Shown here piece after piece: positions 1 to 64,000 of a DNA stretch of 64,000 nucleotides (its first letter is position 1; each line of letters begins with the position of its first letter). The DNA is from Acidobacteriota bacterium (GTDB taxonomy: Bacteria; Acidobacteriota; UBA6911). The stretch covers positions 1 to 64,000 of the forward strand of contig JAFGIY010000237.1 of the NCBI GenBank assembly GCA_016929335.1, written 5' to 3'. Below the pieces are notes generated by a model. The model ran no database searches, had not been told where the DNA came from, and saw only the letters and a list, made by a program, of their open reading frames with translations. Made by a program: the position numbers and the translations under genes.

Positions 1-82
1 CCCGCATTGCCTGCGTCGCGGCGCCTTGCATCTGCCCGCCCGGCGCTCGCGTCAAAATGTAAACTTATTGTTGCGCGGGCCC
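1..82. other. GC-rich non-coding edge, possible half of a palindromic element
   Basis: No coding frame is supported here. The first ~52 bases are strongly GC-rich, with repeated GCG/GGCGCC words, unlike the flanking gene. They then give way to an AT-rich patch before the stop of the Crp-like gene. The composition resembles one arm of an intergenic palindromic repeat cut by the window edge, similar in style to the stretch at 34311-34396, but the partner arm is outside the window. It could also be the end of a neighbouring gene. Confidence 0.25.
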
Positions 83-754
83 TTAGGATTCCCGTAACAG
101 CGCTTCTGAATCGATCAGCGTCATACGCCGCTGATTGATTTCGATAATTCCCTGTTCACGAAGATGGGCCAGGACGCGGGTTACCGTTTCCCGTGATGTC
201 CCCACCATTTCGGCCAATTCTTGATGTGTGATCTTGAGATCTATGATGGTTCCATGAGCATCACGTATCCCGTGTCTCTTGGCGAGTTGGTAGATCCCCA
301 TCCGAATCCTTGCATCCGCTGTGCTGGAACTCAGACTTTGAGTCTGCCAGACCTGGCGCAACCTGGCACAAAGTACATGGATGATCTGCAGCATGACCTT
401 CTCGTTGTGCAGAAGGTATTTATGGAAATCAGCGCCGCTCAGGGAGATGATTTTGGAGTCTTCCATCGCGGAGACTGTTGCCGGTGCAGTTTTCCCATCC
501 AAAAGTGACATTTCTCCAAAAAAATCTCCGGCGCGATGGATGGCCAGAATTGTTTCTTTCCCTCCGGCGCCCGATTTGGATACTTTGACCTTTCCCGAAA
601 GCACCAGGTACATGTAATTGCCAGTCTCCTCCTCAAGGAAAATAATCTGGCCCTTTCGATAGGCACGTGCCACAAAAATATGCGCTAGTTGGCTGAACTC
701 CTCATCCGTGAGGGTGGAAAAAAGGGGTACTTTGCGAATCAGATCGACTTTCAT
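83..754 (-). CDS. Crp/Fnr family transcriptional regulator
   Basis: A 223-residue cytosolic DNA-binding regulator. Residues ~10-125 form a cyclic-nucleotide-binding-type beta roll (starting KVPLFSTLTDEEF, with GEMSLLDGK at 80-88). Residues ~150-220 form a Crp-type winged helix, with the recognition region ITHQELAEMVGTSRETVTR. No N-terminal or central cysteine cluster is seen, so an Fnr-type iron-sulfur sensor is unlikely. The phosphate-binding cassette reads GKTAPATV where cAMP binders usually have an arginine (RSATV-like), so the ligand is uncertain. The start overlaps the stop of the upstream gene by 4 bases, so it is co-transcribed with the DUF6599-like gene and the amidase. Family assignment is firm; the regulon and ligand cannot be read from the sequence. 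Confidence 0.93.
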   Translation of the reverse strand: MKVDLIRKVPLFSTLTDEEFSQLAHIFVARAYRKGQIIFLEEETGNYMYLVLSGKVKVSKSGAGGKETILAIHRAGDFFGEMSLLDGKTAPATVSAMEDSKIISLSGADFHKYLLHNEKVMLQIIHVLCARLRQVWQTQSLSSSTADARIRMGIYQLAKRHGIRDAHGTIIDLKITHQELAEMVGTSRETVTRVLAHLREQGIIEINQRRMTLIDSEALLRES

Positions 755-1845
755 CGCAACCTCAGTCTAATGATTTCGGCTCGCTCCGGTTCATCCGGTG
801 CGTTTTTGGTTATACGGCCTCGGAGAAAAAAGCGCAAAACAGCAAATCCAGCTCCTGCAAAAATCGAAATCACTGCCAATATGGCTATAAAAAACAGGGA
901 CTGCACAACGGTTCCCAGAATGCTGACCGGTATGCCCCAGATAATTTTGGAATCGTTTTTCTTTTCATAGACCCATCGTATTGAATAGCTATAGCGAAGC
1001 GTCCCTAATAATTTATCGGCAGCGGCAGAATCTACAGGACTGTTAAGTATGGCGATGATGGGGCCGATCTTTTTCGCATAGGTATTGTAACCGCCGGCGA
1101 GAGAAAGCCCTGCATCCCCCAGTTCGTCAAAATAGTCTTCCGCTACTTGTCCGGTCGGGAAATTCATTAAAAACAGCACTCCGGTTTTGCCATCGATGGT
1201 GTAATTCGCACGGGCTATTTCCGCATCATGAGTGAGAACCAGCGTTTTGACGGTTTCTTCTCCCGCATGGGATTTGAAGCATTGCAGCCCGGGAAAATAT
1301 TGAAGACTGGATGAATTATAGCCCTGCTCAGGAAAGTGCGATATGAGAGCTGGTGGCTTTTGCTCGTTTGGATCAATTCGATTGCATATGGATAAGGCGA
1401 TGCGCTTCAGCAGCCCTTCAGAAGCGTTCTGGCTGTCAATGCGTATCCAGCGCCTGTTGCGAATGCAGTGAAGGCTGCCTGTTGAAATGGCATAGGCATC
1501 GCCAGGAGGGCCATTCTGAATCCTGGCTATTCTCAGGAGCGTCAACAGCGAATAGGCTGCTCGATAATCTCTGAGCGTGATGATCTCGATTCTCAGCTCA
1601 TCGGTTCCTCCTATCGAGTAGACGCGGCGATTGTATTTGTCAAATCCGACGTCCTTAATCAGGCGACCATCCTTAATCGAGGAAAGACGGGCAGGATCTT
1701 CGAAAGACTCCTCTGAGATGATCTTTTGAAGCTCACGAAACTCAAGATCGGCGGGGAAGTGGCTATCGGACGCAAATTCTACCTGACCAACGGCGGCGAC
1801 ACAAACCCCTAATAAAGAGCACAGAATAAATATGGGGAATTTCAT
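751..1845 (-). CDS. DUF6599-like exported/membrane-anchored protein
   Basis: A 364-residue protein of unknown function. It has an N-terminal signal peptide (MKFPIFILCSLLGVCVAAVG), a long extracytoplasmic domain (residues ~25-310) and one hydrophobic segment near residues 315-340 followed by an arginine-rich cytoplasmic tail. Positions such as YSIGGTDELRIEI and ALSICNRI recall the DUF6599 family, which I know mainly from Acidobacteriota; this is recognition from memory, not a search. The ATG directly follows the TAA of the upstream amidase gene (no gap), and the 3' end overlaps the Crp-like gene by 4 bases, so the three form one operon. A role at the cell surface is likely, but no reaction can be assigned. 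Confidence 0.75.
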   Translation of the reverse strand: MKFPIFILCSLLGVCVAAVGQVEFASDSHFPADLEFRELQKIISEESFEDPARLSSIKDGRLIKDVGFDKYNRRVYSIGGTDELRIEIITLRDYRAAYSLLTLLRIARIQNGPPGDAYAISTGSLHCIRNRRWIRIDSQNASEGLLKRIALSICNRIDPNEQKPPALISHFPEQGYNSSSLQYFPGLQCFKSHAGEETVKTLVLTHDAEIARANYTIDGKTGVLFLMNFPTGQVAEDYFDELGDAGLSLAGGYNTYAKKIGPIIAILNSPVDSAAADKLLGTLRYSYSIRWVYEKKNDSKIIWGIPVSILGTVVQSLFFIAILAVISIFAGAGFAVLRFFLRGRITKNAPDEPERAEIIRLRLR

Positions 1846-4188
1846 TTACTTTATGGGTATCTGGTTTTGTACGAATTCGCTTCCAAGAGTTTTTACGTAG
1901 CCTTCAATCCCGGAAAATAAAGCTTTCGCAAGGCTTTCTTGATTTGCCGATCTTTTGAGAAGTTTCTCAACCGATGGATTGCTGAGAAAGGCCACCTCTG
2001 CCAGTATCGAGGGCATCTTTGCATCGATCAGAACTATGAAAGGAGCACAGCGCACACCCCTGTTTTGTGTTGATGGGATAGCCCTTTTTGCGCCTGAATA
2101 CAAAAATCTCTGAACCATTAAAGCCAGTTCTCTGGATTCGGCTGCTTTGTCAGCCTGAGCTATTTTTTTAATAAGATTTTCAAGCTCATGAATATTATTT
2201 GTAGCAGTCGCATTTTCCCGGGCAGCGATCTCACGATCAGCTTTCGTTTTAGCGAAGTCAAGATAATAGGTCTCAACGCCGCTTATCGAGCGGGAGCGGC
2301 TGGAATTGGCATGAATCGAAATGAAAAGATCAGCTTTATACCGATTGGCTATCGCGGTTCGCTCTTCAAGAGGGATAAAAACATCATCATAGCGCGTCAA
2401 GATTACTTCGGCCCCAAGATTTTCCTGTAGAAGCTTCTGAAGCTCAAGCGCCAGCGAGAGCACAAGGTCTTTTTCAAGCAATCCACCCGGTCCAACAGTG
2501 CCAAGATCATGTCCTCCATGTCCGGGATCAAGCACGATCCGGCCGATCTTCAATCCAAGTATTCGAGTTAATGTGCGATCTCCACGACTGGTGGGCGGGG
2601 CCGCTTTGGGGTTTTGCGAAATGATTGATTCCAAGTCAGTTTTTTTGGCTTCAGGCTCTTTGCTGGTTGATAAATTGGAGAGCAGGCCGGAAGTCGACTG
2701 GTTCGCTAGTGAAGCAGGCTTCCTCTCTTGGGAGGGAAGAGGCGGCAGCATCACCTTTGCGGTCATTATCGGATTCGCAGCTACGGCCTTCGGAGCATTT
2801 GATTGAACGGATGAATCCGCCTGCCTTTGGATATTCTTTGATACACCCGATGCGGGCATATCCAAACTGGTTTGAGTGAGAGGAACCGAGTCGTGTCTAC
2901 CCGGAATATTAGGCTTGGGAGACAGTTCTGTGACGGCACGCGGCGGGGGCCTTCGACTCTTATCGAGTAAGATGGCAGGTGGAATTCCAGTTAAATTTTT
3001 GCCGGATTCCAATATCTGCTCTTTGTCTTTAGCTGCTGTATCCTGAAATGAAGAATTGCCCGCTGAGGTTTTGCGTATGTCCGCTCTGATGTTAGATTTA
3101 GGCTCCGCAGCATCTTTTTTTATATCCACATCCAATGCTTTGAGTTTCTCTTTCGAAGGCGCTCGATTAACAGCCTCCTGGGCTGAACTGCTTTTTGATG
3201 CATCCTTTCCCGTTTTGATGGCTAAACCTGTTCTTGGCGCAGGAGGCACCATCCCCAATCCAGCGCTTATCGTGCCTCGTTTATATAGGTCAACAGTGAT
3301 GCGAAAGGGATTGCGTAATTCAGATATTGAATAATCACTATTCTGTGTGAGGTCCAGAACAATACGAATTGTGCCCTTGTCTCTGGAGGAAATGCGGATC
3401 TGCCTCAGAAATTCATCCTCCACCGGGATGGCTTTCATCTGCAAATTTCGCCCCAACCTGGCATTAGTCACATCAAAATATATTCTTCCCGGATTGGACA
3501 GGCGTTCCTTGAAATATTCAGCATCTGAATCCATGTCGATGATGACACGTGTATATTCTTCGGCTGACCAGTGCCGGATGCTTTTAATTAATGAAACCAA
3601 GGGCTTTCCAGCGGGTTGATCGGACTCTGCCGGTTTCAGTCGTTCAGGAAGCGGTTTTGGAGTCGTTTCTTTCTGAGGAAGCTTGTGCGCAACCCCAGAG
3701 CTCTTATACCGAGCCGTCAGGGTTTGATATGCATTTTGAGCAGCCGTTTCATCATTTAGATGATTTCGATAGATATCGCTCAGCCGAAGAAGAGCATCCG
3801 GGCAGTTTTTATGGCCAGCGTAGTCTTTGACGAGCAGTTCGAATCGCCTGGCAGCCTTTTTGTATAGCTCCGGGTCCGAGAATCTCTCTCCCATTTCCTG
3901 ATAAATAAGACCTTCTTCATAAATAGCGGCTGCCGTATGAATATAATGAGGATCTTTTACATGGACCCTTCGATAGGTCTTGGCACATTCCAGATAAAGA
4001 TTAAGAGGTGCTTGAATAGTCTGTGTGATTTCGCTCCGCTTCAGGCTGGCTTCCTTGAAAGCCATAGCCGCTCCGGCGGAATCCCATGCATAAGCATAAA
4101 AAGCTGAAAACAGTGCACACAGCACTGCACACAACAACGCTCGCGCGATGCTAACACGCCACGGGAGAGGGTTCATGGTTAACATCAT
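1846..4188 (-). CDS. N-acetylmuramoyl-L-alanine amidase with TPR and AMIN domains
   Basis: A 780-residue cell-wall hydrolase that should cleave the lactyl-amide bond between MurNAc and the stem peptide in the periplasm. An N-terminal hydrophobic export signal is followed by a TPR-like helical region (~45-165) and an AMIN domain (~200-305), which in AmiC-type enzymes targets peptidoglycan or the septum. A long low-complexity linker follows, then the Amidase_3 domain (~545-770). Zinc and catalytic motifs are visible: VLDPGHGGHD, the Glu in GLLEKD, SIHANSS and the late EVAFLSN. An upstream TTG at 4212 is also open. I prefer the tandem ATGs at 4188/4185 because they begin at the signal peptide. 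It leads the amidase/DUF6599/Crp-like operon. The unusually long Ser/Pro/Lys-rich linker is the main oddity. Confidence 0.92.
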   Translation of the reverse strand: MMLTMNPLPWRVSIARALLCAVLCALFSAFYAYAWDSAGAAMAFKEASLKRSEITQTIQAPLNLYLECAKTYRRVHVKDPHYIHTAAAIYEEGLIYQEMGERFSDPELYKKAARRFELLVKDYAGHKNCPDALLRLSDIYRNHLNDETAAQNAYQTLTARYKSSGVAHKLPQKETTPKPLPERLKPAESDQPAGKPLVSLIKSIRHWSAEEYTRVIIDMDSDAEYFKERLSNPGRIYFDVTNARLGRNLQMKAIPVEDEFLRQIRISSRDKGTIRIVLDLTQNSDYSISELRNPFRITVDLYKRGTISAGLGMVPPAPRTGLAIKTGKDASKSSSAQEAVNRAPSKEKLKALDVDIKKDAAEPKSNIRADIRKTSAGNSSFQDTAAKDKEQILESGKNLTGIPPAILLDKSRRPPPRAVTELSPKPNIPGRHDSVPLTQTSLDMPASGVSKNIQRQADSSVQSNAPKAVAANPIMTAKVMLPPLPSQERKPASLANQSTSGLLSNLSTSKEPEAKKTDLESIISQNPKAAPPTSRGDRTLTRILGLKIGRIVLDPGHGGHDLGTVGPGGLLEKDLVLSLALELQKLLQENLGAEVILTRYDDVFIPLEERTAIANRYKADLFISIHANSSRSRSISGVETYYLDFAKTKADREIAARENATATNNIHELENLIKKIAQADKAAESRELALMVQRFLYSGAKRAIPSTQNRGVRCAPFIVLIDAKMPSILAEVAFLSNPSVEKLLKRSANQESLAKALFSGIEGYVKTLGSEFVQNQIPIK

Positions 4189-4275
4189 ATGTATCCGCTT
4201 GCTATATGTCAAGCTTTAATAGTTAGAACTCATTGATAATTAAGGTACTTGCGGGACAAACAATCATGGGCTGCA

Positions 4276-4995
4276 TCAGAATGGAGAAAATCCGTTCGTC
4301 TCGCTGCATGCTCGACTCGGAATATTGCTTAGATGAGTCACTCCCGATTCATCAATGCATCGCCATGTTTTTGGGTGTTCTGGAGCATCCTGCGGCGATG
4401 TGTCCAGGCTATTCTTCCCCAATCGACTGGTTATAGACTCTATGTATTTTTTTGTTTCTCGTATTTCTGGCACGCGACCAAGGCGCTGAACCAGATTCTC
4501 GCCGGCATTATATGCTGCCAGGCTTAGTGATAAATCGTTGCTGAAACTATCCATTAGGAAACGGAAGTGCTTCACGCCTCCCCGAATATTTTCCTCTGGA
4601 TCAAAGCTATTGTTGACTCCCAGGCGCTCGGCGGTGGCGGGCATCAACTGCATTAGACCGCGAGCTCCCTTAGGTGATACCGCTCTTGGGTTAAATCCTG
4701 ATTCTGTAGCAATTATGGAGCGTATCAAAGAAGGATCCAAATTATATTGATTGGCATACTTTTCAATGATCGCATCATATGAGCCTGTATTGTCCGCTGG
4801 CGGTACAGGAGCTGACTCAGATGGAACAGATCCGCTAATCCGCAAATCGAAAACCGGTTTTACCGGAGCTATATTGGTAAAAACTCTAATTCCATCTTCA
4901 TCGACGTAGGAAAAATGCTGAGCCTGGAGGGTTCCGTTGGCTGCCCCGATGGATAGGAATGTTAGAAGAAGCAGGAAAATTTGTCTGTTATACAT
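4276..4995 (-). CDS. Lytic transglycosylase with DUF4124-like segments at both ends
   Basis: A 239-residue exported peptidoglycan lyase of the Slt70/MltC type. A signal peptide (starting MYNRQIFLLLLTFLSIGAANG) is followed by a short DUF4124-like strand pair (FSYVDEDGIRVFTNIAP). The SLT domain (~85-190) has the catalytic glutamate in IATESGFNP, then GARGLMQLMPATA and LSLAAYNAGE. The C-terminus (WRCIDESGVTHLSNIPS) resembles the N-terminal DUF4124-like motif. A TTG at 5022 is also in frame; the ATG at 4995 starts the signal peptide cleanly. It lies between alaS and the amidase on the same strand, so both wall hydrolases may be co-expressed. Confidence 0.92.
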   Translation of the reverse strand: MYNRQIFLLLLTFLSIGAANGTLQAQHFSYVDEDGIRVFTNIAPVKPVFDLRISGSVPSESAPVPPADNTGSYDAIIEKYANQYNLDPSLIRSIIATESGFNPRAVSPKGARGLMQLMPATAERLGVNNSFDPEENIRGGVKHFRFLMDSFSNDLSLSLAAYNAGENLVQRLGRVPEIRETKKYIESITSRLGKNSLDTSPQDAPEHPKTWRCIDESGVTHLSNIPSRACSETNGFSPF

Positions 4996-5100
4996 ACACT
5001 TAAGGCTATCAAAGCCAAACAATTAAGATATCGGCCAAAAGAAAAAAGTCTATAATAATCTCATCACCCTCTTATTATTTTGTTCACTGGAGTTTGCGCT

Positions 5101-7737
5101 CTATGCCGACAGCAGATCTTCAATCACGGAGTAGCTGTGGTCGATGGCTGCAGAGAGCTTTGTGCAATCCTTCCCACCAGCCTCGGCCAATTCAGGTTTT
5201 CCTCCCCCGGCTCCGCCTACAAGAGGAGCTAATTGCTTTATTACCTGGCCGGCCGGGATGCGTCTGCAAATATCACTGGTAACCATGACCACCAGTGCCG
5301 CCTTCTCATTCTGTGGAGCGCCAAGGATGACAATTCCGGATCCAAGCTTTTTTTTAAGCTCATCGGCAATATTTCTCAGGCTCGTCCGGTCCGTTTCAGG
5401 AAGAGTTGCCGCCAATACTTTGATTCCTTGAATCTCTTTTGTCCCGTTGAGGATGGCACCCAAATTAGCTCGTGCCGATTGGGTTTTCAGATCGACGATC
5501 TGTCGCTGCAAATCGCGCACCTGGGCCTGCAGCTTTTCTATCAAAACAGGAATATCTTGGCGCAAAACCTTGTTATCGCTCTGGATGGAATCCAGAATCA
5601 GTTCATCGGACCGGAGCCGTTCCAGGGCGGCTGGTCCGGTAAAAGCCTCGATCCGGCGAATGCCGGCTGCTATGCCGGATTCGCTAATGATCTTAAACAA
5701 ACCGATAGAACCTGTGGATGATACGTGAGTTCCTCCACAAAGCTCCTTACTGAATCCAGGGACCTCAATAACTCTGACATTTTCCTGATATTTTTCTCCA
5801 AAAAGTGCCATAGCACCGGATTTCATGGCACTATCCAAGTCCATCACTGCGGTCGCTACGGTTGCATTTGCCCATATTTGTTCGTTTACCAGATTTTCTA
5901 TCTCTTTGATCTCCGCCGGCGTTAATGGCGCATAATGCGTGAAATCAAACCGCAACCGGTCCGGAGAAACCATAGACCCTGCTTGTTTAACATGAGATCC
6001 AAGGGTCTTTTGGAGGGCCGCCTGTAAAAGATGGGTGGCCGTATGATTTTTCATTGTAAGACGTCGTCTGTCGAGATCAACGGTGGCATCGATTTTATCG
6101 CTAATCTGAAAAGATCCAGTTTCAATCCGGACAAGATGTGAGATGGTTGTGCCCCTATAAATAGTATTGATAACAACAGCTTTTGAATCATTTTTTGCAA
6201 TATGGCCGGTGTCACCGACCTGTCCGCCGGCCTCGGCATAGAAAGGCGTCGCATCCAGGACCAATTCGCCCGATTGCCCTGCATGGATGCTCTCAGCACG
6301 CTCACCATCCACCAGTATTGCTTGTATTACAGCGTTTACGGAACACTCAATTCCGTAGCCCACAAAACTGGTTTTTCCCTCGAAGATCGCCTGAACAACT
6401 TCCTCCCTGACTTTTCCGCAAAGATAATCTTGTCTGGATCTCTCACGCTGGGATTCAAATGCTTTGGCAAAGCCTGCTTCATCAACCGTTAATCCGTTTT
6501 CCTGGGCGAGATCTTCGATGATTTCGAGAGGAAGACCACGTGTATCATACAGAAAAAAGGCGTCTTCGCCAGACAAGGTTCGGGATCCGTTTGCTTTCAG
6601 TTTGCGGGCTTTTTCCCGAAAATCCTTTAATCCTTCTCCAAGCGTGCCTGCGAATGAATCCTCCTCTTGTCGGATGGCTCGCGCTACGGTTTCTCTGGTT
6701 CTTGTCAGATCCGGATATGCATCTTTCATCAGTTCAACGACTTTTCCGGCAATGCGATAGATAAAAGGCTCGTCGATTCCAAGCCTTTTGCCATGCACCA
6801 TAGCCCGCCGCAGTATTTTGCGCAAAACATATCCGCGTTTATCATTGCCGGGATATTGTCCGTCCCCTACAACAAAAGCCGCAGCGCGGGAATGATCCGC
6901 AATAATTCGCATTGAAATATCATCATTGAGACTGGATCCGTAGTCCGTGTTGCACAGCCCGGCAATTTCCTGAAGCAGGGGCATAAAAAGATCGGTGTCA
7001 TAGTTGGATGTTTTGTTCTGTAAAACGGTCGTTATTCTTTCCAATCCCATCCCGGTATCGATAGAAGGGGAGGGCAGAGGATTCAGCGCATTGGCGGAAT
7101 CACGGTTATATTGCATGAAGACGAGGTTCCAGACCTCCACCCAGCGGCCGCACGAGCATGTCAGATCGCATTCGCCATGATCCGGAATAGGGCTTTTTTG
7201 GAAATCGTAATGCAGCTCGGAACAGGGACCGCATGGCCCTGTATCGCCCATCGCCCAAAAATTGTCCTCTTCTCCCAGCCGCACGATCTTGCTTTCCGGG
7301 ATGTGTTCCTGGCGATGCCAAATATCCCATGCTTCGTCGTCATCTCGAAATATCGTGACCCAAAGCCTTTTGGGATCGAGACCGTATTGTTTGGTTAGCA
7401 GTTCCCATGCGAAATGAATTGCGTCCTTTTTAAAATAGTCACCGAAAGAAAAGTTTCCCAGCATTTCGAAAAATGTGTGATGCCGGTTCGAATGGCCAAC
7501 ATCTTTGAAATCGTTATGCTTACCACTCACGCGCATGCACTTTTGACTTGAAGCGGCGCGCTTATATGGCCGGACATCATTTCCCAGGAAAACGTCTTTG
7601 AACTGATTCATACCTGCGTTAGTGAACAGCAGGGTGGGATCATTAAAGGGAATCAATGATGAACTGGTGACGATTTTATGGCCTGCCTTCTCAAAATATT
7701 TAAGAAAAGTGTCACGGATCTGATTGCTGCTTGTCAA
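5101..7737 (-). CDS. alaS: Alanine--tRNA ligase
   Basis: An 878-residue enzyme that charges tRNA-Ala. The class II catalytic core is N-terminal (TLLFTNAGMNQFKDVF, GPCGPCSEL). The editing domain carries the zinc-binding motifs HTATHLLQAAL and CGGTHV (~560-670), and the C-Ala domain ends in a glycine-rich GGAGGGKPELAEAGGK stretch. Length is normal for the family. The best start is the TTG at 7737, six bases after an AGGAG. It gives the usual N-terminus MTSSNQIRDTFLKYF; the earlier TTG at 7755 lies inside the ribosome-binding region. The recX stop is at 7739-7741, so the two genes abut and are probably translated from one message. Confidence 0.98.
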   Translation of the reverse strand: MTSSNQIRDTFLKYFEKAGHKIVTSSSLIPFNDPTLLFTNAGMNQFKDVFLGNDVRPYKRAASSQKCMRVSGKHNDFKDVGHSNRHHTFFEMLGNFSFGDYFKKDAIHFAWELLTKQYGLDPKRLWVTIFRDDDEAWDIWHRQEHIPESKIVRLGEEDNFWAMGDTGPCGPCSELHYDFQKSPIPDHGECDLTCSCGRWVEVWNLVFMQYNRDSANALNPLPSPSIDTGMGLERITTVLQNKTSNYDTDLFMPLLQEIAGLCNTDYGSSLNDDISMRIIADHSRAAAFVVGDGQYPGNDKRGYVLRKILRRAMVHGKRLGIDEPFIYRIAGKVVELMKDAYPDLTRTRETVARAIRQEEDSFAGTLGEGLKDFREKARKLKANGSRTLSGEDAFFLYDTRGLPLEIIEDLAQENGLTVDEAGFAKAFESQRERSRQDYLCGKVREEVVQAIFEGKTSFVGYGIECSVNAVIQAILVDGERAESIHAGQSGELVLDATPFYAEAGGQVGDTGHIAKNDSKAVVINTIYRGTTISHLVRIETGSFQISDKIDATVDLDRRRLTMKNHTATHLLQAALQKTLGSHVKQAGSMVSPDRLRFDFTHYAPLTPAEIKEIENLVNEQIWANATVATAVMDLDSAMKSGAMALFGEKYQENVRVIEVPGFSKELCGGTHVSSTGSIGLFKIISESGIAAGIRRIEAFTGPAALERLRSDELILDSIQSDNKVLRQDIPVLIEKLQAQVRDLQRQIVDLKTQSARANLGAILNGTKEIQGIKVLAATLPETDRTSLRNIADELKKKLGSGIVILGAPQNEKAALVVMVTSDICRRIPAGQVIKQLAPLVGGAGGGKPELAEAGGKDCTKLSAAIDHSYSVIEDLLSA

Positions 7738-7738
7738 T

Positions 7739-8275
7739 TCAATCTCCTGTTTCAAAGGGCTGCAAGGCTGCTGCAGGTAATATTTGTCTCAATGCGCCAA
7801 GTATGCTCTCATCATCAAAACCGCGCCGACCCAAGTGCAAGATTAATTTCCGAACGCCTTTTGGATCCCTCGGCATGCCCTTTTTGCCAAAATGATTTTG
7901 AATATATTCCAAAATCAGAGCCGATTGATCTCCCGCCTCGTTCCGTATAAGTTCAAGCGCCCTATCAATAGCGGGCAGTCCGACCTCATGCCGAAGCAAA
8001 GCGTTTTGTATCTTTAGAGGACTCCATCCTTGTTGACGGATCCTTTGGAGAGCAAAATTATACGCATAATCATCGTCATTGAGAAGATTCAGCTGCTCTA
8101 AATGATTGAGAACGGATTTGATCTCAGAATCTCCGGCAAGCCCTTCAAGCTTTTTCCTCAGATCGTTTCGGCTATAGGCACGGCGAGCTAAAAAGGATCC
8201 TGCGCGTCTGAGCAGCATTTTATTGATATTGGCGCCCATGCTTTGATCTTCAGAAGGATGAAATGTTTGATGCAT
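7739..8275 (-). CDS. recX: Regulatory protein RecX
   Basis: A 178-residue helical protein that in known systems binds the RecA filament and limits recombination. The three-helix repeats of the family are visible: FLARRAYSRNDLRKKL, LNDDDYAYNFALQRIRQQGWSPLKI and the C-terminal FGKKGMPRDPKGVRKLILHLGRRGF. The start may be 8275 or the internal ATG at 8239, where the conserved region begins; neither has a strong Shine-Dalgarno match. recA is not in the window; recX instead precedes alaS directly. Confidence 0.88.
   Translation of the reverse strand: MHQTFHPSEDQSMGANINKMLLRRAGSFLARRAYSRNDLRKKLEGLAGDSEIKSVLNHLEQLNLLNDDDYAYNFALQRIRQQGWSPLKIQNALLRHEVGLPAIDRALELIRNEAGDQSALILEYIQNHFGKKGMPRDPKGVRKLILHLGRRGFDDESILGALRQILPAAALQPFETGD
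7743..7749 (-). promoter_or_regulatory. Ribosome-binding site that fixes the alaS TTG start
   Basis: CAGGAG read on the minus strand, with a six-base spacer to the TTG at 7737. It lies inside the last codons of recX and argues for TTG initiation of alaS rather than the upstream TTG at 7755. Confidence 0.7.
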
Positions 8276-8346
8276 CCCATGGGAATTGCATCAGAGTGCC
8301 GGGATTGTCCCCGCTTTGTGATACCACACTCATGCAGAATATCTTA

Positions 8347-9465
8347 CTACCTTGCGATTTCCTGCTCCATGGATTCTATGGCAGCATCCTTTGTGGTGTA
8401 AATCCCCTGGACACGGAGCTTGAATTCTTCCGGGTTTGTTGCGTAACTTAAAGCGTCTTCGAGTGTTATCTTTCCGGCCTTATAATGATCATAGATGGAT
8501 TGATCGAAGGTCTGCATCCCATACTGAGATGTCCCGGCCGCAATCGCCTCTCGCAGCAAGCGTGTTTTTTCCGGATCCATGATGCAGCCGCTGATGAACT
8601 TTGTCGCTCTTAAAATTTCAATGGCGGGAACGCGTCCTGGAATATCCGATCTTCTCATAAGGCGCATGGAAATGACGGCACGCAATACCATGGATAATTG
8701 CAGTCTTATCTGTCTCTGCTGATGGATGGGGAAAACGGCTGTAATACGGTTGATGGTTTCTACCGCATCCAGGGTGTGCAACGTGCTGAAAACCAAATGT
8801 CCGGTTTCAGCGGCCACCAGGGCTGTTTCAATTGTTTCCATATCCCGCATTTCACCAACAAGGATCACATCCGGATCCTGGCGGAGAGAACTGCGCAGGG
8901 CAGAGGCAAAACTCTGGGCGTCCACTCCGATTTCGCGTTGGCTGATGATGCTCATCCTGTCCGTGTATAAAAATTCTATCGGATCTTCAATTGTAATGAT
9001 ATGCCTCATCGTATGTTCGTTGATGTAATTGAGCATCGAGGCTATCGTGGTCGATTTGCCGGAGCCGGTCGTGCCGGTGACAAGCACGAGGCCTCTGGGC
9101 TCACGTGAAATAGTCTCCAGAATCCCGGGAAGACACAAATCATCAAAGTTAAGGATATTGGTGGGAATTGCTCGGATGGCAACAGAAACCTGCCCTCTCT
9201 GCTGAAACACGTTCACACGAAAACGCCCAAGGCCTCTGACTCCATAGCCAATATCAATTTCTGCCGCATCACGAAACCGTTCCTTCTGCTTGTTGTTCAT
9301 GATGGAGAAAGCCATCATCAGAGAGTCTTCTTTATCGAGCTTGCCCTGATCACCGAGAGGTACCAGTTCTCCATTGATACGCAGGTGAGGAAAACCACCG
9401 ACTTTTAGGTGAAGGTCCGATGCGCCTTTGGAAACCATAACGCGAAGGAGAGTGTCGAGATTCAT
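8347..9465 (-). CDS. PilT/PilU-family type IV pilus retraction ATPase
   Basis: A 372-residue hexameric secretion-type ATPase predicted to power pilus retraction at the inner membrane. The N-terminal PAS-like domain begins MNLDTLLRVMVSKGASDLHLK. The RecA-like core has Walker A GTTGSGKST (~130), an Asp box, Walker B (DVILVGEMRD) and the His box (GHLVFSTLHT). A clear AIRNLIRE motif of classical PilT is not visible; the C-terminal region (YGMQTFDQS followed by AGKITLEDAL) looks more like PilU/PilT2. AAGGA lies six bases before the ATG. No other pilus gene is in the window, so its machine is encoded elsewhere. Confidence 0.93.
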   Translation of the reverse strand: MNLDTLLRVMVSKGASDLHLKVGGFPHLRINGELVPLGDQGKLDKEDSLMMAFSIMNNKQKERFRDAAEIDIGYGVRGLGRFRVNVFQQRGQVSVAIRAIPTNILNFDDLCLPGILETISREPRGLVLVTGTTGSGKSTTIASMLNYINEHTMRHIITIEDPIEFLYTDRMSIISQREIGVDAQSFASALRSSLRQDPDVILVGEMRDMETIETALVAAETGHLVFSTLHTLDAVETINRITAVFPIHQQRQIRLQLSMVLRAVISMRLMRRSDIPGRVPAIEILRATKFISGCIMDPEKTRLLREAIAAGTSQYGMQTFDQSIYDHYKAGKITLEDALSYATNPEEFKLRVQGIYTTKDAAIESMEQEIAR

Positions 9466-9676
9466 AGTGATCCTTTGTTAGATTGAGCCATATTATTAAT
9501 GCTGTATTGCCACATCACTTCCGGCAATCCCCGTTGCTTTGTCGAGTCGCAGCATAAGCGGGATGCCTTCCTTATTGGTATCGGCTATGTCCGGTGCGGA
9601 CAATAGTTTTCATAATTGCGCTATGATGCCGTCCGGATATGCGGGGCGAATTGGTTGTGGCAAAAGGGCTTTCACC

Positions 9677-9705
9677 TTGACTGCCACTTCAGCATTCCGT
9701 AAGAT
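9677..9705 (+). promoter_or_regulatory. Sigma70-type promoter with almost no leader
   Basis: TTGACT, a 17-base spacer and TAAGAT lie just upstream of the DUF6677-like gene at 9715. A start about seven bases after the -10 would fall at ~9712, leaving a leader of only ~3 bases, and no Shine-Dalgarno sequence precedes that ATG. The remainder of the 9466-9714 gap shows nothing I can name. Confidence 0.55.
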
Positions 9706-9714
9706 TCCATTCTT

Positions 9715-10143
9715 ATGAACACGCAACCTGCAAGTGACACATCATTGGAAATACAGCAACCCTTTCCCCAGATTGGCAGCACAAAAACTCTATCCTTCTG
9801 TATAGCCGGAGCATTTATACCCGGCTTGGGACACGCGCTACTCCGCAAATGGGATCGGGCGATAATATTTTTCGGCTGCATATCTGTAATGTTTGTGACC
9901 GGGCTCCTACTGGATGGGAGATTATTTAGGCCGGAGTTCGATAGTCTGTTTTCCGTCATGAAGTTTATCGCCGAAGCCGGTTCCGGGTTGCTTTACTGGA
10001 TCCCGCTATTGCTTGGATTGGGAGGCGGCGACCCCACTTCCTACACGTACGATTATGCAAACGTTTTCATTTATGTCGCCGGCCTTCTAAACATGCTGGT
10101 TATTGTAGATATTTTCGACATAGCTATGGGCAGAAAGCAATGA
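9715..10143 (+). CDS. DUF6677-like small membrane protein
   Basis: A 142-residue membrane protein of unknown function. A short hydrophilic N-terminus is followed by about four hydrophobic segments (~28-40, 50-68, 90-108, 118-138). The segment FIPGLGHALLRKWDRA resembles the short GxGH motif of small TM2-like/DUF6677 proteins. The end (YVAGLLNMLVIVDIFDIAMGRK) matches my memory of DUF6677. Its stop overlaps the start of the next small gene (ATGA), so the two are translationally coupled. Family assignment is from memory and moderate. Confidence 0.7.
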   Translation: MNTQPASDTSLEIQQPFPQIGSTKTLSFCIAGAFIPGLGHALLRKWDRAIIFFGCISVMFVTGLLLDGRLFRPEFDSLFSVMKFIAEAGSGLLYWIPLLLGLGGGDPTSYTYDYANVFIYVAGLLNMLVIVDIFDIAMGRKQ

Positions 10144-10313
10144 GAAATCACTTCACGCTGTTGTTGATTTTCAGCATTCTTACATCTCTGGTCCTTACGT
10201 TTATTGCACGGAACGGCGCAAAGGAACGTCTCAAATACTTTCTGCTGCTCTTCTGCTCGTTTGCCGTCCTTTCAGTTCTGGCCAGCTGGCTGATGTACCC
10301 ATTTCCGTTCTAG
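10140..10313 (+). CDS. 57-residue two-helix membrane peptide
   Basis: A short reading frame whose ATG overlaps the stop of the DUF6677-like gene as ATGA. It encodes MRNHFTLLLIFSILTSLVLT, a short basic loop (ARNGAKERLK) and a second hydrophobic helix ending SWLMYPFPF before TAG. Two membrane helices joined by a positively charged loop, plus the coupled start, make it a likely real gene. Its function is unknown; a partner or assembly factor for the upstream membrane protein is an inference from context. Confidence 0.6.
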   Translation: MRNHFTLLLIFSILTSLVLTFIARNGAKERLKYFLLLFCSFAVLSVLASWLMYPFPF

Positions 10314-10398
10314 ACAGCAGCCGGCCGGATCAAGGGAAATAGCGGGATGTATGAAGCGTAATGCGTACACATTTCCAGTTTGATAGGGCGATAATCTC

Positions 10399-11142
10399 GT
10401 GACGTTTTCAGGCCGAACTGCAATTGTGACGGGAGCATCCAGAGGAATTGGACGATGCATCAGTCTCGAGCTTGGTCGCCGGGGCTGCAATATCGCTTTT
10501 TGCTATCAAAAAAGCAAAATCCAGGCGGATGAATTGGCCTCCGAGCTTTCATCGATGGGCCGAGGTGTTTTTGCCTATCAGTCCAGGGTCGAAGATTTCA
10601 ATTCAGCTTGTGAGATGGTGCAGGAAACACAAAGACGTTTTGGCTCTGTTGATTATCTTGTAAACAATGCCGGAATAATCAGGGACAAACTCATTCTGAG
10701 GATGAGCGAAAGCGAGTGGGACGAAGTTATAGGAATAAATCTGAAGGGCGCTTTTAATTTTTCCAAGGCAGTCGCCTCGACAATGATCAAGGCAAAATTC
10801 GGATCCATTCTAAACATAACCTCCGTGAGCGGTCTGGTTGGGATACCGGGGCAGAGCAACTATGCAGCCTCAAAAGCCGGTATGATCGGATTGACGAAGT
10901 CCCTTGCCAAAGAATTGGCCGCTCGAAATATAACGGTAAATGCGCTGGCTCTTGGATTGATTGATACGGATATGACTCAAAGCCTGACAGAAGATTATCG
11001 AGCGAATGCGGTAAAGAGCATCCCCTTGGGGCGACTTGGAACACCGGAGGAGGTCGCTCGGGTCGCAGCTTTTCTTCTTTCTGACGACGCTCGGTATATA
11101 ACCGGACAGGTAATTCAATGCGATGGAGGTTTTGCCATTTAG
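10399..11142 (+). CDS. SDR family oxidoreductase, FabG-like
   Basis: A 247-residue classical short-chain dehydrogenase/reductase, NADP(H)-type by its GASRGIGR cofactor loop. Motifs in order: TGASRGIG (~13), NNAG (~89), catalytic Ser in SVSG (~138), YAASK (~151) and a C-terminal ITGQVIQCDGG typical of 3-oxoacyl-ACP reductases. It most likely reduces beta-ketoacyl-ACP in fatty-acid synthesis or an equivalent ketone. No other fab gene is adjacent, so the substrate is not certain. The start is GTG. Confidence 0.88.
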   Translation: MTFSGRTAIVTGASRGIGRCISLELGRRGCNIAFCYQKSKIQADELASELSSMGRGVFAYQSRVEDFNSACEMVQETQRRFGSVDYLVNNAGIIRDKLILRMSESEWDEVIGINLKGAFNFSKAVASTMIKAKFGSILNITSVSGLVGIPGQSNYAASKAGMIGLTKSLAKELAARNITVNALALGLIDTDMTQSLTEDYRANAVKSIPLGRLGTPEEVARVAAFLLSDDARYITGQVIQCDGGFAI

Positions 11143-11268
11143 AAGCGAAAAATTTTATTAGCACTTTGGGCAGTATTACAGTTAGATTTGCGGGGAAACG
11201 ATCTCCAATCATTTCTGTTGCGCAAGTGATCCTATAACGCTCCTTGGAGCAGCACCCGCAAATACGAC

Positions 11269-11889
11269 ATGAGCAGCACTGAAATTCTTGATATCCTGTC
11301 CCTCGTAATTGCGCACGGCAACATCAGCCAATCTGCCCATCTGGCGTCCAGACGATTGCTTAACTATTTTGAGTCTGCCCAGGATCTTGCTCATGCAACC
11401 CAGGAAGAAATAAGGCGCGTAGGAAAGCTTTCCAGCCGACAGGCGGCGTCGCTCTATTATGCACTGCAACTTGGGAAACAGGCATGCTCGGTTCCCCTGA
11501 AAGCAGGCGAACGTTTTTCAAACAGCAGAGAACTGTATCATCGATACAGAGCTCGATTTTTCTCAGCGAATAAGGAGCATTTTTTTTCACTGCATTTGAA
11601 TTCCAAAAACCAGCTGATACGCGAGGTGCTTGTATCCATCGGCAGTTTAAGCACATCCGTAGTTCATCCGAGAGAAGTTTTTGCGCCCGCAGTTCGTGAC
11701 AGCAGCGCGGCTCTTGTGTTTATACATAACCACCCTTCCGGAGATCCTGCTCCCAGCAGAGAAGATAGAGAATGTACGCAAAGATTGGTTCATGCCGGAA
11801 AGATCCTTGGCATCCGGGTACTGGATCATATCGTTCTTGGCCATGATGACTACTACAGTTTTGCAGATTCCGGCCTGCTGAATGAATAA
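11269..11889 (+). CDS. radC: RadC/JAB-domain protein with a short N-terminus
   Basis: A 206-residue RadC-family protein. The C-terminal JAB/MPN metalloprotein fold (~85-206) keeps the predicted zinc ligands in HNHPSGDPAPSREDRECT. The N-terminal helix-hairpin-helix region is present but begins directly at the usual ALSDAELL-like position, ~15-20 residues short of most homologues, and its GxG turn reads VGKLSSRQA. An in-frame stop lies about 40 bases upstream of the ATG, so the short N-terminus is genuine unless there is a sequencing error. The cellular role of RadC is unsettled. No mobile genes are nearby to suggest the plasmid-type homologue. Confidence 0.85.
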   Translation: MSSTEILDILSLVIAHGNISQSAHLASRRLLNYFESAQDLAHATQEEIRRVGKLSSRQAASLYYALQLGKQACSVPLKAGERFSNSRELYHRYRARFFSANKEHFFSLHLNSKNQLIREVLVSIGSLSTSVVHPREVFAPAVRDSSAALVFIHNHPSGDPAPSREDRECTQRLVHAGKILGIRVLDHIVLGHDDYYSFADSGLLNE

Positions 11890-12140
11890 TCTCCAAAAAT
11901 TGTGACGAACGATTTGGGAGTTTCGGCCGGAGCCCTGATTGCTCCGGTTGGAATTATCTATCCCCATGTTTCACAATAATTGGAAGCGCAAGTGCAGGGG
12001 TCCCGTCAAGGCTTCCTTAATGAGCAGCTGTAACTGCAAATATAGTTAAAGGATCAAGGTTTTGCAGACGATAGAATACTCATCCTGTAAAAGTCTTGCA
12101 TCTTTTTAAGCGGGATCTGGAGTCGATGCGATATTCGATG

Positions 12141-12145
12141 GGAGG
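12141..12145 (+). promoter_or_regulatory. Ribosome-binding site deciding the PstS-like start
   Basis: GGAGG seven bases before the ATG at 12153. It selects this start over two upstream in-frame options (from 12096) and places the signal peptide at the very N-terminus. The rest of the 11890-12140 gap holds no gene I can support. Confidence 0.7.
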
Positions 12146-12152
12146 TAAGCTA

Positions 12153-12584
12153 ATGAAGACTGGTTTTGGAATCGCCCTTATCCTGGCGGTAATTTTGATG
12201 GCTGGAGCCGCACCCTCCAATGCACAATCGGATGAATATGCAATTGTTGCAAACAAAGAAACGCAGGGGGCATCCATCAATATCGCGGCATTGAAAGGCA
12301 TCTATTTAAGAGAGGTACGATCCTGGGGAAATGGGGGAGGAGAGATAATCCCTGTAGATTTGTCCACCGCTAACAGCTTTTATCAGAACCTGTTCGGGAA
12401 AACCTACGTGCAAATGCAAGCCTACTGGCTGAATATGCGAATTAAATACAGCGTAGATCTTCCGGTCACAAAGAAGGATGCAGAAAGCGTGAAGCAGTTT
12501 ATCGCGGAGAATAAAGGCGCAATCGGATTTATCAAGAACAGCGATGTCGATGATAGAGTAAAGGTTCTTAAGGTGAATAAGTAA
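12153..12584 (+). CDS. Small PstS-like periplasmic substrate-binding protein
   Basis: A 143-residue exported protein with a clear signal peptide (MKTGFGIALILAVILMAGAA, cleavage near SNAQ). The mature part begins YAIVANKETQGASINIAALKGIYLREVRSW and resembles one lobe of PstS-type phosphate-binding proteins: a substrate-loop start, then FYQNLFG and GAIGFIKNSD. These short single-lobe relatives occur widely without adjacent transporter genes, and none is adjacent here. Phosphate binding is plausible but unproven, since the full two-lobe pocket cannot form from one copy. Confidence 0.75.
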   Translation: MKTGFGIALILAVILMAGAAPSNAQSDEYAIVANKETQGASINIAALKGIYLREVRSWGNGGGEIIPVDLSTANSFYQNLFGKTYVQMQAYWLNMRIKYSVDLPVTKKDAESVKQFIAENKGAIGFIKNSDVDDRVKVLKVNK

Positions 12585-12730
12585 AAGAACCGTGTCAGGT
12601 TTCCGAGTCTTGAGGCTATGGAGATTCTGCCCTGCAATCGGGCGCCAGAACTCGGAAAATGCGTCAGCGATTAAATCCACTAGCCCATATCCGCTCCGGA
12701 ATTCCCATCAAATCTCATTGGAACGCCTGC

Positions 12731-12759
12731 TGGCAGCAACACTGCTATATCGGTATAAT
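12731..12759 (+). promoter_or_regulatory. Possible promoter before the isochorismatase-like gene
   Basis: TATAAT at 12754-12759 with a weak -35 (TGGCAG) 17 bases upstream. The first ATG lies 13 bases after the -10 box, so the leader would be very short. The -35 match is poor, so this is tentative. Confidence 0.35.
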
Positions 12760-12772
12760 GCTGTTTGGGTGA

Positions 12773-13384
12773 ATGCCAATGAAGAATCTGTTCTTTCTTG
12801 ATGTCGATACGCAGCGTGATTTTATGCTTTCTGCCGGAGCGCTCTATGTGCCGGGTGCAGAGCGCATCATACCAAAGCTGCGGCGCCTCTTTGATTTTGC
12901 CAGGAAGAACGATATTACCATCCTCTCATCTATAGACGTTCACGCCGCAAATGACCCTGAATTTCAACAGTTCCCGCCCCATTGTGTGCAGGGAACCGAT
13001 GGACAGCGGAAAGTGGACGAGACCGTGCTCCCTCGCCCCCTGATTCTCCCGAACAAACCGATTGACAGAAACCTTATGGACGCCGTGAAGAGGCATCAAC
13101 AGATCATTGTCGAAAAGCAGACATTAGACCTTTTCAGCAATCCGGTAGCAGAGCGCTTGCTGCGTGTTCTGCCTCCGAGGGCAATTGTTTTCGGGGTCAC
13201 AACAGAATACTGCGTTAAAATGGCATGCCTTGGACTGCGACGTTTGGGTGTTCGTACCGCCGTGGTGAGGGATGCCATTTGTGCACTGGCACCTAAGACG
13301 GAGAAGGAAGCGCTTGAGGAAATGAGCAGGGCCGGGGTTGAGTTTATTACTCTGGAAACCCTCCTGGGAATTGGCACCGCATAA
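12773..13384 (+). CDS. Isochorismatase/nicotinamidase-type cysteine hydrolase
   Basis: A 203-residue cytosolic amidohydrolase of the isochorismatase superfamily. The catalytic triad candidates are the Asp in DVDTQRDFML, a Lys in ILPNKPID or the following EKQT segment, and the Cys in GVTTEYCVKMA. SIDVHAANDPEFQQFPPHC is typical of the nicotinamidase branch, so deamidation of nicotinamide for NAD salvage is the best guess. The start may be the ATG at 12773 or the one at 12779. It is followed closely by hemW. Confidence 0.85.
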   Translation: MPMKNLFFLDVDTQRDFMLSAGALYVPGAERIIPKLRRLFDFARKNDITILSSIDVHAANDPEFQQFPPHCVQGTDGQRKVDETVLPRPLILPNKPIDRNLMDAVKRHQQIIVEKQTLDLFSNPVAERLLRVLPPRAIVFGVTTEYCVKMACLGLRRLGVRTAVVRDAICALAPKTEKEALEEMSRAGVEFITLETLLGIGTA

Positions 13385-13406
13385 AGCGTAAGGCGCATTC
13401 ACCCGC

Positions 13407-14591
13407 ATGGATAGAAAAGGCCGATATCTACCCGCTCAAATGTCCGAATCTCTTGCTGTGAACCTGGGACTTTATATTCACATCCCATTCTGCCAGGCAA
13501 AATGCAGTTATTGCCATTTCATCAGCGTCCCCTACCAACAAAGAATAGCGGCTCGATATAAAAGCGCCATCCTCAGGGAAATAGCAAATACTTGTATTCA
13601 TAATGCAGTCAATGTGGAGGTGGATACCATTTATTTCGGTGGAGGTACTCCAAGCCTGGTGCCTGCCGGACATCTCATCTCTATCCTGTCCGCCTGCCGG
13701 AGCAGGTTTCACCTCATTCCGGAATGCGAGATTTCACTTGAGGTAAATCCCGGAACCCTCTCAGAAAAAAAGATTAAATCATTCAGAAAAGCCGGCGTGA
13801 ATAGAATCTCGATAGGAGCTCAATCATTCGTGGATCAAGAGTTAAGAGCTATAGGTCGACTCCATACGGCTGATATGATCCTTGATACGGTATATCTGCT
13901 GCGAAATAGCGGATATGAAAATATCAGCCTCGATCTGATGCTCGGTCTTCCATTTCAGACAAAAGAAAGCTGGCATAAAAGCCTGAATATCTTTATCCAA
14001 TTGAGAATACCTCATATATCCATTTATATGCTTGATTTAGACGAGGAATGCCTTTTGTCCAAATGGGTTGCGGCTAATTTGATCAGCATTCCTGAGGAAG
14101 ACTTGATTTCGGATATGTATCTGGAAACAATAAATACCCTTGCCTCGGCAGGTTACACACAATATGAAATCAGTAATTTTTCATTGCCCGGATCTGAATG
14201 CTGCCATAATCTGAAATATTGGAGACGCGAGGCTGTGCATGGTTTTGGACTGGGCAGTCATTCATTCGACGGAATGGTGCGATATTCAAATTTATCAAAC
14301 ATGAAGGATTATCTTGGGGCTATAGAAACAGACACAAGCCCCAAAGCGTGGGAGGAGCCCATCGATGCCAGAAAAGCCCTTCAGGAGAGCCTTTTTCTTG
14401 GCTTAAGGCTCGCTCATGGCATTAACCTCGATGAGCTAAGTAACAAGTATGATGAAAAGAAGATTTCGCAATATGCGGGCCATTTTCAGGAATTGTCAGA
14501 GAGGGGCCTGGTAAAAAGAGACGGAAATCGTTTTAGCCTTACTACTTCAGGGATGCTTCTTTCGAATGAAATATTTCAACTATTTGTTTAA
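13407..14591 (+). CDS. hemW: HemW-like radical SAM protein (heme chaperone family)
   Basis: A 394-residue radical SAM protein. The cluster motif is PFCQAKCSYCHF (CxxxCxYC, residues ~30-40), followed by the GGGTPSL loop (~73). The HNLKYW motif near 270 separates HemW from the coproporphyrinogen oxidase HemN. A C-terminal HemN_C-like domain (ERGLVKRDGNRFSLTTSG) completes it. Known HemW proteins bind heme and insert it into respiratory enzymes. Start choices are ATG at 13407 or 13440; the conserved region begins after both. It lies 10 bases upstream of the threonine aldolase gene. Confidence 0.9.
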   Translation: MDRKGRYLPAQMSESLAVNLGLYIHIPFCQAKCSYCHFISVPYQQRIAARYKSAILREIANTCIHNAVNVEVDTIYFGGGTPSLVPAGHLISILSACRSRFHLIPECEISLEVNPGTLSEKKIKSFRKAGVNRISIGAQSFVDQELRAIGRLHTADMILDTVYLLRNSGYENISLDLMLGLPFQTKESWHKSLNIFIQLRIPHISIYMLDLDEECLLSKWVAANLISIPEEDLISDMYLETINTLASAGYTQYEISNFSLPGSECCHNLKYWRREAVHGFGLGSHSFDGMVRYSNLSNMKDYLGAIETDTSPKAWEEPIDARKALQESLFLGLRLAHGINLDELSNKYDEKKISQYAGHFQELSERGLVKRDGNRFSLTTSGMLLSNEIFQLFV

Positions 14592-14601
14592 GGATTAATA
14601 A

Positions 14602-15651
14602 ATGAAACCGCCAGTTATTGATCTTAGGAGCGACACTGTTACAAAACCGACTCCTGAAATGCGGGCTGCTATGGCTGCCGCGGAAGTCGGAGACGATGTC
14701 TACCTTGACGATCCAACGGTTAATCGCCTTCAGGACCGGGCCGCGGAGATTTTTGGCAAGGAGGCGGCCCTTTTTGTACCATCCGGAACCATGGGAAACC
14801 AGATCGCTATCCGCGTCCATACAGAGCCCGGCCAGGAAGTGATCACGGAGGATTCCGCACATATCTATGAATTTGAAATGGCGGCAATGGCTGCTATTAG
14901 CGGCGTGCTTGCGAGACCCATTCCTGCTCCGGATGGAATCCTGGATTGGGAATCCATTCGCAAAGCCATTCGTCCCAAGATTTACTACCGGGCTCAAACC
15001 GGCTTGATCGGTCTTGAGAATACCCATAACATGGCGGGGGGAACCTTCTATACGAAGCAACAGATTGAAGACATATGCAATCATGCCCATGACGCAGGAC
15101 TGCCGGTTCATATGGACGGGGCCCGCATATTTAATGCAGCAGTTGCGTTGAAAGAAAATGTGGCAAATCTGGTGTGTAGTTGCGATTCGGTTATGTTTTG
15201 CCTTTCAAAGGGATTATCGGCTCCCGTCGGTTCCATGCTGGTGGGGTCCCGGCAATTTATTGAAAGGGCGCGAAGTATCCGGAAACTCCTGGGCGGGGGG
15301 ATGCGCCAGGTTGGCGTGTTGGCGGCTGCAGGATTGATAGCATTGGAAATAATGCCTGCACGTCTCGATGAAGATCATCAGAATGCAAAATTGCTGGCGG
15401 AATTGCTGAACGAAAGCCCGCAATTGGATGTGAAACCGGAAAAAGTCCGAACCAATATTTTGATGGTAGGCTTCGCCCGCACACTTTTGGACAGCACCCA
15501 GATGACTGGGCGTCTAAGAGAAATGGGAGTGCTTGTGTCGGCGCTGGATTCGGTAAGAATGCGGCTGGTAACGCATAATGATGTAAATCGAGAACAGATA
15601 TGCCAGGCGGCTGATGCCATTAAAAGTGTTATTGCACAGAAGAATGCGTGA
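14602..15651 (+). CDS. ltaE: Low-specificity L-threonine aldolase
   Basis: A 349-residue PLP enzyme that splits L-threonine (and allo-threonine) to glycine and acetaldehyde. The N-terminus [16 protein letters not shown] is diagnostic. Further family marks are the DDPTVNRL segment, [10 protein letters not shown], and the PLP lysine in [12 protein letters not shown] near residue 205. A normal-length beta-eliminating lyase fold. It follows hemW by 10 bases and is the last gene of that run; the 202-base gap after it precedes mtnP. Confidence 0.95.
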
Positions 15652-15764
15652 TTTTCAACGCCCGATTATTATGCAAAGATCTGGATAATCTTATCCGGCA
15701 GAAAAGCCACAAATTTTGAGCAAACGGATATTTTCGCTTTATATGGTTTAGCTCATCTCCGGTT

Positions 15765-15791
15765 TTGGCGGCAGTTTGAGCTGGTTATAAT
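15765..15791 (+). promoter_or_regulatory. Possible promoter for mtnP
   Basis: TATAAT at 15786-15791 with TTGGCG 15 bases upstream. The -10 is perfect but the spacer is short, so the match is only moderate. A start here would give a leader of about 55 bases before the ATG at 15854. Confidence 0.35.
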
Positions 15792-15853
15792 GGCTCGCTT
15801 CATGGCATGCTTGAGTGGTTTTTGCGCACAATCTTTCTTGACGACAGGACGCT

Positions 15854-16717
15854 ATGGAAAACGTAAATATCGGAATCATCGGCGGTACCGGTTTGTATGA
15901 TATGCCCGGTTTGACGGAGCGCAGCGAAATCGAGGTGGAAACACCATTTGGACCTCCATCGGACCGCTTTATTATCGGCACTCTTTCCGGCTCAAGGGTA
16001 GCGTTTTTATCGCGGCATGGAAGAGGACATCGGTTCATGCCCACAGAACTGAACTTCAGAGCCAATATTTTTGCGATGAAGCTTCTAGGTGTTGAACGGA
16101 TTTTATCGGTCAGCGCGGTTGGATCTCTAAAAGAGGACATAATTCCGCTCGACATTGTTCTGCCCGACCAATTCGTAGATCGTACCAGAGGCCGGATATC
16201 GACGTTTTTCGGCAATGGATTGGTTGCCCACATTGCCTTTGGAGATCCCGTCTGCCTTGATCTGCTCGACCAGGTGTATCGTGCCTCTCACAAAGTCGGA
16301 ATAAATGCGAAAAAAGGAGGTACCTATGTGTGTATGGAAGGGCCGGCATTTTCGACAAGAGCCGAATCCAGGCTGTATCGAAGCTGGGGAATGGATGTCA
16401 TAGGTATGACCAATCTTCAGGAAGCGAAACTGGCCCGGGAAGCCGAAATCTGTTATGTCACCATCGCCCTGGTTACGGACTATGATTGCTGGCATGAAAC
16501 CCACGAATCGGTAAGTGCAGACATGATTATCGCTAACCTGCAAAAGAACTGTCAGGCAGCTCAGTCGATCATCGCTCAGACAGTAAAAGATCTTGATTCC
16601 ACGCGGAAGTGCCGGTGCGGCGAAGCGCTGAAGTATTCATTGATAACGGATAGAGCATGCATCCCATCCGAAACTAAGAAGAAGCTGGAATGCATCGTTG
16701 GGAAATATATGGCCTGA
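15854..16717 (+). CDS. mtnP: S-methyl-5'-thioadenosine phosphorylase
   Basis: A 287-residue enzyme cleaving methylthioadenosine (a by-product of polyamine and other AdoMet reactions) with phosphate to adenine and methylthioribose-1-phosphate. Motifs: IGIIGGTGLYDM at the N-terminus, SRHGRGHRFMPTELNFRANI for phosphate binding, and CMEGPAFSTRAES plus DVIGMTNLQEAKLAREAEI for the purine pocket. AGGA lies a few bases before the ATG. A PfkB kinase follows after a strong terminator. The other methionine-salvage genes are absent from the window. Confidence 0.95.
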   Translation: MENVNIGIIGGTGLYDMPGLTERSEIEVETPFGPPSDRFIIGTLSGSRVAFLSRHGRGHRFMPTELNFRANIFAMKLLGVERILSVSAVGSLKEDIIPLDIVLPDQFVDRTRGRISTFFGNGLVAHIAFGDPVCLDLLDQVYRASHKVGINAKKGGTYVCMEGPAFSTRAESRLYRSWGMDVIGMTNLQEAKLAREAEICYVTIALVTDYDCWHETHESVSADMIIANLQKNCQAAQSIIAQTVKDLDSTRKCRCGEALKYSLITDRACIPSETKKKLECIVGKYMA

Positions 16718-16768
16718 TGCTTTTCCACTGCCCGGCGGAAATGACAGCAGGAATTGAATCTCTTTATG

Positions 16769-16797
16769 ACTTCTTTGCGTTTTGCAAAGAAGTTTTT
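16769..16797 (+). terminator. Intrinsic terminator after mtnP
   Basis: A perfect ten-base-pair stem (16769-16778 with 16784-16793), a five-base GTTTT loop and a following TTTT run. It lies 51 bases past the mtnP stop and should end that transcript. Confidence 0.8.
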
Positions 16798-16921
16798 CTG
16801 TTAAAGCAGCTGTAACTAATCACAATAGAGGAAAAAACTGAGAGCTGAAAGCTGAAAGCGCGCGGCCTCCATGAGTCTTTGAAGATTTGGTTGCGGCCCC
16901 GGGCCGCGCTTGGAGAATTGT

Positions 16922-17863
16922 ATGGGAATATTGGTTGTAGGATCGGTTGTTCTGGATTCAGTAAAGACTCCTTTTGGAATTCGGGAGGAAATTCTGGGCG
17001 GGTCTGCCACCTATTTTAGCGTTGCTGCCAGTTATTTTACTGATGTCAGCATTGTAGCCGTTGTAGGCACCGATTTCCCTGAAGAGCACATCTCTTTTCT
17101 TCAAAGCAAGGGGGTGAATATCTCCGGCCTCGAGCGGCAGAAAGGAAGGACTTTTAGATGGAAGGGCGAATACGGCCTGAACCTAAACACATGCACAACG
17201 CTCGATACGCAGCTTAATGTCTTTGCCGGCTTTTCGCCAAAGCTGCTCAGCCCACACCGGACACAGGATTATCTGTTTCTGGCAAACATTGACCCCGATC
17301 TGCAGAGGTCCGTTCTTGAACAGGTTCGGCGTCCCAAACTGATTGCCTGCGATACAATGAACTATTGGATTGAAAATACGAGGGAATCGCTTCTGAAAAC
17401 TTTATCCAAAATCGATCTTTTAATCATCAATGACGCTGAGGCGCAGCAGCTTTCAGGAGAATCGAACATTACCAGGGCTGCCAGAAATATCCTCAGTTTG
17501 GGACCGAGCGTAGTGGTTATCAAGAGAGGCGAGTATGGTGCGCTGATGTTTAATTCCAAGTCGGTTTTCAGCGTGCCTGCACTTCCGATGGAAGAAGTGC
17601 TGGATCCCACAGGAGCGGGAGATTCTTTCGCAGGGGGACTGGTAGGATATCTTGCGGCTACGAATTCTACCGATGAAGCATCCATGCGCCGGGCGGTTGT
17701 CTATGGTTCGGTAATGGCTTCTTTCGATGTTATGGATTTCGGCCCACAGCGGCTTGGAACGCTGACTTACCCGGAAATTGAGTCTCGATATCGAGAGTTT
17801 CACCGTCTTGCCTTTTTCGAGGATATTGTGAAAAACAGATTCCAGGGCGAAGAACCGCTTTAA
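16922..17863 (+). CDS. PfkB family carbohydrate/nucleoside kinase
   Basis: A 313-residue ribokinase-fold kinase. The N-terminus MGILVVGSVVLDSVKTPFG leads to a GGSATYFSVAA substrate loop. The C-terminal PfkB signature DPTGAGDSFAGGLVGYLA (near residue 225) holds the catalytic aspartate. The ATG at 16922 is preceded by GGAG and starts exactly at the conserved beta strand; an earlier TTG at 16910 is less likely. Its place behind mtnP suggests a purine or sugar substrate, perhaps adenosine or methylthioribose-related, but the terminator between them means separate transcripts. The exact substrate cannot be read. A short GC-rich hairpin (16893-16907) precedes the ribosome-binding site. Confidence 0.85.
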   Translation: MGILVVGSVVLDSVKTPFGIREEILGGSATYFSVAASYFTDVSIVAVVGTDFPEEHISFLQSKGVNISGLERQKGRTFRWKGEYGLNLNTCTTLDTQLNVFAGFSPKLLSPHRTQDYLFLANIDPDLQRSVLEQVRRPKLIACDTMNYWIENTRESLLKTLSKIDLLIINDAEAQQLSGESNITRAARNILSLGPSVVVIKRGEYGALMFNSKSVFSVPALPMEEVLDPTGAGDSFAGGLVGYLAATNSTDEASMRRAVVYGSVMASFDVMDFGPQRLGTLTYPEIESRYREFHRLAFFEDIVKNRFQGEEPL

Positions 17864-17968
17864 TAGGTGTCCTCGGCCTCACGCTGTGCCATTAGAACAG
17901 CTTAAGCAAAAAATGCCTGGGCAGCTGGAAGCTTGAAGTCGAATATTCCAGGCTCTAGAATCAATATC

Positions 17969-19453
17969 ATGCATTTAATAAAACCGCGCTGCATACTCTG
18001 GGCAATATGTGCAGTTTTTCTCATCAATATACTTTCGCTCCCGGCTCAATCCAAGCCGGAAAAGGCAAAGAAAAAAGCGAGCGCAATCGAGGAAGCCAAG
18101 CTTCAGCGTGAAGCAATGGCATGGTTCAAACAGGCTGAGGCGATGATCGGAACTGCAGATGAAAACACCGAAGCTCAGGCAGAGCTGTTTCGTAAGGCGA
18201 TACAAGCCAAACCCGATTTTCTGGAAGCTCATTACAATCTTGGACTGGTATATGCAAACCAGAAAAAGATGAAGGAGGCTGCAGGCGAATTTGAAACGGT
18301 GCTGAAGATCGAACCGAAATTCGATCCTGATATATATCTGCTGCTCGCTTCAGCCTATCAGGAGGACGGCAATGCCGGCGCTGCCATTGCTGCTATTGAG
18401 GAAGGGCTCCGCCGGAAATCAAGAGACCCAGGATTCCTGAAAGCCCTGGCTTACCTGCATACCAACAACAAAAATGATTCAGCCGCGATAGAATATCTGC
18501 AGCAACTCCTGGAGGTTGATCCTTCGGATAAATCAGCTCATATGGATTTGGCACTGCTTTTTCATCGAGGCAATGAAATCGAGCCGGCCATTGCCCACTA
18601 TAGGGAAGCTCTCAAGCTGGAACCGGGTGATTATGCGGCCCATTACAATCTGGCTTTGCTTTATATGCGGCAAAATAGGCATGCGGATGCGGCGGTTGAA
18701 TTGGAGGCGGCAAGCCGGATCCGTCCCGGCGATCCGGACTTGCTCGAAAGACTTGGTGATGCATATGCGTTTCAGCAGAAGCATGATAAAGCCTCGGCCG
18801 CATATAAAAGCGCACTGGAAAAAGCAGATGATCGGGGCAAGCTTTCGGCAAAGCTCGGTTTCAGCCTGGCGAACCTGAACCGACTTGAAGAAGCAGCCGC
18901 TGCCCTCGAAGTGGCGGCGAATCTGAGTGAGAAAAATGCAGATGTCCTGTTTTTGCTTGGGGATTTGTACAGCGATTTAAAGCGATATGATGAATCCGTT
19001 GCTGCTTATAAAAAATCCATTGAAATCAATCCGAAACAAAAGGAAGTGCACTACAACCTGGGGACTCTGTTTGCGGAACAGAGCAATCCAAGCGATGCGA
19101 TTGCTGAATTGCGGATGGCGGTGCAGTTGGATCCCGATTACGCTTCGGCCTGGGCAAACCTGGCATTGGTGGCAGAAAAACTTGATCTTGATGTCGAAGC
19201 CATACAGGCTCACGAAAAAGTGATCGCGCTGGGAAAGGGAAGAGCTCTGAACCATTTTCACTTGGGAATTCTGTACGCAAAATCCAGCCGGATTGATTCT
19301 TCTATCGCAGCGTTCGCCCGTGCCATAGAAATGGAACCCGACAAATATCGCGCGTTGCTGAAAGAGGAGCTCAAAAAAGTCCATTCCGTGCTCGACCCTG
19401 TTCGATATAGGGAAAGCTTTACAAGACTTCTGGAAAGCGCACCCTCGCCTTAG
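17969..19453 (+). CDS. Exported tetratricopeptide-repeat protein
   Basis: A 494-residue protein with an N-terminal hydrophobic signal (IKPRCILWAICAVFLINILS, then SLPAQS) and a lysine-rich linker. About eleven consecutive TPR units (~60-470) follow, with the usual pattern, for example AHYNLGLVYANQKKMKEAAG and VHYNLGTLFAEQSNPSDAIA. The repeats should form a superhelical scaffold for protein binding in the periplasm; no enzymatic domain is present. Start choices are the TTG at 17933, behind GGAAG, or the ATG at 17969, which begins the signal peptide. It converges on the acyltransferase gene with only 9 bases between stops. Confidence 0.85.
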   Translation: MHLIKPRCILWAICAVFLINILSLPAQSKPEKAKKKASAIEEAKLQREAMAWFKQAEAMIGTADENTEAQAELFRKAIQAKPDFLEAHYNLGLVYANQKKMKEAAGEFETVLKIEPKFDPDIYLLLASAYQEDGNAGAAIAAIEEGLRRKSRDPGFLKALAYLHTNNKNDSAAIEYLQQLLEVDPSDKSAHMDLALLFHRGNEIEPAIAHYREALKLEPGDYAAHYNLALLYMRQNRHADAAVELEAASRIRPGDPDLLERLGDAYAFQQKHDKASAAYKSALEKADDRGKLSAKLGFSLANLNRLEEAAAALEVAANLSEKNADVLFLLGDLYSDLKRYDESVAAYKKSIEINPKQKEVHYNLGTLFAEQSNPSDAIAELRMAVQLDPDYASAWANLALVAEKLDLDVEAIQAHEKVIALGKGRALNHFHLGILYAKSSRIDSSIAAFARAIEMEPDKYRALLKEELKKVHSVLDPVRYRESFTRLLESAPSP

Positions 19454-19462
19454 CCTGTATTA

Positions 19463-20419
19463 TTATGATTTTTTGACACGTTTCAAATTCAGGAAATCCG
19501 AAAGCTCCTGATCGGAAAGGCTGTACAGATCCTGGGGATTCTCATCCGGTTGATATTTCCAGCGCTTGTGGCCCCATAGCCATGATTCCGGTTGTTCTCG
19601 AATAATCTGTTCCAGGACCTCGTTGAATCGTCGGGTATTAACGCGCAAATCGTGATTCATATCCCCCGTTCGAATAACGTCCAGCGGCGGAAGAAATTTG
19701 ATTATATAGCAGCCATTACACATTGGCGTTAAATAGCCCGGGAGCACAGGAGCATCCGTACGAAGCGCAAATAAGGCCATTCCTGTTGTGGTAGCCGCCG
19801 GGATACCAAAGAAATCGGCAAAGATGCCTTCCTGCAGGCTCGTGTTTTGATCCATCAAAATGCCTGCGGAGCCGTTTGATTTGAGATCGCTGAGTATCTG
19901 ACGAGCGGAATTTTTCTTATTGATCACCCGGTTCCCTTTGGATTCACGCATTCCGAGGAGATATCGGTCCAGCCGTGCATTGTCCAGGGGGCGCGTGACA
20001 AAGCTGAGTGGACAGCCGTAGAGAGCGTGTGCCGCGGGCAGCAGCTCCCAGGAACTAAAGTGACCTGTTAAATAAAGAATGCCTTTCCCTTTCTGAAGCG
20101 CTGCTCGGTAATTATCCAGACCGTTGAGCAAATCATACCTTGCGAGCGAGGAGATATTCTGGGGCGTGAGATCGGGAAGCTTGCTGATCTCAAGCAGATT
20201 CATTGCCGTATTCTGAAAGCTCCTTCGAGCGATCCGGTTCCTCTCACGCGCACTGAGGTCGGGAAAGGCAATTTTCAGGTTTACGGCCGCAATATGCCTG
20301 TGCCGAAAATCGACACAATATACAAAGCATGCAAGTATATTGAGAAAAAAAACGCCCAGCCGGCGCGGTAATACTCGAAAAAATGCAATTGCCAGACGAA
20401 CCAATGCATAGAGAATCAT
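19463..20419 (-). CDS. LpxL/HtrB-like lysophospholipid acyltransferase
   Basis: A 318-residue inner-membrane acyltransferase of the lipid A biosynthesis (LpxL/HtrB) family. It has an N-terminal membrane helix (MILYALVRLAIAFF) and the HX4E active-site motif in LTGHFSSWELLP. The conserved GILMDQNTSLQEGIFADFFG block and the late PESWLWGHKRWK, typical of HtrB proteins, follow. It should add a secondary acyl chain to lipid A or a related lipid. The frame is open up to a TTG at 20494, but the ATG at 20419 starts at the membrane helix and leaves 77 bases for divergent promoters with the next gene. Confidence 0.9.
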   Translation of the reverse strand: MILYALVRLAIAFFRVLPRRLGVFFLNILACFVYCVDFRHRHIAAVNLKIAFPDLSARERNRIARRSFQNTAMNLLEISKLPDLTPQNISSLARYDLLNGLDNYRAALQKGKGILYLTGHFSSWELLPAAHALYGCPLSFVTRPLDNARLDRYLLGMRESKGNRVINKKNSARQILSDLKSNGSAGILMDQNTSLQEGIFADFFGIPAATTTGMALFALRTDAPVLPGYLTPMCNGCYIIKFLPPLDVIRTGDMNHDLRVNTRRFNEVLEQIIREQPESWLWGHKRWKYQPDENPQDLYSLSDQELSDFLNLKRVKKS

Positions 20420-20496
20420 GAGTATCAATTTGCAGCGCTTGCCAGCAGTGCTATACTGTTTTCCCGTCCGCCAGAAAAAACCGAAGGGCCCCAAAA

Positions 20497-21141
20497 ATGA
20501 AAAGGATATTCAGGATATTCTCTTTCGTATTCACAGGACTTACCCTGCTCGGATCCTCCGGATCCGGAGTAGCTGGATATAAAGCCCGCAACTGGACCGT
20601 GAATCCACGCGAGAGCTATCCTGCAAGCCTTACCAGTGAAGGCGTTACGATTGCCGTGGAGCCGTTTTTTACGGACGCGATGGCTGCGCGCGTTTTCGAT
20701 AAAAAAGACATCGTAACACGCGGCATTATGCCGTTAGCAATCGTCATTTTCAATGACAACGACTATGCGATTGAGGTTGACGGGCTTTCAATTGAATTGA
20801 TCCGGGACGATGACCGCATCCGCACTCTGACGCCTGCCGAAACCGTAAATCGTCTGTTCTCGAAGAATAAAAACCGGATCAATCCTTCTAGCCCCAAGGG
20901 ATCAAATCCGGACGCGCTCATGGATTTCGGCGATAAATTCCTTATGGACAAGGTTATTGCTCCCCATGATAAAGGCGGTGGTTTTCTTTACATGAAGATC
21001 TATAACCCGGAAGGTCTGGCAGGTTATCTATCCAAGGCCGCCGTTTACATACCCAATGTCTACCGTCAGGATGATGGTTCTCGGCTAATTTATTTTGAAA
21101 TCGACTTAAAAGCCGCTGTAAGCACCGGAATCCCCAAATAG
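20497..21141 (+). CDS. Predicted exported protein of unknown function
   Basis: A 214-residue protein that I do not recognise. The N-terminus (MKRIFRIFSFVFTGLTLLGS) is a signal peptide or single anchor with no lipobox cysteine. The mature part looks beta-rich: SEGVTIAVEPFFTDA, IMPLAIVIFNDNDYAIEVDG and VAPHDKGG-like turns, ending in YFEIDLKAAV. The I/VFNDNDY pattern resembles conserved beta-sandwich exported proteins that I associate with Acidobacteriota. It is the first of three tightly packed genes of unknown role before hisS. Confidence 0.6.
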   Translation: MKRIFRIFSFVFTGLTLLGSSGSGVAGYKARNWTVNPRESYPASLTSEGVTIAVEPFFTDAMAARVFDKKDIVTRGIMPLAIVIFNDNDYAIEVDGLSIELIRDDDRIRTLTPAETVNRLFSKNKNRINPSSPKGSNPDALMDFGDKFLMDKVIAPHDKGGGFLYMKIYNPEGLAGYLSKAAVYIPNVYRQDDGSRLIYFEIDLKAAVSTGIPK

Positions 21142-21150
21142 CTTTCGGTC

Positions 21151-21564
21151 ATGGCAAAAATCGATTTGCAGTTGGACCCCCCATACCGCGAAGATCTTGC
21201 GGGAATATTGTCCTTTTCAAGCTTTGAAGAAGCCGAGAACACCATTCTGAGCCTTGAAAAATTATGTCGGAAATATCAGTCAGCGAGCGATAAGAAAGGA
21301 GTGGAGTATTGCCGCAAGATTGCTTCTCTGGGTCGGCGAAGAGCGGAGCTGATCAGTCGCAATAAGAAGGTAGATGCCCATAAGCGATTGCAAAAGAAGG
21401 AAATAGCGGCATGGTTTAAGATCTGGCTGGAGACGCCGGCTATATTCGGTGATTGGCTCGCGATGCGCAAGAATACTGAAGAATTCCAAAAGCTGTTGGA
21501 ATTGGAGCAAATCGGCGGGAAAAAAGCGGGAGACCTGTATGTCACGCGAAAAGAAAATCCATAG
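21151..21564 (+). CDS. Small helical protein of unknown function
   Basis: A 137-residue charged, mostly alpha-helical cytosolic protein that I do not recognise. It includes FEEAENTILSLEKLCRKY, a lysine/arginine-rich centre (GRRRAELISRNKKVDAHKRL) and a tryptophan-containing segment (AAWFKIWLETPAIFGDWLAM). It starts 9 bases after the previous gene, and its last 26 bases overlap the next one, so the trio is one transcription unit. No enzyme motif or membrane segment is visible. Confidence 0.6.
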   Translation: MAKIDLQLDPPYREDLAGILSFSSFEEAENTILSLEKLCRKYQSASDKKGVEYCRKIASLGRRRAELISRNKKVDAHKRLQKKEIAAWFKIWLETPAIFGDWLAMRKNTEEFQKLLELEQIGGKKAGDLYVTRKENP

Positions 21565-22936
21565 CGGTGAGGATTCATTTGCCGATGTTTTGCACTCGGA
21601 AATAATTGCGGGAAGCGAGAATCTTACCGCCTGGATCAAACAGATACAGGAACAGGGCGCCATTGAAAATCTTTTTGAAATGGAAACCTGGATAAAGGGC
21701 ATTCGCTCATTTTTCGGTATCGATCATCTCCCTTTGACCGCCGTAGATAGGAGCGAGATTGTCGCCCGCAATTTTTTGCCTGAAATGAGAGTCGTACGCC
21801 AGGCGATATTGACTTGCGAAAGCTGTGCTTGCGAGGTGATGAAGCCGAAGGTAGGCGAGAAATTGGAATTTGAGGAATTTCTCGATATCCAGATGCGCAA
21901 GGATCGAATGGCGGATTTTCACATAAGCAGGATGGTTGAACAACTGACTCCCGCTGATAGTCTCGCTCAACTGATGGTGTCGCTGAATGATTTTCGAATC
22001 GCCGTCGACGCATACAGAGAGCTTGATGTGATGGATTATCAGCTGTTTCTAAGCATGGGAAGAGCCTTCGAGAGAGAGCTTAAGAATTGTCGTTATATAG
22101 ATATGCTGATGAGCCAGCGGTTCAGACTCCAATACGATCTCATTGAAAACAAATCTCTGGCAAATGTTCTGCAAAGCATCCAGGAAGATGCAGTTCGGCG
22201 TAATATCGCCTTGGCATTGTTGTATCTCTTCCGTTTCCAAAAATATCTGGATCTGGTACACATCGCTCTGGACAAAGACCGGCCGCTGAAGCAGTTTCTG
22301 GTGATCTTTTCTCTTCTTCATGAAGAGATGGGAATTCTCTCGGATTTCCTGCGCGCCCGGTTTTTAAGAAACAGGGATGCCGGAAATTCTCTGCGGAATG
22401 CTGCAGATTTGATTGCCTATTCTCTGAAAACAGATGCTCAGAGAGTAATGGAGAACGAACTCATTTACATAGCCCGAGAAACAAATCCCGTTCCCGTTTA
22501 TACGCGAATCGAAAACAGCCATGGATTGCTTCGCAACTGCTGTCAAAGCGGCATACTGACACTGATACAATCTCTTGACAAAGACTTTGATCCTGCCATC
22601 CTTTTCCCGTCCAGAACCGACAACCTGATATCCTCGGAGAGACTGCGACAGAGTCTATGGGATTTAAGGCAGTGGCTTACGGACGTGCTGAGCAACAAAG
22701 AAGATCTGGATTCGAATAAAATCATTGAGCGTCTTGCTTTGTTTAAGGATGCCTCTCTTCGATCTCTCATGTATCGTGACTGGGCAGAATTCGAAGCTTT
22801 TTCGGATGCGCTGGCCATCTCGACAAATTTCATAGAAATCCGCACTCACATCAGAAAATTCGTCGGTTTTCTTGAGATGCTGATCCAGGAGGTTTCGAAA
22901 CGCAGCATTTTTCAGGATAAGACGCCACACACCTAA
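21539..22936 (+). CDS. Large helical protein of unknown function
   Basis: A 465-residue protein, nearly all helix-forming and charged, with no signal peptide or membrane segment and no motif I can name. A CESCACEVMKPK patch near residue 100 holds three closely spaced cysteines. The ATG at 21539 follows GGGAG by about eight bases and gives MSREKKIHSGEDSFAD; an earlier ATG at 21449 lies within the upstream gene in another frame and is unlikely. It overlaps that gene by 26 bases, so translation is probably coupled. It may work with the small helical protein before it. It is the last of the trio; the 227-base gap before hisS has no recognisable tRNA or T-box. Confidence 0.6.
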   Translation: MSREKKIHSGEDSFADVLHSEIIAGSENLTAWIKQIQEQGAIENLFEMETWIKGIRSFFGIDHLPLTAVDRSEIVARNFLPEMRVVRQAILTCESCACEVMKPKVGEKLEFEEFLDIQMRKDRMADFHISRMVEQLTPADSLAQLMVSLNDFRIAVDAYRELDVMDYQLFLSMGRAFERELKNCRYIDMLMSQRFRLQYDLIENKSLANVLQSIQEDAVRRNIALALLYLFRFQKYLDLVHIALDKDRPLKQFLVIFSLLHEEMGILSDFLRARFLRNRDAGNSLRNAADLIAYSLKTDAQRVMENELIYIARETNPVPVYTRIENSHGLLRNCCQSGILTLIQSLDKDFDPAILFPSRTDNLISSERLRQSLWDLRQWLTDVLSNKEDLDSNKIIERLALFKDASLRSLMYRDWAEFEAFSDALAISTNFIEIRTHIRKFVGFLEMLIQEVSKRSIFQDKTPHT

Positions 22937-23163
22937 GCCCTTTACGCTCGTGCGAAGAATTTGATGGTCTGCTTCTGTCTGGAAATATCTCTCCGATTCT
23001 CCATGCATCTCAACTATTCTGCACGCTTCCGGGAAGTACAAAAGTGCAGAGATTCCCGCCGTGCAGGATAACCTTATTCCCGGGATATTTATGGAAAAGA
23101 GCTACGGGAGTATTGCAGAGTTTGCTACCATAGCACTTTAATTCATTATGCAGAGGCGACCGA

Positions 23164-24426
23164 ATGGAAGACTTGATATTGAGCAGTCTTCCGGGAACAA
23201 GGGATTTGCTCCCGGAAGAAATAGCCCGCTGGCAAATGGCAGAAGAGCTTGCACGGCGTATTTTTGATCGATATGGATTTGCGGAAATCCGCACTTCCAT
23301 CATTGAACCGACAGAGTTGTTTTCAAGGGGAATCGGAAGTGATACGGATATCGTCGGCAAGGAGATGTACACATTCATCGATCAGAGCAAGCGGTCGGTT
23401 ACGCTGCGTCCGGAAGCCACCGCTTCGGTAGTACGCGCTTATCTGCAGAATACAATGCAGCGCGGAGGAGGGATTACAAGGCTTTACTACATGGGGCCCA
23501 TGTTTCGGCATGAAAAGAAACAGAAGGGGCGTTGGCGCCAGTTTTACCAGATTGGAGCGGAGGCTCTCGGCTCCGATCATCCCGCCGTAGATGCAGAGAT
23601 GATTGAGATGGCCCTCTCTCTGCTTCAGTCACTGGGAGTGGAATCAAGACTGCTCATTAATTCGGTAGGCTGTAAAAATTGCCGGCCGCCTTATATCGAA
23701 CGCCTGCGAACCGCATTGAATGCATGCCATTCGGACCTCTGCGAAGACTGCAAGCGGCGTGCAGTTACCAATAGCCTCCGGGTTTTTGACTGTAAGGTCG
23801 AAAACTGTCAACCCATAATCCAAAATCTGCCGACGGTAACCGACAACCTTTGTGCGGAGTGTGCCGGACATTTTGCCCGGGTAAAGGCATATCTGGATGA
23901 TGCAGGGATCGCCTATGAAGCTGTTCCGAGACTGGTTCGGGGCCTTGATTATTATGTTCGAACGGCGTTTGAAATAGTGAGCGGAGAACTCGGGGCGCAG
24001 AATGCGCTTGCAGGGGGAGGACGCTACGACGGGCTCTCCGAAGTACTGGGAGGCCCGCGTGTTCCCGCTCTGGGATTCGCACTGGGACTGGATCGCCTTG
24101 TGATGCTTCTGCCTGAGGAACTGAGCGCAAAATGGAAATGCAAACCGGAATTGTTTCTCGCTCATCTGGGGGAGGCGGCCTTCAAAAAGGCTCTGGAGAT
24201 CGCGCGTCATTTGCGGAAGCAGGGGCATTCCTGCCATCTTGATTTTTCCGCCGGCACCCTCAAGAGCCAGATGCGGCTCGCCAACAAGCTGGGCGCAAAA
24301 CATGTGCTGATCATAGGCGATGATGAATTGGCCCGCGGGACGTATTCAATTAAGAGATTGGAGGATTCACGGCAATGGGAAATTACAATCCCTCAGATAT
24401 CCGATTATCTCAAGTCTCGCGCATAA
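23164..24426 (+). CDS. hisS: Histidine--tRNA ligase
   Basis: A 420-residue class II aminoacyl-tRNA synthetase for tRNA-His. Motifs: GTRDLLPEE at the N-terminus, motif 2 around YYMGPMFRHEKKQKGRWRQ, the histidine-specific LVRGLDYYVRTAFE, and motif 3 in LGFALGLDRLVMLL. The C-terminal anticodon-binding domain (~325-420) is complete. An insert between ~175 and 240 carries CKNCRPPYIER and several paired cysteines, as in many bacterial HisRS. AGAGG lies six bases before the ATG. It is followed by mutL 27 bases downstream. Confidence 0.97.
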   Translation: MEDLILSSLPGTRDLLPEEIARWQMAEELARRIFDRYGFAEIRTSIIEPTELFSRGIGSDTDIVGKEMYTFIDQSKRSVTLRPEATASVVRAYLQNTMQRGGGITRLYYMGPMFRHEKKQKGRWRQFYQIGAEALGSDHPAVDAEMIEMALSLLQSLGVESRLLINSVGCKNCRPPYIERLRTALNACHSDLCEDCKRRAVTNSLRVFDCKVENCQPIIQNLPTVTDNLCAECAGHFARVKAYLDDAGIAYEAVPRLVRGLDYYVRTAFEIVSGELGAQNALAGGGRYDGLSEVLGGPRVPALGFALGLDRLVMLLPEELSAKWKCKPELFLAHLGEAAFKKALEIARHLRKQGHSCHLDFSAGTLKSQMRLANKLGAKHVLIIGDDELARGTYSIKRLEDSRQWEITIPQISDYLKSRA

Positions 24427-24453
24427 TCACAGACAACGGAATGACCTAATGCT

Positions 24454-26304
24454 ATGAATAAAATCCGCGTACTGCCGGAAATTCTTGCGAATAAAATCGC
24501 CGCCGGGGAAATCGTGGAGCGGCCGGCATCGGTTGTGAAGGAACTTCTGGAAAACTCCCTGGATGCTCGATGCGATGCCGTACACATCAGCGTTATGTCG
24601 GGAGGAAAGAGGCTAATTCGGGTGAGGGACGACGGAGAGGGAATGAGCCAGGATGATGCCATACTTGCATTTGAGCATCATGCCACAAGCAAGCTCCAGT
24701 CTGCCGATGATCTTGGATCCATCGCAACACTTGGATTCAGAGGTGAAGCGCTGCCCTCGATCGCCTCTATCTCTCGTCTGACTCTTAAAACGCGGGACTC
24801 CGCTGCCGATTCCATTTCCGGGACCGAAATCGAAATCCAGGGAGGCATCCTGCGCTCGGTAAAACCTGCCTCCTGGGATAAGGGCACCGAAATTACAGTT
24901 CGCGATCTGTTTTTTAACGTCCCTGCCAGACGTAAGTTTCTCCGATCCAACGACACTGAGCTGGGGCATATCGCAAGACTTGTCACCCATTATGCATTAG
25001 CTCATCCCGAGATTCGCTTTACCCTGGAAAGCGAAGGGCGTGTGCTTATTGATGCGGTGGCTGTCAGCGGAATAAAAGAACGAATCTACCAGGTCTTCGG
25101 CGACGGATTTCTCAACAACCTGGTTGAAATGTGCGGTCAAGCCGGATCCGTTCGCGTTAGCGGATTCTGCTCCCAACCTCACGAGCAACGCACCAACGCC
25201 TATTCGCAGTTTTTTTATGTCAACCGGCGAATGGTGCGAGACAAGGTTCTGACCAGCGCGGTTCGCCAGGCCTATCGCCACTGCATTCCCGCTTCCGCAT
25301 ATCCGGTTGTGATCTTGTTTTTAGAGTTGCCCTTCGATCAGGTGGATGTCAACGCTCATCCCGCCAAAACAGAGATCCGCTTCCGGGATCAAAGTACTGT
25401 GCATAGGCTGGTCCTGGAGTCGATTGGACGCGCTTTGACAAAAAGCTCCGCAATTCCCATGTATGAACACGGATCTCAAAAGGAATCTGTGACACGGTAT
25501 TCGGAAGCTTCTCCCTTCATTCCCGCCAACTCTCCCGTCCAGGCGGAAAACCTGTTTAACCTGACCTCTCCCGCCGCTTCTGCAAATCCTTTTCAGCGTG
25601 CGCTTAATTACCCCTTCCGGGAGCCGACAGGAGAATCCGCTTCCAGGAAAGAGGACCACGCTTCGTTGCGCATCCTGCCGGACATGCTGATCCAGTCTCC
25701 CATAGAGGAGAAGCATTCCTTTCAGCCTGGGGCAATGCGGATCCTGGGCCAGCTGCAAGACAGCTATATTATCGCCTGCGATGCCCAGGGATTGCTGATC
25801 ATTGACCAGCATGTAGCACATGAGCGGATCCTTTACGAAAAGCTGGCTAAAGCAATGCTGAGTCGCACTGTGGAGACTCAGGGACTGCTGGTCCCAATTT
25901 CTCTGGAGCTTCCGCCGCACCAGATTGCATTGCTCGAAAGGGTCATGCCGGAACTCAATGCAAGCGGTTTCCAGGTAGAGCCTTTTGGCGGCAACTCCGT
26001 CCTGATCCGTTCAGTCCCGGCTGTTGCCGGAGAAGCCGATTATCGCCAGCTCCTTTCTGAAATACTTGAAGGTCTGGAAATAGGAGAGAGAACTCTGGAC
26101 GTAGATAAAATTAGAGACCGAATCGCCGTCAGCACCGCGTGCCGTTCTGCAATCAAGGTGAATACACCGCTTGCTGCGGAAAAGATGCAATGGCTTATGG
26201 ACCATCTGGCGCAGACACGCATACCCACAAATTGTCCCCACGGCAGACCCATATTGCTTCGGTTTACGATTTACGAAATTGAGAGGAATTTTGGGCGCAT
26301 ATGA
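24454..26304 (+). CDS. mutL: DNA mismatch repair protein MutL (endonuclease type)
   Basis: A 616-residue mismatch-repair protein. The N-terminal GHKL ATPase is clear: IVERPASVVKELLENSLDA, RDDGEGM and TLGFRGEALPSI. After a proline/serine-rich linker (~340-410) comes the C-terminal dimer domain. It carries the endonuclease-type motifs: DQHVAHERILYE (a DQHA-X2-E-X4-E variant with Val for Ala), TACRSAIK and CPHGRP. So this MutL should nick DNA itself, as in organisms without MutH. mutS is at 43342-45843, on the opposite strand and in a separate operon. Confidence 0.96.
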   Translation: MNKIRVLPEILANKIAAGEIVERPASVVKELLENSLDARCDAVHISVMSGGKRLIRVRDDGEGMSQDDAILAFEHHATSKLQSADDLGSIATLGFRGEALPSIASISRLTLKTRDSAADSISGTEIEIQGGILRSVKPASWDKGTEITVRDLFFNVPARRKFLRSNDTELGHIARLVTHYALAHPEIRFTLESEGRVLIDAVAVSGIKERIYQVFGDGFLNNLVEMCGQAGSVRVSGFCSQPHEQRTNAYSQFFYVNRRMVRDKVLTSAVRQAYRHCIPASAYPVVILFLELPFDQVDVNAHPAKTEIRFRDQSTVHRLVLESIGRALTKSSAIPMYEHGSQKESVTRYSEASPFIPANSPVQAENLFNLTSPAASANPFQRALNYPFREPTGESASRKEDHASLRILPDMLIQSPIEEKHSFQPGAMRILGQLQDSYIIACDAQGLLIIDQHVAHERILYEKLAKAMLSRTVETQGLLVPISLELPPHQIALLERVMPELNASGFQVEPFGGNSVLIRSVPAVAGEADYRQLLSEILEGLEIGERTLDVDKIRDRIAVSTACRSAIKVNTPLAAEKMQWLMDHLAQTRIPTNCPHGRPILLRFTIYEIERNFGRI

Positions 26305-26510
26305 TCTTGATCTGCGGGGTTGCCAAAGACCATCGGAGTGAGAACCAGCTTTTGCAGAAAGGCTTACAGTATGGCAGGCTTCTCTGATTTCAGCTAAATC
26401 GTTACAGAGTATAAGGGTAGCATGCCGATATAAAATCAATGAAGCGATTGACCGGAAAGTGTTTTTTCTTTGCCTTGCAGCAAAAGCAGTGAGTATGCAG
26501 CAATTGTGAT

Positions 26511-27200
26511 ATGAGCGATACAAATAGAAGCTTCTATGACGAACTCAAGACCTATATAACCATCAATGATGTGCTGCAGGTGCGGCTAATGGATGAGCCC
26601 ACCTCTGCCACTTACTACAGCAGAATTGATGACATATCGGAAGGAAAGCTGATAATTGCCTGGCCAACCAATGCCGGCATTCGGTTGATTCTGCATAGAG
26701 ATCAGATTCTGGATTTTTATTTTATCCGTGAAGGAACGCCGCATATGTTCAGCGGTCTTGTCGATGATACGAGAACTGAACCGATGCCGCAAATCATCAT
26801 TATTCTAAGCAGCGCGGTCAGCCAGGTACAGCGCCGCCAGAATTTTCGTGTCAAATGCCTGATTCCCGTTGAGATTGTCGGCAACATAAAAGAGGATCCC
26901 AGAAGTGATGAAACTACGGCTTTGACTGTCAAAACGGTCAGCAATGATCTCAGTGCCAGCGGGATTTCGGTGCGTTATGCGAAACGAATACCGGAAGGCT
27001 CTATAGTGAACATCAAGCTATCGCTGCCGGATGAGGGACCTCCTATCAGCATCCCCTGCAGCATAATCTATTCCGAATACCTCACGGAGAATCAAATCCT
27101 TTACCGCACGGGTTTTCGCTATCTGATGATCAGCGAGGCGGAACGGGCGCGTATCGTCCGTTATGTATACCGAACGCAGCTGCAAGGGCTGCATCCTTAA
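26511..27200 (+). CDS. YcgR-like PilZ domain protein
   Basis: A 229-residue cytosolic protein. A YcgR-type N-terminal domain (~15-100) precedes a PilZ domain (~105-225). The c-di-GMP-binding pattern is intact: R109-x3-R113 in QRRQNFRV and D146-x-S148-x-x-G151 in NDLSASG. It should read c-di-GMP and control motility or surface behaviour; the nearest candidate output in the window is the PilT-family motor at 8347-9465. Its TAA lies within the stem of the hairpin shared with accA. No strong promoter is obvious in the 206 bases before it. Confidence 0.88.
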   Translation: MSDTNRSFYDELKTYITINDVLQVRLMDEPTSATYYSRIDDISEGKLIIAWPTNAGIRLILHRDQILDFYFIREGTPHMFSGLVDDTRTEPMPQIIIILSSAVSQVQRRQNFRVKCLIPVEIVGNIKEDPRSDETTALTVKTVSNDLSASGISVRYAKRIPEGSIVNIKLSLPDEGPPISIPCSIIYSEYLTENQILYRTGFRYLMISEAERARIVRYVYRTQLQGLHP

Positions 27201-27230
27201 TCCGCTTTATTAATGAATAAAGCGGGTTAA
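27197..27230. terminator. Bidirectional hairpin between convergent PilZ and accA genes
   Basis: A 15-base-pair stem (27197-27211 with 27216-27230, one G-T pair) around a four-base AATG loop. The two gene stop codons (TAA at 27198-27200 and the reverse-strand TAA at 27227-27229) both sit in the stem. Neither strand has a good T-run after it, so it may act as a weak terminator or an mRNA 3'-end stabiliser. Confidence 0.6.
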
Positions 27231-28117
27231 AGGATCGAGATGGCTCCCAATCGGCGGAATTTGAAATAGCGCTCCTCGCGGATTTCATTCCCGGGTTTTC
27301 CAAGCAAGGACTCCAGGGAGGGCCTCAGCTGTTTATCCAGAAAATCGGCGGCTGCGTCATAATCGGAATGAGCTCCATCCGGAGGCTCCGGCACAACTTC
27401 ATCGATGATTCCCATTTCTTTGAGATCGGCAGCGGTAATTTTCAGTGCATCCGCTGCTGTTTCCACATGTTCCTGGTCTTTCCAGAGAATGGCGGAGCAT
27501 CCTTCAGGTGTAATGACCGTGTAAATCGCGTTTTCCTGCATCAATATGCGGTTGCCTACCGCGATTCCCAAAGCGCCGCCACTCCCGCCTTCGCCGATAA
27601 TGCATACGACGATGGGCACTTCGAGACGGGCCATTTCGCGAAGATTATATGCAATTGCCTCCGCCTGACCTCGTTCTTCCGCTCCGACTCCGGGGTAAGC
27701 ACCGGGAGTGTCTACAAAGGAGATGATGGGACGCGAAAATTTGTCGGCAAGTTTCATGGCCCGAATAGCCTTGCGATATCCCTCAGGCTGCGCGCATCCG
27801 AAGTTCCTGAGCTGGCGCTGCTTGATATCCCGCCCTTTTTGATGTCCCACGATCATTACGGGAGTGCCGTGATATAAGGCCATTCCGGTTATTATGGCCG
27901 GATCGTCAGCAAAGCGGCGATCGCCGTGAATTTCCGAAAAGTCCTGAAAAAGCCTTTGCACATAATCCAGCGTGTAGGGACGCAGATCATGCCGGGCAAG
28001 AAGAGTTCTTTTATAAGCAGCTCCCTTGCTGTCCTTGCGAAGTCTCTCCACCTCGGCCCGCAACCGCTCGATTTCGGCCTGGGATGATTCACCAGGATCC
28101 ATCTTATTCATCCTCAC
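27227..28117 (-). CDS. accA: Acetyl-CoA carboxylase carboxyltransferase subunit alpha
   Basis: A 296-residue crotonase-fold subunit of the carboxyltransferase that makes malonyl-CoA for fatty-acid synthesis. Family marks: LARHDLRPYTLDYVQ, GHQKGRD, FGCAQPEGYRKA, DTPGAYPGVGAEERGQ and IGEGGSGGALGIAVG. The N-terminal coiled-coil part before the conserved core is short compared with E. coli. Start options are GTG at 28117, ATG at 28111 and ATG at 28102, the last with GAGG nine bases upstream. accD is not in the window. It is the last gene of the hisG-guaA-dnaE-accA run, 104 bases after dnaE. Confidence 0.95.
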   Translation of the reverse strand: MRMNKMDPGESSQAEIERLRAEVERLRKDSKGAAYKRTLLARHDLRPYTLDYVQRLFQDFSEIHGDRRFADDPAIITGMALYHGTPVMIVGHQKGRDIKQRQLRNFGCAQPEGYRKAIRAMKLADKFSRPIISFVDTPGAYPGVGAEERGQAEAIAYNLREMARLEVPIVVCIIGEGGSGGALGIAVGNRILMQENAIYTVITPEGCSAILWKDQEHVETAADALKITAADLKEMGIIDEVVPEPPDGAHSDYDAAADFLDKQLRPSLESLLGKPGNEIREERYFKFRRLGAISIL

Positions 28118-28221
28118 TTGAAAATCATGCGGAGTAACTTCCGGTTTTATCAGCAGGTTGATTCAGCTTATTTAACCGGAATCGCCTCCCGATTTCGGGA
28201 AGCACATGCGGCGAATCGCAT

Positions 28222-31200
28222 TCAGTTCAAAATATGAACGGAACCGGTGCCGCAGATGCTTTCAATTTGCCGGATCAGGTCGCTGCTGGACTTCACTTTT
28301 ACAAAATCAGCGGACTGAATGTTAACACGGAAATCGGAGGGATGATAGAGTTCCACTTCCACTCCCGTCTCTCCCCGGTTGTTTTCCAGCAGACGATGGA
28401 GCAAGGTCGCCGATTCCGGAGACAAGCTGGAAATGCAGGCAGAGATGCGAAGTGTTTTGGCGCTGCGTTCGGAAATTCCCGATAGCGGCTGCAAGTCGGA
28501 GGCAATAATTTTGCAGCCCCTCTCATCCTCGCACTCAAAACGCCCAGAGACCAGGATGGGAAAATCCGCTGCCAAATAGGGCTCAAATTTGGGGTAGGCG
28601 TTCGGAAATACCACGGTCTCAACAGCCCCTGTAAGATCCTCTAACGTAAAAAGAGCCATCAAATCGCCCTTTTTGGTTCGGCGCGTCCGATGCTCGGTCA
28701 CAATACCGGCGATCTTACATTCGACGGTTTCCGCATCTCCTATCAGTTCCGCGATGCTCTTCTTGCTGAAACGGGCGACCTCGGAGGCAAAACGGTCGAG
28801 AGGATGGCCCGAAACGTAGAATCCAAGAGTTTCCTTTTCGAATGCCAGCCTCTGCTCCAGCGGCCACTCCGGCACGTCGGGTGGAGCCGGTTCTGCAATG
28901 GATGATTGGCTGGGCGACAGCCCGGCAAATAGGCCCTTTTGTCCGCTTTCCCGGTCGCGACGCGCTTTTTGGCCATGCTCGATTGCCGTATCGATCATTG
29001 CCATGCACTGAGAACGTCTCCATCCGAGAGAATCCAGAGCTCCGCTCTTGACAAGACTCTCCAGCACGCGCTTATTTAACGAGCGGGAATCGACTTCTTC
29101 GCAAAAATGGAAAAGACTGCGGAATCGTCCGTTTTGATCGCGGAATTGAAGAACCGATCGAATGGCTCCTTCGCCGACATTCCGAATCGCCAGCATTCCG
29201 AATCTGATTTTTCCCCCTGAAGACTGAAAATCCAGCCCGCTTTCGTTGATGTCAGGAGGGAGGATGGGAATACCCATGTCTTTGCATTCGGCAATGTACA
29301 TGACGATTTTTTCCGTATTCCCGATTTCGCTCGACAGTAAGGCCGCCATGAATTGAACCGGATAGTGGACTTTGAGATAGGCCGTCTGATAGGCAAGCAA
29401 GGCATATGCCGTACTGTGAGATTTATTGAATCCATACTGCGCGAATTGCTCCATCAGATCAAAAACCTGTACTGCGGCTTTATCGGGAATTTTGTTTTGG
29501 CGTGCACCCTCGACGAACTTGTTCCGCATGGATGTCATGACATCCACCATCTTTTTGCCCATTGCCTTGCGCAATATGTCCGCTTCTCCAAGAGAGAATC
29601 CGGCCATTTTGCTGGCTATCTGCATTACCTGTTCCTGATAGACGATTACTCCATAGGTTTCCTTCAGGATATCTTCCAGGGCAGGGTGAGGATAGCGCAC
29701 CTCAATCAAACCCTGCTTCCGCTTGATAAAATCCGGAATCATGTCCATGGGACCGGGCCGGTAGAGCGCATTTAAAGCAATGAGGTCCTCAAATCGCTCC
29801 GGCCTTAAACGACGCAATTCAGCCTTCATTCCCCCGCTTTCAAATTGAAAGATTCCGTTTGTCCGGCCTTCGGAGAAAAGGGAAAAAACCTGAGGATCCG
29901 TCAATGGAATCGAGGACAAGTCGAGTTCAATCTGCTTCTCCTCGCGAACGCGACGTACGGTGCTATTGATCACGGTCAGCGTAGTCAAAGCAAGAAAATC
30001 CATTTTCAGGAGTCCGATCGACTCCAAATCCTTCATGCTGTATTGTGTTGTAATTTCATCCTTGTTGGTTTTTTGCAGCGGGACCAATTCCACCAGGGGT
30101 TTTGGGGCAATGACCACGCCTGCCGCGTGTGTTGACGAATGACGGGACAATCCTTCCAACCGCAGGGCAATTTCAATCAGCTTGGCGATTTGAGGATTTT
30201 TCATCTCCTCCGCCAACCGCGGTTCCTGCACCAGGGATTTTTCGATTTTGGCGTTTAATTCCTCAGGAATAAGCTTGGCAATACGATCAACCTCACCATA
30301 GGGGATATTGAGGCTTCTTCCAACATCCCGAATGACGCCTCGAGCCGCCATGGTGCCGAATGTAATAATCTGGCAGACGCATTCGCGGCCGTATTTCTTG
30401 GCTACATATTCGATAACCTCGGAACGCCGGTTCATACAAAAGTCCATGTCGATGTCGGGCGGCGCTATGCGTTCAGGATTGAGAAATCGCTCAAAGAAAA
30501 GCTCATACTGCAGCGGATCGATGTCTGTAATGCCCATGCTATAGGCAACAAGACTGCCTACCACCGACCCCCTGCCGGGGCCAACGGGAATGGCATGATC
30601 CCGGGCATACTTGATCAAATCCCAAACGATCAGAAAGTAGCTCGAAAACTGCATTTGCTTGATCATCTCAATTTCGAAATCCAGCCGGCGTTCATAGGCG
30701 GAGAGAGGGTATTTGAGATATCCGGTATCCGAAAGCTCCTGCAGATGACGGCGCCGTTCCTCGAATCCCAAGCGAACCGTCTTTTCAAAATAACTGTCGG
30801 CCGTAAATCCTTCGGGGACTTCAAACGGAGGGAGCGGCTGCTTGGTCTCGATTATAAGATCGCAGCGCTCGGCAATTCGAACCGTGTTCTCGATTGCTTC
30901 GGGAATTTGACCCCAGAGGGCACTCATCTCTTCATAGGATTTGAAATAGAATTGATCCGTTTCGTAGCGCATACGGTCCGGCTGATCCACGATTTTGCCG
31001 GTGCCGATGCAAAGAAGAACATCATGGGCGACACTGTCATCGCGGCGCAGATAGTGAGAATCGTTGGTGCAGACAAGCGGGATTCCCGTTTTTTTCGACA
31101 TCTCAATAATCAGGGGATTGATCCGGTGCTGCGCGGGTAAATTATGGTCCTGCAGCTCAAGATAAAAATTCCCGTCACCGAAGATATCCCGGAGTTCTAA

Positions 31201-31683
31201 GGCCTCCGCCAGCGCGGCATCCGGTTGCTCCATGAGCAGCTTTTGGGGCACCGCCCCTTTCAAACAGGCGGATAGGGCGATCAATCCCCGGCTGTACTGA
31301 GATAAAAGCTCTTTGTCTACCCGCGGTTTATAATAAAAGCCCTCAAGGAAGCCGGCGGAAACCAGACGGCTGAGATTATGATAGCCCTCAAGATTCTCGG
31401 CGAGCAGGACCAGATGATTGGACTGATCACCGCCGCCGGTTTTTTTGTGGCGACTTTCTTTGGCGACATATATTTCGCAGCCGATGATCGGCTTTAATCC
31501 CTTTTTGCGAGCCGTGTTGTAAAACTGGATGGCTCCAAAAAGATTGCCGTGATCCGTAAGAGCCAGAGCCGGCATTCTCATTTCCAGAGCCAAATCTACA
31601 AGACTTTCAATTTTGGATGCACCGTCAAGCAGACTATAGTCGGAATGGTTGTGAAGGTGCACGAAAGCTGTTGGTTCTGGCAC
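28222..31683 (-). CDS. dnaE: DNA polymerase III subunit alpha
   Basis: A 1153-residue replicative polymerase. An N-terminal PHP domain (HNHSDYSLLDGASKIESL, ~8-280) precedes the polymerase core with its catalytic acidic residues in PPDIDMDFC (~400). The HhH and OB-fold regions follow, with AGIVTEHRTRRTKKGDLMA near residue 1000. Length fits DnaE1. The GTG start is six bases after GGGAG, which lies in the end of guaA; the guaA stop is only 3 bases away. Confidence 0.97.
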   Translation of the reverse strand: MPEPTAFVHLHNHSDYSLLDGASKIESLVDLALEMRMPALALTDHGNLFGAIQFYNTARKKGLKPIIGCEIYVAKESRHKKTGGGDQSNHLVLLAENLEGYHNLSRLVSAGFLEGFYYKPRVDKELLSQYSRGLIALSACLKGAVPQKLLMEQPDAALAEALELRDIFGDGNFYLELQDHNLPAQHRINPLIIEMSKKTGIPLVCTNDSHYLRRDDSVAHDVLLCIGTGKIVDQPDRMRYETDQFYFKSYEEMSALWGQIPEAIENTVRIAERCDLIIETKQPLPPFEVPEGFTADSYFEKTVRLGFEERRRHLQELSDTGYLKYPLSAYERRLDFEIEMIKQMQFSSYFLIVWDLIKYARDHAIPVGPGRGSVVGSLVAYSMGITDIDPLQYELFFERFLNPERIAPPDIDMDFCMNRRSEVIEYVAKKYGRECVCQIITFGTMAARGVIRDVGRSLNIPYGEVDRIAKLIPEELNAKIEKSLVQEPRLAEEMKNPQIAKLIEIALRLEGLSRHSSTHAAGVVIAPKPLVELVPLQKTNKDEITTQYSMKDLESIGLLKMDFLALTTLTVINSTVRRVREEKQIELDLSSIPLTDPQVFSLFSEGRTNGIFQFESGGMKAELRRLRPERFEDLIALNALYRPGPMDMIPDFIKRKQGLIEVRYPHPALEDILKETYGVIVYQEQVMQIASKMAGFSLGEADILRKAMGKKMVDVMTSMRNKFVEGARQNKIPDKAAVQVFDLMEQFAQYGFNKSHSTAYALLAYQTAYLKVHYPVQFMAALLSSEIGNTEKIVMYIAECKDMGIPILPPDINESGLDFQSSGGKIRFGMLAIRNVGEGAIRSVLQFRDQNGRFRSLFHFCEEVDSRSLNKRVLESLVKSGALDSLGWRRSQCMAMIDTAIEHGQKARRDRESGQKGLFAGLSPSQSSIAEPAPPDVPEWPLEQRLAFEKETLGFYVSGHPLDRFASEVARFSKKSIAELIGDAETVECKIAGIVTEHRTRRTKKGDLMALFTLEDLTGAVETVVFPNAYPKFEPYLAADFPILVSGRFECEDERGCKIIASDLQPLSGISERSAKTLRISACISSLSPESATLLHRLLENNRGETGVEVELYHPSDFRVNIQSADFVKVKSSSDLIRQIESICGTGSVHILN

Positions 31684-31686
31684 TTG

Positions 31687-33264
31687 CTACTCCCATTCGA
31701 TGGTTCCCGGAGGTTTTGAGGTTATATCATAAACAACTCGATTGATTCCCCGTACTTCATTGACAATGCGCGTTGAGATTCTCTCGAGGACTTCATACGG
31801 AATTTTCGCCCAATCGGCCGTCATTCCGTCCATGCTGGTAACAATGCGAAGTGCCGCGACATTTTCATAGGTACGGTCGTCACCCATTACGCCTACGCTG
31901 CGGATTGGAAGCAATACGACGAAAGACTGCCATATTTCGCGCAAGAGGCCTGCTCTCTCTGTTTCTTCCTGGACGATGGCATCCGCATCTCTGAGGAGCG
32001 CCAGGCGCTCGGGTGTTACCGATCCCAGGATACGAACCGCGAGACCGGGACCGGGAAACGGCTGACGATATATAAACCGGGAATGCACACCAAGTTCCTC
32101 TCCCACCTTCCGCACTTCATCTTTAAAAAGCTCGCGCAGCGGTTCAATGAGCTGAAACTTCATGTCAAGCGGCAACCCGCCCACATTATGGTGAGACTTG
32201 ATGACTGCAGAGGGGCCTCGAACGGATGTGGACTCAATGACGTCAGGATAGAGCGTTCCCTGAACAAGAAAAGGAGGATCTCCATGAACGCCGGCTTGTT
32301 CTTCAAAAACGCGGATGAATTCTTCTCCGATGATTTTGCGTTTCTGTTCAGGATCTTCGACATCCCGCAAACGTGATAGAAACTTCTGCCGTGCATCAAC
32401 ACCCACAACCTTGAGATGCAGGCGTTCCAGGAAGTTTTGCAGTACCGTTTCGTATTCATTTTTGCGCAGCAATCCGTTGTCCACGAAGACGCAGGTTAGC
32501 CGGTCTCCGATTGCTTTATGCACAAGCAGGGCGGCAACGGTAGAATCCACACCGCCGCTGAGGCCGCAGATTGCACGGTCGGAACCGATTTTCGCAGAAA
32601 TGGAATCCACAGTCGATTGGACAAACGCTGCCATTGTCCAATCGCCTTTGCACCCGCAAGCCTTGAAAAGGAAGTTTTTCAAAATATCCGTTCCATGATG
32701 CGTATGGACAACTTCGGGGTGAAATTGCAGTCCCCAGATCCGTCGATCCGGAGCGCCCGCTGCGGCAATTAAACCTCCAGAGCGGGCCAAAACCTTGAAT
32801 CCTGAAGGAAGAGTCTCGACTCGGTCTCCATGACTCATCCATGCCTGAAATTGGTCAGGCAAATCAGTCCAAAGCATGTCCTGTTCGCTTACATCTACAA
32901 TGGCTTTTCCAAACTCACGGCGGTCGCCACCGGAAACAACGCGGCCACCCAAACTCGCAGCGATCAGCTGGAGCCCGTAACATATCCCCAGAACGGGCAA
33001 CTCCGCTTTAAAAAGCTCGAGGGGAAGAGCAGGACTCCCTTCGCGGATAACTGAATCCGGGCTTCCTGAAAGTATAATTCCAAACGGCCTGGTTTCCCGG
33101 ATTTTTTCGGCAGCGTCGTAATAGGGAATTATCTCGCAATACACCGACAACTCTCGAACTCTGCGCGCGATAAGCTGAGTATATTGAGAACCAAAGTCCA
33201 GAATAAGTACGTTTTCGTGATAAATGAGCTTGCTCCAGTTCCTATTCTGACTGCTTTCAGGCAA
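31687..33264 (-). CDS. guaA: GMP synthase (glutamine-hydrolysing)
   Basis: Converts XMP to GMP with glutamine and ATP. The class I glutamine amidotransferase domain carries the nucleophile in [12 protein letters not shown] and the His/Glu in QFHPEV. The ATP-pyrophosphatase domain has the P-loop [14 protein letters not shown] (~225), and the C-terminal dimerisation domain ends [16 protein letters not shown]. With the TTG at 33264 the protein is 525 residues but begins with an extra ~13-residue segment and has no Shine-Dalgarno. An ATT at 33225, seven bases after GGAG, would give a 512-residue protein starting just before VLILDFGSQ, as in most homologues. The TTG start overlaps hisG by 8 bases. 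Confidence 0.97.
33226..33236 (-). promoter_or_regulatory. Shine-Dalgarno match before a possible ATT start of guaA
   Basis: GGAG on the minus strand (33236-33233), a seven-base spacer, then ATT at 33225-33223. No in-frame ATG or GTG lies near it. Initiation here would trim the non-conserved N-terminal extension of guaA. Confidence 0.4.
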
Positions 33265-34144
33265 TCAGCTTGTTCAGGGGATACTCGATTATACCTTCGG
33301 CGCCGGCTCTCTTGAGGTCGGGTATCATGCTCTTAACCACTTTTTCTTCCACCACTACCTCGAGTGCTATCCATCCCGATAACGTCAAAGGACTCACAGT
33401 GGGGCGCTTTAAGGAGGGAAGAATCCCCATGATTTTCGGCAGGTCGCTTTCCTTCAGATTCATCTTCAGCCCGACCATTCCTTCTGCCGCCAATGCACCC
33501 TTTAGAAGGATGGCGATGTTTTCCATTTTCTTCCGCTTCCAGGGATCATTCCATGCATCTCTGTTGGCAATAAAGCGTGTGGTCGAAGACAGAATATCTT
33601 CAATTATTCGCAACTGATTGGCTTTAAGTGATCTTCCGGTCTCTGTCAGCTCCACAATAGCATCTACAAGAATGCCGGCTTTGGCTTCCGTGGCACCCCA
33701 TGAATATTCCACTTTGGCTTTCACCTTGCGCTTCGCGAGATATTTTTTAACGTAGCTGACCAGTTCTGTAGCTATGGTTTTTCCCTGCAGATCCTTGATT
33801 GATTGGATCTTTGAGCTTTCCGGAACGGCCAGCACCCAGCGCACGGGTTTGAATCCGGATTTTCCATACACAAGTTCGCAGATCTGTTTTACATGAACGC
33901 CGGTTTCCAGAATCCAGTCCTGCCCGGTGATGCCTGCATCAAACAATCCATCCTGTACATATTTACCCATTTCCTGGGAGCGGATGAGCATAACCTCAAT
34001 CTCCTCGTCATCACAATACGGGAAATAGGAACGATCGCTGGAATTGATGCGGATGCCTGCCTTCCGAAATAGCTCCATAGTGGCGTCCTGAAGGCTTCCT
34101 TTCGGCATTCCCAGCTTGAGTGTCTTTTTAGCAGCGCTTGACAT
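33257..34144 (-). CDS. hisG: ATP phosphoribosyltransferase, long form
   Basis: A 295-residue first enzyme of histidine biosynthesis, joining ATP and PRPP. The N-terminal catalytic domain is recognised by [14 protein letters not shown] and [12 protein letters not shown], with the conserved E-x4-TGRS-like stretch [13 protein letters not shown] (~165). The extra C-terminal ACT-like regulatory domain (~215-290) marks the long, HisZ-independent, histidine-inhibited form. The ATG at 34144 has AGGAG five bases upstream; the frame is open further upstream but not conserved. No other his biosynthesis gene is in the window. Its stop overlaps the TTG start of guaA. Confidence 0.94.
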
Positions 34145-34528
34145 GGATTCTCCTGACATCGTTAAGGCGGCTTTGCGCCGGCTTCTTTTGCGAAACGCAA
34201 AGGATAATACCGGTACGGCCAGAATTCCACCGGATTTCTTCCGGATTTTGCTCATGCAGGCTTCCCTAGTCCTCATTCATGATGCTTTTGCTGCGGCAGC
34301 GGATCCGGGCATGTCTGCAGCGTTGCGCTCGGTCGGATTCCTCGACGTACTGTCGAGTCTGCCTTCGGAATCCTCCCGTCGCGCGCCTCGCAGCCAAGCC
34401 CGTCTGCACCGCCCCGCGACGAACCTTCATGAATAAAGCGGGCTGGCGACATGGCGGTTCACGCATTTCGGCATTCCTATGAGATCCTTCGTATGCTATT
34501 TCTTTTTAGAATATTCAGGGGAGGGATT
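34145..34528. other. Divergent intergenic region, no gene
   Basis: This 384-base gap separates divergent hisG and rocD. It holds small hairpins just upstream of hisG (34166-34169 with 34176-34179, and 34185-34192 with 34196-34203), which would lie in the hisG leader, and a GC-rich palindromic element (34311-34396). No ORF with a credible start or family match is present, and I find no convincing -35/-10 pair on either side. GGGGAGGG at 34518-34525 is the rocD ribosome-binding site. Confidence 0.6.
34311..34396. repeat. Imperfect palindromic element (REP/MITE-like)
   Basis: A nested inverted repeat: an outer stem GGATTCC (34335-34341) with GGAATCC (34367-34373), and an inner CTCGAC (34341-34346) with GTCGAG (34352-34357) around a GTACT loop. 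The pairing extends more weakly outward into GC-rich arms (GCGCTCGG on the left, CCCGTCGCGCGCC on the right). The composition differs from nearby genes. Only one full copy is seen, so calling it a dispersed repeat family is an inference. A possible half copy is at 1-52. Confidence 0.45.
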
Positions 34529-35731
34529 ATGGATAGCAGCGAATACATCAGGCTGGAGGAAACTTACGGCGCTCACAATTATCGCCCGCTTGATGTTGTA
34601 CTTACACGCGGCCAGGGAATCTGGGTCTGGGATGTCGATGGGAAAAGATACCTGGATTGTCTCTCCGCCTATTCTGCGGTGAACCAAGGCCATTGCCACC
34701 CCAGAATTCAGGCCGCTCTTATGGAACAAGCCGGGAAGCTTACTCTTACTTCCAGAGCTTTTCGAAACGACCAGCTGGCGCTTTTTTATAAAGAAATTTG
34801 TGATTTGACCCGCTCGCACAAGGTGCTCCCCATGAATAGCGGAGCTGAAGCCGTAGAAACCGTTATAAAGGCAGTGAGAAAGTGGGGATATCAAGTGAAA
34901 GGCGTTCCGCACAACCAGGCGGAAATTATTGTATGTTCCAACAATTTCCATGGGCGGACCATTACCATTGTTGGATTCAGCACGGATCAGCCCTATCGCG
35001 AGGGTTTCGGCCCTTTCACCCCGGGATTCAAGGTCATTCCATTCGGCAATACCGATGCTCTGGAAAATGCCATTACTTCCAATACGGTCGGTTTCCTTGT
35101 CGAGCCTATTCAGGGAGAAGCAGGCGTGATTGTGCCTCCACCCGGCTATTTGGCCAGGGCAAAAACAATCTGCAAAAAGAACAATGTCGTCTTCATACTT
35201 GATGAAATCCAGACTGGATTGGGCCGTACGGGAAAGCTTCTGGCAGAAGAGCATGACCGGATTGAGGCGGATTTAAGCATCATCGGGAAGGCTCTTTCCG
35301 GCGGCTTCTACCCCATTTCGGCAGTGCTTTCCAATATGGAAGTCCTTGGAGTATTGCGTCCGGGCGATCATGGAAGCACTTTTGGCGGAAATCCTCTTGC
35401 CTGCGCCGTCGCGCGAATGGCTTTAAAAGTGCTCCTGGAAGAAGGAATGATCGACAATGCAGCAAAAATGGGAGATTATCTGATTTCTCAATTGAGGAGC
35501 ATCCGAAGTCCCAACATCAAAGAGGTGCGCGGTAAGGGATTGCTGATTGGATTGGAGCTTCATCCCGAAGCCGGCGGAGCCAGAAGGTTCTGCGAGGCAC
35601 TCATGAAAAAGGGATTGCTATGTAAAGAGACTCATGAGAATACTGTGCGCTTTGCGCCGCCGCTTATAATCGGGAAGGAAGATATTGATTGGGCGCTGGA
35701 GCAGATTGAGCCCGTGTTCATGCAGGAATAG
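34529..35731 (+). CDS. rocD: Ornithine--oxo-acid transaminase
   Basis: A 400-residue class III PLP aminotransferase that converts ornithine and 2-oxoglutarate to glutamate semialdehyde. Family marks: [13 protein letters not shown] at the N-terminus, [30 protein letters not shown], the aspartate in [14 protein letters not shown] and the PLP lysine in [12 protein letters not shown]. The ATG at 34529 follows GGGGAGGG; the longer frame from 34451 is not conserved. It is closer to RocD than to ArgD. uppP starts 15 bases later, an unusual but probably co-transcribed neighbour. Confidence 0.93.
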
Positions 35732-35746
35732 CCGCTCGGAGGTTTA

Positions 35747-36577
35747 ATGGAAATACTTGCCGCTGCAATAATGGGAATCGTTCAGGGCTTGACCGAATTT
35801 TTGCCCATCAGCAGTACGGCCCATCTTATTTTGGTCCCGTGGTTTTTGGAATGGAAGCATGAAGGTCTTGTTTTTGATGTAGCTTTGCATGTCGGAACTG
35901 CTGTCGCTGTGCTGGCCTTTTTCATGCGCGATTGGATCCGATTGGCGCGCGAGTTTTTTCTGGGAATCAGGGAAGGAAAGCTGCTGAGCAATCCGGATCG
36001 TCGATTAGCCTGGTTTTTAATCGTCGGCACATTGCCCGCAATGGCGGCCGGACTGGCTTTCGAGGAGATCATAGAGAAGAATTTGCGATCGCCCTTAATT
36101 ATTGTTTTTACTCTGACGGCGCTCGGAGCGCTGCTTTTATTCGCTGAAAAGCACGGCCGCCATACGCGCTCAATAGATAATTTTGGCTGGGCAGATTCTC
36201 TTAGCATCGGCTTCAGTCAGGCGATCGCATTGATTCCGGGCGTATCTCGCAGCGGGATTACGATGACTACAGCCATGCTGCGTGACAGCACGCGGACCAG
36301 TGCTGCCCGCTTTTCCTTTTTGCTGTCGACTCCGGTTATTTTGGGCGCGGGTATTCTGGAAGCCTTGCGCCTCGTGGGGGCTATTCGCGATCCGGCCGTT
36401 GCCACGGAAGCCGTTCGCTGGAGTGTTATGGGCGTAGGATTCGTTAGCGCGGCAATTTCAGGATTTCTTTGCATCCGCTTTTTTCTGCAATATTTACAGA
36501 CAAAAAGCTTCATGCCGTTTGTTATTTATCGGTTCCTGTTGGCGGGAGTTGTATTGGTTTATTATCTGAAGAACTGA
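35747..36577 (+). CDS. uppP: Undecaprenyl-diphosphate phosphatase
   Basis: A 276-residue integral membrane enzyme that recycles undecaprenyl diphosphate for peptidoglycan and O-antigen synthesis. Both signature blocks are present: GIVQGLTEFLPISSTAHL with the catalytic glutamate, and IPGVSRSGITMTTAML with the essential Ser/Arg. About eight hydrophobic helices follow the family pattern. The family is also linked with bacitracin tolerance. It runs convergently into rarA with 9 bases between stops. Confidence 0.96.
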   Translation: MEILAAAIMGIVQGLTEFLPISSTAHLILVPWFLEWKHEGLVFDVALHVGTAVAVLAFFMRDWIRLAREFFLGIREGKLLSNPDRRLAWFLIVGTLPAMAAGLAFEEIIEKNLRSPLIIVFTLTALGALLLFAEKHGRHTRSIDNFGWADSLSIGFSQAIALIPGVSRSGITMTTAMLRDSTRTSAARFSFLLSTPVILGAGILEALRLVGAIRDPAVATEAVRWSVMGVGFVSAAISGFLCIRFFLQYLQTKSFMPFVIYRFLLAGVVLVYYLKN

Positions 36578-36586
36578 ACAGATCAG

Positions 36587-37939
36587 TCAGGATTTCTTTG
36601 CGCCGCCCTTTTTGCGTTGGCGTATTTCTGCAAGTATTTCTTGAATGCGGCGTTCCATGCCCTGGTCGGTAGGATTGTAATACTGGCGGTTTCTCAGCGA
36701 ATCGGGCAGGCATTCCATATCCGCAACCTTTTCCTTTAAATCATGCGCATATTGATAGCCTTTTCCATATCCGAGCTCTTTCATAAGGTTGGTCGGAGCA
36801 TTGCGGATATGTAATGGGGGAGGTTCATTGAATGTGCGCTGAACGTCAGAAACAACGGAAGAATAGGCCGTATATAGTGCATTCGATTTTGGAGCAACGG
36901 AAAGGTACACGGCGGCCTGCGCCAGGGCCAGTTTGCACTCGGGCAAACCAACAAGTCGAACGGCATCGGTTGCATTCAGCGCTATGCTGAGCGCACGGAC
37001 ATCGGCGAGACCGATATCCTCGGATGCGAACCGAACCATGCGGCGCGCAATATATACCGGATCCTCTCCAGCCTCCAGCATCCGGCCCAGCCAATACAGA
37101 GACGCATCCGGGTCACTATTTCTCATGGATTTATGGAGTGCAGAAATTAGGTTGTAATGCTCCTCGCCCCCTTTGTCGTACTGAAGGATCTTCTTCTGAA
37201 GCGCACTTTCGAGATCTTCAGACGTAAGAGTTGGAACAGGCTCCTTCTTCCTGAGCAAAGCAAGCGAAACCGCCAGTTCGAGAATGTTCAGTGCAATACG
37301 AGCATCACCATTAGCGTATACGGCAAGTTGCTTCAAAACCGTCTCCGGAACCGTAATCGAAGCATTCCCCAATCCTCTTGTTTTGTCGGCAAGTGCCCGC
37401 TGAAGAATTTCCTGAATTTCCGGAGGCTGAAGGGGATTGAGTACATAAACCTTGCATCGGGAAAGCAGCGGACTGATCACTTCAAAGGAAGGATTTTCAG
37501 TCGTAGCACCTATCAGCACGATAACACCGGACTCAACATATGGAAGGAACGCATCCTGCTGTGCCTTATTGAAGCGATGAATTTCATCGACGAAAACAAT
37601 CATTCTTCCCCGGGATTTTCGAAAATAGGCTTCCGCTTCGGCCATCACCGTTTTGATTTCCTTGATGCCTGAAAGAACGGCGCTGTATGAAACAAACGGG
37701 GAACGGGTCTGTTTGGCAATAATGCGGGCCAGAGTTGTTTTTCCCGTACCCGGAGGCCCCCATAAAATTATGGATGTCAGTTGATCCTGCTCGGCCATTA
37801 AGCGCAATACCTTGCCGTCGCCAATCAGGTGATCCTGCCCGACGATCTCATCAAGTGTTTGCGGACGAAGGCGTTCTGCAAGAGGAGAGTCCGGTGAAAC
37901 AGGGAAGTCGGCCGGTTCAGGGAAGAGCGATTTAGTCAT
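36587..37939 (-). CDS. rarA: Replication-associated recombination protein A (AAA ATPase)
   Basis: A 450-residue MgsA/RarA ATPase that acts at stalled replication forks. The N-terminus [20 protein letters not shown] is diagnostic. Walker A is [13 protein letters not shown], Walker B is [19 protein letters not shown], and the sensor region reads GATTENPSF. The C-terminal tetramerisation domain includes [17 protein letters not shown] and YPTDQ-like residues ([11 protein letters not shown]). It overlaps the methyltransferase gene upstream by 4 bases and ends the mutS-to-rarA run. Confidence 0.96.
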
Positions 37940-38775
37940 ATGGAGACCCCGGAAGTTCCCAATTTGCTCTCCGGTAAGGTGCGCTGTCGCACAGCTTCAA
38001 AAAGAAATACAGCTCCGGCCGAAGCCACATTCAGAGATTCTACTCCTTCTGCCATCGGTATATGCAAGGACTGGATGTGCTTCAGCCCGGAATCTGCAAG
38101 CCCGCGGCCTTCGTTCCCAAGGAGCAATGCACACGGAGGAGCAAGATCCGCTTCCGTGTACGGCATACCCTCCATTACATCCGTGCGATAAACGCGGATT
38201 TGATGAAGCTTGCAGTAACGCAAAAAGGCCGGGAGCTCAATGCTTTCCAACACTGGAAGACGGAAATACAAACCGGCGCTGGCGCGAATCGCCTTGGGAT
38301 TCCGGGGAGAAACTGTGCCTCGACTAGTGCAAGCGAAGGATGCACCTGCTGCAGCCGCAGTGCGGATCAGTGTACCCAAATTGCCGGGATCCTGGATACC
38401 ACAGGCATATAAAATCAGAGTATTTTGCGCGGGCTTCAGCGTATCCAGCGAAAGCTTAGGCATGCGTACCAGCGCAATTGCGCCCTGCGGGCTTTGAACG
38501 TCAGAAACGTATTTAAACAATTGAGAATCGGCTCTGTAGATCCGGACCTTTCCGGGAAGCAGGGCATTAAGAAGTGCACCTTCTCTTTTGGAAGATCCGA
38601 AGCGGTCCGAAATAAGCACAACCTCGATCCGGCGGCCGGCATTAAGCGCTTCCTCCAATACGCGGAGCCCTTCGGCAACCACAAGCTCTTCCGGTGCTCT
38701 GTGTGAACCGGAGGCTACCAGCCGGATCGTTTTAAGTACCGGATTATTCCTGCTAGTGATTTGTGGAATGGCCAT
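37936..38775 (-). CDS. TrmH/SpoU family RNA 2'-O-methyltransferase
   Basis: A 279-residue SAM-dependent RNA ribose methyltransferase with the trefoil-knot (SPOUT) fold. An N-terminal L30e-like substrate domain (~1-100) precedes the catalytic domain with its three motifs: DPGNLGTLIRTAAAAGA, LLLGNEGRGL and ESLNVASAGAVFLFE. It is closer to RlmB/TsnR-type rRNA enzymes than to TrmL, but the target nucleotide cannot be read. It overlaps rarA by 4 and yqeC by 23 bases. Confidence 0.9.
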   Translation of the reverse strand: MAIPQITSRNNPVLKTIRLVASGSHRAPEELVVAEGLRVLEEALNAGRRIEVVLISDRFGSSKREGALLNALLPGKVRIYRADSQLFKYVSDVQSPQGAIALVRMPKLSLDTLKPAQNTLILYACGIQDPGNLGTLIRTAAAAGASFACTSRGTVSPRNPKAIRASAGLYFRLPVLESIELPAFLRYCKLHQIRVYRTDVMEGMPYTEADLAPPCALLLGNEGRGLADSGLKHIQSLHIPMAEGVESLNVASAGAVFLFEAVRQRTLPESKLGTSGVSI

Positions 38776-39583
38776 TTGTTTGCGGCGAGGCTATGGAAGA
38801 GACCCTGCTCTTGAGCACGCTGCCAAACACGACGCGCTCAACCGGAAAGCTCTTGTTTCGCATGATTGAATTTGCCAGATCTATGGCAGCTGAATCCTGA
38901 GAAGGACCATCGACTTTGTTGATAAACGGAATAATTTTGGTGCCCGCCTTCCATCCCCTGCATACTCCCTCCGCATGCATAAGAATTTCGGCGGCCAGAT
39001 CCGGAGTCATCTGCGCTTCTTCGCGAGCGGGAAAACATTCCATAAACTGCTTCCAGCGAAAGACGACTTCGGGGCCGATCCGGCGATAGAGGCAGTCCAT
39101 GCCGATGACGGGGACCAGATAATCCGCATTTTCCATCAAGACCGGTTCGCTTTTCTTCGGCATTTTAATTGAGAAGCCGGCGGCTCCGTCCGCCTCATTG
39201 AGAATTATGGGGAACAGCGCCCGATCGAAATCATTGACAAAATCCGCTGGAACTCCGCGAAGCAGGGTCGGACTGATGTGGTGGCGAGTAACGGTCAGTT
39301 TGGCAGCATTGGATGGACAACAGCGGCCGATCCTATCCACCATAAGCTTTAGAAGAGTCAGATTGTCGCTGGACAGAATTACCATGCCTTCGCTTGGATC
39401 GGGCGGATGAATTCTTGTCGTAGTGGTGCTTAAAACAGGTCCTTCATCGCAGTATTCTTCCATTAGTCTTTGGATGAGACTTGTTTTCCCTCCGCCCCCA
39501 ACAAAATTCACCAGGGCATGAGACTGAAATGCGAAATGCTCCGAAAACACGCCGTTCCCGTCATTTTTGTTCAGGTTTGCCAT
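38753..39583 (-). CDS. yqeC: YqeC-like selenium cofactor accessory protein
   Basis: A 276-residue P-loop protein of the YqeC family, tied in known genomes to selenium-dependent molybdenum hydroxylases. The nucleotide-binding loop FVGGGGKTSLIQRLMEEY is followed by LSTTTTRIHPPD and a conserved NEADGAAG segment. Another frame-open start at 39664 lies inside the GT2 gene; the ATG at 39583 has AAGG about nine bases upstream and starts just before the conserved domain. It overlaps GT2 by 23 and the methyltransferase gene by 23 bases. No selenium or molybdenum enzyme is adjacent, which is odd for this family. Confidence 0.8.
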   Translation of the reverse strand: MANLNKNDGNGVFSEHFAFQSHALVNFVGGGGKTSLIQRLMEEYCDEGPVLSTTTTRIHPPDPSEGMVILSSDNLTLLKLMVDRIGRCCPSNAAKLTVTRHHISPTLLRGVPADFVNDFDRALFPIILNEADGAAGFSIKMPKKSEPVLMENADYLVPVIGMDCLYRRIGPEVVFRWKQFMECFPAREEAQMTPDLAAEILMHAEGVCRGWKAGTKIIPFINKVDGPSQDSAAIDLANSIMRNKSFPVERVVFGSVLKSRVSSIASPQTNGHSTNH

Positions 39584-40559
39584 GTTGTACAGCCTTAGCG
39601 TCAACCTTTCTATCGCCGTTCCATATTTGGCGCACAATATATGGCGTCTTGCCTTGCGATTCAAAATAGGTTCTTATTACCAGCTCGGCAACAAGTCCCA
39701 TCAGAACGAATTGCACACCCAAAAGAAAAAGAAAAACAGCAAGGAGAAGCAACGGATTATTATGCGCTTTGACGTTGTTGAAATATTTGTCATATAGGGT
39801 TAGCAGCGCAAAAAGGGAACCTGCGCCGCATGCCATCAATCCAACGCCACCGAAAAAATACATCGGCTTGGTCGAATAGCTGCCAAGCAGTTTTACGGTA
39901 ATTAAATCGAGAATGACTTTGAATGTCCGGCCGAGTCCATATTTGCTTGAGCCTGAGATTCTGGGATGATGGCGAACCGGGATCTCGGCAACTTTGGCTC
40001 CGGCCCATGAAGCATAAACCGGTATAAACCTATGCATCTCTCCATATAGACGGATGTGTTCGACCACTTCGCGACGATATCCCTTTAATGTGCAACCGTA
40101 ATCATGGAGCCGGACACCGCTGATAAACGATATGAGCAAATTTGCAATTTGGGATGGCAGGCGGCGAGTAAGCCATGCATCCTGACGGCTTTTTCTCCAG
40201 CAACTGACGACGTCGTATCCTTCCCGGAGTTTTGCCAGGATAGCCGGTATATCGCGGGGATCGTTCTGCAAATCCGCATCCATAGGAATCAGGATGCTGC
40301 CGCCGGCATAATCAAATCCTGCCGCCATGGCAGCAGTCTGTCCGAAATTCCGGCGGAATTGGATGACCCTGATGTGAGGATATTGAGCAGACAGCCTTGC
40401 GATGCAGGCATCGCTTCCATCGGTGCTTCCATCATCGATCAACAGGATCTCGAATTCTTCGCCGGATGGCTCAAGCGTTTGCATGAGCGTCGTTAAGAAC
40501 AACTCCAGGTTTTCCCGTTCGTTATATATCGGAACAATGATGGATATCTTTTCGCTCAT
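39561..40559 (-). CDS. Family 2 glycosyltransferase, ArnC/DPM1-like
   Basis: A 332-residue membrane-bound GT-A transferase. The N-terminal domain has IIVPIYNERENLELFL, the metal-binding DADLQNDP and a CWRKSRQDAW-like loop. Two C-terminal membrane helices (~230-300, including FFGGVGLMACGAGSLFALL) place it with bactoprenol- or dolichol-phosphate sugar transferases. It probably loads a sugar onto undecaprenyl phosphate. The donor sugar is unknown. It overlaps the flippase gene by 4 bases and the yqeC gene by 23. Confidence 0.9.
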   Translation of the reverse strand: MSEKISIIVPIYNERENLELFLTTLMQTLEPSGEEFEILLIDDGSTDGSDACIARLSAQYPHIRVIQFRRNFGQTAAMAAGFDYAGGSILIPMDADLQNDPRDIPAILAKLREGYDVVSCWRKSRQDAWLTRRLPSQIANLLISFISGVRLHDYGCTLKGYRREVVEHIRLYGEMHRFIPVYASWAGAKVAEIPVRHHPRISGSSKYGLGRTFKVILDLITVKLLGSYSTKPMYFFGGVGLMACGAGSLFALLTLYDKYFNNVKAHNNPLLLLAVFLFLLGVQFVLMGLVAELVIRTYFESQGKTPYIVRQIWNGDRKVDAKAVQHGKPEQK

Positions 40560-41536
40560 GAAAATTCGGTTTCCATCGCAGCGAGCTGCTGCATGTCATT
40601 TCGGTTGCGGAAGAAAATGTAGACAATTCCTCCAGGCAAAGAAGAAAGAATGATCACAACAGAGGAAAGCAGGCCAAGCGCAATGCAGGACGCCGGTGCA
40701 ACTCCGATGGCTCCAAAAAGACTCATGAAGGCGTATTCCCGCAATCCCATCCCGTTCAGGCTGATCGGGATCATCGATATCAACGTAATGACCGGCACAA
40801 AAACAAAGAACCAGAAGGGGTCGATTTCAAGTCGAAGCCCCAGTGCCAAAATCCAGGTGACCGCGATTACGAGGAATTGATTGATAAAGGAAATAAAAAG
40901 CGATCCCAGGAGCAGAATCCGATGCTGTCCCATAATCTGGAATGCATTCGAGATCAGATCCACTTTCGTGGCGATTTTTGGCAAATGCAGTCGGCGAAGC
41001 AAATTCGTCAGCCGTCGATGAAAATAGGGGGCAAAAATTCCGATGTTTCCTGCCACAAATACTGCAAATGCGCCCCAGATGATGAGAGATACCGGAATTC
41101 CAGGCACACGGACCGGATAAATGAGAATAGCAACACAGGCAATGATCATCATTGCAAACATGCCGGCATCCCGGTCCAGGAATGTTGATGCGAAGCTTTG
41201 CGCATAGGATTTGGAAGGTCTTCCTGCGTAGTACATCTTTACCACATCCCCGCCCACCACTGTGGGAAAGGTCAGATTGAAGAAAAGACCGATGCAATAA
41301 ATGCCAAAAAGATTCGGTATGGATAAAACAGGCATCAATGGCCGCATCAGCAATTTCCAGCGATAGATACAAATAAAATGCGCGATCCAAAGCACAAGGA
41401 ACGCAAGGAGCAGTATGTCCAGGCGGGCGTTTTTCAGCGTATCGCCGAAATGCTGGAAATCTATCTTGGTAAAAATGTAATAAAACAATAGAGCCGTAAC
41501 TAGCAGTTTCGTGCAGGCAAATAGCTTGGTCTTCAT
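40556..41536 (-). CDS. UPF0104/LPG-synthase-TM family flippase-like protein
   Basis: A 326-residue membrane protein with about eight hydrophobic helices and the marks of the flippase-like family: RWKLLMRPLMP, FFNLTFPTVVGGDVVKMYY and PISLNGMGLREYAFM. Members accompany lipid-linked sugar systems, and it lies between a GT2 and a GT39 gene with 4-base overlaps on each side. Movement of the lipid-linked sugar across the membrane is the natural inference, but family members have varied roles. Confidence 0.85.
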   Translation of the reverse strand: MKTKLFACTKLLVTALLFYYIFTKIDFQHFGDTLKNARLDILLLAFLVLWIAHFICIYRWKLLMRPLMPVLSIPNLFGIYCIGLFFNLTFPTVVGGDVVKMYYAGRPSKSYAQSFASTFLDRDAGMFAMMIIACVAILIYPVRVPGIPVSLIIWGAFAVFVAGNIGIFAPYFHRRLTNLLRRLHLPKIATKVDLISNAFQIMGQHRILLLGSLFISFINQFLVIAVTWILALGLRLEIDPFWFFVFVPVITLISMIPISLNGMGLREYAFMSLFGAIGVAPASCIALGLLSSVVIILSSLPGGIVYIFFRNRNDMQQLAAMETEFS

Positions 41537-43287
41537 GATCTCGAGCGATCCTCGGAAGAGTCGGATTTTATGTCGGCGCGGTTGGATATCAGAAAAAGAT
41601 CCTCGCCGGCGGCATATTCCGGATTGAAAAGCGCATCAAATCGCAATGAAAAGCGGGGATTCCGGTCCAGAATATGGGTTTCCAAATCCTTATCATCAGC
41701 AATGTAGTTATAGTCCTTTTCAGCCAGAATGCAAAATACTCGCTTTTCTGACCGAAGCCTGATCTTCAACCGTTCGGCGTCGTATTCTTCGAAAATCGGA
41801 CGCCTCAGGTAATACACCATGCTGGGTAGTGCAGTGCGAAAATAGCCTGTTTCATCCCCTGAATCCAGCCGCTTTTCAATTAATCGGCAAAAACGCTTTA
41901 CCGGCCGATAATGCTCCAATTCAGGCAGATAAATTGTCGCGCACATCAAATAAACAGCCCAAAGAGTTGCTGCGAGACCAACCATGCAGCGCGCCAGCTT
42001 CCTGCGAAGCACACTCCATATAAGGATGACGGCTCCGGCCGCCAGCACTATCGACGGGGCGTAGTGTAACACGATATGGATATTCGGCATAAAGGAGCGG
42101 AAAAAATAGGGAGCCAGAATCGCCAAAGAAACGAGAAGGATGCCCGATAGCGCAAATCCCAGAAACCAGCAGGATGGCGAGAAAACATTCGGAGAATTTT
42201 TTTCAACGGTCTCTGAAGAATCTCCGCTGCTGGAATCTTTCTGTGAATGGTCCGAGGCTCTTTTCCCTTTTATGGTTTTGTCCAAAATCCCTGAAAGGAT
42301 GATCGCCGCAACCGGATAGATTGGGGCAATATAGTATTCCTGCTTGTTCTTGGACAGAGAAAATAAAACAAAGGAGAATACACACCAGATGAGCGGCAAT
42401 CCAAAGGAGAGGCTTCTGATCGGTTGCTCGGTTTTTCTATAGAGCCGGAGCAGATAGAAAGCGCATAAAAGCAGAACAGCCCACGGGAAAAAGTCAATCA
42501 TTGCAACTGGGAAATAATAAAAGAATCCTCTGGATGGTCCCATGGTTTCAGAAGCAAAGCGGCCGATATTGTCCCTTAAGAAAAACGGCTCAATATATGT
42601 CCAGCCATGCGACAGGAAGATTGCCGCATACCAGGGCAGAATGATAACGGCAAGAATCGTGGCCCCTATCATAGGATAAAGGTCACGCAACTTCAGGCGG
42701 CGTCCACAAAGCATCCATAAAATGCAGGCTGATCCCGGAATGATGAGAGCAACGGGCCCCTTGGTCAAAAAACCCAGACCGGCAAAGAGATAGGCAAAAG
42801 CCCAGTTCCGCAGTCCTCCTTTAAGGACAGCGCGCACGATGAAGAACAGAGTCCCGATTAGAAAAAGCAAGAGCAGAATATCAATCGGCAATCGGCGAGC
42901 CAGGATGAAAATACGGGGTACCGTAGCGGTAATAGCGGCAGCGATGAGGGCGGCCTTCGGACCGAACAGCATACGGGCAATGCCATAAGAAAACAGGATT
43001 ATGCCAATGGCCGCGAGTGCGCTCGGCAGGCGGACAGCAAACTCATTAACGCCGAAAAGTTTGTAGGAGAGCAGGATAATCCAGTACGTTAAGGGAGGCT
43101 TTTGAGCGCGCGGCCCAAAGTTAAATTGAGGAGCCAGGTAGTCACCGCTTTCCAGCATCTCGCGGGGCGTTTCTGCATAAAATGCCTCATTGGCATCCCA
43201 AATGGATGACGTTCCCAGGCTGACGCAATAGGGCAAACACAGCGCCAACAAGATCATGATATGTTTGTAAGAGCGATGAGGTCGCAT
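41533..43287 (-). CDS. ArnT-like family 39 glycosyltransferase
   Basis: A 584-residue GT-C membrane transferase that would move a sugar from a polyprenyl-phosphate donor to a periplasmic acceptor. The first extracytoplasmic loop carries the usual acidic motif, WDANEAFYAETPREM, and the following AQKPPLTYW matches ArnT. About eleven membrane helices are followed by a soluble tail (~450-584). The gene ends overlap the flippase gene by 4 bases, so GT39, flippase and GT2 form a cassette for adding a sugar to lipid A, a glycan or protein. The acceptor is unknown. Confidence 0.9.
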   Translation of the reverse strand: MRPHRSYKHIMILLALCLPYCVSLGTSSIWDANEAFYAETPREMLESGDYLAPQFNFGPRAQKPPLTYWIILLSYKLFGVNEFAVRLPSALAAIGIILFSYGIARMLFGPKAALIAAAITATVPRIFILARRLPIDILLLLFLIGTLFFIVRAVLKGGLRNWAFAYLFAGLGFLTKGPVALIIPGSACILWMLCGRRLKLRDLYPMIGATILAVIILPWYAAIFLSHGWTYIEPFFLRDNIGRFASETMGPSRGFFYYFPVAMIDFFPWAVLLLCAFYLLRLYRKTEQPIRSLSFGLPLIWCVFSFVLFSLSKNKQEYYIAPIYPVAAIILSGILDKTIKGKRASDHSQKDSSSGDSSETVEKNSPNVFSPSCWFLGFALSGILLVSLAILAPYFFRSFMPNIHIVLHYAPSIVLAAGAVILIWSVLRRKLARCMVGLAATLWAVYLMCATIYLPELEHYRPVKRFCRLIEKRLDSGDETGYFRTALPSMVYYLRRPIFEEYDAERLKIRLRSEKRVFCILAEKDYNYIADDKDLETHILDRNPRFSLRFDALFNPEYAAGEDLFLISNRADIKSDSSEDRSRS

Positions 43288-43341
43288 TAGGCTCCGGCAG
43301 CCATATCAGAAGCCTGTAAAAATTTCCATAATAGAGAGGCC

Positions 43342-45843
43342 CTAAAAAAGAGACTTCTGCATTTCATCCAGGACCTCATCTGTAGACCGTCTTCGAGCCT
43401 TGCCGGTCAAATCGATCTCCTTCCGCTCCAGGCGCTCCAGTATTTCATGGGCCCTGGTAAGGACCTCCCGAGGCATGCCTGCCAATCGGGCTACTTCAAT
43501 GCCATAGCTTTTATCCGCTACCCCGGGTGTCACTTTGCGCAGAAATACGATCTCTTTGCCGACTTCCTGGATAGCCATACAGCAATTTTTGACTCCGTGA
43601 TGTACTTCGGCCAACTTGGTCAGTTCGTGGTAATGAGTTGCAAATAGAGTCTTGCATCGCGGAAAGGAGTTCTGAACCAGGTATTCGGCGATAGCCCACG
43701 CCAGCGAAAGGCCATCAAACGTTGCCGTCCCCCGACCGACTTCGTCCAGGAGGATCAGACTGCGACTGGTGGCAGTGTTCAGGATATTGGCCGTTTCAAT
43801 CATTTCAACCATAAAAGTCGACCGGCCTCTCGCAAGGTTATCCGAGGCTCCGACGCGCGTATAGATACGATCGATGCATCCGAGACGTGCTTCTTTTGCG
43901 GGAACGAAGGAACCCATTTGAGCCAGAATTACAATAAGCGCAGTCTGGCGAAGATAGGTCGATTTTCCACCCATGTTGGGACCGGTCAGGATGGTCAACT
44001 GATCCGTCGTCGAATTAAGATACAAATCATTTGGAATAAAGGGGCGGCTTTGCAGTTCAACTACGGGGTGGCGTCCAAGTCGTATGTATATTTCATCGCC
44101 ATTTGTCAGTTTTGGCCGAACATAATCATTTTTAACAGCGACCTCCGATAGAGAAGCATATGTGTCCAACTCCCCGAGAAAGCGCGCTGTGGACTGAACG
44201 CGCATTCCCTGCGCTGCGACCGCCTTGCGGATTTGAGCAAACAGCTCCTTTTCCAGGACAGCTATGCGCTCTTCGGCGCCGAGCACCTTCTCCTCATACT
44301 GCTGAAGCTCATTGGTAATGAAGCGCTCACAATTCACCAGCGTCTGTTTGCGGATATAGTGCTGTGGGACAAGATGAAGGTTGGATTTTGTAACCTCGAT
44401 GAAGTAGCCAAAAACCTGATTGAATTTGACCTTGAGAGAAGATATCCCCGTATTTTGTCGTTCACGGGCTTCCAACGAAGCGATGAATCCTTTGCCGCTA
44501 TGCCGGATCGATCGCAGTTCGTCCAACTCCTGATGATAACCTTCCCTAATTATTCCCGGCTCATTGATCGAAGCGGGAGGATCCTGGGATAAGGCCCTTT
44601 CAATTAAAGCCACAACGTCGTCCAGATCATCCAGGTTTTCGCGAATTTCATTCAGGCGCGGAGCCGACAGCTCTGTCAGAAGAAGACGGAGGTCCGGAAC
44701 AACTCTGAGGGAATCGCGAAGAGCAAGAAGCTCGCGAGGCCCTGCGACTCCAATCATCACGCGGCTTATAAGCCTTTCCAGGTCGTGAACACCCGCCAGT
44801 TTAGAGGTGATGCGCCCATGAAGCTGGATGCCGGTCGTCAGAGCCCGAATGGCATCCTGGCGCCGTTCAAGTGCATTCAAATCCAGCAGAGGCAACAGCA
44901 GCCAGGATTTCAACAGTCTGGCTCCCATTCCGGTTCGGGTAAGGTCCAGAAAGGAGAGAAGGGATCCCTTTTTCGATCCATCCAGTGTGTGTATCAGCTC
45001 CAGGTTGGCGACCGTGGAGGCATCCAGTTTCATAAAATCGGAGGGCTCAAAAAAGCGCAGTGCCGCTATTTTCCCAAGAGACTCGAGCTGCGAATCGCGA
45101 AGGTAGTGAATCAATGCGCCGGCAGCGCAAACGGAAAGAGTCTGTCCTGAAGCGCCAAAGCCGTCCAGACTGGCTACGTTAAAGTGCTCGAGAAGCATAC
45201 GCTGCGCATAGTCGAGGTTGAAAGCCCATTCGTCGACGGGACTTGAGACCCATTCTTCGCACCAGTCACGGAAGAGGCGTTGACGCAATTCGCTGCTGGC
45301 TTGTTCGGGCGTAACAAGCTCCCTGGGAGAGAACCGGGTCAATTCATCAATAGCCTTTTGCCAGTCGTTTTCACCGATGAATTGAGTCGCCAGGAAATCA
45401 GCTGTCGAAAGATCCATAAAGGCTAATCCGACTCCCTGTTCCGTAACATAGAAGCTTCCCAGATAGTTGTGATCTTTGGGCTCCAGGAGCATTTCTTCGA
45501 CGACGGTTCCAGGAGTTAAAACCCGCGTGACTTCCCGGTGAACCAGCTTCTTGGCGGTCCGGGGATCTTCGACCTGTTCGCAGATGGCAATCTTATAGCC
45601 CTTTTTCATAAGCCGGGCGATATAGCCGTCGACGGAATGATAAGGAACTCCGCACATTGGAATGGGGGCTCCGCTCTTATCTTTGTTACGCGATGTAAGG
45701 GTGATTTCGAGTTCGCGAGACGCCAGTACCGCATCTTCATAAAACATCTCGTAAAAATCACCGAGACGGAAAAATACCAATTTGCCGGGAAAGCGGCGCT
45801 TGACCTCATGGTACTGCTTCATCATGGGTGTGAGGTCTTCCAT
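43342..45843 (-). CDS. mutS: DNA mismatch repair protein MutS
   Basis: An 833-residue mismatch-recognition ATPase. The N-terminal mismatch-binding domain has FFRLGDFYEMFYEDA with the conserved Phe-x-Glu, then the connector and lever/clamp domains. The C-terminal ATPase carries Walker A GPNMGGKSTYLRQ, LILLDEVGRGTATFDGL and FATHYHELT. Length is normal. GTG at 45846 or ATG at 45843 can start it. It leads a seven-gene minus-strand run. 54 bases separate it from the GT39 gene. Confidence 0.97.
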   Translation of the reverse strand: MEDLTPMMKQYHEVKRRFPGKLVFFRLGDFYEMFYEDAVLASRELEITLTSRNKDKSGAPIPMCGVPYHSVDGYIARLMKKGYKIAICEQVEDPRTAKKLVHREVTRVLTPGTVVEEMLLEPKDHNYLGSFYVTEQGVGLAFMDLSTADFLATQFIGENDWQKAIDELTRFSPRELVTPEQASSELRQRLFRDWCEEWVSSPVDEWAFNLDYAQRMLLEHFNVASLDGFGASGQTLSVCAAGALIHYLRDSQLESLGKIAALRFFEPSDFMKLDASTVANLELIHTLDGSKKGSLLSFLDLTRTGMGARLLKSWLLLPLLDLNALERRQDAIRALTTGIQLHGRITSKLAGVHDLERLISRVMIGVAGPRELLALRDSLRVVPDLRLLLTELSAPRLNEIRENLDDLDDVVALIERALSQDPPASINEPGIIREGYHQELDELRSIRHSGKGFIASLEARERQNTGISSLKVKFNQVFGYFIEVTKSNLHLVPQHYIRKQTLVNCERFITNELQQYEEKVLGAEERIAVLEKELFAQIRKAVAAQGMRVQSTARFLGELDTYASLSEVAVKNDYVRPKLTNGDEIYIRLGRHPVVELQSRPFIPNDLYLNSTTDQLTILTGPNMGGKSTYLRQTALIVILAQMGSFVPAKEARLGCIDRIYTRVGASDNLARGRSTFMVEMIETANILNTATSRSLILLDEVGRGTATFDGLSLAWAIAEYLVQNSFPRCKTLFATHYHELTKLAEVHHGVKNCCMAIQEVGKEIVFLRKVTPGVADKSYGIEVARLAGMPREVLTRAHEILERLERKEIDLTGKARRRSTDEVLDEMQKSLF

Positions 45844-45999
45844 CACGCTCTTTTCTTCATCTTCAGCAAAAAGTAATAAAACCGTGGGCGATGCAGCCTG
45901 CGATAAATAGCCAAATTCGAGGGAGATGATCCGGAGGAAACAGGTAAACCCGGATTTTCACAGATCCATTCTTCCCAAGCGGTATCTGGTCATAAATCC

Positions 46000-46028
46000 T
46001 TGTATATCAAGAGGCTGCAGTATATAAT
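46000..46028 (+). promoter_or_regulatory. Candidate promoter for tsaB-rimI
   Basis: TTGTAT, a 17-base spacer and a perfect TATAAT, 21 bases before the tsaB ATG at 46050. The -35 matches consensus at only half its positions. Nothing else recognisable is seen in the mutS-tsaB divergent gap. Confidence 0.5.
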
Positions 46029-46049
46029 GCGGTTCCTGCTATTGTCAAT

Positions 46050-46751
46050 ATGATGCCCCATAGACCAGATCCACGAATACTGGCTTTTGATACTTCAAGC
46101 GTGCGAGGGAGTATCGCATTACTGGAGGGAGATGAACCGTGCGGTGAGGTAAGGCTGCATTCACTTCAAACCCATTCGACCAATCTTCTTAGCTCAATCG
46201 ACTTTCTGCTCAGCAACTCAGGCTGGACGCTCAAGGATCTGAATCTTATCGCCGTGGGAAATGGGCCCGGTTCCTTCACGGGAATACGGATAGGTATTGC
46301 AACCGCTCTTGGATTTTCGCGCTCGCTTTCCATTCCATTCGCCGGAATATCGGGATTAGATGCTTTGGCGCACCAGGTATCTTATCTTGAAGGACGGATT
46401 GGGGTCATCCTGAATGCGCACAGGTCACAAGCCTTTTATGCCGAATATGTTGGAGAAAAGGGGCGAATCCGCAAAAGTCAAAAATCGCAGCTTATTGATA
46501 TTTCTGCTCTTGAACATCACCTCCGCGACAGGCATTTATATCTAGTCGGAGATACAGATTTATGCCGATTGGATGGATCGAAAGCTGTGTCTCCTGCATG
46601 GCCGCGTCTCGTTTCGACAGATCTATTCCTGGCGGTTGGAATAGGCCGGTTAGCTTTGGCGAACAAACGGAAATGGCGTTCGAGTGATTCCGTTATATCC
46701 GAACCAACATACATAAGGCCTCCGGATGCCCTCAAAAAGAAGAAACATTGA
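46050..46751 (+). CDS. tsaB: tRNA N6-threonylcarbamoyladenosine protein TsaB
   Basis: A 233-residue ASKHA-fold scaffold for the TsaBDE complex that makes t6A37 in ANN-decoding tRNAs. The N-terminus ILAFDTSSVRGSIALLEGDE and LNLIAVGNGPGSFTGIRIGIA match TsaB. The C-terminal half is divergent, as is usual. Two in-frame ATGs (46050 and 46053) open it. rimI begins one base after its stop, a common pairing. Confidence 0.93.
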   Translation: MMPHRPDPRILAFDTSSVRGSIALLEGDEPCGEVRLHSLQTHSTNLLSSIDFLLSNSGWTLKDLNLIAVGNGPGSFTGIRIGIATALGFSRSLSIPFAGISGLDALAHQVSYLEGRIGVILNAHRSQAFYAEYVGEKGRIRKSQKSQLIDISALEHHLRDRHLYLVGDTDLCRLDGSKAVSPAWPRLVSTDLFLAVGIGRLALANKRKWRSSDSVISEPTYIRPPDALKKKKH

Positions 46752-46752
46752 G

Positions 46753-47217
46753 ATGGTTTCAAATTGCTATCTTGCCCGTCTCACAGTGGAAGACGTTACC
46801 CTGTTGCAGCCGCTGGAAGAGCAGATTCAACTGGCTTTTTGGGGGCTGGAAAACTATCGGCGCTTCCTGGAGGAGTTCCCCGAATACTTCGGTTCCAAAG
46901 CCGTTATGATTACGGAAGCCGGCGAAACAAGGCTGATCGGCTTCTTCCTGGCGCGGTCTATTTATGACAATCTGGAAATCCTGAAGCTCGGCGTTTTCCC
47001 CGAATGCCAGCGGCAGGGAATCGGCACGAGTCTAATGGAATCGGCTTACGCAGAAGGTCTGCGCCGGGGATGCAATCGCTGTTTTCTCGAAGTCCGCAAA
47101 TCCAACCAAAGCGCCATTCAATTTTACTACAATCACAGTTTCCGGATTGCGGGTACACGGGTTGATTACTATACAGACCCGATCGAAGATGCCTGGATAA
47201 TGGAAAAGACGCTGTAA
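46753..47217 (+). CDS. rimI: Ribosomal-protein-alanine N-acetyltransferase-like (RimI)
   Basis: A 154-residue GNAT acetyltransferase, RimI family, which acetylates the N-terminal alanine of ribosomal protein S18. The acetyl-CoA loop is GVFPECQRQGIGTSLMESA, followed by FLEVRKSNQSAIQFYYNHSFRIAGTR-type motifs. Start options are ATG at 46726, overlapping tsaB, or ATG at 46753; the latter gives the usual length. Pairing with tsaB is frequent and supports RimI over other GNATs. Confidence 0.88.
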   Translation: MVSNCYLARLTVEDVTLLQPLEEQIQLAFWGLENYRRFLEEFPEYFGSKAVMITEAGETRLIGFFLARSIYDNLEILKLGVFPECQRQGIGTSLMESAYAEGLRRGCNRCFLEVRKSNQSAIQFYYNHSFRIAGTRVDYYTDPIEDAWIMEKTL

Positions 47218-47422
47218 TTTCCGGCAATCCAGTTCCACAGAGGCGATTTTTAAATCCCTTGAACGCGCAATCATATACTCCGGTTTCCAAAAAGCAGTCG
47301 AATACGAAGCGGATCACGGCCGCGAGCCTTTTTGGCTATGGATTGGATTTCTTTTGCTTTAGAGTATGGAATCCACGAGTGGAATAGAGTCTATTAGCCT
47401 ACTAAAAGATGCTGAAAAAGCT

Positions 47423-47450
47423 TTGGACGCGATGGCAATTTGACTAGAAT
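47423..47450 (+). promoter_or_regulatory. Candidate promoter for the solute-binding lipoprotein
   Basis: TTGGAC, a 16-base spacer and TAGAAT, about 60 bases before the TTG start at 47511. The rest of the 47218-47510 gap shows only a weak, short-stem hairpin. Confidence 0.45.
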
Positions 47451-47497
47451 ACCCATTGTCATGTCAGGTTTGGGTTGTTGAGCTCTTATTTCCCTCC

Positions 47498-47504
47498 AAG
47501 GAGG
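47498..47504 (+). promoter_or_regulatory. Strong ribosome-binding site before a TTG start
   Basis: AAGGAGG lies six bases before the TTG at 47511. It overrules the in-frame start at 47475 and puts the signal peptide of the lipoprotein at the N-terminus. Confidence 0.8.
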
Positions 47505-47510
47505 TTCGAC

Positions 47511-48647
47511 TTGAGACTTGTAAAATATATCCTGGTTGTAATGGGTCTGATGCTTGCGGCAGCAGCCTGCGGCACAAAAGAAAAGTCCGTTCCCAGCGCA
47601 GCAGAAAGCATGGAAAAGAATAAATTGGTTCGCATTATCACGGATGCCGTGAATGCGCCTTTCGAATTTGGAGCCGGCACCGGCGTCCAGGGATTCGATG
47701 TTGATCTTGGAAATGAAATAGGGAAGGATCTCGGGATTGAAGTTAAATGGGTAAAGGCTTCGGGCTATGAGCACTTGTACGAATTGGTGAAAAATGGGGA
47801 GGCGGAGATCCTGATTTCCGCTATCGCAATCGATCCCAAAAAGGAGGAGGAATTCGCATTCTCAACACCATATTATGACAGTGGAGATGTGATCGCTCAT
47901 CAGCGGACCAAGTTTGACATTAAAGATTTTTCCAGCCTTTCAGGGAAAAAGGTCGGGGTTGCTACGGGACGTCCGGCCGACGCTTTTATGGCCAGTCAGA
48001 CGGCAAGCGGAGTCGTAATCAGCAAATACAGCACGATGGATGATGCTTTGGGCGCTCTGAACAGGGCTGAGATAGAGGCGGTGGTCGGAGATGAGCCGCT
48101 TATTACATACAGCAGCTTTAAAAGCTATCCGAACACAACCACGCTACCCCTGTTAATCAACAAATACAAATATGCGGTTGTTGTGCGCAAGAATGAAAGC
48201 GAGCTTCTGGCCAAGATTAACGCAACGATAGATCGGCTGAAATCTGCCGGGGAATTGAAGAAATTGGATGAAAAATGGTTCGGCAATGTACGACAGGATG
48301 CCGGCGACCAGCGGCAGAAGGACCTTGAGGTGGAAAGGCTCAAAAAGGCTCCCAAATCCATCAGCGTTACCATTCATAGAATAAGCGGCGCGTTCAGCAT
48401 GGATCGTCTCGATGGATTTGTTTTGGTGCTGGAAGGCCAGGACGGCAGATATCAATCCACTCCGATTCTTACGGATGGAAATAAGGGAAACTGCAGATTC
48501 ACGCAACCTGTTCCGCCGGGCGAGTACAGACTGGCCATGAGCATTTTCAAGATGGTTACCAAGGTTACCGTACCTGATCTTCCGAAGGCATCCCTGGCAA
48601 TGGAAATGAAGGTATCCTCCGGAGGCATTGCCATTACTCTCAAATAG
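47511..48647 (+). CDS. Family 3 solute-binding lipoprotein with an extra C-terminal domain
   Basis: A 378-residue lipoprotein starting at TTG. The signal MRLVKYILVVMGLMLAAAAC ends in a lipobox cysteine. A family 3 (SBP_bac_3) binding domain covers ~35-270, with FEFGAGTGVQGFDVDLGNEI, the SAIAIDPKKEEEFAFSTPYY block and LDEKWFG at the end. A further ~90 residues (from about RISGAFSMDRLDG to the C-terminus) look like a beta-sandwich and are not part of the normal fold. No permease or ATPase gene is adjacent. Amino-acid-like ligands are typical, but a sensory or other role is possible. Confidence 0.85.
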   Translation: MRLVKYILVVMGLMLAAAACGTKEKSVPSAAESMEKNKLVRIITDAVNAPFEFGAGTGVQGFDVDLGNEIGKDLGIEVKWVKASGYEHLYELVKNGEAEILISAIAIDPKKEEEFAFSTPYYDSGDVIAHQRTKFDIKDFSSLSGKKVGVATGRPADAFMASQTASGVVISKYSTMDDALGALNRAEIEAVVGDEPLITYSSFKSYPNTTTLPLLINKYKYAVVVRKNESELLAKINATIDRLKSAGELKKLDEKWFGNVRQDAGDQRQKDLEVERLKKAPKSISVTIHRISGAFSMDRLDGFVLVLEGQDGRYQSTPILTDGNKGNCRFTQPVPPGEYRLAMSIFKMVTKVTVPDLPKASLAMEMKVSSGGIAITLK

Positions 48648-48693
48648 AAAGGAAACGGTACCCGGAAATTAGTCAACCGATAAAGGTCTCAAC

Positions 48694-49866
48694 ATGATAA
48701 AGCATCCCATTCGTCTCTTAGTCATTGTTGCCCTATTGTCGAGCGCAATTACCTTTATGGCGCTGCAATGGGATCTCATTCCCGGGTACAACCGGAAGGA
48801 GGCGCCCGAACCGGCCTTTGCATCGGGCCCTGAAGTGCAGCCTCCTTTAACCGGAGATGAAGAAATCAACGTTCGCGTCTACAAAAAGGTGAGTCCCGGC
48901 GTTGTAAACATCACCGCAACTGTTGTGGAATATGATTGGTTTTTATCTCCTTATGAGACTCCTGCCGGGACCGGAAGCGGTTGCGTTTTGGACATGGATG
49001 GCAACATCCTGACGAACCATCATGTGGTCGAGTCGGCGGATAGCCTTGAAGTTACGTTCCCCGATCAAACGAAATATCATGCCAAAATGGTCGGATTCGA
49101 CGTGCAAAATGACCTTGCGGTTATACGCGTGGAAGGCGCTCCCAAGGATCGGCTGCATCCAATCGGGCTTGGTGATTCCGGAGCGCTGAACGTTGGACAA
49201 AAAGTCCTTGCAATCGGTAATCCCCTGGGATTGCAAAATACTCTTACCGTAGGCATTATCAGTTCTCTTGGCCGAAGGATCCAAACCGGAAACGGTAATC
49301 TTGTAGATAATGTTATTCAAACAGATGCCGCCATTAATCCCGGCAATTCGGGAGGGCCTCTTCTGAATACTGCAGGGGAGATGGTTGGAATCAACACCCT
49401 TATTTTTTCCATAAGGGGCGGAGGGAATATTGGGATCGGCTTTGCTATTCCGGTCAATACCATTCGCCGCGTAGCAACTCAGCTGATCCAGCATGGACAG
49501 GTTCTAAGGCCATGGTTTGGAGTGGAATCCTATTCGATAAATGAAGGCCTCGCATCCGCGCTGGATCTTCCGGTAAAGAATGGAATCATGATCTATCGAG
49601 TTTATCGCGGCAGTTCCGCTGAGGGAGCCGGAATTCGTGGGTACGATCGGATCGTAATTTTATATAATCGGCGATTTCCGATCGGCGGCGATATTCTCAC
49701 TGAGGTTGACGGCAAGGCCGTGAATACGCCTGAGGAGTTGATCCTTGCTCTTGAATCGAAACGCGCGGGCGATGTCGTAAATGTGACTCTCTACCGCGGC
49801 AAATCGAAAATTCAGAAATCCGTAACCCTTGTGGAATCCCCGCGCCGGCGCGCTTTAAGCTTCTAG
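48694..49866 (+). CDS. HtrA/DegP-type serine protease
   Basis: A 390-residue protease/chaperone for envelope protein quality. An N-terminal membrane anchor (LLVIVALLSSAITFMAL) is followed by the trypsin-like domain with His110 (LTNHHVV), Asp140 (QNDLAVIRV) and Ser219 (GNSGGPLL). One C-terminal PDZ domain (~285-385) has the GGDILTEVDGKAVNTPEELI pattern. A DegS-like anchored architecture, but the fold alone does not tell DegS from other HtrA proteins. It lies 46 bases after the solute-binding lipoprotein gene. Confidence 0.93.
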   Translation: MIKHPIRLLVIVALLSSAITFMALQWDLIPGYNRKEAPEPAFASGPEVQPPLTGDEEINVRVYKKVSPGVVNITATVVEYDWFLSPYETPAGTGSGCVLDMDGNILTNHHVVESADSLEVTFPDQTKYHAKMVGFDVQNDLAVIRVEGAPKDRLHPIGLGDSGALNVGQKVLAIGNPLGLQNTLTVGIISSLGRRIQTGNGNLVDNVIQTDAAINPGNSGGPLLNTAGEMVGINTLIFSIRGGGNIGIGFAIPVNTIRRVATQLIQHGQVLRPWFGVESYSINEGLASALDLPVKNGIMIYRVYRGSSAEGAGIRGYDRIVILYNRRFPIGGDILTEVDGKAVNTPEELILALESKRAGDVVNVTLYRGKSKIQKSVTLVESPRRRALSF

Positions 49867-49872
49867 CGGCGC

Positions 49873-49878
49873 AAGAGG
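49873..49878 (+). promoter_or_regulatory. Shine-Dalgarno match before a possible ATT start
   Basis: AAGAGG, a seven-base spacer, then ATT at 49886. It supports starting the MBL-fold hydrolase at 49886, before its signal peptide, rather than at the TTG at 49928. Confidence 0.4.
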
Positions 49879-49885
49879 TCCGACA

Positions 49886-50965
49886 ATTAGTCTGTTTGCA
49901 CATAAATTCACATTATCCATTCTCATATTGGCAGCAGAAGTGTGCATCCTGGTTGTCTCCGGCTTTGCAGGAGACGATACCGAATTAACCAAACTCGACG
50001 AAAATGTTTATGCAAGAATCGCAAGCCCGGACGGAAACGCTGTCGGAAATTCAGGCGTCGTTATCCTCGATCGATCGGTTCTGGTATTCGATACCCATTT
50101 TACGCCGGAAGCGGGAGCCGCTCTTCGGGACGCCATAAGTGCTGTTACCTCAAAACCCGTGCGTTATGTCGTCAACAGTCACTGGCATGCGGATCATACT
50201 CACGGCAACCAGGAATTCGAGAATGCACATCTGATCGCCAGCGCTGATGCCCGGCGTGACGTGATACAGCTTGATTTGCCCTCCTTAAATCGAACAATAA
50301 AAATATCCCGGTCTCAAATGAAGGAGCTGAACCAGGAACTGTCAAAAACATCGGATGCCGATATAAAAAGGCGTTTGAGAGATCAAATAAAGGCTCGGGA
50401 AGATTATCTGAATACCCTGTCGCGGCTGAAAATTGTGCCGCCATCCGTTACGCTGGATGACAGCCTGACACTGCAGGAGGGCGATCAGGAAGTTCAACTT
50501 CTGTTTCTTGGGAAAGGCCACACCGATGGAGACATCATCCTTTATTTGCCATCCAGAAAAATCGCCTTCCTCGGAAGTCTTTACTTCAATAAAGCCATTC
50601 CCAGCGTACAGGATGCGACACTTCTTGAATGGATAAAGACTCTTAATGCCGTGCTGCAATTGAATGCCGAGAAATTCGTGCCGGGACATGGCTCTGTGGG
50701 AAACAAGCAGGATGTCGAAGATTTTTTGGGCTACCTTCGGGAACTCAGATCCCTGGTTGAGGCTGCTATTGAACGTGGAGAAAGCCTGGAACAGGCGACA
50801 CGCGAAATCATGATGCCCGAGAAGTACTCCTCCTATCAGTTCCAGAATTTGTTCCCATCCAACGTACAGAAAATGTATTCTGAAATCAAAGCTCTGCAAC
50901 AGGATTTGACGCAGCATGAGGAACCGCCGAAAGCCGATTCCAAAGAGCCGGCGAAGGAAAAGTAA
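49886..50965 (+). CDS. Exported metallo-beta-lactamase-fold hydrolase
   Basis: A ~359-residue MBL-fold metalloenzyme. The zinc motif HWHADHTHGN (HxHxDH) is near residue 95; KGHTDGDIILY and the late PGHGSVG provide further ligands. From the ATT at 49886 the frame reads SLFAHKFTLSILILAAEVCI, a convincing signal peptide, which the TTG at 49928 would cut through. A central coiled-coil insert (~130-160, rich in Lys/Glu/Asp) separates the strands. Substrate unknown: secreted relatives include lactonases and quinoprotein-associated hydrolases. The C-terminus is a Lys/Glu-rich tail. It starts just after the protease gene. Confidence 0.85.
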   Translation: MSLFAHKFTLSILILAAEVCILVVSGFAGDDTELTKLDENVYARIASPDGNAVGNSGVVILDRSVLVFDTHFTPEAGAALRDAISAVTSKPVRYVVNSHWHADHTHGNQEFENAHLIASADARRDVIQLDLPSLNRTIKISRSQMKELNQELSKTSDADIKRRLRDQIKAREDYLNTLSRLKIVPPSVTLDDSLTLQEGDQEVQLLFLGKGHTDGDIILYLPSRKIAFLGSLYFNKAIPSVQDATLLEWIKTLNAVLQLNAEKFVPGHGSVGNKQDVEDFLGYLRELRSLVEAAIERGESLEQATREIMMPEKYSSYQFQNLFPSNVQKMYSEIKALQQDLTQHEEPPKADSKEPAKEK

Positions 50966-51031
50966 AAAAAGTCCGTTTCTGCTTCATCGAAGCATTCGGA
51001 ATTTCCTATCTTATGCTAAGCTGATTGTGTA

Positions 51032-51757
51032 ATGAGCACGGAACCGCCGTCATCAGAAATATGCCCGAATTGCAAAGGCTCCGGATGGGAACTTGCAGAG
51101 AATGGCACAGGTGTTCGCCGTTGCCGTTGTCTGGATGCCGCACGTATTGAACGGCTTCTTGCTGAAGCGCGCATTCCCAAGAGATACGAGCATTGTGACC
51201 TGGATTCATTCTTGCCTAATCATGAATCTCAGAAGAAAGCCAAGATACTTGTTCTGCGCTTTCTGGAGAAATATCCGCAGATCGATGCAGGATTGCTTTT
51301 TCTGGGCACGTGCGGTGTAGGGAAAACGCATCTGGCGGTGGCTCTTTTAAAACAAGTTATAAAAGAAAAAGGGGATGGAGGCCTGTTTTATGACTTCCGC
51401 GATCTGCTTAGAGAAATACAAGCAAGCTGGAATCCCGTTTCTCAAACCTCCGAATGGAATGTACTGAAGCCCGTGCTGGAAGCCAAAATCCTCGTTCTTG
51501 ATGAACTCGGAGCCAATAAGCCGACAGATTGGGTGCGCGATACCATTGCTCATATCATTAATTGCCGCTATAACGATAAAAGGCTGACGATATTTACCTC
51601 CAACTTTTTGGATAATCCAGCCAAGGCGGGGGAAGAGACATTGACGGATCGGATTGGCATCCGGCTGCGCTCCCGGCTTTATGAGATGTGCCGCGAGATT
51701 GAGATACACGGAGTTGACTTCCGGAAAGAGATCAAAAAGGCCACTTTCCGTTATTAA
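51032..51757 (+). CDS. DnaC/IstB-like AAA+ ATPase with N-terminal zinc-binding motif
   Basis: A 241-residue ATPase. The N-terminus has CPNCKGSG and CRCLD (~10-35), a treble-clef-like zinc site seen in DnaC/DnaI-type loaders. The AAA+ domain carries Walker A GTCGVGKTHLAVAL (~90) and Walker B ILVLDELGA (~150), then a sensor-like IFTSNFLDNP and a closing RLRSRLYEMCREIEIHG. The fold fits a helicase loader. There is no transposase or phage gene nearby, so it is not an obvious IstB. It converges with ssb, whose 3' end is 60 bases away; ssb is also a replication protein. Confidence 0.88.
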   Translation: MSTEPPSSEICPNCKGSGWELAENGTGVRRCRCLDAARIERLLAEARIPKRYEHCDLDSFLPNHESQKKAKILVLRFLEKYPQIDAGLLFLGTCGVGKTHLAVALLKQVIKEKGDGGLFYDFRDLLREIQASWNPVSQTSEWNVLKPVLEAKILVLDELGANKPTDWVRDTIAHIINCRYNDKRLTIFTSNFLDNPAKAGEETLTDRIGIRLRSRLYEMCREIEIHGVDFRKEIKKATFRY

Positions 51758-51816
51758 CCCCCGAGGCTCCAAACACGGAAATTTCTTACCAGCGCGGCTT
51801 GTGTTCTTCCCTCAAC

Positions 51817-52260
51817 TTAGAAGGGAATATCGCTGTCTGTAATGCCCGCATCGCCGAACGGTTGATCTGGTTCCAAGGAAGCTCGTGCGGAGGGCTCCAT
51901 GGGTTGAACTCCTGCTTCTGCGCCTTGCGGACGGCTTCCCAACAGCACCATTTGCGTCGCGATAACCTCAGTGGTACGGCGCTTGTTCCCGTCCCGATCA
52001 TTCCATTCGCGGCTCCGGATACGGCCTTCAACATAAACCTGACGGCCTTTGGAAAGAAACCTTTTCGCCAAATCGGCCAATCGATTCCAGGCGACAATAG
52101 TGTGCCATTCCGTATGTTCCTGACGGCTTCCGTTCTTGTCCGTCCAGCTTTCGCTAGTCGCCAGACTAAAGGTCGCTACAGGGGCTCCGTCGGGAGTGTA
52201 TCGGACCTCCGGATCTCTGCCAAGATGTCCAATGAGCATAATTTTATTCAGTGAACTCAT
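51817..52260 (-). CDS. ssb: Single-stranded DNA-binding protein
   Basis: A 147-residue OB-fold protein. The N-terminal domain begins MSSLNKIMLIGHLGRDPEVR and includes SESWTDKNGSRQEHTEWHTIV and LSKGRQVYVEGRIRSREW. A glutamine/proline-rich linker follows and the C-terminal tip is DSDIPF, the usual docking tail for repair partners. AGAGGGGGAA lies just before the ATG. It is the last gene downstream of the Tol-Pal cluster, 29 bases after cpoB. Confidence 0.97.
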   Translation of the reverse strand: MSSLNKIMLIGHLGRDPEVRYTPDGAPVATFSLATSESWTDKNGSRQEHTEWHTIVAWNRLADLAKRFLSKGRQVYVEGRIRSREWNDRDGNKRRTTEVIATQMVLLGSRPQGAEAGVQPMEPSARASLEPDQPFGDAGITDSDIPF

Positions 52261-52289
52261 CGCATTCCCCCTCTTTCAAAATGCTCAAA

Positions 52290-53126
52290 TCAGCGCGACT
52301 TGCGCGGTGCTGTCTTTGATGGAGTTGTTGTTTTTATGCCAAGTCTTTGAAGCTCGGATTTTGCCTTGGCAGCTTCGGGCGTCGCCGGGAAATCCTGGAT
52401 AACGGCCCGGAAATCAGCTATGGCATTCGCTTTTTCCTGCATAGCCAATTCAATAATTGCCCGCTTATAGAGTGCGGTGGCGACGCTGTCCGTACCGGGA
52501 TAGTCATTGATCACTCTGGTAAAGGCGGATATTGCCTCGGATGGTCGGTTTTGCCGGCTATGAGCTTCTCCTATATAACAAAGCGCCTCTGCCGCCCGAT
52601 CTCCGCCAGGATAATTGTCGACATATGCGCTGAATCCCTGGATCGCAAGGTCGAAATTTTCCTGCACAAAGTCTCGCAAAGCCTGGCTATGCATCGCTTC
52701 CGGAGACATGCTCGACGCCGCAGCACGTTCTTCATTAAGCGCCTGATACTGAACTTTCAGCTCGCTCAACTGCTGCGCTAGAGCGGAGATTCGCGTCGCA
52801 GAATCATCGACCTTTGTCGAAAGAGCTCGAATTTCCCGAAGCACCTCGCTATCCGCGGATTGTGCCCCGGACGTCTGACTCTCGAGAATTGAAGCAAGTT
52901 GCTTCAATGCAAGCTGGGAATTGGACGTTTCATCCTTGAGTTGTACCACGAGCGTTTTCAGCCCATCGATCTTTTCGCTTACGGACTTTGAAAATTCGCG
53001 GAACTGGTTCTGCAACGCAAGGACGTCATTCTGAAGTCGCACAAGTTCTTCTTTTGTGCCGGCCTGCGCCGACGACAATCCCGTGAAAAGAATGATCAGG
53101 AGGCAGTAGTAGAATCTGATTCTCAT
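52290..53126 (-). CDS. cpoB: Tol-Pal system protein CpoB (YbgF)
   Basis: A 278-residue exported protein. A signal peptide (FYYCLLIILFTGLSSAQAG) is followed by a long coiled coil (~30-130) and a C-terminal TPR domain (~150-265) with three YbgF-type repeats (NFDLAIQGFSAYVDNYPGGD and successors). In E. coli it coordinates peptidoglycan synthesis with outer-membrane constriction at division. It follows pal after a 190-base gap, in which I see no clear terminator or promoter. Confidence 0.92.
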   Translation of the reverse strand: MRIRFYYCLLIILFTGLSSAQAGTKEELVRLQNDVLALQNQFREFSKSVSEKIDGLKTLVVQLKDETSNSQLALKQLASILESQTSGAQSADSEVLREIRALSTKVDDSATRISALAQQLSELKVQYQALNEERAAASSMSPEAMHSQALRDFVQENFDLAIQGFSAYVDNYPGGDRAAEALCYIGEAHSRQNRPSEAISAFTRVINDYPGTDSVATALYKRAIIELAMQEKANAIADFRAVIQDFPATPEAAKAKSELQRLGIKTTTPSKTAPRKSR

Positions 53127-53316
53127 GAATTCTCTCCTATCGGCTTCAGCCGTATTATTTCACAGGCATCCTAGGGCTTCAACGGAAGAGCTATTAAAGG
53201 AAAAGCGGTCAAAGGATCATTGCACACTCATAATCTGCCTGCTGCGTAATGGCAATTCCCCAGGCTAAAAAGGAGAATTCCGCTGCTCATGTGCGCTCTG
53301 AGCTGGAAGATCCGGC

Positions 53317-54087
53317 TTAGCGCATCACTATGTGGGCGCGCCGATTGAGTTGCCAGCATTCTTCGTTAGAGTCTTCGCAAAACGGTCTTTCCTCGCCGAA
53401 AGAGACTGTATCAATACGGCCGGCGCTGATGCCGAGGGATACAAGGAAGTCTTTGGCTGCATTTGCACGCATGTCTCCGAGAGCGAGATTATATTTTTCG
53501 GATCCGCGCTCGTCGCAATGACCTTCAATCGTTATGCGTATTCCGGGGCGTTCGGCAAGTGCGCGCGCATTGCTTTGCATTGCCTGCCGTGCATCCTCTC
53601 GCAGAAAATATTGGTCATAGTCGAAAAAGATATCCTTGATATTCGCTTCGAAAAACGCGGTATCCGCAATGGCAGGCAGCGGCGGAATAATCGCAGCCGG
53701 GGCTGTCACCGTCACTCTTGCTTCAGCTACTGCAGTGCCGCCCGTGCCCTTGGCCCTTGCCGAATAGGTAGTGGATACCGCCGGACTGAGAGTACGACTG
53801 CCGGAGGCTTCCACCGTTCCAATGCCGTTATCGATCGTTACGGTGCCGGCATTTGTTGAACTCCAGGATAATCTGGCGGTTTGCCCCTTTTCGATTGCGG
53901 AGGGTGATACGGTGAGAGAAATGGTCGGCGGCGGAGAAGGCGGAGTATCCGGCGATTCCGACGGCTCCTCGACTCTTGCAGAAGCGGGAGTCGTCGGAGT
54001 CGGCTTCTTCGCACAACCGGTTGCCGAAACCAGCAAAGCCAATATGATGACTGCTGCAGCAGCGAGCACGTAAGATGATCTAGTCAT
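53317..54087 (-). CDS. pal: Peptidoglycan-associated lipoprotein Pal with an Ig-like domain
   Basis: A 256-residue outer-membrane lipoprotein. The signal (YVLAAAAVIILALLVSATGC) ends in a lipobox cysteine. A Thr/Pro-rich spacer and then a beta-sandwich Ig-like domain (~55-130; LTVSPSAIEKGQTARLSW, TTYSARAKGTGG) precede the OmpA-like domain (~150-256). The latter binds peptidoglycan through the conserved GHCDERGSEKYNLALG and RANAAKDFL. Typical Pal lacks the Ig-like insert, so this copy is longer. GGAGG is 11 bases before the ATG at 54087; other in-frame starts run to 54216. Confidence 0.93.
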   Translation of the reverse strand: MTRSSYVLAAAAVIILALLVSATGCAKKPTPTTPASARVEEPSESPDTPPSPPPTISLTVSPSAIEKGQTARLSWSSTNAGTVTIDNGIGTVEASGSRTLSPAVSTTYSARAKGTGGTAVAEARVTVTAPAAIIPPLPAIADTAFFEANIKDIFFDYDQYFLREDARQAMQSNARALAERPGIRITIEGHCDERGSEKYNLALGDMRANAAKDFLVSLGISAGRIDTVSFGEERPFCEDSNEECWQLNRRAHIVMR

Positions 54088-54221
54088 TTGTGGTATATCC
54101 TCCATATCTTGATTTTTGATGTTCGCATTAAAAGCAGCGCTCCCGAAAATATAAAAGCTATGCCTACCGCTGAGTATATCACGCTGCACAAATCCTGCTA
54201 AATATCTCCGGCGCAAAAAAA

Positions 54222-55577
54222 TCAGTTTCCCGTCGTTCTGCGGAAATATCCACTCCAGGCCGGACTGGTATTGCTGCCTTGTGCGGTTATCTTGCGCGGA
54301 TTGGAATCGCCCAGCAGCATAATATAAACATGAGTGCCTCCATTCCGATTGGACTGGAAGGCCAGATGTCTGCCGTCCGGCGCCCAGGACGGGCTTTCAT
54401 TGCTGCCCGCACCGCTGGTGAGCTGCCGGATGCTTCCGCCGGCGACATCCGCCATAAAAAGATCATAATTTGTGCTGAGGTGCGGCTTCCATTGAAAAGC
54501 CAGCCATCTTCCATCCGGCGACCATGCGGGTGAAGCCGCATCGCCTCCTTCCTTCACAATCCTCCGCACGTTTGATCCGTCAACATCGCAGATAAATATC
54601 TGTCCCCCTCTGCCTTCACGGCTCGAAGAAAAAGCTATCTGTTTTCCGGACGGAGACCAGACGGGAGATGTGTCCAGTGCAGGATTGTTCGTGATATTGC
54701 GCCGGTCGGAACCGTCCAGTTTGGAGATGAAGATATCGGTATCTCCGGCGGGGCGCGTAGTCCTCAGATCAAATGCGATATGCGTTCCATCCGGCGATAT
54801 GGAAGGGGTGGAGGCAAGGGAATTGAACATGGGAAATGACAGGCGTGAGCCGTCGATATAGGAGTATATGTTGATCTCCGGCCTGCCGGTGCGAAAACTG
54901 ACAAATGCCAGCTTGGAATTATCGGGGGCCCAATTCGGGAATAGATTATTGGAGCCGTTATGCGTGAACGGATGGGCATTGTAGCCATCATAATCCACTG
55001 TGTAAATCTCTTTGGCGTTTCCTCTCCGGGAGGAATAGGCAATTTTCGTGGAAGCAATTCCTTCCGATGCACCGGCGGTTAGATTGAACACAATAACATC
55101 CGCCCATCGATGAGCAATAGTCCGGATTTGATCTCTGGGGCCGCTGAAAGACTGATCGAGGATCCGCTTGCGCTGCTTCATGTCATACACTTTCAGATCT
55201 GCCCGAAGAACGCCTCCTGAAATGTCCAAAGTCCCAACAGTGAGAAAACTCACCTTAAAAGGAATCGCCTCCCATGAGGTGTACTGAATATCCTGTTCAG
55301 GATTAACGATGGCCTGAGGAGGATAGAAGCTCTTTCCGGCCAGCGTAAAGAAGCCCGAAAAAGAAAGGTCATCCCAGAGCACCTGGTTGATCGTCTTTAA
55401 CGAATCTTCAAGTTCCGCAGATTTTTCGGCAGCGGCCGGCTGCACATCGGCAACCGCAAGTATGATATTTTCAAAGGGTGTTATCTGAATGGTTACGGCC
55501 GGCTGCTCTTGCGTATGCACATAGGAAAGAGTGCTCACTAGCATCAACATAGCAATCAGTAGAATCTTGACCGACAT
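54222..55577 (-). CDS. tolB: Tol-Pal system beta-propeller protein TolB
   Basis: A 451-residue periplasmic protein. A signal peptide (ILLIAMLMLVSTLSYVHT) is followed by the N-terminal TolB domain (~25-165) and a six-bladed beta propeller of WD40-like PD40 repeats (for example YTVDYDGYNAHPFTHNGSNN, DGTHIAFDLRTTR, SPVWSPSGKQIAFSSSREG). It binds Pal in the known system. It lies 9 bases after the TonB/TolA-like gene, the normal Tol order. Confidence 0.96.
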   Translation of the reverse strand: MSVKILLIAMLMLVSTLSYVHTQEQPAVTIQITPFENIILAVADVQPAAAEKSAELEDSLKTINQVLWDDLSFSGFFTLAGKSFYPPQAIVNPEQDIQYTSWEAIPFKVSFLTVGTLDISGGVLRADLKVYDMKQRKRILDQSFSGPRDQIRTIAHRWADVIVFNLTAGASEGIASTKIAYSSRRGNAKEIYTVDYDGYNAHPFTHNGSNNLFPNWAPDNSKLAFVSFRTGRPEINIYSYIDGSRLSFPMFNSLASTPSISPDGTHIAFDLRTTRPAGDTDIFISKLDGSDRRNITNNPALDTSPVWSPSGKQIAFSSSREGRGGQIFICDVDGSNVRRIVKEGGDAASPAWSPDGRWLAFQWKPHLSTNYDLFMADVAGGSIRQLTSGAGSNESPSWAPDGRHLAFQSNRNGGTHVYIMLLGDSNPRKITAQGSNTSPAWSGYFRRTTGN

Positions 55578-55586
55578 TGGGCTCCT

Positions 55587-56390
55587 TTACTCGCGTTTTG
55601 GGGATGGGGGCGGATATACGAACTGAGCGACGAATTGTATCGGCCTTCCTCTGAATTCCGCCGGCGGCGGAGACAAAGGATTTGAAACCAGTATTGCCCG
55701 TTCCGCAGTCCGATCCATTTGCGGATTTCCCGATGATTTTTCCTGCTTTACGCCATAGATGGTTCCATTGGCGGCAATAAAAAAGCTGTAAACCATTTCG
55801 ACTCGAATCCCTTCAGGCGGACGAGTCCAGTTGGAACTGATTCGGGCCTCAACTCGTTGCGCATACCAGTGGCCGCCGAATCCTCCGGATCCGGAACCGA
55901 TGGAAATGCCGATTCCGCCGCCGGCCCCGCCGCCGCTGCCTCCGCTGCCTCCGGCAATTCCGCCGGATCCCGGTTCGGGCGCTGTTGGAATAATATTGGT
56001 TTCCGGCGTTTTTGCAGCCTTCACGTCTTTCCGGGCGGGAGGTTTTGTTTTCTTTGGTTCTACCGTTCCCGGAAGGGGTATTGCTTTGTCCTGCTTTGTG
56101 GGCGTTTCCGTCAGCAGAGCGGGGGGCGTCGGCACAATGGAAGGCTTCACCATTCCGGCTCCGCCCGAAAACTGATCAACGACGCCAACGGCATAGGCGT
56201 CGCCTCCCGTGCCTCCACCTGAACCGCTGCCGATAGCGATCCTAGCAGAAGGCAGCAGATAACTCCCATAAATCAATAAAGCGGCTGCAACGGCATGAAA
56301 ACCGATGGAAATGAAAAAGGACTGCCCGTACTTCTCCTCCATCAGCGGGATTCCCAAAAGGTTTTCATGATTGGCTCTGTTGCTCATCAT
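55587..56390 (-). CDS. TonB/TolA-like energy-transducing protein
   Basis: A 267-residue inner-membrane protein in the TolA position of the cluster. One N-terminal membrane helix (FISIGFHAVAAALLIYGSYL) is followed by a Pro/Lys-rich spacer (~95-135) and a striking glycine/serine-rich run (~145-175, GGSGGSGGGAGGGIG). The C-terminal TonB-type domain (~180-265) shows RISSNWTRPPEGIRVEMVY and STERAILVSNP-like strands. It should link TolQR to TolB-Pal across the periplasm. Sequence alone does not tell TolA from TonB, so I give no symbol. Confidence 0.85.
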   Translation of the reverse strand: MMSNRANHENLLGIPLMEEKYGQSFFISIGFHAVAAALLIYGSYLLPSARIAIGSGSGGGTGGDAYAVGVVDQFSGGAGMVKPSIVPTPPALLTETPTKQDKAIPLPGTVEPKKTKPPARKDVKAAKTPETNIIPTAPEPGSGGIAGGSGGSGGGAGGGIGISIGSGSGGFGGHWYAQRVEARISSNWTRPPEGIRVEMVYSFFIAANGTIYGVKQEKSSGNPQMDRTAERAILVSNPLSPPPAEFRGRPIQFVAQFVYPPPSPKRE

Positions 56391-56409
56391 GCCCTGGAAT
56401 AATCTTGTA

Positions 56410-56832
56410 TTACTTTTGCGGCTCCTTGAACGGTTTCGTCACCAGTTTGATTTCACTGAATCCGGCGCCGCGAATCTGATCAATGACGGAAACAATGGAG
56501 TTCCACTTAACATCTTTGTCCGCCCGCAAAAAAATGAAATCTTTCGTGCCTTTGGCATCTTTTTTCAGACGGTCCGGAATTGCCGAATATTTAATTTCCT
56601 CCGAGCCATAGTAGATATAGCCTTCTCGGCTGATGGATATGATGATTCTTTCCTCGGGATTGACATCCTTCACATACCTGGTCTCGGGCAACTGCACATC
56701 AATCCCGGTCTGGAGCATGGGGGCTGTTACCATGAATATGATTAGCAGAACCAGCATCACGTCTACAAGCGGTGTGACGTTGATTTCAGAAAGGGAAGTG
56801 GCCGTTCGTCCCTGAGGCGTCGTAAAAGCCAT
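56410..56832 (-). CDS. tolR: TolR/ExbD-type proton-channel subunit
   Basis: A 140-residue inner-membrane protein. The single membrane helix carries the essential aspartate in [20 protein letters not shown] (~20-38), followed by a periplasmic domain with [14 protein letters not shown] and the IYYGSEEI strand. It forms the proton channel with TolQ. Its stop lies 19 bases from the TonB/TolA-like start, and its start shares one base with the tolQ stop. Confidence 0.95.
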
Positions 56833-57569
56833 CAGCTGAAGCTCCGTTCAACAAGATTCAAAAATTCCGATGAAAAATCATCCATCTCCGCCGCAATGTT
56901 TTTCATCCTTGCTACAAAATGATTGTAGGCGATCACGGCAGGTATCGCGGCAAATAATCCCGCTGCCGTTGCGATCAGGGCATCGGCAATCCCCGGTGCG
57001 ACAGCCTGGATTGAGGCAGTGGCTCCTCCGAATCCAAGGCGGCTGAAAGCACTGATGATTCCGACCACGGTTCCCAGCAGGCCGATGAAGGGTGTTACCG
57101 AACCGGTCGTTGCCAGCCAGCTCATCCCCTTTTCAAGAATGGAAAGCTCTGCCGAGGAAGCTCTCTGAAGCGCACGCTGTATGCCGACGATCTGGCGGTC
57201 AACCAGGACAGGATGGTTGGGATCAGCGGAATTTGCGGTCTTTATCTGAGCGTTCAATTCACGATATCCGGCGCTGAATATTCCGGCAATAGGAGTATCC
57301 CGGTAAAGCTCGCACGCGGAACTGACTTCGCTTAGCCGGGAGCTTTTTCTGAACATGGAGATGAAAGCCTGACTTTTTTGGCCGATCTGGCGAAAGGTTA
57401 ACCATTTGCGAAAAATTATGGTCCAGGAAAGAAGTGAAAAGGCCAGCAGCAGCAGCAGTATTATGATCGCAAAAGCACTGGTTTGCGCAAGCAGGCCGGA
57501 AAATGAGCCTCCAAAGGGATCTGCGGGTGGCTCCACCTGAAGCAGCATCAACATTGTTGGTGTAATAAT
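56832..57569 (-). CDS. tolQ: TolQ/ExbB-type proton-channel subunit
   Basis: A ~245-residue inner-membrane protein with three helices (~30-50, 145-170, 185-210). The last two carry the family block [21 protein letters not shown] and [24 protein letters not shown]. It powers Tol-Pal cell-envelope constriction. The frame is open to a TTG at 57608, and an ATG lies at 57554. The best ribosome-binding match, GGGAGG at 57582-57577, is seven bases before an ATT at 57569 and too far (22 bases) from the ATG. The start is therefore uncertain. It is the first gene of the tol run. Confidence 0.93.
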
Positions 57570-57582
57570 GGCCGTTCCTCCC
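57570..57582 (-). promoter_or_regulatory. Shine-Dalgarno match before a possible ATT start of tolQ
   Basis: GGGAGG on the minus strand (57582-57577), a seven-base spacer, then ATT at 57569-57567. Confidence 0.4.
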
Positions 57583-57786
57583 TGAAAATTTTGCACTAAA
57601 ACGCACAAGTATCATAGCGAACTGGGCAAGTCAATTGATTTAAAAATGAAAACCGACGAGGCTGAAATAGGAAAATATAAGGGGCTCCAAAGCGGTGCCG
57701 ACACCTCATCCTTTGACCCTGTTATTGCCAAGACGTCCTATGTTAGACTCAAATTCTGGTTCAACATCCACCACAAGGATCAAAAA

Positions 57787-59493
57787 ATGCTTCGTATCAT
57801 TCGCATCCGGAATCTGGCCCTGATACGCGATCTGGAAATGGAATTTGCCACCGGATTAAATCTCCTGACCGGAGAAACCGGGTCAGGGAAATCCATTTTG
57901 GTGGACGCCCTTGGATTGCTGCTGGGAGCAAGGTCCTCTCAGGATATGATCCGATCCGATTGCGATAGTGCAGTGCTTGAGGGCGTTTTCGAAATCGATC
58001 CAAACGGGGCCGTCGGGAAGATCCTTGCCGAGTCGGGCCTCGAGGAGGAAGATCATTCTCTTTTGATCCGGAGGGAGATTTCTTCAGCCGGACGAAATAG
58101 AATATTTGTCAACAACCACATCTCAACACTCTCCTTTCTGAAATCCATCGGGGACAAGCTTGCGGATATCCATGGCCAGCAGGATCAGCGATCGCTTCTC
58201 GATTTATCGACTCACAGGGAGTGGCTGGATAATTTTGGCGATAATCGCCTATTGCTGGAACAGGTTCAGGAAAGCTACCGAAAGCTCCGCGAGACGGCGC
58301 GGCAGCTGGAATCGCTGGAAACCAACGAGCAGGAGAGGCTCCGGCGCATCGACATGCTCCAATACCAGATAGATGAAATCAGGCAAATCGATCCCAAGCC
58401 CGATGAAAAAGAAGAGCTTGAGGATGAGCGCCATTTGCTGACTCATCGGGAAAAAATCCTGTCGTTGGCTACCGAAGCCTACGGAATGCTCTATGAGAGC
58501 GAGTCGTCCATTCTTTTACAGTCCGCTCGTCTCGCAAAAATACTGGAAGAGTTGGAGCCGTTTGACAAAAGCTGGGCACCCCATCGTGAAGCTCTTCAGG
58601 ATTGCTGCTATAAGCTGGAAGATATTTCCTATTCTGTGCGCGATTATGCCTCCCGATGCGACTTCAGTCCGGAACGGTTGGAACAAGTGCACCAGCGTTT
58701 GTATGATCTGGAAAAGCTCACCAAGAAATATGGCAGTTCCTGCCGGAATGTCCTTGAATTCCTTGCCAAATGCATGCAGGAACTGGATCAACTCCGGTCT
58801 TATGCCGAAAACTCCGAGCGCTTGTCACAACAACTTCAACAGGAATCCGGAGCCTATCTGAAGTTTGCCGAAACGCTTTCGCAAAAGCGCAGACGGGATG
58901 CCGCGCGCCTGGAAAGAGAAATCGAAAAGGAATTCAATGCACTTGCCATGGAGCGGATGCAGTTGCGTGTGCAATTCGGTCCGTTGGAGAAGAGCACTGA
59001 ACGGATCCCGAGTTCTTATGGACTCCACGGCATCGACCATGTAGAGTTTTTAATAGCCCCGAATAAGGGCGAGGAGATAAGGCCTCTGGCAAAAATCGCC
59101 TCCGGCGGTGAGCTATCCCGTCTGATGCTCTCTATCCGGTCTCTATGCAGAAACGACGAGTCGGATAAGACATTTGTTTTTGATGAAGTGGACGCCGGGA
59201 TCGGGGGGCGGGTTGCGGAAGCCGTGGGGAGGCGATTGCGTGACATTTCGAAGGACAACCAGGTGCTTTGTGTCACTCACCTCCCGCAGATCGCGGCTTT
59301 TGCGCGTTCGCATTTCAGCGTGCAAAAGGAGATCCGCGGCGGCCGCACGGAAACGAGCGTGAAACGCTTGAACGAATCCGAGCGGGTTCAGGAGCTTTCC
59401 AGAATGCTGGGTGGCGAGAACATCACTCAGACGGTGAGGAATCACGCCCTGGAAATGCTGGAATATTCGATGGGATCGCGGAAGAAGGCATAG
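57787..59493 (+). CDS. recN: DNA repair protein RecN
   Basis: A 568-residue SMC-like ATPase for double-strand-break repair. Walker A is GETGSGKSILVDALGLLLGA (~30) and the C-terminal ABC half has ASGGELSRLMLSI and FVFDEVDAGIGG. A long coiled coil (~160-380) separates them, and the VTHLPQIAA signature follows. AAGGA lies about seven bases before the ATG at 57787; the longer frame from 57646 is not conserved. It is followed by miaB after 11 bases. Confidence 0.96.
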   Translation: MLRIIRIRNLALIRDLEMEFATGLNLLTGETGSGKSILVDALGLLLGARSSQDMIRSDCDSAVLEGVFEIDPNGAVGKILAESGLEEEDHSLLIRREISSAGRNRIFVNNHISTLSFLKSIGDKLADIHGQQDQRSLLDLSTHREWLDNFGDNRLLLEQVQESYRKLRETARQLESLETNEQERLRRIDMLQYQIDEIRQIDPKPDEKEELEDERHLLTHREKILSLATEAYGMLYESESSILLQSARLAKILEELEPFDKSWAPHREALQDCCYKLEDISYSVRDYASRCDFSPERLEQVHQRLYDLEKLTKKYGSSCRNVLEFLAKCMQELDQLRSYAENSERLSQQLQQESGAYLKFAETLSQKRRRDAARLEREIEKEFNALAMERMQLRVQFGPLEKSTERIPSSYGLHGIDHVEFLIAPNKGEEIRPLAKIASGGELSRLMLSIRSLCRNDESDKTFVFDEVDAGIGGRVAEAVGRRLRDISKDNQVLCVTHLPQIAAFARSHFSVQKEIRGGRTETSVKRLNESERVQELSRMLGGENITQTVRNHALEMLEYSMGSRKKA

Positions 59494-59504
59494 AAGCAGA
59501 TAGC

Positions 59505-60821
59505 ATGGCAAAGAGATATTTTATCGAGACTTTTGGCTGTCAGATGAATGTTCTGGACTCCGAGAAAATCGCGGGCAGTCTGCAGCACGTTGGTATGGAA
59601 CGCGCGGATATTCTGTCACATGCCGATGTAATTATTTTGAATACCTGCAGTGTTCGCGAAAAAGCAGTTCAGAAAGTCTATGCGAGGCTGGGAGAACTGA
59701 AGCATCTGGCGAATGGGAGAGAGGATCTTCTGATAGGTGTTGTGGGGTGCATGCCGCAATTGGAGGGAGAATCCATTCTGAAGCGCGCTCCGTTTGTGAA
59801 CATACTGGCCGGGCCGCAAAAGGGGCATGTTATCGGAGACCTGGTACAACGAAGCAATGGCAACGGCAAACGGATCATCGATTTGCGGAAGGATGAAGAT
59901 CCCAGCCCCCTCGAAACAGTCTACATCAGGCGGGATAATCCTTGGAGAGCAGGTGTCACTATCAGCGAGGGCTGCAATCGCCGCTGCACATTCTGTGTCG
60001 TCCCGATTACCAGGGGAAACGACAGAGCGAGAGACAGCGCAAGCATAATTCATGAAGCTGAAGATTTGATTGCCCGGGGTTATGTCGAGATTGTCCTCCT
60101 GGGACAAACCGTCAATTCCTATGTAGATCGTGTAAGGCACGTGAATTTTGCGCAATTGCTCCGGCAGCTTGCAGGCATCACCGGTTTGAGGCGCATCCGT
60201 TTCGTCTCCCCCCACCCGAGCGATTTCAGCGATGAGCTTCTGGATGTAATGGTTGCTTTTCCGCAGGTCTGCAACCAGATACATCTGCCCGTTCAGAGCG
60301 GGTCCACCAGGATTCTCGCAAAAATGCGGCGGGGTTATACACGCGAGCGCTATCTGGAAATTATTCGCAAGATAAAAAACGCTCCCCGCAACATTGCGAT
60401 CTCAACAGACATTATCGTTGGCTTCCCGGGAGAATCCGAGGCGGACTTTCAGGATACTCTCACTCTAATGGATGAGGTACAATACGACAGTGCATTTTCC
60501 TTCAAATATTCTCCGCGCCCTCATACAGAGGCGATTAATTTTCCGGATGAAATATCCGAAAAGGAGAAGGGGAGGCGGCTCGATATAGTTCAAGAGAAAC
60601 AGAAGCTCATTCAATATGAAATGAACGCATCGTATATTGGAAAGAATGTGGAAGTATTGGTCGACGGCAAAGCAAAAAGCAGGGTCCGCCTTGCGGGAAG
60701 AATGACCAACAATAAGATTGTAAATTTTGATGGCCCGGAGGCTCTTTTTGGCCGGTTTGTACAAGTAAATATTACAGGATTCAGTTCAAACAGCCTGAAA
60801 GGGAACTGGATACATTCTTGA
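59505..60821 (+). CDS. miaB: tRNA-2-methylthio-N6-isopentenyladenosine synthase MiaB
   Basis: A 438-residue radical SAM methylthiotransferase. The N-terminal UPF0004 domain supplies three cysteines for the second iron-sulfur cluster (FETFGCQMN-like, LNTCSVREKA, GVVGCMPQ). The radical SAM motif is CNRRCTFCVVP (~158), and the C-terminal TRAM domain (~375-435) ends the protein. Other MTTases (MtaB, RimO) are similar, but length, the radical-SAM loop and pairing with recN favour MiaB. The ATG at 59505 follows the recN stop by 11 bases. Confidence 0.95.
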   Translation: MAKRYFIETFGCQMNVLDSEKIAGSLQHVGMERADILSHADVIILNTCSVREKAVQKVYARLGELKHLANGREDLLIGVVGCMPQLEGESILKRAPFVNILAGPQKGHVIGDLVQRSNGNGKRIIDLRKDEDPSPLETVYIRRDNPWRAGVTISEGCNRRCTFCVVPITRGNDRARDSASIIHEAEDLIARGYVEIVLLGQTVNSYVDRVRHVNFAQLLRQLAGITGLRRIRFVSPHPSDFSDELLDVMVAFPQVCNQIHLPVQSGSTRILAKMRRGYTRERYLEIIRKIKNAPRNIAISTDIIVGFPGESEADFQDTLTLMDEVQYDSAFSFKYSPRPHTEAINFPDEISEKEKGRRLDIVQEKQKLIQYEMNASYIGKNVEVLVDGKAKSRVRLAGRMTNNKIVNFDGPEALFGRFVQVNITGFSSNSLKGNWIHS

Positions 60822-60941
60822 GCTTGTGAAACAATATCCATAGGTGAATGTCCGAAACAATTCCATTCGGCAGCCCAATGACGCGCCGGAGTCCCGTCCG
60901 GCCATCATGCTCTTCAATTGCAGGTGGATTTGGGAGGCGAA

Positions 60942-61439
60942 ATGAAAGAAATCGAATTCAAGATAAAGGGTCTCATGATGGATCCTCTCACAAATTCTCC
61001 CATCGTGGTTTTGCAGGAGGCTTCGAGCGATACCTTGCTTCCGATTTGGGTGGGAATCTTCGAGGCCAATGCCATAGCCCTGCAAATTGAGAAGGTGGAT
61101 ACTCCGCGGCCGATGACCCACGACCTTATTAAGGGTTTGCTTGCTCACCTCGATGTCCAGGTAACCAAGATTGTTGTTACAGAGCTCAAGGACAACACTT
61201 TTTATGCGCTGATATTTTTAAATGCCGGCGGGAAAATCATTACCGTAGATTCTCGGCCTTCCGACGCGATTGCTCTCGCGTTGCGCACAGATTCTCCAAT
61301 TTTTGTTACAGAAGACGTCCTGTCCAAATCTGCAAGCACTTCAGCCGGTAGCCTGTCGGCAGAGCGTAGCTCGCCGGAAGATATAAAAAAGTGGCTTGAG
61401 AATTTGAATCCTGAGGATCTCGGCAAATACAAAATGTAA
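60942..61439 (+). CDS. Bifunctional nuclease family protein (DUF151)
   Basis: A 165-residue protein of the DUF151/bifunctional nuclease family, a small alpha/beta fold. Diagnostic strings: PIVVLQEASSDTLLPIWVGIFEANAIALQ, RPMTHDLIKGLLAHLDVQV and TVDSRPSDAIALALRTDSPIF, given here only by their ends. The C-terminal ~30 residues form a charged helix (EDIKKWLENLNPEDLGKYK) as seen in many bacteria. GGGAGG lies a few bases before the ATG at 60942. Its biochemical role in bacteria is poorly known. It follows miaB by 120 bases. Confidence 0.93.
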   Translation: MKEIEFKIKGLMMDPLTNSPIVVLQEASSDTLLPIWVGIFEANAIALQIEKVDTPRPMTHDLIKGLLAHLDVQVTKIVVTELKDNTFYALIFLNAGGKIITVDSRPSDAIALALRTDSPIFVTEDVLSKSASTSAGSLSAERSSPEDIKKWLENLNPEDLGKYKM

Positions 61440-61503
61440 GATATTCCTCCCGTTTACGTTCTTTTATTCCTTAAAAAACAGAGCCCTTTATAAGAGGGAA
61501 ATG

Positions 61504-61535
61504 TGTCTGCGGGAATGCATTTCAGACATTTCTGT
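61504..61535 (+). terminator. Possible weak terminator after the DUF151 gene
   Basis: TGTCTG (61504-61509) can pair with CAGACA (61523-61528) around a 13-base loop, followed by TTTCTGTT. The stem is short and the T-run broken. A second small hairpin (61484-61489 with 61493-61498) has no T-run. Confidence 0.3.
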
Positions 61536-61538
61536 TAG

Positions 61539-61557
61539 TTGACATAAGATATCTTAT
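61539..61557 (+). promoter_or_regulatory. TTGACA overlapping a perfect 14-base palindrome
   Basis: TTGACA (61539-61544) runs into ATAAGATATCTTAT (61544-61557), a perfect palindrome. No good -10 lies 16-18 bases downstream, so it may be an operator or a chance match in the 229-base gap before lptF. Confidence 0.3.
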
Positions 61558-61668
61558 CAGAAGTTGTGGATGGGTAGATAAAGCCTCTTAAGGCCGCAGA
61601 ATACGACTCTCCGATATTGAAGGTCTTTGTATAAATTCCCAACCTGCTGTGCTAGTCTTAGTCCTGTG

Positions 61669-64000
61669 ATGAGAATACTTAACAAGCTTTTATTCCGGAG
61701 CGTTATTCCGCCGTTCTTCATTGCGCTGCTCGTTCTTACATTCGTACTTTTCTTCGAGTTCATAGGAAGCCGTTCTGAGCTTCTCATCAGCAAAAATGCA
61801 TCCCTGGAAGTGATAATGGCGGTTGGCAGCGCCCTGCTTCCTCAGATCCTTATTTATTCCCTTCCTCTTTCCTTTTTAATTGGGATTCTGATTGGACTAA
61901 GCGGACTCTCAGGAGAAAGTCAGATTACAGCTTTAAGGGCTTGCGGTATTCCTATTAGAGCACTTCTCAAGTTTATACTTTTTTGCGCGATCATTATCGG
62001 CCTTATTACGGCGATTTTTTCAACAATTGTCCTGCCTCGCACCAATGCTGCGCTTGCAAGAATGATGGACCGCGTCAGCCTGTCGATCGCAACCTCGCTG
62101 GTGCGGCCCAGGGTTTTTAACGAAGATTTTCCCAATATTGTCTTTTATATAGATGACTTAGCTGCAGATAAACAGCATTGGTCTCGTGTATTTCTGGTAG
62201 ATAACAGCGACTATAATGCGCCGCGAACTCTGATTGCACAGCAAGGCAGCTGGATTGGCGACGGATCAAACCGAAGGCTTCAACTCCACCTGGAAAACGG
62301 TCGAAGTTACTCGTTCACCCCCGAAAAAGACAACCTAAGTGTCTTTGAATCAATGGATATCCCAATTGAAACCAATGACGACCTGCATGCGGCGCGTCAA
62401 AATGAGCCGGCCCCGAGGACAATTGCGGAGCAAAGCACCCTCTACTTATGGCACAATCATCGCAATTCACCGCCGAGTGAAAAGATTGAGCAGTTGGTTG
62501 AATTTTATAGACGAATTGCGCTTCCTTTCTCGGTTTTTCCATTTGCACTTCTGGGACTGGCACTGGCCGCCGGTACACCAAAAGGAAGCAGGACCTCCGG
62601 ATTTGTTATTAGTCTTATAACCGTCATTATTTTCTATGCCTTGTTTGCAAATGGAATCCGCCTGGCAAAAGTGGAAAAACTCAGCCCGCTTTTGGGTACT
62701 TGGAGCGCAAATATGCTCCTGACAGGAGTTGCGCTTCTTCTTATGGCTAGGGTTGAGCATAGCAGGAAAATTGTTCATTATTTATCTTTATTTATATGGA
62801 AATTCCAACAATTTACTTTTGGAAAAAGCCTACTATTTCAGAAACAAATGGGACGACCGAGAGTGATTTCTCATGCAATGCTTCAACGAGCAAACGATGC
62901 TCGCTTCAAGTTTCCCAAAGTACTGGATTCCTACATTTCCAAAGGCTTTTTTGCATATTTTATCTGGTCTTTGATAACCTGCGGAACGCTTTTTGTATTG
63001 CTCACTCTGTTTGACCTTCTTGACGACATCATCCGCAATAACATTTCCACATCCAGCGTCATTGAATATTTTGCCTTTCTCACGCCGCAGATCCTGATGA
63101 TCGTTGTTCCAATGTCAGTCCTGCTGGCAATATTGATTAACTTCGGCATTCTGGAAAAAAACTCTGAGATCACGGCAATCAAGGCGGGAGGATGGAGCCT
63201 CTATCGCATTTCTATTCCAGTCTTTCTAATAGCTTCAGTGCTCTGCATGGGCCTGTTTTTAATGCAGGATTACATTCTTCCTGCTGCCAATGTCCGCCAG
63301 GAGAGCATACGAAACGTTATCAAGGGCAGGCCGCCTCAAACCTCCAGCCGAATGCAAAGAAAATGGATTTTGGGAGAATCCGGCCGCATTTATAACTACG
63401 AATATTTTGACGGAAATCAGGACTCCTTCGTTAACCTTAATGTCTATGACACCGATCTGAATTCCATCCAAATCTTAAGGCGCATTTATGCATCTCGTGC
63501 CCGCATCAATAGAAACGGAACCTGGACTCTCGAAGACGGTTGGATCCGCGATTATCAGTCTGCCCAATCCGGCTTCAAGACAATACAGTCCGAAATCATG
63601 CATTTTCCTGAGAAAGCGGGATATTTTGAGAGGGAAATTTTTCAGCCGAAAGAATCATCCAAGCGCACATACCTGGAATTAAAGGGCTATATAAACGATC
63701 TGCAGAGAACCGGCTATAACGCGGCGGAATTGCAGGTTGAGCTGCACAAGAAAATATCCTTTCCCTTAAGCTGTCTTATAATGGCTCTGCTCGCGATTCC
63801 CTTTTCCTTTTCCACCGGCAAAAAGGGTGCCTTTTTCGGTATCGGAATCAGCATTGCAATCGCCATCTCTTTTTGGGGTATTTCGGGAGTTTTCGAAGCT
63901 CTGGGATCATATGGACTTCTTATCCCCATATTAGCGGCCTGGGCTCCTAACATCCTTTTTGGCGCCGCCGGCCTTGCCCTCCTTCTCACCATCCGCACGT
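61669..64000 (+). CDS. Fused LptF-LptG lipopolysaccharide-export permease (partial)
   Basis: A single open frame of at least 777 codons that runs off the window. It holds two consecutive YjgP/YjgQ permease modules. The first (~1-370) starts MRILNKLLFRSVIPPFF and has ESQITALRACGIPIRALLKF and FYRRIALPFSVFPFALLGLA. After a charged linker the second (~410-777+) starts near LDSYISKGFFAYFIWSLIT and has ILEKNSEITAIKAGGWSLYRI and ELHKKISFPLSCLIMALLAIPFSF. Each half contains the usual helices and a periplasmic beta-jellyroll segment. In E. coli these are separate LptF and LptG subunits. I found no stop or frame change between the halves when reading every codon. The C-terminus is missing. Confidence 0.88.
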   Translation, partial: MRILNKLLFRSVIPPFFIALLVLTFVLFFEFIGSRSELLISKNASLEVIMAVGSALLPQILIYSLPLSFLIGILIGLSGLSGESQITALRACGIPIRALLKFILFCAIIIGLITAIFSTIVLPRTNAALARMMDRVSLSIATSLVRPRVFNEDFPNIVFYIDDLAADKQHWSRVFLVDNSDYNAPRTLIAQQGSWIGDGSNRRLQLHLENGRSYSFTPEKDNLSVFESMDIPIETNDDLHAARQNEPAPRTIAEQSTLYLWHNHRNSPPSEKIEQLVEFYRRIALPFSVFPFALLGLALAAGTPKGSRTSGFVISLITVIIFYALFANGIRLAKVEKLSPLLGTWSANMLLTGVALLLMARVEHSRKIVHYLSLFIWKFQQFTFGKSLLFQKQMGRPRVISHAMLQRANDARFKFPKVLDSYISKGFFAYFIWSLITCGTLFVLLTLFDLLDDIIRNNISTSSVIEYFAFLTPQILMIVVPMSVLLAILINFGILEKNSEITAIKAGGWSLYRISIPVFLIASVLCMGLFLMQDYILPAANVRQESIRNVIKGRPPQTSSRMQRKWILGESGRIYNYEYFDGNQDSFVNLNVYDTDLNSIQILRRIYASRARINRNGTWTLEDGWIRDYQSAQSGFKTIQSEIMHFPEKAGYFEREIFQPKESSKRTYLELKGYINDLQRTGYNAAELQVELHKKISFPLSCLIMALLAIPFSFSTGKKGAFFGIGISIAIAISFWGISGVFEALGSYGLLIPILAAWAPNILFGAAGLALLLTIRT

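Follow-up and report, generated by a model that had tools for sequence, protein, structure and literature searches.

A predicted LptF–LptG fusion permease of the lipopolysaccharide exporter in Acidobacteriota

The gene lptFG, found at the end of a 64,000-nucleotide stretch of an Acidobacteriota genome (hereafter the window), very probably encodes a fused LptF–LptG permease, that is, the entire membrane domain of the ABC exporter that extracts lipopolysaccharide (LPS), working with a separately encoded LptB dimer. In Escherichia coli, the two membrane halves of the exporter of this outer-membrane lipid are separate proteins. An initial annotation of the window had read LptF and LptG in one polypeptide, and subunit profiles, matches to solved structures, a phylogenetic tree and a structural model now agree with that reading. 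On these sequence and model grounds, LptFG is a fusion of two ancient paralogues.

The features of the gene are collected in Table 1. Its frame had been said to run from the ATG at 61669 to the window edge without a stop, and it is indeed open over this whole length. When the reading was extended into the assembly, TAA was found as the stop codon at bases 64000–64002 of contig C50 (84,821 bp); the window edge splits this codon, leaving only its last two bases outside, and the protein has exactly 777 residues. The Pfam family PF03739 (cut-off 27.9 bits) matches twice at near full profile length, at residues ~7–361 with 252 bits and ~422–773 with 267 bits, which bears out the claim of two complete YjgP/YjgQ permease modules. 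A stop or frameshift at residues ~370–420 was looked for and is absent, and the same uninterrupted join is kept in 80/80 named relatives. Therefore, neither an assembly error nor chance accounts for the join; a pseudogene, a frameshift and an assembly join are ruled out, and the gene is a true tandem, as the annotation held. Regarding the neighbourhood, lpxD, a gene of lipid A synthesis (TIGR01853, 367 bits; L003:6766-7821, contig 66765-67820), lies 2.8 kb downstream of lptFG, beyond xerD and murJ on the opposite strand. Elsewhere in the window (56410-57608, minus strand), a TolQ-like and TolR-like gene pair was noted upstream of recN and miaB; these are ordinary envelope genes.

Table 1. Features of lptFG, in window coordinates
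Feature	Position	Strand	Basis
lptFG, fused LPS export permease, 777 aa	61669..64000	+	ORF, PF03739 x2, TIGR04407 + TIGR04408
LptF module, residues 3-361, six TM helices + periplasmic beta-jellyroll	61675..62751	+	profiles, solved relatives, model, tree
Coupling helix, LptF module, residues 85-91, within GESQITALRA	61921..61941	+	model; aligns with E. coli LptF E84 region
Linker, residues 362-418, cytoplasmic by topology	62752..62922	+	alignment, model
LptG module, residues 419-773, six TM helices + periplasmic beta-jellyroll	62923..63987	+	profiles, solved relatives, model, tree
Coupling helix, LptG module, residues 500-506, within EKNSEITAIKAGG	63166..63186	+	model; holds equivalent of E. coli LptG E88

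The two halves were searched separately against the subunit profiles, and they do not match one subunit only. The first half scores best with the LptF model (TIGR04407, 203.7 bits, vs 107.9 for the LptG model TIGR04408) and the second with the LptG model (236.2 bits vs 139.3 for LptF), a margin of ~96 bits for its own profile in each case. The whole protein exceeds the cut-offs of both equivalog models (330.5 bits for TIGR04407, cut-off 230; 331.2 bits for TIGR04408, cut-off 240), whereas the excised halves each fall below their own, that of LptG just so. Both models are matched by all 37 diverse fused members. Among solved structures searched with phmmer, the best relatives of the first half are the LptF chains 6mit_F and 6mjp_F, and those of the second half the LptG chains 6mhu_G and 6mit_G. 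In a maximum-likelihood tree, the F halves fall with the LptF proteins, and the G halves with the LptG proteins, of E. coli, Legionella, Pseudomonas and Sphingomonas; a single label change accounts for the split in every bootstrap replicate (100%), and support for the branch as such is 96/50. Two unrelated Fusobacterium frames that the tree also took in fall outside all groups and leave the split unaffected. The acidobacterial F and G sub-trees are broadly similar, which fits an old fusion that was inherited vertically.

The AlphaFold model of LptFG (mean pLDDT 82.8, pTM 0.72; input alignment of 37 window and named sequences) predicts TM1-3, a jellyroll and TM4-6 twice over. In each module, the periplasmic beta-jellyroll is placed between TM3 and TM4 by the predicted secondary structure and by Foldseek, with the strands of the LptF module at residues 157-233. 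Confidence is low only in two loops and in some stretches of the linker, and the top 30 PDB matches of the model in Foldseek are LptF or LptG chains only. The coupling helix that the annotation expected in each half is present in the model. The conserved coupling glutamate (E84 in LptF and E88 in LptG of E. coli) is kept as E in the LptG half and is Q in the LptF half, as also in the nearest relatives; across sampled proteins it is E in 14/17 F halves and 10/17 G halves. The LPS-contact residues K34, K40 and K41 of E. coli LptG are T, D and D here; these lysines are not conserved in the other aligned LptGs from Proteobacteria either.

Judging from the known topology of LptF and LptG, six TM helices per module would leave both the N and the C terminus in the cytoplasm, so that the two modules can be fused without a change in topology. 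The linker between them measures 46-90 aa (median 55) in 81 proteins, with a median net charge of +7 and a modal identity of 29%, whereas the two modules reach 55% and 62%. It is partly disordered in the model, with pLDDT below 50 at residues 386-388 and 390-413. No well-placed internal ribosome site was found in the linker: none of its in-frame start codons (residues 394, 399 and 404) has a Shine-Dalgarno sequence, and the ATG at residue 359 was rejected as a separate LptG start since the GGAG lies too far upstream.

The annotation had also suggested that such a fusion might be normal in Acidobacteriota, and the survey supports this. At least 531 related named genome loci were found. The best 80 of them are all from Acidobacteriota, Silvibacterium bohemicum (an isolate) and a genome of Edaphobacter being among them, and in each of the 80 a single frame covers both halves. 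When 60 genomes from the genus, family, class and phylum of this bacterium were sampled, 59 had a match, and both halves lie in one open frame in 56 of these 59; in the remaining three, a contig end cuts the match or adjoins it. The family is present in every one of 149 genomes taken across the phylum, at least 95% complete and partly shared with the previous sample; among the matches listed, all are in long frames but for one, which is located at the end of a contig. Apparent single-module genes in three genomes (G158, G001 and G092; loci L174-L176) proved to run off contig ends, and two others (G003 and G010) have only a partial match at or near one. The sole real extra stand-alone copy is found beside a fused lptFG in a genome that is 75% complete (G048). 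This gene (L173, G048:C48:17344-18399) codes for 362 aa of the LptF/LptG family, groups loosely with LptG, and could come from a contaminant or belong to a second system. Another genome carries two complete fused genes (G052:C134 and G052:C163), with frames of 781 and 783 aa. The weakest scores are those of family f31, which we guess may be Holophagaceae; there lptFG is fused too, in frames of 733-815 aa. In its genomes (G062, G071, G079, G087, G095, G102, G109 and others; 3.0-4.5 Mb), LptFG is very divergent and PF03739 is split into several weak matches. No split lptF/lptG gene pair was seen in the sampled Acidobacteriota and the linker is never missing. The fusion is old, normal for Acidobacteriota and invariant in the genomes sampled; these counts cover this phylum only and carry no claim of exclusivity to it.

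Other components of the exporter were located elsewhere in the same genome. LptB is encoded at C229:19162-19872 (TIGR04406, 365.8 bits vs a cut-off of 240). Directly upstream on the same strand of this contig, outside the window, lies an 832-aa ORF (L030:5925-8423, minus) whose product consists of a TM helix, an LptC domain (TIGR04409, 51.4 bits, cut-off 38, residues 17-187), many OstA-like repeats and an LptA domain (TIGR03002, 80.4 bits, cut-off 71.7, residues 711-827). Past lptB come rpoN, hpf, an hprK-like gene and rapZ, all four identified by eye from their sequence and location, in an order much like that of the lptCAB-rpoN locus of E. coli. Searches of the whole genome with PF06835 and PF03968 gave this ORF as the only match of each, with no other LptC or LptA. 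The genome has no match to a stand-alone soluble periplasmic LptA with a signal peptide, its only LptA match being inside the TM-anchored chain; from its domains, the 832-aa chain would work like LptC plus LptA, but it is no stand-alone LptA. An LptD-like protein is encoded on contig C247.

The same architecture was found at 21/21 loci across the phylum, including this one, with an ORF of 607-878 aa adjoining lptB, a single N-terminal TM helix and matches to both the LptC and LptA profiles (LptA at E <= 0.001); the loci were chosen for an LptC hit, and the count describes architecture and not frequency. With a repeat model built from the 832-aa protein, 18 OstA-like repeats are counted in that protein, a circular figure; the same model gives 4-15 in relatives, compared with 0.35 at most in shuffled sequences, and counts 3 in LptA of E. 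coli. No LptCA gene was found within the flanks of the named lptFG loci, and no LptC profile match in family f31, where divergence may be the reason. The periplasmic bridge thus appears to be encoded as one protein in most lineages checked, and we infer that it functions as a single chain. In our opinion, this bridge is the more interesting part than the LptFG fusion.

In the exporter that we propose, the LptF and LptG modules, joined head to tail via a short cytoplasmic linker that stays uncut in the cell, would assemble with two LptB to form a standard LptB2FG transporter from one LptFG chain. LPS would pass via the jellyrolls to LptC and LptA, themselves predicted to be one 832-aa chain here. 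The ratio of F to G would be locked at 1:1. The annotation had held that the fusion fixes both stoichiometry and orientation: the former stands if the chain is uncut, whereas for the latter the fusion adds little, the orientation of LptF and LptG being the same anyway. The exporter in this genome is probably made of four polypeptides (LptFG, LptB, LptCA and LptD) and not of seven. For the phylum, we lean slightly towards an LPS machine of four polypeptides in which a membrane-anchored LptC-repeats-LptA bridge alone spans the periplasm, with its repeat number as a built-in ruler of periplasm width, in contrast with the open-ended LptA oligomer of E. coli.

Other readings of the gene have been weighed. 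The Pfam family common to both halves might suggest a recent in-tandem duplication of one permease, an origin to which we give practically no chance: the halves join true LptF and LptG of other bacteria, in clades with proteobacterial members in every bootstrap, so two ancient paralogues have been fused, and the preference of each half for its own profile points the same way. The tree refutes this candidate. It is also conceivable, and in our judgement unlikely, that LptFG is translated whole and then cut in the linker, so that the exporter at work is a normal LptF/LptG heterodimer and all that the fusion does is ensure equal synthesis. The linker is long and disordered enough for this, and a weakly conserved segment with predicted disorder at 386-413 is of the type cut by proteases; yet the linker alignment shows no evident conserved cleavage motif, and a linker that is always present, in a phylum where no split pair was seen, argues for the uncut chain.

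Even less credit is due to the idea that LptFG is a relative in fold only and exports a non-LPS lipid, such as another envelope glycolipid. The absence of the E. coli LPS-binding lysines would fit it, as would the weak LptD and LptC matches of this genome, but the LptF and LptG profiles score above cut-off at equivalog level, LptB, LptC, LptA and LptD-like proteins are all encoded in the genome, and a lipid A gene is nearby. Export of LPS by an LptB2FG-type transporter is the reading that we prefer.

Compared with LptB2FG of E. coli and other Proteobacteria, LptFG has the same two modules in the same order, the same 6-TM plus jellyroll fold, coupling helices and partner LptB. The difference is that LptF/YjgP and LptG/YjgQ are encoded by two genes in Proteobacteria and form one chain with a 46-90 aa linker in Acidobacteriota. 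In the proteobacterial loci that were fetched, the separate genes overlap by 1 bp (E. coli MG1655) or 4 bp (Legionella, Sphingomonas and Pseudomonas). Stand-alone LptF/LptG family permeases of Bacteroidota share the PF03739 fold, but they are single, unfused modules of ~365 aa. As for the bridge, LptC and LptA of E. coli are proteins of 191 and 185 aa from separate genes before lptB-rpoN-hpf; the acidobacterial gene has the same place before lptB-rpoN, with the LptC profile at the N end and the LptA profile at the C end, yet it encodes one chain with extra OstA-like repeats in between.

No description of an LptFG fusion or of an LptC-LptA fusion, and no experiment on an acidobacterium, was found in the literature searched; where papers use "LptCA", which we considered as a possible fused protein, neighbouring genes are meant. 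Public annotation, we presume, very probably labels the fused proteins "LptF/LptG family permease" already, so that the sequence fact is not hidden. LptFG is a variant of a well-known machine, and it is the meaning and extent of the fusion that seem undescribed. The architecture was passed over in one acidobacterial genome for which an "LptF/LptG" permease is reported (PMC8787282). In a survey in which genes were selected by E-value, hit length, profile coverage and copy number, lptF and lptG were described as "apparently lacking in Acidobacteria" (PMC8871954). A double-length LptFG could well be dropped under such criteria, and a phylum-wide fusion explains how the survey could report the two genes as apparently absent.

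Such gene absences feed arguments on the origin of the outer membrane. Both the published absence claim and the textbook parts lists of the LPS exporter need correcting. Besides, the one-chain LptFG and LptC-LptA would offer ready-made stabilised constructs for structural work. The one-chain exporter with its 1:1 ratio of F to G and, above all, the one-chain LptC-LptA bridge would allow two open questions to be tested in a natural system: whether an unbroken covalent bridge is enough for LPS transport, and whether the length of the bridge matches the width of the periplasm.
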